Shown here: positions 1-5,038 of the stretch, one piece after another
How the letters are laid out: every line of letters starts with the position of its first letter
Position numbering within the stretch: the stretch's first letter is position 1
The notes under the pieces: model-generated
Seen by the model: only the letters and a program-made list of their open reading frames with translations
The model's database searches: none
Told to the model about the DNA's origin: nothing
Translations under genes and position numbers: made by a program
Assembly (NCBI GenBank): GCA_018375265.1
Contig: JAHADO010000118.1
Span: forward strand, 1 to 5,038
Reading direction: 5' to 3'
DNA: 5,038 bases
Origin: Campylobacter concisus
Lineage (GTDB): Bacteria > Campylobacterota > Campylobacteria > Campylobacterales > Campylobacteraceae

Positions 1-784
1 AAGCCATCTTATTTAAAATTTGCTTCTTATCTATCTTTTGCATAAGCTCTAAGACATCTATGCCTCTTTTTTCTTTGAAATTTAAAAGCTCTCTTGCATA
101 GAGAAATTTCTGATCCTTGTTTATATCATAGGTCTCATACTTTTTCTTAACCTGCATAGGTTTAAATTTCTTCTCACTTTGCTCTTTGGCAAAATTTGCA
201 TCGTATTCTTGTTCTTCTTTGTGTAGCTTAGCTAGAAATTCTTTATGCTCTTTTGTAGTTTTTTCTACGTCTTCTCTATAAAGCTTTTTAAACTCTTCTA
301 TGCTTAGATCAGCTCGGCTAAGTAGAGCAGAGCCTTTTTTACTTGACATCGCATCATCAGGCAGTGATCGCATAAAATTCTCTAGCTCCGTTTCTTCTTC
401 TTTTGTGCCAAGACCAACCATCTTTCCAGATATTGTTGGTTTGCCATCCACTGAGTAGGTAAGTAGCCAGTCCATGTGTCCTTGCAAGACACTAATCTCA
501 AGCTCTTCCATGTTTTCTGGATATTTTGCTATCAGCGCACGTCTTTGCTCGATAGTAAAATCATATTTCTTAGAAAGCATAGTATCTATCTCGTTTATAG
601 CATCCGTTATCCAGCCCTCTTTACTTTCATCTATATCAATAAATTTTGGCAATACTTCTGCAAGTGGTTTGTGCATTAGTTTATCTATTAGAGCCTTTTC
701 TTGCTCCTTTGACATTTTTGCATTTTCTTTTTGGATAGTGTTATCTTGTATCGGTGTATTGCTAAGTCCGTTTATGCTTATCAT
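1..784 (-). CDS. Hypothetical protein, second gene of cassette B (C-terminus outside window)
   Basis: I do not recognise this protein. The frame stays open from an ATG at 784 to the window edge, giving 261 whole codons; the C-terminus is missing. The start is supported by AAAGGAG (790-796 region) about 5 nt upstream. The N-terminus reads MISINGLSNT, an Asn/Ser/Thr-rich opening that resembles the MLNGLNNNTY start of the large protein at 1609-2793. No signal peptide or membrane segment is visible. Residues 25-105 look mostly helical (KALIDKLMHKPLAEVL, then a DIDESKEGW acidic turn near 50-58 and TIEQRRALIAKYPENMEEL near 77-95). Residues 160-250 are highly charged and Lys/Glu-rich, suggesting long helices or coiled coil. 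It follows the small exported-protein gene at 842-1345 by 57 bp with a hairpin between, so it is probably co-transcribed. By analogy with the other cassette it may be a flagellar-apparatus-exported protein, but this is inference. Confidence 0.85.
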   Translation of the reverse strand, partial: MISINGLSNTPIQDNTIQKENAKMSKEQEKALIDKLMHKPLAEVLPKFIDIDESKEGWITDAINEIDTMLSKKYDFTIEQRRALIAKYPENMEELEISVLQGHMDWLLTYSVDGKPTISGKMVGLGTKEEETELENFMRSLPDDAMSSKKGSALLSRADLSIEEFKKLYREDVEKTTKEHKEFLAKLHKEEQEYDANFAKEQSEKKFKPMQVKKKYETYDINKDQKFLYARELLNFKEKRGIDVLELMQKIDKKQILNKMA

Positions 785-808
785 TTCAGCTCCTTTGAAA
801 ATATGGGA

Positions 809-832
809 GCCTACAAGTTTAAATTTGTAGGC
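809..832 (-). terminator. Intergenic hairpin between the two cassette B genes (weak terminator or processing stem)
   Basis: GCCTACAA (809-816) and TTGTAGGC (825-832) form a perfect 8-bp stem, which can extend inward through A/T pairs and a G.U. It lies 9 nt after the stop of the 842-1345 gene and ends about 13 nt before the AGGAG of the next gene. The minus-strand transcript continues TCCCATATTTTC after the stem, so there is no immediate U-tract. It is therefore a poor intrinsic terminator and more likely an attenuator, an RNA-stability stem or a processing site. It occupies the same place as the true terminator in cassette A. Confidence 0.55.
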
Positions 833-841
833 CACTTAGGG

Positions 842-1345
842 TTATTGCCAACCTCCTAATCTACTTTCCATAGTTGTTTTAAAATTGTCTCTTAACTGCC
901 TAACAACAGTATTGTTATTTAAGACAAAACTACTAGAAATTTTGTGAAATTCATCAGTATTTTTATCATAAGCAGCCGCACTGTAGGTAAAGAGAGGATA
1001 TCTACCATATCGACTATATTTTATCTCTCGTTTGACCGTATATGCAAGGTAATACCCTGGAAGATTGTATGAGCCGAGACCTTGTGCTATTTGCATTTTT
1101 ATATATTCGCTGTCTTTACCTTTTTGAAATTCAGCGTATACTCCTACCTCCTTAGAGGATATATTTTTGATATCACTAAAATTTAATCCTCCTTTAATCT
1201 TGCCCATGTCTGTGACATCTAGTTTTTTAACATTACTAGAGATGTCACTCAAAGCACCAGCGGTAACCTTTGCCAGAAAATCTTCAGCATTAGCACCTGC
1301 AACTAAAATTCCGCCAAGTATGGCTATTTTAAGAACTTTAAACAT
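842..1345 (-). CDS. Small exported protein with Sec-type signal peptide and internal double-glycine motif (cassette B)
   Basis: A 167-residue protein of no function I can name. ATG at 1345 has an excellent AGGAGG about 5 nt upstream. Residues 1-20 form a classic signal peptide: FKVLK basic start, hydrophobic IAILGGILVAG, and an ANA cleavage site before Glu21. Residues 42-53 read LDVTDMGKIKGG, very like the double-glycine leader of class II bacteriocins (consensus LSxxELxxIxGG). The remaining 114 residues are Tyr/Ser-rich and lack cysteine; PLFTYSAAAYD (117-127) matches PQYSYSVAAFK in the paralogue at 2849-3409. Leader residues 21-53 align with that paralogue at 13 of 33 positions without gaps. 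The protein is probably periplasmic, surface or secreted. A Sec signal followed by a GG motif is topologically odd, because the known GG-cleaving C39 peptidases act in the cytosol. The gene has its own promoter and a possible PerR-like operator. It is followed by a hairpin and the gene at 1-784. Confidence 0.88.
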   Translation of the reverse strand: MFKVLKIAILGGILVAGANAEDFLAKVTAGALSDISSNVKKLDVTDMGKIKGGLNFSDIKNISSKEVGVYAEFQKGKDSEYIKMQIAQGLGSYNLPGYYLAYTVKREIKYSRYGRYPLFTYSAAAYDKNTDEFHKISSSFVLNNNTVVRQLRDNFKTTMESRLGGWQ

Positions 1346-1366
1346 AACTTCCTCCTGTAAAAAGTT

Positions 1367-1381
1367 TTATAATAATTATAG
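1367..1381. promoter_or_regulatory. PerR-box-like palindrome over the -10 of the cassette B promoter
   Basis: The 15 bases TTATAATAATTATAG match the Bacillus subtilis PerR box consensus (TTATAATnATTATAA) at every specified position except the last. The 13-bp core TATAAT-A-ATTATA (1368-1380) is a perfect palindrome around its central base. Its right arm is the -10 box of the 842-1345 gene, so a bound Fur-family repressor would block the promoter. Campylobacter encodes PerR and Fur, but the local AT bias makes chance matches easier. Binding is inferred from sequence only. Confidence 0.4.
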
Positions 1382-1383
1382 CA
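1375..1383 (-). promoter_or_regulatory. Extended -10 promoter for the 842-1345 gene
   Basis: On the minus strand this reads TGCTATAAT, a consensus TATAAT with the TGn extension typical of Campylobacter vegetative promoters, where -35 is poorly conserved. A start site about 7 nt downstream would leave a leader of roughly 23 nt ending in AGGAGG and ATG at 1345. The -35 region is covered by a second palindrome (1396-1411). Confidence 0.65.
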
Positions 1384-1395
1384 CTAATTTGGTTT

Positions 1396-1411
1396 TAATT
1401 GATATCAATTA
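1396..1411. promoter_or_regulatory. 16-bp perfect palindrome in the -35 region of the cassette B promoter
   Basis: TAATTGATATCAATTA is a perfect 16-bp palindrome. With the adjoining bases the minus strand reads GATAATAATTGATATCAAT, which recalls the GATAAT/ATTATC hexamers of Fur boxes. Its centre is about 29-30 bp from the centre of the PerR-like palindrome, close to three helical turns. It is a candidate operator, but the binding protein is unknown. Confidence 0.4.
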
Positions 1412-1547
1412 TTATCTTTTAAAACTTACCTATGAAAATCTTACTTTTCAATACAACTTTTAACAAATGCCTATTTTGCAACATATCTACATATATAAAA
1501 CGATAGTCTTAAGCTTTCTCTTGCTTAAAGTAGAAAAATCACTTAAG

Positions 1548-1555
1548 AAATCGGC
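1548..1555 (-). promoter_or_regulatory. Possible sigma-28 (FliA) -10-like element
   Basis: The minus strand reads GCCGATTT, close to the FliA -10 (GCCGATAA in E. coli; CGATAT-like in Campylobacter). The upstream -35 (around TATTTAAA, 11 nt away) matches poorly. If real, it would give a roughly 195-nt leader for the 842-1345 gene and link cassette B to late flagellar expression. The evidence is weak. Confidence 0.2.
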
Positions 1556-1608
1556 AAAAATTTGTTTTTAAATAGAGAAAACTTAAAAAAGATAACTAAT
1601 TTCTACTA

Positions 1609-2793
1609 CTACGCCTTTATATCAACATCTCTTTTTATACCAAGCATATCTACTAGGTATTTTCCAGCTGGGTTTTCATTTAGCTCTTTTACTAAATTTA
1701 AAGGTGGCATGCTAAATTTTAAAAAGCTATCCATAAAGTCCTTGCTCTTTTTACCATCTTTATCTATCTCGCCAAAGAGTAGCTTTAGCATTTTTAGATT
1801 ATGCTCCATCATCTTTTTAAATGAGAGTTCGTCTTCTTCATCTGAATACTTACCGACAAACCCAGTCGTTAGATCTACATAGACAAGGTCTCTTTTATAC
1901 TTAACATACTCTTGCATATATGCAGGCATACCAGCTAGATCAGAGTCGCTTGCCTTGTTGAAATTTGCTCCAAATTTCATCTCACCCATAAGCTCAAATA
2001 GTTCAAATGCTCTACTAAATTCTTTGCTATCTACGCTCTTATCAAAGCCTTGTTTCTTTCCAAAAACGGTGGTTTCACCTTCTTTGACGTCAAGGTTGCT
2101 ATTTATGACGGCTGCTAAAAGGCCACCTTTGGTTATAGAGCCATCTTTATTTGTATATCTTTCGCCGTGCGGATCGATAAAAACACCACTTCCCACACTC
2201 TCCTTGCCGCCATTGTTGTTGTTAAAGATATCTGTTGTTGGCTTTAGTGGCTGCCTGCCATCTCCACCGCTAAAGCTTGGGTTGAAAAAGAGCGTGCTTA
2301 TCATCTGTTTGTTTGACTCTTTGTAGTTAAAGCTAGAAGCAGCTGCATCGAAGTCGTAAATAGAATTATGAATTTTTGTTACTTGCATGCTTTGGCGGTT
2401 ATAAGAAAAGCCTTGAGGGAAATTTCTTATCTCATCTAAGCTAAAGCTATCCTTTGAGTTTAGTATATCTTCGCCAACTACTTGTGAGAGTATTTTATAA
2501 GCATTGCCAGCAGTCTTTGCTATATCTATGCTTTTAAAGGTGCGACTAAAAAATGAAGTCCCCTCTGCAACATTTACTAACGACTCCAGCGTGCTTGAGT
2601 GAATTTTATAATCACTTGGTATGCCAGCTTGCTTGTTAAACTCATCTGTAAAGTAGCCATCCTTATCTACCTTGTAGCCTAAAACTTCTGAGCTGGTTTG
2701 GTTGGTGGCCGTGCCAAGAGTTACTACTTGTTTGGAATTTATGCTTGCTTTATAACTTTGTGTATATGTGTTGTTGTTAAGTCCATTTAACAT
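1609..2793 (-). CDS. Probable Cj0814-family flagellar-dependent secreted protein
   Basis: A 394-residue cytosolic-looking protein with no signal peptide or membrane segment. Residues 39-65 (LGYKVDKDGYFTDEF, then AGIPSDYKIH) match my memory of the Campylobacter Cj0814-type family, whose members are exported through the flagellar type III apparatus; no search was run. The first 35 residues are Asn/Ser/Thr/Gln-rich and probably disordered, as expected for such an export signal. KDG turns recur at residues 44-46 (VDKDGYFT), 216-218 (TNKDGSIT) and 345-347 (IDKDGKKS), vaguely EF-hand-like. A Gly/Asn-rich linker lies near 174-206, and helical charged segments near 255-280 and 318-342. I chose ATG at 2793 because AAGGA (2801-2805) sits 7 nt upstream; an in-frame TTG at 2799 is only 1 nt from it. 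A strong terminator sits just upstream, after the small exported-protein gene at 2849-3409, so expression probably depends on read-through. Gene presence is near certain; the family call is moderate. Confidence 0.85.
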   Translation of the reverse strand: MLNGLNNNTYTQSYKASINSKQVVTLGTATNQTSSEVLGYKVDKDGYFTDEFNKQAGIPSDYKIHSSTLESLVNVAEGTSFFSRTFKSIDIAKTAGNAYKILSQVVGEDILNSKDSFSLDEIRNFPQGFSYNRQSMQVTKIHNSIYDFDAAASSFNYKESNKQMISTLFFNPSFSGGDGRQPLKPTTDIFNNNNGGKESVGSGVFIDPHGERYTNKDGSITKGGLLAAVINSNLDVKEGETTVFGKKQGFDKSVDSKEFSRAFELFELMGEMKFGANFNKASDSDLAGMPAYMQEYVKYKRDLVYVDLTTGFVGKYSDEEDELSFKKMMEHNLKMLKLLFGEIDKDGKKSKDFMDSFLKFSMPPLNLVKELNENPAGKYLVDMLGIKRDVDIKA

Positions 2794-2805
2794 TTTCAAA
2801 TCCTT

Positions 2806-2838
2806 CTTAAAAATAAAACCCTAGCTTGAGCTAGGGTT
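2806..2838 (-). terminator. Strong intrinsic terminator between the two cassette A genes
   Basis: AACCCTAGCT (2817-2826) and AGCTAGGGTT (2829-2838) form a perfect inverted repeat around TG. As RNA, an 8-bp GC-containing stem with a short loop is likely. On the minus strand it is followed directly by TTTTATTTTT (2816-2807). It starts 10 nt after the stop at 2849. Its U-tract runs up against the AAGGA of the downstream gene, leaving almost no room for a separate promoter after it. Partial termination would give high upstream and low downstream expression. Confidence 0.85.
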
Positions 2839-2848
2839 GCAATCTCAA

Positions 2849-3409
2849 TTAAAAGCCAAGGCTCATAGTTAGTTGATTTCTAACAGCTTTTGAATTTATT
2901 AGTTCGTTTGCTATATACGGTTTATTTGTTATGGTTTTTAGTCTCATAAGTTGGCCATTTACATTTTTAAAGGCTGCAACAGAGTAAGAATATTGTGGAA
3001 TGCTGCCAAAACCATAAGGCTTATTCACCTTTGTTGCTACAACGCCCAAGTATTCACCATTGCTATAATTAACTTGACTCATAACTTCTTGAAAATTGCT
3101 TTGAGCATAATAACTTTTTGTATAACAATTTGTTGAATTTAACCCACACGATACTTTATTTGTTTTTTCGTATTCATCAAATTGTACTAATGCCACTGCT
3201 TGAGCAATATTTTGTGAAGTTTTTGGTAACGCTTGTATGCTTATGCTATACCCACCATTAACTTGCTCTAGATCCAAGCTATTTAGTGTTTTCACACCAA
3301 CTGAATTATTATCTGCGGCCCCATTTGTAGCTTTAGAAAGCAAATCATTTGCAAAGGCACCACTTAACATTAAAGCACTAGCTAGTGCAACTTTAAATAG
3401 CTTTTCCAT
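2849..3409 (-). CDS. Small exported protein with Sec-type signal peptide and internal double-glycine motif (cassette A)
   Basis: A 186-residue paralogue of the 842-1345 product; I cannot name its function. ATG at 3409 has AAGGAG about 6 nt upstream. Residues 1-20 are a clear signal peptide (MEKLFK, hydrophobic VALASALMLSG, AFA cleavage site before Asn21). Residues 42-53 read LNSLDLEQVNGG, a bacteriocin-leader-like motif ending at the same residue as in the paralogue. The pre-GG segment starts NDLLSKATNGA, against EDFLAKVTAGA in the other. The 133-residue remainder has two cysteines seven apart (Cys88 and Cys95 in CGLNSTNC), suited to a small disulfide loop, and a Tyr-rich PQYSYSVAAF (138-147) shared with the paralogue. 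It is likely periplasmic, surface-exposed or secreted. The gene lies 39 bp after the RHH gene but seems to have its own promoter in that gap, and is followed by a strong terminator and then the probable flagellar-secreted protein gene. Confidence 0.88.
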   Translation of the reverse strand: MEKLFKVALASALMLSGAFANDLLSKATNGAADNNSVGVKTLNSLDLEQVNGGYSISIQALPKTSQNIAQAVALVQFDEYEKTNKVSCGLNSTNCYTKSYYAQSNFQEVMSQVNYSNGEYLGVVATKVNKPYGFGSIPQYSYSVAAFKNVNGQLMRLKTITNKPYIANELINSKAVRNQLTMSLGF

Positions 3410-3436
3410 TTAAACTCCTTGTTAAGAAATTGTTTT

Positions 3437-3445
3437 ATTTTAGCA
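3437..3445 (-). promoter_or_regulatory. Extended -10 promoter for cassette A
   Basis: On the minus strand this reads TGCTAAAAT, an extended -10 with one change from TATAAT, just after the RHH stop codon (3449). The first five bases and the general layout match the cassette B promoter (TGCTATAAT). A start about 7 nt downstream would give a leader of about 20 nt. It suggests cassette A is not solely dependent on the ParA/RHH operon. Confidence 0.5.
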
Positions 3446-3448
3446 TAT

Positions 3449-3721
3449 TTATTGCTTTTTACTTTTAAAATCTTCCATTTTTTCTCTGATGATCGATCTT
3501 AGATATTGGGTTCTATTTGTTCTGGTTATATGTCCCATTTCGTCTAAAAAATCCAGCTCTTCACTAGACAAAAACATTGTCGTTCTTTTGTCGGCAGGAT
3601 TGGCACTTTTTGGTCTGCCGCCAGTTTTTTTAGTTTCTTGCTTTTCGTCTTGTTCTTGAAAGCTTGCTGTGCTTAGTTCGTTTAGCTCTATCTCTGTAAG
3701 ATCTAAATTCAATTTTGCCAT
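3449..3721 (-). CDS. Ribbon-helix-helix (CopG/Arc-like) DNA-binding protein, partner of ParA
   Basis: A 90-residue protein with an acidic, flexible N-terminus (1-33), a basic TGGRPKSAN stretch (33-41) and a C-terminal ribbon-helix-helix domain. RTTMFLS (46-52) is the strand that would enter the DNA major groove. SEELDFLDEMG (53-63) is the first helix, and RTQYLRSIIREKMEDF (70-85) the second. GGRPK recalls an AT-hook core and could help grip AT-rich DNA. Small RHH proteins paired with short ParA ATPases act as centromere-binding adaptors and autorepressors in type Ib partition systems. The start ATG overlaps the parA stop by one base (TAATG), so the two are translationally coupled. The likely target is the palindrome at 4298-4330. 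It could instead be a plain transcriptional regulator of the island. Confidence 0.85.
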   Translation of the reverse strand: MAKLNLDLTEIELNELSTASFQEQDEKQETKKTGGRPKSANPADKRTTMFLSSEELDFLDEMGHITRTNRTQYLRSIIREKMEDFKSKKQ

Positions 3722-4284
3722 TATTTATTATCCTTTATGTAATTAACGACTTTTTGATACATATCTATAAATGACTGATATTGTCTTTTTGAGAGATTGC
3801 TTTCATTGTATAGCTCTAAAAAACTTAGTCCAGTTGTCATAGCATTTTCAAATATTTTAGAGCTTTTTAAAATAAGAAATTTTGTGCAAGCTATGTTAGC
3901 AACTTTTATCATTGCTACTGTTTCTTCTAGCTCTTTTTGAGAAGAGACATCTGTTATAAGGCCTAGTGTTTTGCAGCCAAGAGGTTTGATCTGTGATATG
4001 GTGCTTGCTGCTCTTTTAATGGAATTTGGATTAGAAGTAATGGGAACAATAACAATACTACAATGTTTTAGTATCTCTAGCACTCCAGCCGAGGCAAATC
4101 CTCCAAAGTCATACATAGTATTTGGTTCAAAAATGCACTTATCTAATATTTTGCCATCTTTGTAAAACTGTGGCACCACAGAGTCATCATTGCTTTGCCA
4201 TTTTAGTCCAAGATCTTTTGCCAAACTAAAACTAAGTGGCGTCTTTCCAACCCCACCCTTTAGTTGTAAAACTGCTAAATTCAT
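3721..4284 (-). CDS. ParA/Soj-like P-loop ATPase (short, type Ib-like)
   Basis: A 187-residue deviant-Walker ATPase of the ParA/MinD family, which uses ATP-driven dimerisation and DNA binding to segregate plasmids or position cargo. The Walker A region KGGVGKT (residues 9-15) carries the signature first lysine Lys9 plus Lys14 and Thr15. The next residue, normally Thr or Ser, is Pro16, which is unusual. The Walker B region is probably TMYDFGG with Asp59, followed by a strand IVIVPITSNP (77-86) typical of the family. There is no N-terminal helix-turn-helix domain, and the length fits small type Ib ParAs. I placed the start at 4284 (MNLAVLQLKGG) because AAAAGGA sits about 6 nt upstream and the Walker A then falls at the usual position; a longer frame from 4320 would begin inside the palindrome. 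The partner RHH gene follows at once. A chromosomal cargo-positioning role is the alternative to plasmid partition. Confidence 0.88.
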   Translation of the reverse strand: MNLAVLQLKGGVGKTPLSFSLAKDLGLKWQSNDDSVVPQFYKDGKILDKCIFEPNTMYDFGGFASAGVLEILKHCSIVIVPITSNPNSIKRAASTISQIKPLGCKTLGLITDVSSQKELEETVAMIKVANIACTKFLILKSSKIFENAMTTGLSFLELYNESNLSKRQYQSFIDMYQKVVNYIKDNK

Positions 4285-4297
4285 ATTAATCCTTTTT

Positions 4298-4330
4298 ATC
4301 ATATAGTATGTTAATAACATATTATATGAT
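4298..4330. promoter_or_regulatory. 33-bp near-perfect palindrome, candidate operator or parS of the ParA/RHH operon
   Basis: Two 16-base arms flank a central A at 4314 and match at 15 of 16 positions, the only mismatch being G4306. The outer arms are ATCATATA (4298-4305) and TATATGAT (4323-4330); the inner arms are ATGTTA (4308-4313) and TAACAT (4315-4320). It ends beside the parA ribosome-binding site and its right arm contains the TATAAT box, so a bound dimer would block transcription. The expected transcription start falls near the palindrome centre, so most transcripts would not carry a full hairpin, which favours a DNA site over an RNA one. The RHH protein is the obvious candidate ligand, but this is inference. 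Confidence 0.65.
4321..4326 (-). promoter_or_regulatory. Probable -10 box of the ParA/RHH operon
   Basis: The minus strand reads TATAAT, about 37 nt upstream of the chosen parA start. No convincing -35 is visible, as is usual in Campylobacter. In such AT-rich DNA other -10-like boxes exist, for example TATACT at 4393-4398. The overlap with the palindrome supports this one. Confidence 0.5.
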
Positions 4331-4458
4331 AATTATGTTAATATAATATAAAACATATATACAATATATATCATATATTAAATACAATAAAATAGTATAA
4401 AGAACACTTGAACTAAAAGATTTTGTACGGAAAGATTTTTATAAATAATAAAAAAATA
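4331..4458. other. Extremely AT-rich non-coding region upstream of ParA, with repeated short motifs
   Basis: Bases 4321-4400 contain only 7 G or C in 80. ATCATATA recurs at 4370-4377 in addition to both palindrome arms, and TATGTTAATA occurs at 4307-4316 and again at 4334-4343. AAAGATTTT is repeated at 4416-4424 and 4431-4439. The pattern would fit a centromere-like or multi-site operator region for the ParA/RHH pair, although low complexity alone could produce it. After the stop at 4459 the minus strand has a U-rich run (TATTTTTTTATT) but only an A/T hairpin, so termination of the upstream gene is uncertain. No gene is visible here. Confidence 0.5.
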
Positions 4459-5038
4459 CTATTTTATTTTGCCTAAAGCATAAATTTGATTTAGCTCGTT
4501 AAAAGCTAAATTTATATTATCCTCGCTTGGCTTTATGGTGCTATTTTTTAGTAGCTCAAGCACTAAATTTTTAAAATTTTCTCTATCTTCTGCCAGCTTT
4601 TTAAGAGTAGCCACATCGCTCAAGCTTTTGTTTCTATGATCCTTCGTCTCGGCAGCGATGAAAGCGTTATTTAGCAAGACTTCAGGCTTTAGCGCAGTCT
4701 CTCCACCTTCTAGGATCGCAGGGCTTTCAGACTTTAGAAAACTAACAAACAAAGCCTCTTTTTTGTAACCAGACTCCGTTTTATAGTAAGAGACGTCTGG
4801 ATTAAAGCCACCACTATTTTCCTGCTCTAAATTTGCAAAATTTAGCTTTTGAAGGTTTGTTTTTATGCCTAGTTTTGATAGATCTTCGCTTAAATTTGAT
4901 GCAAGCTTCATTTCATCTTGGCTACTAAAGATATTTGTAACGACCTCGTTTTTGCGACTATTTAAAAAATCAATATTTGATCTATCGCTCAAATCTGCGT
5001 TAAAATCGATGCCTTTCATCCCTTGCGAGATGTAGCCT
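4459..5038 (-). CDS. Hypothetical protein, C-terminal part (N-terminus outside window)
   Basis: I do not recognise this protein. The frame is open to the right edge of the window; six codons (GYISQG) precede the first ATG at 5019. No ribosome-binding site is convincing there, so the visible 192 residues are most likely the C-terminal part of a longer protein. It is soluble-looking, rich in Asn, Lys, Glu and Ser, without cysteine or membrane segment. Features are MKGIDFNADLSDRSN at the visible start, GGFNPDVSYYKTESGYKKEA in the middle, and charged helices such as SLSDVATLKKLAEDRENF and KPSEDNINLAFNELNQIY towards the end. Its style resembles the large protein at 1609-2793, so another flagellar-exported protein is possible, but I see no motif that proves it. 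It shares its direction with the ParA operon but is separated from it by 174 bp of AT-rich DNA. Confidence 0.8.
   Translation of the reverse strand, partial: GYISQGMKGIDFNADLSDRSNIDFLNSRKNEVVTNIFSSQDEMKLASNLSEDLSKLGIKTNLQKLNFANLEQENSGGFNPDVSYYKTESGYKKEALFVSFLKSESPAILEGGETALKPEVLLNNAFIAAETKDHRNKSLSDVATLKKLAEDRENFKNLVLELLKNSTIKPSEDNINLAFNELNQIYALGKIK

Follow-up and report, generated by a model that had tools for sequence, protein, structure and literature searches.

On a short stretch of plasmid-type DNA from Campylobacter concisus, a gene for a small protein is followed by a gene for a large protein, and this order occurs twice, which raises the question whether the two genes form a functional unit and what such a unit would do. 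The window (the whole stretch analysed, 5,038 nucleotides) shows 91% and 81% identity to parts of plasmid pCCON16. It contains two units, both on the minus strand, each composed of a small exported GG protein, a gap with a hairpin and a large leaderless protein, and pCCON16 carries five such units. The sequence-only reading of this DNA had described the same architecture twice in the same direction, which is indeed what the sequence contains. In unit 1, a putative promoter TGCTAAAAT and the ribosome binding site AAGGAG (3410-3446) precede small gene 1 (2849-3409, 186 amino acids; assigned from sequence, leader alignment and AlphaFold2 model), followed by a gap of 55 nt (2794-2848) and large gene 1 (1609-2793, 394 amino acids). 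Unit 2 consists of a putative promoter TGCTATAAT with the ribosome binding site AGGAGG (1346-1400), small gene 2 (842-1345, 167 amino acids; assigned from sequence and BLASTP), a gap of 57 nt (785-841) and large gene 2 (1-784), of which 261 amino acids are visible and the stop lies outside the window; its product is 79% identical to the pCCON16 counterpart. Both upstream regions were read from the sequence and judged by eye as putative promoters. A third large gene, open at the window edge, is represented by its C-terminal part (4459-5037, minus strand), probably the end of another unit.

Both gaps fold into a hairpin, as had been claimed for a gap of 55-57 bp. Gap 1 contains a hairpin with a 9-bp stem (2817-2838; -17.3 kcal/mol), followed by a T-rich stretch and the ribosome binding site of large gene 1, and gap 2 a hairpin (809-832; -12.6 kcal/mol) followed by the ribosome binding site of large gene 2. 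These energies were reached by 1 and 13 of 500 mononucleotide shuffles, respectively. Across units the hairpin had a z below -2 in 31 of 55 gaps and was absent or weak in many.

The two small proteins are paralogues (BLASTP E = 1e-10), as had been proposed, with an identity of 38% over residues 1-53 and 22% after the GG. The GG motif, previously placed at residue 53, occupies residues 52-53 in both. With signal peptide ends placed by eye, small protein 1 is divided into a signal peptide (approximately 3350-3409), a double-glycine leader (approximately 3251-3349) ending in the GG (3251-3256) and a core (2852-3250), and small protein 2 into a signal peptide (approximately 1286-1345), a leader (approximately 1187-1285), the GG (1187-1192) and a core (845-1186), all on the minus strand. 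Among 95 small proteins the GG, which ends a double-glycine leader itself placed after the signal peptide, is present in 93. Leu at position -12 is conserved in 96%, Glu at -8 in 84% and Met at -7 in 75%, and position -4 is hydrophobic in 93%, being nearly always Val or Ile. The resulting pattern, L-x3-E-M-x2-V/I-x-GG, can be compared to the classical double-glycine leader consensus LSxxELxxIxGG; the small proteins have the consensus leader ending in GG that characterizes double-glycine substrates. A simple rule classified 79 of the 95 as signal-peptide-like, compared to 103 of 451 background genes. In the AlphaFold2 model of small protein 1, pLDDT stayed below 50 for all ten-residue blocks as far as residue 50, and the model was confident from residue 51 (73-94 per block). 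The core behind leader and GG is predicted to be a compact domain with strands and helices, and cleavage is predicted after the GG, outside the cytoplasm. Csep1 of C. concisus, a Cys-rich Sel1-like helical solenoid in the available text of PMC12904459, was set apart from the small proteins by this description. Core length is 84-160 amino acids in 71 of the 95 proteins. The 19 cores below 60 amino acids are bacteriocin-like, an observation which counts against a reading of the pairs as effector plus protector.

Large protein 1 starts with MLNGL at 2793, with a TTG two codons upstream as a possible alternative start, and large protein 2 with MISINGL at 784. Overall, the two are not significantly similar beyond the N-terminus (E 0.11 for the best BLASTP segment), in agreement with the claim that they are alike only there. 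Large protein 1 is a member of the Cj0814 family (NF046095; 247.4 bits, cut-off 80 bits). The third large gene matches this family below the cut-off (E 1.8e-13, 50.9 bits), which is to be expected of a truncated protein. Large protein 2 did not match NF046095 up to E = 1, and some Cj0814-type relatives have a C-terminal region similar to its own (KPMQ...TYD). No fold match was found for the small or large proteins. PFAM searches with the window proteins and 10 of 41 other partners gave nothing over the cut-offs and no toxin domain, the best sub-threshold match being IMS (E 0.0014).

Large protein 1 lacks a signal peptide and its N-terminus is disordered in the predicted model; none of 75 partner proteins was signal-peptide-like by the simple rule. 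The N-terminal NGL motif, which had been taken as part of the architecture, holds for both window proteins and fails as a general trait: among 75 partners, 7 have NGL or NGF within their first 20 residues, a count that leaves out window large protein 2, whose start had been set too far upstream, and includes one probably wrong start and two mutual copies. The motif is local, and an Asn/Ser-rich N-terminus is the more general partner trait, the median Asn plus Ser fraction of residues 2-31 being 0.33 in Cj0814-type proteins (n = 34), 0.27 in other partners (n = 41) and 0.13 in the 451 background genes.

Many copies of the two-gene cassette are found in Campylobacter and Helicobacter, and plasmids carry many of the units. 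In 65 loci, a Cj0814-type gene immediately followed 35 of 81 small genes and 6 of 711 other genes; 43 of the 81 small genes were followed by other kinds of gene. A same-strand downstream gene of any kind was present for 78 of 81 small genes and 473 of 711 other genes, leaving 3 small genes with none. Recurrent pairing of the small family with Cj0814-type genes elsewhere is thereby established, and neither mostly unpaired small homologues nor a pairing restricted to a single locus was found in these 65 loci. Among the partners listed as large or other, 47 of 82 did not match the Cj0814 profile built here. Seen from the Cj0814-type family, 38 of 49 usable cases had no small gene upstream and 11 had one (11 further cases, too near an edge, were left out). 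For the small gene the pairing is thus close to obligatory; for the Cj0814-type family, whose genes are often solitary, it is not.

The content of the paired genes also varies together. Within one genome, median similarity was 0.68 for leaders, 0.09 for cores and 0.05 for partners. Between genomes, 107 of 129 comparisons with like cores also showed related partners, compared to 10 of 232 when leaders alone were alike. Like cores with unlike leaders had related partners in only 19 of 32 comparisons and leader and partner correlated overall (rho 0.34), so part of the covariation is attributable to shared ancestry. In loci L104 and L111, core and partner stay together despite differing leaders. 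The segment after the GG is matched to the large partner, and the two genes have the mutually matched variable domains of a polymorphic pair. Together with the pairing in many loci, this gives strong support to the functional unit proposed in the sequence-only reading.

A candidate machinery for the small proteins is encoded on the same plasmids, where an outer-membrane-type protein is encoded next to a C39 peptidase that stands alone and carries a signal peptide of its own. The C39 protein of pCCON16 has 197 amino acids (signal peptide judged by eye); none was seen inside the 5-kb window. According to hand tallies from match lists, C39 was present in 22 of 24 genomes with a small protein and 34 of 374 without, and the outer-membrane-type protein in 22 of 24 and 13 of 374, respectively. 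Among the small-gene genomes, C39 was not found in G014 and G383, and the outer-membrane-type protein not in G330 and G370. The Q/K, C, H and D signatures were kept in all 28 C39 reading frames of at least 150 amino acids (34 C39 matches in total). A peptidase for which the small proteins could be substrates is therefore encoded in the same genome in 22 of 24 cases, and on pCCON16. For the outer-membrane-type protein, neither NCBIfam nor PDB sequences gave a credible match.

The large proteins likely exit through the flagellum, as suggested by one published relative and by sequence composition. For CJM1_0791 / CJJ81176_0835, the available text of PMC5223770 reports that the flagellum is needed to reach the supernatant; its authors warn that the effect is possibly indirect and term the protein a putative periplasmic lipoprotein. 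A mutant of CJM1_0791, the sole studied relative, showed less adhesion and invasion in the same text. From locus numbering and the NCBIfam name, we infer that CJM1_0791 is Cj0814. A FliK domain was present in all 57 genomes with either family and in 70 of 80 others, an association confounded by kinship and genome completeness. Of the earlier proposal that an exported partner is matched to a flagellum-exported protein, the matching is borne out by the covariation, and the flagellar step is plausible from the one published relative and composition.

Of the roles considered for the pair, effector plus immunity is the most likely. We tentatively propose, at somewhat short of an even chance, a polymorphic cassette whose products leave the cytoplasm by separate routes and meet as matched effector (large protein) and exported protector (small protein). 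The small protein, in which a Sec-type signal peptide is seen, would cross the inner membrane; in the periplasm it would be cut behind the leader GG by the stand-alone C39 peptidase, and the outer-membrane-type protein beside C39 may pass or hold the released core. The latter two steps are suggested because of the gene association, the intact catalytic signatures and the model boundary. The large protein, free of a signal peptide and with an Asn/Ser-rich disordered N-terminus, may use the flagellar type III machinery, as published for one relative. The variable core covaries with the variable body of the large protein from the same unit and would fit it by contact, and the gap hairpin may make the large gene less strongly expressed than the small gene. 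An order of immunity first and effector second would suit a weapon acting in or on the cell envelope. The pair is read as weapon and matched protector because one partner carries an export signal and the other likely leaves via the flagellum. That it is a two-route weapon, with Sec, periplasmic C39 and a dedicated outer-membrane protein on one side, the flagellum on the other and variable domains that recognise each other outside the cytoplasm, we regard as possible and rather doubtful. A chaperone role for the small protein, offered as an option earlier, is not favoured because its signal peptide should take it out of the cytoplasm. Absent from that earlier reading were the double-glycine leader of the kind used by C39 peptidases, the accompanying C39 and outer-membrane-type module and the frequent solitary Cj0814-type genes.

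Leader and C39 would also suit a small GG protein that is itself a bacteriocin-like toxin, which Sec would export and C39 would trim before release, with the large protein as matched cytoplasmic immunity protein. This reading is also in line with small genes seldom lacking a same-strand downstream gene (3/81), solitary Cj0814-type genes as orphan immunity, the weak matches of the leader to models of class II bacteriocins and ComC and the short cores (19/95). Typical class II bacteriocins are smaller than 84-160 amino acids, however, the size of 71 of 95 cores, and most partners exceed the core size by a factor of two to five, which is odd for immunity proteins. Their Asn/Ser-rich N-termini moreover resemble a transport address, and one relative has been reported in the supernatant in the available text of PMC5223770; we consider this explanation unlikely.

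Apparent export and covariation of both partners could also reflect surface recognition, in which the core, displayed via the outer-membrane-type protein, captures its own flagellum-secreted partner in strain-specific adhesion or self-recognition without killing. C39 next to an outer-membrane-type protein recalls amyloid and pilus export systems, and adhesion and invasion are reduced in the CJM1_0791 mutant (PMC5223770, available text). The core, however, is predicted to be a compact domain rather than a fibre. Plasmid-borne arrays of unlike pairs, moreover, are more typical of conflict systems, and we consider recognition without killing unlikely, slightly more so than the bacteriocin reading. 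That many units are plasmid-borne and that the core-partner correlation is partly shared ancestry would agree with mere hitchhiking of neighbours on mobile elements without a joint function, but matched-content pairing recurs in the order-wide sample and L104 and L111 keep core and partner together though leaders differ, so this has hardly any probability.

Read as effector plus exported protector, the cassette shows similarities to several known systems. The Cj0814 family model is silent on the small partner and does not cover large protein 2. The Fap system of Pseudomonas (FapD, a C39 with Sec signal, and FapF, a trimeric pore with coiled coil) likewise has a signal-peptide C39 encoded beside an outer-membrane-type protein, and C39_FapD was matched by all seven C39 proteins scanned and was the top family for pCCON16 C39, which with 66.1 bits lies far below the 330-bit cut-off of the FapD equivalog NF058616. 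The likely substrates here bear GG leaders, whereas FapD is required for export and its natural target is unclear in the available text of PMC5557850. Class II bacteriocins and microcins share the double-glycine leader pattern; they differ from the small family, in which a Sec-type signal peptide precedes the leader, the C39 protein lacks a fused ABC transporter and 71 of 95 cores have 84-160 amino acids. Such a fusion, typical of classical bacteriocin export, is not seen on pCCON16, where none of the 23 annotated features, most of them 'hypothetical', is named as an ABC transporter. With an E limit of 1, the bacteriocin_sig model TIGR01847 matched 2 of the 11 members scanned (the pCCON16 one with 15.5 bits, cut-off 15.7), and JUQZ_fam_ocin gave 17.2 bits (cut-off 40). 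Polymorphic toxin-immunity systems likewise have matched variable domains behind conserved address segments and arrays of unlike units; here no toxin domain was recognised and both products are apparently exported, by different machines.

Among the matches listed in open-licence PubMed Central, no paper on the two-gene unit was found. A C39 family accompanies dozens of signal-peptide proteins with a double-glycine leader, which makes the question of cleavage testable, and a genetic context emerges for the flagellum-dependent Cj0814 proteins of Campylobacter jejuni, many relatives of which have a matched exported partner. If the two-route reading is true, periplasmic C39 peptidases would gain a substrate class with canonical GG leaders, and in Campylobacter and Helicobacter the flagellum would serve for delivery in contact or kin-directed competition. 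If the pair is indeed weapon and protector, common bacteria of the gut and mouth would possess a diversifying competition system that is carried on plasmids.

The minus strand of the 5038-base window carries a partial Cj0814-type gene (similar to NCBIfam NF046095), a ParA-like gene followed by a small gene, and then two units, each composed of a small gene (2849–3409 and 842–1345), a gap with a hairpin and a downstream large gene (1609–2793 and 1–784, respectively). Window bases 1432–4391 share 90.6% identity with the Campylobacter concisus plasmid pCCON16, and bases 1–1433 share 81% identity with another part of that plasmid. Five small-large units were counted on pCCON16 (small gene 1408–1827 with large gene 1881–3023, 4010–4567 with 4621–5820, 8190–8657 with 7024–8130, 9186–9686 with 9736–10530, and 12828–13463 with 12027–12800), together with a C39 peptidase gene (10540–11133; Pfam E 5e-18) that overlaps the gene for an outer-membrane-type protein of 284 amino acids (11118–11972). 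The ParA-like gene and its small downstream neighbor (3449–4320 in the window, minus strand) show 78–80% DNA identity between Campylobacter plasmids; on pCCON16 the ParA-like gene bears the name spore coat protein CotH, an annotation that looks wrong.

In both small proteins of the window, a GG motif at residues 52–53 closes a leader segment placed after the signal peptide. A profile of the signal peptide and leader was iterated over 65 loci. Besides the window and five loci from plasmids, these were 59 genome neighborhoods surrounding at least 77 matches from at least 24 of the 398 sampled genomes of the order, with up to 8 candidates scored per genome; a few of the copies are duplicates of one another. 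This search recovered 95 small proteins, and the leader ends in GG in 93 of them. Among the 91 usable cases, leader position −12 is Leu in 96%, position −8 is Glu in 84%, position −7 is Met in 75% and position −4 is hydrophobic in 93%, with Val or Ile in almost every case, a pattern that agrees with the consensus for classical double-glycine leaders. For small protein 1, the AlphaFold2 model (46 aligned sequences, overall mean pLDDT 74.7) has pLDDT values below 50 over residues 1–50 and becomes confident from about the GG on. Because of this confidence boundary and the leader pattern, the small protein reads as a predicted signal peptide, leader, GG and folded cargo, in that order. The part after the GG, referred to as the core, is 84–160 amino acids long in 71 of the 95 proteins and shorter than 60 in 19; of the remainder, two are interrupted by a contig end and three measure 63, 77 and 372 amino acids.

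The sequence-only reading had proposed that the small and large genes form a functional unit, which recurrent pairing at other loci would support. In a non-overlapping gene set from the 65 loci, with genes near an end excluded, the gene directly after the small gene on the same strand was Cj0814-type in 35 of 81 cases and another gene in 43, with neither in three, whereas the same count for 711 other genes gave 6, 467 and 238. A direct listing of all 95 small genes under a different rule gave 35 Cj0814-type genes, 47 other genes, one C39 gene, six without a downstream gene and six contig ends. Recurrent pairing with Cj0814-type genes was thus borne out, and the small-gene homologs are neither mostly without a downstream large gene nor paired at one locus only. 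The reverse pairing does not hold: at genome-contig loci found with the Cj0814-type family, a small gene lies upstream of 11 large genes, is absent for 38, and 11 are too near an edge, and the 26 small genes in these loci are followed by a Cj0814-type gene in 13 cases, not in 12, with one at an edge. On the chromosome of C. coli C8C3 (L016), five Cj0814-type genes lie in tandem with no small partner, adjoining a short C39 remnant. Among the open PubMed Central results listed, no paper on the two-gene unit appeared.

Since a downstream gene is common in dense genomes, for partners outside the Cj0814-type class the weight rests on covariation between core and partner. Usable pairs were obtained for 75 of the 95 small genes, after dropping those with no clear GG, a core below 30 amino acids or no partner within 210 bases, and comparisons were made between genomes or plasmids. 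When cores were alike (similarity ≥0.3), partner bodies were related in 107 of 129 comparisons, and still in 19 of 32 when the leaders were unlike. With unlike cores, partner bodies were related in 10 of 232 comparisons with alike leaders and in 41 of 2099 with unlike leaders. The clearest single case (L104 vs. L111) combines similarities of 0.74 for the core, 0.36 for the leader and 0.49 for the partner. Within genomes, leaders have a median similarity of 0.68, compared with 0.09 for cores and 0.05 for partners. Similarity of the core correlates with that of the partner (rho 0.245; the maximum over 300 permutations was 0.126) and not with that of the leader (rho 0.045). Leader and partner also correlate (rho 0.343; top permutation 0.159), and therefore common descent contributes to the core-partner signal.

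By a simple rule, a signal peptide was found in none of 75 large partners; the rule assigned one to 79 of the 95 small proteins and to 103 of the 451 genes used as background. Over residues 2–31, the median Asn plus Ser fraction is 0.33 for Cj0814-type proteins and 0.27 for the other partners, and 0.13 for the 451 background genes. Large protein 1 belongs to NF046095, unlike large protein 2; the model of large protein 1 is disordered over residues 1–33, mostly confident over about 34–250 and poor thereafter. A C-terminal KPIQ/KPMQ...TY region was seen by eye in both large protein 2 and some Cj0814-type relatives (L099, L104 and L116), and the two large families therefore seem linked by domain shuffling. 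Some partners from the same genome have identical last 12 residues and diverged bodies of unequal length (in G353, 231 and 262 amino acids, body similarity 0.44). A C-terminus of the form [DNTSKE][ILVMT]x[AVIL] occurs in 25 of 75 partners vs. 9 of 471 background frames; E. coli FliK ends in GVDIFA, which is not so in the Campylobacterales FliK-domain frames examined. Two proteins (P0121, 723 amino acids; P0122, 733) look like two fused Cj0814-type proteins. From its locus number and the name of the NCBIfam family, we infer that CJM1_0791/CJJ81176_0835 is Cj0814. According to PMC5223770, flgG mutants of two strains had little or none of this protein in their supernatants, an effect that the authors caution may be indirect, and a mutant lacking it was lower in adhesion and invasion. 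A FliK domain is present in 57 of 57 genomes with a small or Cj0814-type protein vs. 70 of 80 genomes taken in list order from the 341 that have neither, which weakly supports a flagellar link.

The gap between the two genes folds more stably than dinucleotide shuffles (z < −2) in 31 of 55 gaps of at least 15 nt, a set without the second gap of the window because an upstream start had been taken for large gene 2. In 22 of the 35 gaps with z < −1.5, the predicted fold pairs the large gene's ribosome binding site. In the window, this site is free in the first gap; in the second, the predicted fold pairs three bases of the site with the start of the gap. The hairpin may damp the large gene. A recurring hairpin type, TTTGCTTAYCCTTT...AAAGGATAAGC, present in gaps from different genomes (L101, L103, L105, L114, L118, L124, L001), buries the ribosome binding site directly upstream of the large gene and looks like a translation switch.

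In this system, an N-terminal signal peptide was recognized by eye in the C39 proteins, and Q38, C44, H127 and D143 are kept in all seven aligned members, with corresponding signatures in 28 of 28 C39 frames of at least 150 amino acids. This group matches the FapD model at 66 bits, far below its 330-bit cut-off; According to PMC5557850, FapD is a C39 peptidase of the periplasm that amyloid export requires, its target unclear. The outer-membrane-type neighbor has an N-terminal signal peptide; its last residues are Trp-Lys-Lys-Phe in five of the six members aligned and Trp-Gln-Lys-Phe on pCCON16, as would be expected for an outer-membrane barrel. Of the 398 genomes, at least 24 have the small protein, 56 have C39 and 35 have the outer-membrane-type protein; Cj0814-type proteins occur in 50, and 37 of these exceed the family cut-off. 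By hand tallies from the genome lists, 22 of the 24 small-protein genomes have C39 vs. 34 of 374 others, 22 have the outer-membrane-type protein vs. 13, and 17 have Cj0814-type proteins vs. 33. C39 relatives were found in 81 plasmid records (47 from Campylobacter) and Cj0814-type genes in 46, all from Campylobacter. Four tandem units adjoin the C39 and outer-membrane-type genes on a Campylobacter jejuni plasmid of 134 kb, a plasmid of 7.1 kb from C. volucris combines both genes with a single unit, and units also occur in Helicobacter records (L022, L029, L034). A contig labeled as an uncultured Bacilli MAG (L021), probably a mis-binned Campylobacterales contig, holds the whole cassette with both genes twice. 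Other genomes of the order hold gene pairs for more distantly related C39 and outer-membrane-type proteins (L146, L154, L155, also L147–L149), where a Cj0814-type gene was not seen; at three of these loci, a single short gene close by matches the leader weakly, with G-K or G-E, not GG, shortly before a Trp.

Each partner appears to carry an address, signal peptide plus leader in the small protein and the Asn/Ser-rich N-terminus in the large one, as well as a variable part matched to that of the other. This combination would favour a mechanism in which both proteins are exported and then meet outside the cytoplasm. No toxin domain or recognizable fold was found for the pair. Alternatively, the small protein may be the toxin and the large one its immunity protein, or the two may form a surface pair that does not kill. 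The assignment we favour for the exported pair is that the large protein would be an effector and the small protein its protector.
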